Of a stretch of 8,663 nt of DNA, positions 1 through 8,663 are shown one piece after another. The first letter of the stretch is position 1. Each line of letters starts with the position of its first letter. A program made the position numbers and the translations under genes. This stretch comes from an uncultured Pseudodesulfovibrio sp. (lineage in GTDB: Bacteria; Desulfobacterota; Desulfovibrionia; Desulfovibrionales; Desulfovibrionaceae). The stretch is taken from positions 1-8,663 of the forward strand of contig CAMYLL010000092.1 of NCBI GenBank assembly GCA_947259235.1, given 5' to 3'. The notes beneath the pieces are model-generated. The model ran no database searches. It was not told the DNA's origin and saw only the letters and a program-made list of their open reading frames with translations.

Positions 1-654
1 CACGCCTCGATCATGGTCAAAAGCGCGGCGGCCCACCCCGAGGGCGGCCGGGTGGGCGTCAAGTTCCGCCTCGGCTTCAACAAGGGCGAGGATGTATACA
101 TAGAACTGGCCAAACGCCTTCAGGACGTGGGCGTGGACTGGGTCACCATGCATCCCCGCTACGGCCGCCAGATGTTCGCCGGTCAGGCCGACTGGTCCAA
201 GCTGGCCCTGCTCAAGCAGGCGGTCTCCATTCCCGTGATAGCCTCCGGCGACCTGTTCACGGCCGAGGACGGGGTCCGCTGCGTGGAAGAAACAGGCGTG
301 GACGCCGTCATGTTCGCCCGCGGGGCGCTCTACGATCCGTCCATCTTCGCACGCTTCCGCTCCCTTCGCGCCGGGGTCGAGCCTGCCCCCCGCGACGGCG
401 AGTTCCTGGCCGCCATAGTACGCGAGCACATCCGCCTGACCAGGCTTTACGAGGGAGACGGTCGATCCTTCCGCAAGATCCGGTCCATCATCCCCCGGTA
501 TGCCAAGGGGCTCCGGGGCATACGCGCCCTGCGCGCCTCGCTCCTGGAATGTCGGGATTGGCAGGCGCTGGAGGAGGCCGCCTCGGTCATCGCCCGGCTC
601 GAACCCGCCGACAACACCGGCCCGGAAACGCTTGTTGACGAAATTTGCCAATAG
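1..654 (+). CDS. dus: tRNA-dihydrouridine synthase, 3' part (start lies before the window)
   Basis: The reading frame is open from base 1 and ends at TAG 652-654, so the ATG at 13 is internal and the N-terminal part is missing. Dus enzymes use FMN and NADPH to reduce uridine to dihydrouridine in tRNA. Visible family features, in order, are the VKFRLG strand, the MHPR...QMFAGQADW segment (the usual His-x-Arg...Gln...Gly...Asp-Trp signature, here with Pro where Gly is more common), the FMN-phosphate loop IPVIASGDLFT, the ARGALYDP motif, and a helical C-terminal tRNA-binding domain starting near EHIRLTRLY. The catalytic cysteine would lie upstream of the window. The helical tail and motif order look most like the DusB/Nif3-associated branch, but I cannot fix the subfamily. 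The gene is followed by cheV after a 67-base gap and is probably transcribed separately from it. Confidence 0.9.
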   Translation, partial: HASIMVKSAAAHPEGGRVGVKFRLGFNKGEDVYIELAKRLQDVGVDWVTMHPRYGRQMFAGQADWSKLALLKQAVSIPVIASGDLFTAEDGVRCVEETGVDAVMFARGALYDPSIFARFRSLRAGVEPAPRDGEFLAAIVREHIRLTRLYEGDGRSFRKIRSIIPRYAKGLRGIRALRASLLECRDWQALEEAASVIARLEPADNTGPETLVDEICQ

Positions 655-664
655 CGGTTACAAC
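635..664 (+). promoter_or_regulatory. Candidate sigma-70-type promoter for cheV
   Basis: TTGACG (635-640) matches five of six -35 consensus bases. After an 18-base spacer comes TACAAC (659-664), which matches four of six -10 bases. The -35 box lies inside the last codons of the dus gene. Transcription would start near 671, giving a leader of about 50 bases before the cheV start at 722. The Shine-Dalgarno-like AAGGAAG is at 705-711. This is assigned by eye only; chemotaxis genes can also use other sigma factors. Confidence 0.3.
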
Positions 665-721
665 CACCCGTAATCGTCATCAATAGTTTCGCACTTTTTT
701 TGAAAAGGAAGCGGTGCATCC

Positions 722-1714
722 ATGTCCACCGAAACGACTGAAATCCTGCTTGAGGCAGGAACCAACGAGCTTGAGATCGTCGAATTCTATCTTGAGGAGA
801 CCCCCAAGAAGGACGAAGACAGCCCCAAAGGGGCCTCGCAGGACGCACCCAAGACCCGCAAAGGTTATTACGGGGTCAACGTTGCCAAGGTGCTCGAGAT
901 CATACGCATGCCCGAGGTGACCGAGATGCCCGAGGTCTCCCACGAGTCTGTCCTCGGTGCATTCAACCTCCGCTCGCGCATCATCCCCCTGCTCGACCTC
1001 TCCAAGTGGCTCAAGAAGAAGCGCGTGGAAAACGAGCCGCCCAAGGTCATCGTCACGGAGTTCAACCAGGTCACCTCGGCCTTCATGGTCTCCGGCGTCA
1101 CCCGCATCCACCGCATCAGCTGGGAAGATGTCGAGGCACCCAACAAATACGTCTCCGCCCTGTCGAGCGACTCCATCACCGGCGTGGTCAAGTTCGACGA
1201 CCGAATCGTCTTCATCCTGGATCTGGAGCGCATCGTCTCCGAGCTCAACCCGGAGATGCGCCTCAAGCTCGACGACAACGCGGTGTTCAACGCCGACGAG
1301 GGCTACCGGGCGCTCATCGCGGACGACTCCCCCCTCATCCGGGAGATGATCCGCGACATGCTCGGCCAAGCCGGGTTCCGGGTGGAAAAGACCAACAACG
1401 GCAGGGAGTGCTGGGACCGGCTCAAGGAGATCAAGCAGAGCGCTCTGGACGAGAACCGCCCCATCACCGACTTTGTCCAGGTCGTGGTCTCCGACATCGA
1501 GATGCCCATGATGGACGGCCATCACCTGACCAAGCGCATCAAGGAGGACCCGGCCCTCAAGGACCTCCCGGTCATCCTCTTCTCGTCGCTCATCACCGAG
1601 AAGCTCCGCTACCGGGGCGAATCCGTTGGCGCGGACGACCAGATTTCCAAACCCGAAATAACCTACCTCGCCCAACGCGCCGCCGCTCTCATCGAGGGGC
1701 GCAAGAAGCGCTGA
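722..1714 (+). CDS. cheV: Chemotaxis protein CheV (CheW-like coupling domain plus response-regulator receiver)
   Basis: CheV is a cytoplasmic adaptor that couples chemoreceptors to the kinase CheA and tunes the response through phosphorylation of its own receiver domain. The 330-residue protein has a CheW-like domain at about residues 15-175, with segments YGVNVAKVLEII, LGAFNLRSRIIPLLDL and VFILDLERIV. A receiver domain at about 195-325 shows the acidic pair D201/D202, the phospho-acceptor D258 in SDIEMPMMDG, S288/S289 in the switch position and K310 in SKPE, so all receiver catalytic residues are present. A charged Lys/Asp-rich insertion at about 27-47 interrupts the first strands of the CheW fold. 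The ATG at 722 is favoured by AAGGAAG at 705-711. No other chemotaxis gene is in view, so this is a stand-alone cheV. It ends at a shared terminator facing hypE. Length and domain order match typical CheV proteins. Confidence 0.95.
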   Translation: MSTETTEILLEAGTNELEIVEFYLEETPKKDEDSPKGASQDAPKTRKGYYGVNVAKVLEIIRMPEVTEMPEVSHESVLGAFNLRSRIIPLLDLSKWLKKKRVENEPPKVIVTEFNQVTSAFMVSGVTRIHRISWEDVEAPNKYVSALSSDSITGVVKFDDRIVFILDLERIVSELNPEMRLKLDDNAVFNADEGYRALIADDSPLIREMIRDMLGQAGFRVEKTNNGRECWDRLKEIKQSALDENRPITDFVQVVVSDIEMPMMDGHHLTKRIKEDPALKDLPVILFSSLITEKLRYRGESVGADDQISKPEITYLAQRAAALIEGRKKR

Positions 1715-1740
1715 GCCGTCCCCTGTTTTCACCAGACCAC

Positions 1741-1778
1741 AAAAAAGGCCTTCGGAATTCCGAAGGCCTTTTGCTTTT
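1741..1778. terminator. Bidirectional Rho-independent terminator between cheV and hypE
   Basis: Arms 1743-1755 (AAAAGGCCTTCGG) and 1760-1772 (CCGAAGGCCTTTT) are perfectly complementary around the loop AATT. Because AATT is itself self-complementary, the whole 30 bases form one exact palindrome. On the plus strand the stem ends in TTTT and continues GCTTTT. On the minus strand it is followed by a run of six T (complement of 1741-1746). It lies 27 bases after the cheV stop and 35 bases beyond the hypE stop, so it can end both convergent transcripts. Confidence 0.92.
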
Positions 1779-1812
1779 CATGGTCTCGCCGCGTGAAAAC
1801 GGCAAGAATGCC

Positions 1813-2817
1813 CTAGCAGATGCGCGGGAGCTGTTCCCCTTCGAGCATGTTCAGCAGCCGCTTGCCGCCGAGCCGGGTGACCAGAACCACCTTGCCCGGA
1901 TTCGCATCGGTCATCACGCCTATCTGACAGGCGTCCTTGCCCAGCGGGTCGGCACGCATGATCTCCAGGGCCTTTTCCGCATGCTCCTGTGGCAGGACGC
2001 AGAGGAACTTGCCCTCGTTGGCCAGATAGAGCGGGTCAAGGCCCAGGATGGAACACCCGCCGCTGACCTCGGGCCGGACAGGCAGGGCCGATTCGTTCAG
2101 CTCGCAGCAGACGTTGGAGCTGGCGGTGATCTCGTTGAGGGTGGTGGCCAGGCCGCCCCGGGTGGGGTCGCGCAGCACGTGCACCTCGGGCAGCTCGCGC
2201 ACGAGCCTGATGAGCAGATGGTTGAGGGACGCGCAGTCGCTCTCCACCTTGGACTGGAAGTCGAGCCCCTCGCGGGTTCCCAGGATGGTCAGCCCGTGGT
2301 CGCCGATAGTGCCGGAAATGAGCACCGCGTCGCCGGACCGGGCGGAGTCCCCGCTGGGAGCCGGGTCCACGATGATGTCCCCGATGCCCGTGGTGTTGAT
2401 GAAAATCTTGTCCACCGCGCCCTTGGGCACGACCTTGGTATCGCCGGAGACGATGGTCACCCCAGCCTCGCGGACAGCCTCGCCCATTGCGGCCACGATC
2501 TTTTCCAGATCGTCCATGGGCAGCCCTTCCTCTATAATATAGGCGCAGGTCATGTAGCGCGGAATGGCTCCCATCATGGCCACGTCGTTGACCGTGCCGT
2601 GCACGGCCAGGGAGCCGATGTTGCCGCCGGGGAAGAAGATCGGGTCCACGGTGAAGGAGTCGGTGCTCATGGCGATGCGCCCCGAGACTGCCAGTTCCGC
2701 CGCGTCGTTGAGCCGGTTGAGCTCGTCGTTGCCCAAATATTTGAGGAAGAGTTCCGAAATGAGGCGCTGTGAGGCGCGGCCGCCGCTGCCGTAATCCAGG
2801 AGAACTTTATCGCTCAT
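1813..2817 (-). CDS. hypE: Hydrogenase maturation factor HypE (carbamoyl dehydratase)
   Basis: HypE takes a carbamoyl group from HypF on its C-terminal cysteine and dehydrates it with ATP to a thiocyanate. It then hands the cyanide to iron held by HypC-HypD during assembly of the [NiFe] hydrogenase active site. The 334-residue protein has the PurM/AIR-synthetase fold: DYGSGGR near the N-terminus, the ATP-site segment STDSFTVDPIFFPGG (about 51-65), VHGTVNDVAMMGA (about 72-84), and VSGDTKV plus LRDPTRGGLATTLNE in the second domain. It ends in the diagnostic PRIC tail, with C334 as the modified cysteine. The ATG lies two bases after the hypD stop, so the two genes are surely co-transcribed and probably translationally coupled; no strong ribosome site precedes it. 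No hypC, hypA, hypB or hypF is in the window, so those must be elsewhere. Confidence 0.97.
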   Translation of the reverse strand: MSDKVLLDYGSGGRASQRLISELFLKYLGNDELNRLNDAAELAVSGRIAMSTDSFTVDPIFFPGGNIGSLAVHGTVNDVAMMGAIPRYMTCAYIIEEGLPMDDLEKIVAAMGEAVREAGVTIVSGDTKVVPKGAVDKIFINTTGIGDIIVDPAPSGDSARSGDAVLISGTIGDHGLTILGTREGLDFQSKVESDCASLNHLLIRLVRELPEVHVLRDPTRGGLATTLNEITASSNVCCELNESALPVRPEVSGGCSILGLDPLYLANEGKFLCVLPQEHAEKALEIMRADPLGKDACQIGVMTDANPGKVVLVTRLGGKRLLNMLEGEQLPRIC

Positions 2818-2819
2818 GA

Positions 2820-3914
2820 CTAGTCCAGTTTATATTTGTAATAGGCAGCGCAGCTGCCCTCGGTGGAGACCATGCAGGGGCCGACCGGGTTGGCCGGCGT
2901 GCATGCCTTCTTGAACAACGGGCATTCGTCGGGCTGCTTGATGCCCTTGAGGATGTCGCCGCACTTGCAGCCGGGCAGGGCCGGGCCTTCCTCGATGACG
3001 ATGCCGAACTCCTTCTTGGCGTCAAAGGATTCCCACTCGGGGCGAATCTCCAGGCCGCTCCCGGGAATACATCCGATGCCGCGCCACAGGGCATCCGTGG
3101 TCTCGAAGACCTCGTACATGATCTCCCGCGCCTTGGCGTTGCCCGCGTCGCTGACGATACGGGTGTAGTTGTTCACCACATGGGCCTCGCCCGCGTTGCG
3201 CCACTGCACCATCTGGAGCAGCGCCTGGAGGATGTCCAGCGGCTCGAACCCGGTGATCACGGCGGACTTGCCATACTTTTCGGCGATGAACTTGTAAGGC
3301 TCCAGGCCGATAATGGCCGAGACGTGGCCGGGCAGGATGAACGCCTCGATGCCCGCCTGCTCGTCGGCCAGGAGCACCTCCAGCGCCGGGGGAACGGTTT
3401 TGTGAAAGCAGAGTATGCGCAGATTGCCTATGCCCTGCTCCCGCGCCATCTTCATGGTGGCGGCAATGGTCGGGGCCGTTGTCTCGAACCCGACGCCGAT
3501 GAAGACCACCAGATCGCCCGGGTTCTCCCTGGCGAGCTTGATGGTATCAAAGGGTGAATAGACGATCTTGACCCGGGCGCCATCGGCCTGGGCCTTTTTC
3601 AGGTTGCGTCCGTTGTGGCCGGGCACGCGCATCAGGTCGCCGAATGTGGCCATGATCACGTTGTCCCTGCCCGCCAGGTCCAGAAAGGCGTTGACTTCGG
3701 ACTCGTGGGTTACACAGACCGGACAGCCGGGGCCGCTCAGGTGGACAATCTCGTCCGGCAGGAGCGAACGCAGACCGCTCTGGAAGATGGCAACGGTATG
3801 CGTCCCGCAGACTTCCATGAAACGCAGGCCTCCCGAAAGCTCGGCGCGGAGCTTGTCGAGAATTTTTCCACACAACTCGGGATCACGAAATTTCGTCAAT
3901 AATTCGAAGCTCAA
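2820..3914 (-). CDS. hypD: Hydrogenase maturation factor HypD, probable TTG start
   Basis: HypD is an iron-sulfur protein that, with HypC, carries the Fe ion on which the CN and CO ligands of [NiFe] hydrogenase are built. Visible family marks (numbered from the TTG start) are C36 in EVCGTHT, C64/C67 in GPGCPVC, IGVGFETTAPT (about 139-149), LPGHVSAIIG, and the C-terminal cysteine set for the [4Fe-4S] cluster: C316/C318 in GCKCGD, C331, C338, C347 and C355. The frame is open back to an ATG at 3995, which would give 391 residues with a 27-residue non-conserved Pro/Gly-rich lead. I prefer TTG at 3914, seven bases after AAGAGGG (3922-3928). It gives 364 residues beginning with the family-like SFELLTKFRDPE and agrees with the predicted promoter. 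hypE follows after two bases. A longer form starting at 3995 or 3971 is not excluded. Confidence 0.93.
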   Translation of the reverse strand: MSFELLTKFRDPELCGKILDKLRAELSGGLRFMEVCGTHTVAIFQSGLRSLLPDEIVHLSGPGCPVCVTHESEVNAFLDLAGRDNVIMATFGDLMRVPGHNGRNLKKAQADGARVKIVYSPFDTIKLARENPGDLVVFIGVGFETTAPTIAATMKMAREQGIGNLRILCFHKTVPPALEVLLADEQAGIEAFILPGHVSAIIGLEPYKFIAEKYGKSAVITGFEPLDILQALLQMVQWRNAGEAHVVNNYTRIVSDAGNAKAREIMYEVFETTDALWRGIGCIPGSGLEIRPEWESFDAKKEFGIVIEEGPALPGCKCGDILKGIKQPDECPLFKKACTPANPVGPCMVSTEGSCAAYYKYKLD

Positions 3915-3921
3915 ATCAGAA

Positions 3922-3928
3922 CCCTCTT
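3922..3928 (-). promoter_or_regulatory. Ribosome binding site that decides the hypD TTG start
   Basis: On the minus strand AAGAGGG stands seven bases before TTG 3914. It is a good anti-16S match and the best one upstream of hypD. Neither the ATG at 3995 nor the ATG at 3971 has a comparable purine-rich site at the right distance. Confidence 0.7.
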
Positions 3929-3975
3929 GTTGATTTTTTACTCCCCGCACCCCGGGGTCAGGACTCTCCATATCC

Positions 3976-4005
3976 TTATTACACTCAGCGGGCAAACAAA
4001 ATCAA
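3976..4005 (-). promoter_or_regulatory. Candidate hypDE promoter
   Basis: On the minus strand TTGATT (4000-4005) and TAATAA (3976-3981) are separated by 18 bases, resembling -35 and -10 boxes. Transcription would begin around 3969, leaving a leader of about 55 bases before the TTG start. Such a transcript would not contain the ATG at 3995, which supports the shorter HypD. Assigned by eye; no operator is recognised next to it. Confidence 0.4.
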
Positions 4006-4080
4006 AAACCACTTGCCTGTTCCTAAAATCAATCAATCCGGCCTGTTCGCATAAAGCTATCCACCCGCTCCCTCATCCCT

Positions 4081-4109
4081 GCGGACAGGGGCGTCCCGCG
4101 TGTTTTTTT
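4081..4109 (+). terminator. Orphan terminator-like hairpin with a seven-T tail
   Basis: GCGGAC (4081-4086) pairs with GTCCCGC (4093-4099) with one bulged C and a six-base loop. After G-T-G comes a run of seven T (4103-4109). The form is that of a plus-strand intrinsic terminator, but the nearest upstream gene, hypD, runs the other way. It could end a small RNA, end an antisense transcript leaving hypD, or be chance. An alternative fold, CCCTG/CAGGG with a four-base loop, uses the same region. Confidence 0.4.
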
Positions 4110-4111
4110 GA

Positions 4112-4170
4112 ACATATGTCCATTTTAAGCTTGACACCTAGACATATGAGCATGCATTCATATGTATAAA
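4112..4170 (+). promoter_or_regulatory. CATATG dyad cluster, probable operator/promoter of the 4229-5071 pair
   Basis: An exact inverted repeat, ACATATGA (4142-4149) and TCATATGT (4158-4165), flanks an eight-base spacer. A second self-complementary ACATATGT lies at 4112-4119, with its CATATG core exactly 30 bases from the next core. A TATAAA at 4165-4170 touches the right arm and could serve as a -10 box, in which case a dimeric regulator on the dyad would cover the -35 region. TTGACA at 4131-4136 is a perfect -35 word but has no good -10 partner at 16-19 bases. The regulator is unknown; symmetric sites of this kind are typical of small helix-turn-helix dimers. Confidence 0.5.
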
Positions 4171-4178
4171 CCGACCAC

Positions 4179-4203
4179 GGAGTGCAGGGCTGTTCAGCAC
4201 TCC
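4179..4203 (+). promoter_or_regulatory. 5'-leader hairpin before the 4229 gene
   Basis: GGAGTGC (4179-4185) and GCACTCC (4197-4203) are exact complements around an 11-base loop. The hairpin would lie in the leader RNA, ending 14 bases before the ribosome site CGGAGG (4218-4223). It has no T tail, so it is not a terminator. A role in RNA stability or as a protein-binding leader element is possible but not shown. Confidence 0.4.
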
Positions 4204-4228
4204 AACCACCGATACAACGGAGGAAAAA

Positions 4229-4663
4229 ATGTCGTATTTTACCAGACGAGGATTCATGACATCGCCGGGCACACCTGCCGGAACAATCGCCGATGACAAC
4301 GCCGCCTACGGCCGCGGATTCGGGAACGATCGCTGCCAGGGGGCGGGACAAGGCCGCAACCGCGCACAGGGCAACGGCCAGGGTAACGGCCAGGGACTCG
4401 GCATGAATGGCGGCAACGGCGCAGGACGCCGTGGCATGAACGGACAAGGCGCATGCAGGCGGGGAGATCAGCCCCGGCCCTTTGCCTCGCGGCTCATGGA
4501 CCGGGCCATGGCCCAGGACACAGAGGACTTCAGCCCTGCCGCAGGCCAGTTTGCCGGAAACGGATACGGCCCCGGAGCCGGATGCGGAATCAGGCGGCGC
4601 ATGCGCCGCAGGGGTAACGGTCCCGCACAAGGCGGTTCCGGCATGAACAACACAAACTTCTGA
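4229..4663 (+). CDS. Low-complexity Gly/Asn/Gln/Arg-rich protein with three cysteines, unknown function
   Basis: I do not recognise a defined fold. The 144 residues include 35 Gly, 13 Asn, 10 Gln and 19 Arg but no Lys, His, Val or Trp, giving a clearly basic protein (about 8 acidic residues). Three isolated cysteines (C36, C76, C119) each sit in a Gly/Arg-rich setting, and an RRRMRRR block lies at 122-128. GNGQGNGQG at 48-56 is a small internal repeat. There is no signal peptide or membrane segment. The start is well supported by CGGAGG five bases upstream of the ATG. The gene is 39 bases ahead of a NifX-like gene. Small Gly-rich, Cys-containing proteins (for example the DUF5320 type) are often encoded beside MTH1175/NifX-like proteins, and I infer a similar partnership, but the usual DUF5320 N-terminal motif is not evident. 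Disorder and metal or nucleic-acid binding are possible, unproven ideas. Confidence 0.72.
   Translation: MSYFTRRGFMTSPGTPAGTIADDNAAYGRGFGNDRCQGAGQGRNRAQGNGQGNGQGLGMNGGNGAGRRGMNGQGACRRGDQPRPFASRLMDRAMAQDTEDFSPAAGQFAGNGYGPGAGCGIRRRMRRRGNGPAQGGSGMNNTNF
4371..4394 (+). repeat. Two tandem 12-base units inside the low-complexity gene
   Basis: GCAACGGCCAGG (4371-4382) is followed directly by GTAACGGCCAGG (4383-4394), one base different. The units encode the GNGQ-GNGQ run (residues 48-55). Being a multiple of three, copy-number change would keep frame, so this is a likely site of length variation between strains. Confidence 0.8.
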
Positions 4664-4702
4664 CCAACAACATATGGCCAGCACAATGCAAGGATACGTA
4701 CA

Positions 4703-5071
4703 ATGAAAGTAGCAGTGACCAGCGAGGGGCCAACCCTCGACTATCAGGTGGACCCCCGCTTCGGCCGGGCTGGCGGATTCGTCATCGTGGACACCGAGAC
4801 CATGGAAACAACGTACATCGATAACGGCAGCTCCCAGGTGCGGGCACAGGGCGCGGGAATCCAGGCCGCGGAGAACGTGGCCAACGCGGGAGCGCAGGTG
4901 ATCCTGACGGGCTACGTCGGCCCCAAGGCGTTTACCGCTCTGGCCGCAGCCAAGATCAAGGTGGGTCAGGACGTGGACGGCATGACCGTGCGCGAAGCCG
5001 TCGAGAAATTCATCCGAGGCGACGTGCCCCTTGCCGACGCGCCCAACGCCCAGGAAGGCGGCGGAAAGTAA
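4703..5071 (+). CDS. NifX/NifB-C-terminal-like (MTH1175-type) dinitrogenase iron-molybdenum cofactor family protein
   Basis: A 122-residue single-domain protein of the family that binds iron-molybdenum cofactor precursors or other metal-sulfur clusters in NifX, NafY and the C-terminus of NifB, and the Mo-Cu cluster in the 'orange protein' of sulfate reducers. The family marks are clear: MKVAVTSEG at the start, DPRFGRAGGFVIVD (17-30), GAGIQAAENVANAGAQVILTGYVGPKAF (from about 50) and DGMTVREAVEKF near the end. It has no cysteine, which is usual for the family. AAGGA at 4690-4694, eight bases before ATG, supports the start. The gene lies 39 bases after the low-complexity gene and ends at a strong hairpin, so the two probably form a bicistron. 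No nif genes and no Mrp/ParA-type ATPase partner are visible, so nitrogen fixation is not implied. The residues after about 110 (AQEGGGK end) are a loose, non-conserved tail. Confidence 0.9.
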   Translation: MKVAVTSEGPTLDYQVDPRFGRAGGFVIVDTETMETTYIDNGSSQVRAQGAGIQAAENVANAGAQVILTGYVGPKAFTALAAAKIKVGQDVDGMTVREAVEKFIRGDVPLADAPNAQEGGGK

Positions 5072-5077
5072 CGACCG

Positions 5078-5115
5078 GGAACACGGCGGACCGGAGTTCC
5101 GGTCCGCCGTGTTCC
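5078..5115 (+). terminator. Very strong hairpin after the NifX-like gene, terminator without a good T tract
   Basis: Bases 5078-5094 and 5099-5115 form a perfect 17-base-pair stem around AGTT, starting six bases after the stop codon. Position and stability fit a transcript end. The bases after it (TTAAGC) do not form a T run, so intrinsic termination may be weak; it may instead act as a 3' stabiliser or work together with Rho. It separates the NifX-like unit from the HD-domain gene cluster. Confidence 0.75.
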
Positions 5116-5349
5116 TTAAGCATTCTCAGCTTCAGTCTCCTGCCGCAGGCGGGAACCCCGCGTGAATCCCCAGATATTCCCGCCCGAAAGTCGTCTTCAC
5201 TCCTCCGCTTGGCCCCTGGCGGCATCCTCCCCGGCAAAAAGGCATCTTTCACGACCCGGCGCGCTTTATTTTTCCCACGCCTGCTGGTAGGTTGAATCCG
5301 CCGGACGCAATGCCGCATCCTGCCAGACGCACCCCCCGACGTATCCACG
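5116..5349. other. Intergenic stretch before the HD-domain gene
   Basis: I see no gene, RNA or repeat in these 234 bases. The promoter for the envelope cluster should lie here, and the one AT-rich patch (CTTTATTTTT near 5266-5275) is the likeliest area, but I cannot name convincing -35 and -10 boxes. No Shine-Dalgarno site precedes the ATG at 5350. Confidence 0.5.
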
Positions 5350-5991
5350 ATGAGCACCGCCAAGCCCTCTTCCACGCCCGAGCCCGAATTCCGCTCGCCC
5401 CTGCCTCCGCCGCCGCCCATGGTCTTCGACCCCGGCCTCGACGTGCCGGACGATGCCCGGTGCAGGGAGTTCTGGAGCAGCTTCGACATGCTCGACAACG
5501 TGGCCCAGCACAGCATGATGGTGGCTCAGGTGGCCACCTTCCTGGCCAGACGGGGCAAGCAGATGGGCCTTGAACTGGACGTGCCCACAGTACGCGCCTC
5601 GGCCATGATGCACGACATCGCCAAGTCCTATTCCATCCGGCACGGCGGCAACCACAGCCAACTGGGCGGCGCGTGGACCGTGGCCCTCACGGGCAACCCG
5701 GCCATCGCCATAGGCGTCACCCACCATGTCTTCTGGGCCTTCGACATGGACCTGACGAAATATTTCACGCCGCTGGCCGTCATCTACGCGGACAAACGCG
5801 TCCGCCACGACGGCCTGGTCAGCCTCGAATCCCGGTTCACGGACCTGATCAAGCGATACGGCGTCAACGACTATATTCGCGGGCGGATCGAGACCACGAA
5901 AACCCAGGCCGTGGATCTCGAAACCCTCCTGAGCAACACCCTTGAGGTAGATTTGAATGCATGTGATTTTGATAGCGGGCGGCTGGTCTGA
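5350..5991 (+). CDS. HD-domain phosphohydrolase family protein
   Basis: The 213-residue soluble protein belongs to the HD superfamily of metal-dependent phosphohydrolases, which cleave phosphate bonds in nucleotides or related compounds; the substrate here is unknown. The metal-binding signature is complete: H54 (NVAQHS), H88-D89 (MMHDIAK) and D148 (YADKRV), with H102 and H125/H126 between them as likely second-shell residues. The N-terminus (about 1-24) is Pro-rich, includes five consecutive Pro, and is not part of the domain. No ribosome site precedes ATG 5350, and ATG 5419 (residue 24, MVFDPG) is an alternative start also lacking one. The 3' end overlaps ddl by 35 bases in another frame, so it heads the envelope gene cluster. 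A nucleotide- or cell-wall-precursor-related role is only suggested by that position. Confidence 0.88.
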   Translation: MSTAKPSSTPEPEFRSPLPPPPPMVFDPGLDVPDDARCREFWSSFDMLDNVAQHSMMVAQVATFLARRGKQMGLELDVPTVRASAMMHDIAKSYSIRHGGNHSQLGGAWTVALTGNPAIAIGVTHHVFWAFDMDLTKYFTPLAVIYADKRVRHDGLVSLESRFTDLIKRYGVNDYIRGRIETTKTQAVDLETLLSNTLEVDLNACDFDSGRLV

Positions 5992-6871
5992 CGAGCGCGA
6001 GGTATCGCTCTCGGGAGCAAGGAAAATTCATTCGGCCCTTGAAGAGCTGGGCCACGAGGTTGCCTTCTTCGACCCGGCCAGCGACTTCAAGAACCTGCTC
6101 AACGTGGCCCGCGACGCGGACTTCGCCTTCATCAACCTGCACGGAACCCCGGGCGAGGACGGCCTGATCCAGGCGGTGCTCGACAAGGCGGGATGCCCGT
6201 ATCAGGGCGCCGGGGCCGCTGCCTCCTACCTGGCCCTGAACAAGGCCGCCTCCAAGGAAGTATTCGAGGACAAGGGGATCGCCACGCCGGACTGGCAGTT
6301 CGTCACCCACACCCAGGGGCCGGATACCCCGCCGGAGCTTGAGCTGCCCGTTTTCGTCAAGCCCAACAAGGGCGGGTCGAGCCTGGGCATGAGCCTTGTC
6401 CGCACCGCCGAGGAGTTCCCCGCTGCCCTGGCCAAGGTCTTTGCCATGTGCCAGTCCGCCCTGGTGGAAACCTTCATCCCCGGCGTGGAGCTGACCTGCG
6501 GCATCCTGGGCGGCCGCCCCCTGCCCCTGATAATGATCACCCCCAAACAGGGCGCGCCCTTCTTTGACTACGAAAACAAATACGCGGCCGACGGAGCCGA
6601 GGAAATCTGCCCCGCACCAGTACCGGAGGAGATCACCAGCCTGATCCAGGCGCAGATGGTCACGGCCCACAACGCCCTGGGTCTGACCGGGTACAGTCGG
6701 GGCGACTTCATCCTCACCCAAGACGGCACGCCCTACCTGCTGGAAGTCAACACCCTGCCCGGCATGACCCCCACCAGCCTGCTCCCGCGCGCCGCAGCCC
6801 AGGCGGGCCTCTCCTTTGCCGAGCTCATCGCCGAGCTCATCCGCCTCGGGCTGGAAGAAAGGGGCCGCTAG
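5957..6871 (+). CDS. ddl: D-alanine--D-alanine ligase
   Basis: Ddl is the cytoplasmic ATP-grasp enzyme that joins two D-alanines for the peptidoglycan pentapeptide. The 304-residue protein is of normal length and has the full motif set: GGWSDEREVSLSG (8-20) with the substrate Glu E15, LHGTPGEDG (61-69), ATP-site lysines K96 and K135 (FVKPNKGGSSLG), GVELTCG with E179, ENKY with Y209, YSRGDF with R248/D250, the magnesium ligands E263 and N265 in EVNTLPG, and MTPTSLLP at the end. The Tyr in ENKY is the residue typical of D-Ala-D-Ala enzymes, not of the D-lactate ligases of vancomycin-resistant bacteria. ATG 5957 is preceded by GAGG (5944-5947) inside the upstream HD gene; the first residues (VILIAGG) are family-conserved, so the 35-base overlap is real. 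The stop is one base before the waaA ATG, so the cluster is co-transcribed. Confidence 0.97.
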   Translation: MHVILIAGGWSDEREVSLSGARKIHSALEELGHEVAFFDPASDFKNLLNVARDADFAFINLHGTPGEDGLIQAVLDKAGCPYQGAGAAASYLALNKAASKEVFEDKGIATPDWQFVTHTQGPDTPPELELPVFVKPNKGGSSLGMSLVRTAEEFPAALAKVFAMCQSALVETFIPGVELTCGILGGRPLPLIMITPKQGAPFFDYENKYAADGAEEICPAPVPEEITSLIQAQMVTAHNALGLTGYSRGDFILTQDGTPYLLEVNTLPGMTPTSLLPRAAAQAGLSFAELIAELIRLGLEERGR

Positions 6872-6872
6872 C

Positions 6873-8156
6873 ATGGCGTCGGCCATCGACGCGGCCCTGG
6901 CCGCCTACAATATCGGCTGGAAGTGCGCCATTCCGATGCTCCGGCTCAACCATCGCCTGCGCGACGGATGGGACCAGCGCACACTCGACGGCGGGCTGCC
7001 CGCCCCGGCCGACCTGTGGATACAGGCCGCCAGCGGCGGCGAGGCCTACCTCGCCTGGGAAGTGCTCAAGGACCTCTCGCCCCCGCCCGGTTCCTCCCTG
7101 CGCGTGCTCGCCACCACGGCCACGCGCCAGGGCTACGAAACCCTCTGCCGCGCGGCCGAGGACATCGGCGCGCGCAAATCCGGCGTGGCTGTCCAGCCCT
7201 GGTATTTTCCCTTTGACGCGCCGCAGATCATGCGCCGGGTGGTGGGCCACGTCCGTCCCCGCTGCGCCCTGATCCTGGAGACGGAAATCTGGCCCGGGTT
7301 CCTCAGCGCCTGCCGCTGCCACGGCGTGCGCGTGCTCCTGGCCAACGGCCGCATGTCCACCCGCAGCCTGGGCGGCTACATGGCCTGGCCCGCGTTCTTC
7401 CGCGCCCTTGCGCCGGAGCGCGTCATGGCCGTGTCCGAGACCGACGGCCGCCGCTTCGGCACGCTCTTCGGCCGCGAGCGCGTCTGGGTCATGCCCAACA
7501 TCAAGTTCGACCGGATGGCCACGGCCGGCCCCGTGACCAGAAAGAACAACCCGCTGCGCGACGTGATCCCGCCCAAGGCGGATTTCGTGGTCTTCGGCTC
7601 AGTGCGCAAGGAGGAGCTGGCAGAGGTCGCCTCCCTGGCCGCCGGACTCATGCGGGCAAAGCCCGCCACCGTCATCGGCCTGTTCCCCCGTCACATGCAC
7701 CATATCGAGCTGTGGCGGAAGGGACTGCACCAGGCCGGACTGACCTGCGTCCTGCGCTCCGGGCTGAGCGGACCGGCCGCACCGGGCACGGTGATCCTCT
7801 GGGACACCTTCGGCGAGCTGGTCCCGGCCTACGGGCTGGCCGCGGCGGCCTTTGTGGGCGGCAGTCTCGCCCCGCTGGGAGGGCAGAATTTCCTGGAACC
7901 CATCACCTGCGGAGTGACCCCGGTCATCGGCCCGTACTGGAAGAACTTTGCCTGGGTCGGCGAGGAATTGTTCGAGCAGGGGCTGGCCGTCCGGGCCGCA
8001 AACGCCCCGACAGCCCTCGACGCCCTGACAAAACTCCTCGACCACCGCCCCTCCCGCGCCGATGTCGCGACCAGGGGACGGGCGTACATCACGGACCGCA
8101 CGGGCGGGGCCCGGGCCGTGCGCAAACAGGTTGCTGATTTTCTCAATAAGGATTAA
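6873..8156 (+). CDS. waaA: 3-deoxy-D-manno-octulosonic acid (Kdo) transferase WaaA/KdtA
   Basis: WaaA transfers Kdo from CMP-Kdo to lipid A precursor at the inner face of the cytoplasmic membrane, building the inner core of LPS. The 427-residue protein is a GT-B glycosyltransferase of family GT30. Recognisable segments are WIQAASGGEAYLAWEV with the catalytic Glu E57, LATTATRQG, ILETEIWPGFL (133-144), LLANGRMSTRSL (155-166), VMPNIKFD, PRH (272-274) and the C-terminal FVGGSLAPLGGQNFLEP (327-342). The phosphate-loop region reads FGSVRKEE where many members have ASTHEGEE, a lineage-like variation. The N-terminal membrane anchor (about 5-25) is only weakly hydrophobic. ATG 6873 is chosen because GAAAGGGG lies eight bases upstream and the ddl stop is at 6871; an in-frame ATG at 6816 lies inside ddl and adds a Ser-rich, non-family stretch. 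The next gene, kdsB, makes the donor substrate. Confidence 0.95.
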   Translation: MASAIDAALAAYNIGWKCAIPMLRLNHRLRDGWDQRTLDGGLPAPADLWIQAASGGEAYLAWEVLKDLSPPPGSSLRVLATTATRQGYETLCRAAEDIGARKSGVAVQPWYFPFDAPQIMRRVVGHVRPRCALILETEIWPGFLSACRCHGVRVLLANGRMSTRSLGGYMAWPAFFRALAPERVMAVSETDGRRFGTLFGRERVWVMPNIKFDRMATAGPVTRKNNPLRDVIPPKADFVVFGSVRKEELAEVASLAAGLMRAKPATVIGLFPRHMHHIELWRKGLHQAGLTCVLRSGLSGPAAPGTVILWDTFGELVPAYGLAAAAFVGGSLAPLGGQNFLEPITCGVTPVIGPYWKNFAWVGEELFEQGLAVRAANAPTALDALTKLLDHRPSRADVATRGRAYITDRTGGARAVRKQVADFLNKD

Positions 8157-8177
8157 CAACCCTCTGCACGAGACGAG

Positions 8178-8663
8178 ATGAGCAAATTCCCCGAGTGTCA
8201 CGGCATCATCCCGGCGAGGTACGACTCCTCCCGGTTCCCGGGCAAACCCCTGATCGAGATCAAGGGCAAGCCTATGTTCTGGCACGTCCATGATCGGGCG
8301 AGCCGATGTCCTCAACTCAAGAGCGTCACCCTGGCCACGGATGACCAGCGCATCTTCGACGCCGCCGAAGCCCTCGACGACCGCGCGGCATCACCAGAGC
8401 GGCACGGACCGTGTCCTTGAGGCCGCACGCACGCTTGACATCGACCCCGGGGCCGTGGTGGTCAACATCCAGGGGGACGAACCCTGCCTGGCCCCGGAGA
8501 TGCTCACCGAGCTGCTGACGCCCTTCTCGTCCTGCGATGTCCGGGTGGCGACCCTGGCCACGGCCATCGGCCCGGAAGAGGCGCTCTCGCCTGACCGGGT
8601 CAAGGTGGTCCGGGCGAGCAATGGCCGCGCCCTGTATTTCTCACGCGCCGTGGTCCCTTTCGA
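8178..8663 (+). pseudogene. kdsB: CMP-Kdo synthetase, frameshifted, and cut by the window end
   Basis: KdsB couples Kdo to CMP from CTP, giving the donor used by WaaA. The frame from ATG 8178 encodes clear KdsB sequence: [26 protein letters not shown] and [16 protein letters not shown]. It then runs into unrelated residues and stops at TGA 8418-8420. KdsB sequence resumes in a different frame from about 8380 ([48 protein letters not shown]) and is open to the last base. Comparison with E. coli KdsB, where about six residues lie between the matching EAA and MT, suggests that roughly five residues are missing at the junction, as if about 14 bases were lost near 8376-8382. A 14-base loss produces exactly the frame change seen. 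The start lies 21 bases after waaA, without a strong ribosome site. Because the enzyme is normally needed for LPS, an assembly or sequencing error is as likely as a true mutation. Confidence 0.88.

Follow-up and report, generated by a model that had tools for sequence, protein, structure and literature searches.

The kdsB gene, which encodes CMP-Kdo synthetase (KdsB, 3-deoxy-manno-octulosonate cytidylyltransferase), appears at the end of the window (the whole stretch of DNA analyzed, 8,663 nucleotides) as two well conserved halves in different frames, separated by a break with exactly 14 bases fewer than each of 29 aligned loci of the same genus. The break is probably an error of assembly, or of low-coverage consensus calling, near a contig end. 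In such a case, 14 bases would have been dropped, during assembly or consensus calling, from a gene predicted to be an ordinary and functional one for CMP-Kdo synthetase, and the kdsB of the true chromosome would be unbroken. The window is the entire, complete contig C92 (8663 bases) of the draft genome G000, which consists of 2,928,646 bases in 474 contigs and is 82.78% complete and 0.5% contaminated. The nearest relatives of the draft are Pseudodesulfovibrio, the name borne by several close protein hits. As the contig stops at position 8663, it truncates kdsB and leaves about two thirds of the gene in the window; the break lies 285 bases upstream of that end.

The first part of kdsB (8178..8378, forward strand) comprises 67 residues from the ATG at 8178, after which its frame runs into 13 codons of unrelated sequence and ends with the stop at 8418–8420. 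The second part (8389..8661, forward strand) comprises 91 residues in a different frame, starts with HHQSGTDR and is cut by the contig end. Both match KdsB families and, on the profile NF003952, they occupy consecutive, collinear segments: positions 2–63 of 250 for the first half (E 3.2e-23) and positions 72–163 for the second (E 1.3e-27). The cut-off of Pfam PF02348 was passed by both halves, while the NCBIfam cut-offs were reached by neither half alone, the C-terminal third of the protein being beyond the contig. These matches bear out the first-pass annotation, made from the letters of the window, in that the halves are both conserved and lie in different frames. Compared to known KdsB (TIGR00466, NF003952, PF02348; solved structures 1gq9, 3k8d and 2y6p), the gene in the window is thus collinear in both halves, but it lacks 14 bases, changes frame and has its last third off the contig. 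As assembled, a single open frame through the CTP-binding domain is absent from kdsB, due to the frame change and the 14 bases fewer at 8378–8389. The missing piece had been ascribed earlier to the substrate-binding segment. This is to be corrected: with the domain limits of the Aquifex KdsB enzyme, taken from PMC3149649, and by transfer from that enzyme, the missing residues would fall within the N-terminal CTP-binding domain.

The size of the gap was determined by alignment with the kdsB genes of close relatives. A DNA search matched 35/35 genomes of the same genus, and the alignment set was formed by the 29 best same-genus loci (L008–L036), six further same-genus matches without a locus being left out. 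The stretch aligned to window positions 8340–8420 was 95 bases long in 29/29 loci, versus 81 in the window, and the interval showed no further difference in length in any of the 29. The earlier estimate of about 14 lost bases was right. When a single 14-base gap was tried at every position, the best placements were after 8378 and, equally, after 8379, and placement after 8388 was almost equal; because of the latter, the exact site is ambiguous within about 8376–8389, and the break is given here as 8378..8389 (forward strand). A perfect short inverted repeat overlaps the missing columns in 23 of the 29 relatives. This palindrome was discounted as evidence, since such repeats are common in the same 29 loci (1 to 12 per roughly 530 bases).

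The condition of kdsB in the rest of the genus was examined with the protein P0001 as the query. P0001, a full-length protein of 246 amino acids that spans the break, was retrieved from about 5.8 billion proteins by scoring the 8000 with the most words in common. Its cluster comprises six sequences encoded on three contigs, the longest of which has 63,782 bases. P0001 passes the TIGR00466 cut-off (220.2 versus 155.2 bits), and its residues 10–243 align with 1gq9 (E 1.9e-53). P0001 is identical to the window at 154 of the 158 residues compared (64/67 in the first part and 90/91 in the second); as four residues differ, it need not come from the same strain. With this query, kdsB was found in one stop-free frame in 35/35 other genomes of the genus, with identities of 69–85%. 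Among the genus genomes, only G000 gives kdsB in two pieces, which match P0001 with 85% identity (residues 1–78, extending past the break) and 96% identity (residues 71–166). With the gap set after 8378 or 8379, residues 68–72 of the intact P0001 are absent from the window, in agreement with the loss of about five residues noticed at first. Since all 35 other genus genomes searched keep kdsB in one frame, an error is the most likely origin of the break.

The same comparison bears on the least credible of the readings, in which programmed ribosomal frameshifting, or another form of recoding, would join the two halves during translation. The halves are conserved, on the same strand and one +1 step apart, which speaks for this reading, but a shift cannot supply the five absent residues, and 35/35 relatives need none. 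Moreover, no slippery heptamer was seen by eye around the break, and the junction lacks a stop codon, the zero frame continuing for another 13 codons, which also counts against recoding. The rejection of programmed frameshifting in the first-pass annotation, on the grounds that a shift cannot restore missing residues, is hence upheld by the absence of 14 bases.

Concerning whether the gene is in use, its product would serve the known pathway in which Kdo is first activated with CTP and then transferred to lipid A by WaaA. Directly 5′ of kdsB, an open frame of 429 amino acids (6867..8156, forward strand), considered here for context only, is attributed to waaA, the Kdo transferase gene: it is above the cut-off of Pfam PF04413, and its best E value with the NCBIfam PRK05749 subfamilies is 1.7e-59, yet under their cut-offs. 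Elsewhere in the draft, kdsA (C163) and lpxC (C172) are single open frames over their family cut-offs. As kdsA, lpxC and waaA are all in open frames, the Kdo pathway looks in use. The dN/dS ratios of the first half of kdsB versus five relatives were 0.092–0.185, compared to 0.094–0.225 among those relatives, and the ratios of the second half were 0.091–0.241, compared to 0.063–0.313, several of the dS values in these comparisons being near saturation. Constraint on both halves is about the same as in the relatives. It is therefore unlikely that kdsB is long dead.

The possibility that a second, intact kdsB works elsewhere in the genome, leaving the C92 copy free to decay, is extremely unlikely. 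Neither PF02348 nor P0001 revealed a second kdsB in the sequence of the draft (82.8% complete). Besides the two kdsB halves, PF02348 matched two places on C9, one on C55 and glmU on C167, and P0001 gave only a 36% match on C9. The whole-draft search thus gave only other or distant nucleotidyltransferases, and the second copy proposed at first lacks support. Such a copy could sit in the missing part of the draft, and one relative, G005, carries a second KdsB-like protein with 41% identity; but G005 is the only one of the 35 relatives in which a second match covers almost the entire protein, constraint is normal on both C92 halves, and the C92 gene lies directly 3′ of waaA, an order shared with the relative G015, in surroundings that are syntenic with those of three relatives. 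The second protein of G005 (G005:C70:5662-6393) is nearly full length; at a guess, it might belong to the pathway of a capsule or of another Kdo-type sugar.

A real, recent deletion of 14 bases that inactivated kdsB, be it in a single strain or in a minor part of the population sampled, is the other reading to be weighed, and it is considered unlikely, though much less so than recoding or a second copy. The cells concerned would have a deep LPS defect or be about to be lost. The sequence is clean on both sides of the break, with no other length differences in the alignment, and a recent loss would leave dN/dS untouched, both of which suit a deletion. On the other hand, kdsA, lpxC and waaA remain open frames, kdsB is lost in none of the 35 other genus genomes, and Kdo is described in PMC3149649 as essential for a stable outer membrane and for the viability of the cell. 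Very unlikely, in turn, is the stronger proposition that a free-living sulfate reducer has truly lost CMP-Kdo synthetase, keeps kdsA, lpxC and waaA, and survives with a Kdo-free lipid A or by a route independent of CMP-Kdo. Such a loss of kdsB, if true, would be an unusual case in nature of a bacterium freed from its Kdo requirement.

The frequency of frame breaks in the draft was surveyed with codon-scored genes of the relative G004 (952 in 1.2 Mb), which were compared with 81 whole or partial contigs of G000. Orthologous genes covered were 115 on 15 of 41 contigs, plus 48 on 15 of 40 smaller contigs, which amounts to 163 genes (kdsB included) and 171,951 aligned coding bases on 30 of the 81 sampled contigs. 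Seven breaks were called in six of the 115 genes, and one more in the 48 genes of the smaller contigs. Of these eight calls, that of kdsB alone survived inspection by eye, the others being in leaders or badly called N-termini (six calls in five genes, plus L273). In the draft G015, used as the control, three breaks were called in 3 of 125 genes, likewise in leaders or badly called N-termini, and none was genuine by eye. An earlier gene set, based on longest ORFs, had given seven breaks in G000 and nine in G015; it was dropped because it contained antisense shadow ORFs. As only the kdsB break was upheld among 163 sampled genes, such breaks are few in the draft, and the idea of an assembly riddled with them was rejected. 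By the same token, and with 0/125 in the control, kdsB is an exception in the assembly to which it belongs. This scarcity counts somewhat against an error as the origin of the break and argues, in favor of a real deletion, that the assembly is not generally error-rich. Besides, a clean loss of 14 bases is not the commonest kind of error of short reads, which also counts against an error.

The gene glmU, met in passing, was not part of the 163-gene sample, as the G004 stretches used for it did not include the position of glmU. It is frame-broken as well: in locus L245 (G000:C167) it runs over 4683–5994 with a break near 5777, the corresponding coordinates in L006 being about 1459–2770. The parts of glmU are a net 11 bases too close in comparison with 6/6 relatives, as calculated by hand from alignment coordinates, and the draft contains no other glmU of full-length appearance. 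Bacteria that make peptidoglycan cannot do without GlmU, which is needed for the precursors of both peptidoglycan and LPS; for this reason, the glmU break can hardly be real. It suggests that the draft has dropped short coding stretches elsewhere too, and it is a point against a real deletion in kdsB, given that the two breaks are in the same draft. The glmU break is 519 bases from the end of C167 (6296 bases), and the kdsB break 285 from the end of C92 (8663 bases). The nearness of both to contig ends is weakly suggestive.

The error preferred here as the origin of the kdsB break can be set against published rates. According to the figure cited in PMC6436528 (MISAG/MIMAG), benchmark single-cell assemblies have about 2 indels per 100 kb, and with that figure a handful of such errors would be unsurprising. 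G000 resembles the draft assemblies with indel errors described there in that it is fragmented, its kdsB break is near a contig end and glmU is broken too. It differs in that the loss amounts to 14 bases, while the figure cited comes without size classes, and in that the sampled genes show few breaks; also, the benchmark figure concerns single-cell genomes, whereas G000 is presumably a metagenome bin. Among the three explanations offered at the outset (a sequencing or assembly error, a strain-specific LPS defect or a second kdsB copy), the first one is favored by the 35/35 intact genes, by P0001 and by the glmU break, while the last one is not sustained. The genes kdsB and glmU, both needed for the cell envelope, seem to be broken in this one draft though they are whole in the relatives searched, and this serves as a warning: to infer gene loss from drafts of this kind would mislead.

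A search for the remainder of kdsB on another contig of the draft found none: a query taken downstream in G015 (the end of kdsB plus the next gene, carA-like by eye) matched nothing but the final 100 bases of C92.

Two other regions of the window gave minor observations. At 4229–4663, upstream of the gene for a Nitro_FeMo-Co protein, there is an ORF of 144 amino acids, rich in Gly and Asn, which had no match to any Pfam family at E 0.001; only a patch of 37 bases in it was matched, in one of three relatives whose synteny with the window covers both flanks. At 722–1714, an ORF joins a CheW domain to a response-regulator receiver domain in a CheV-like arrangement; its neighbors are the end of a dihydrouridine synthase gene on one side and, encoded on the other strand, the presumed hypE together with hypD on the other side.
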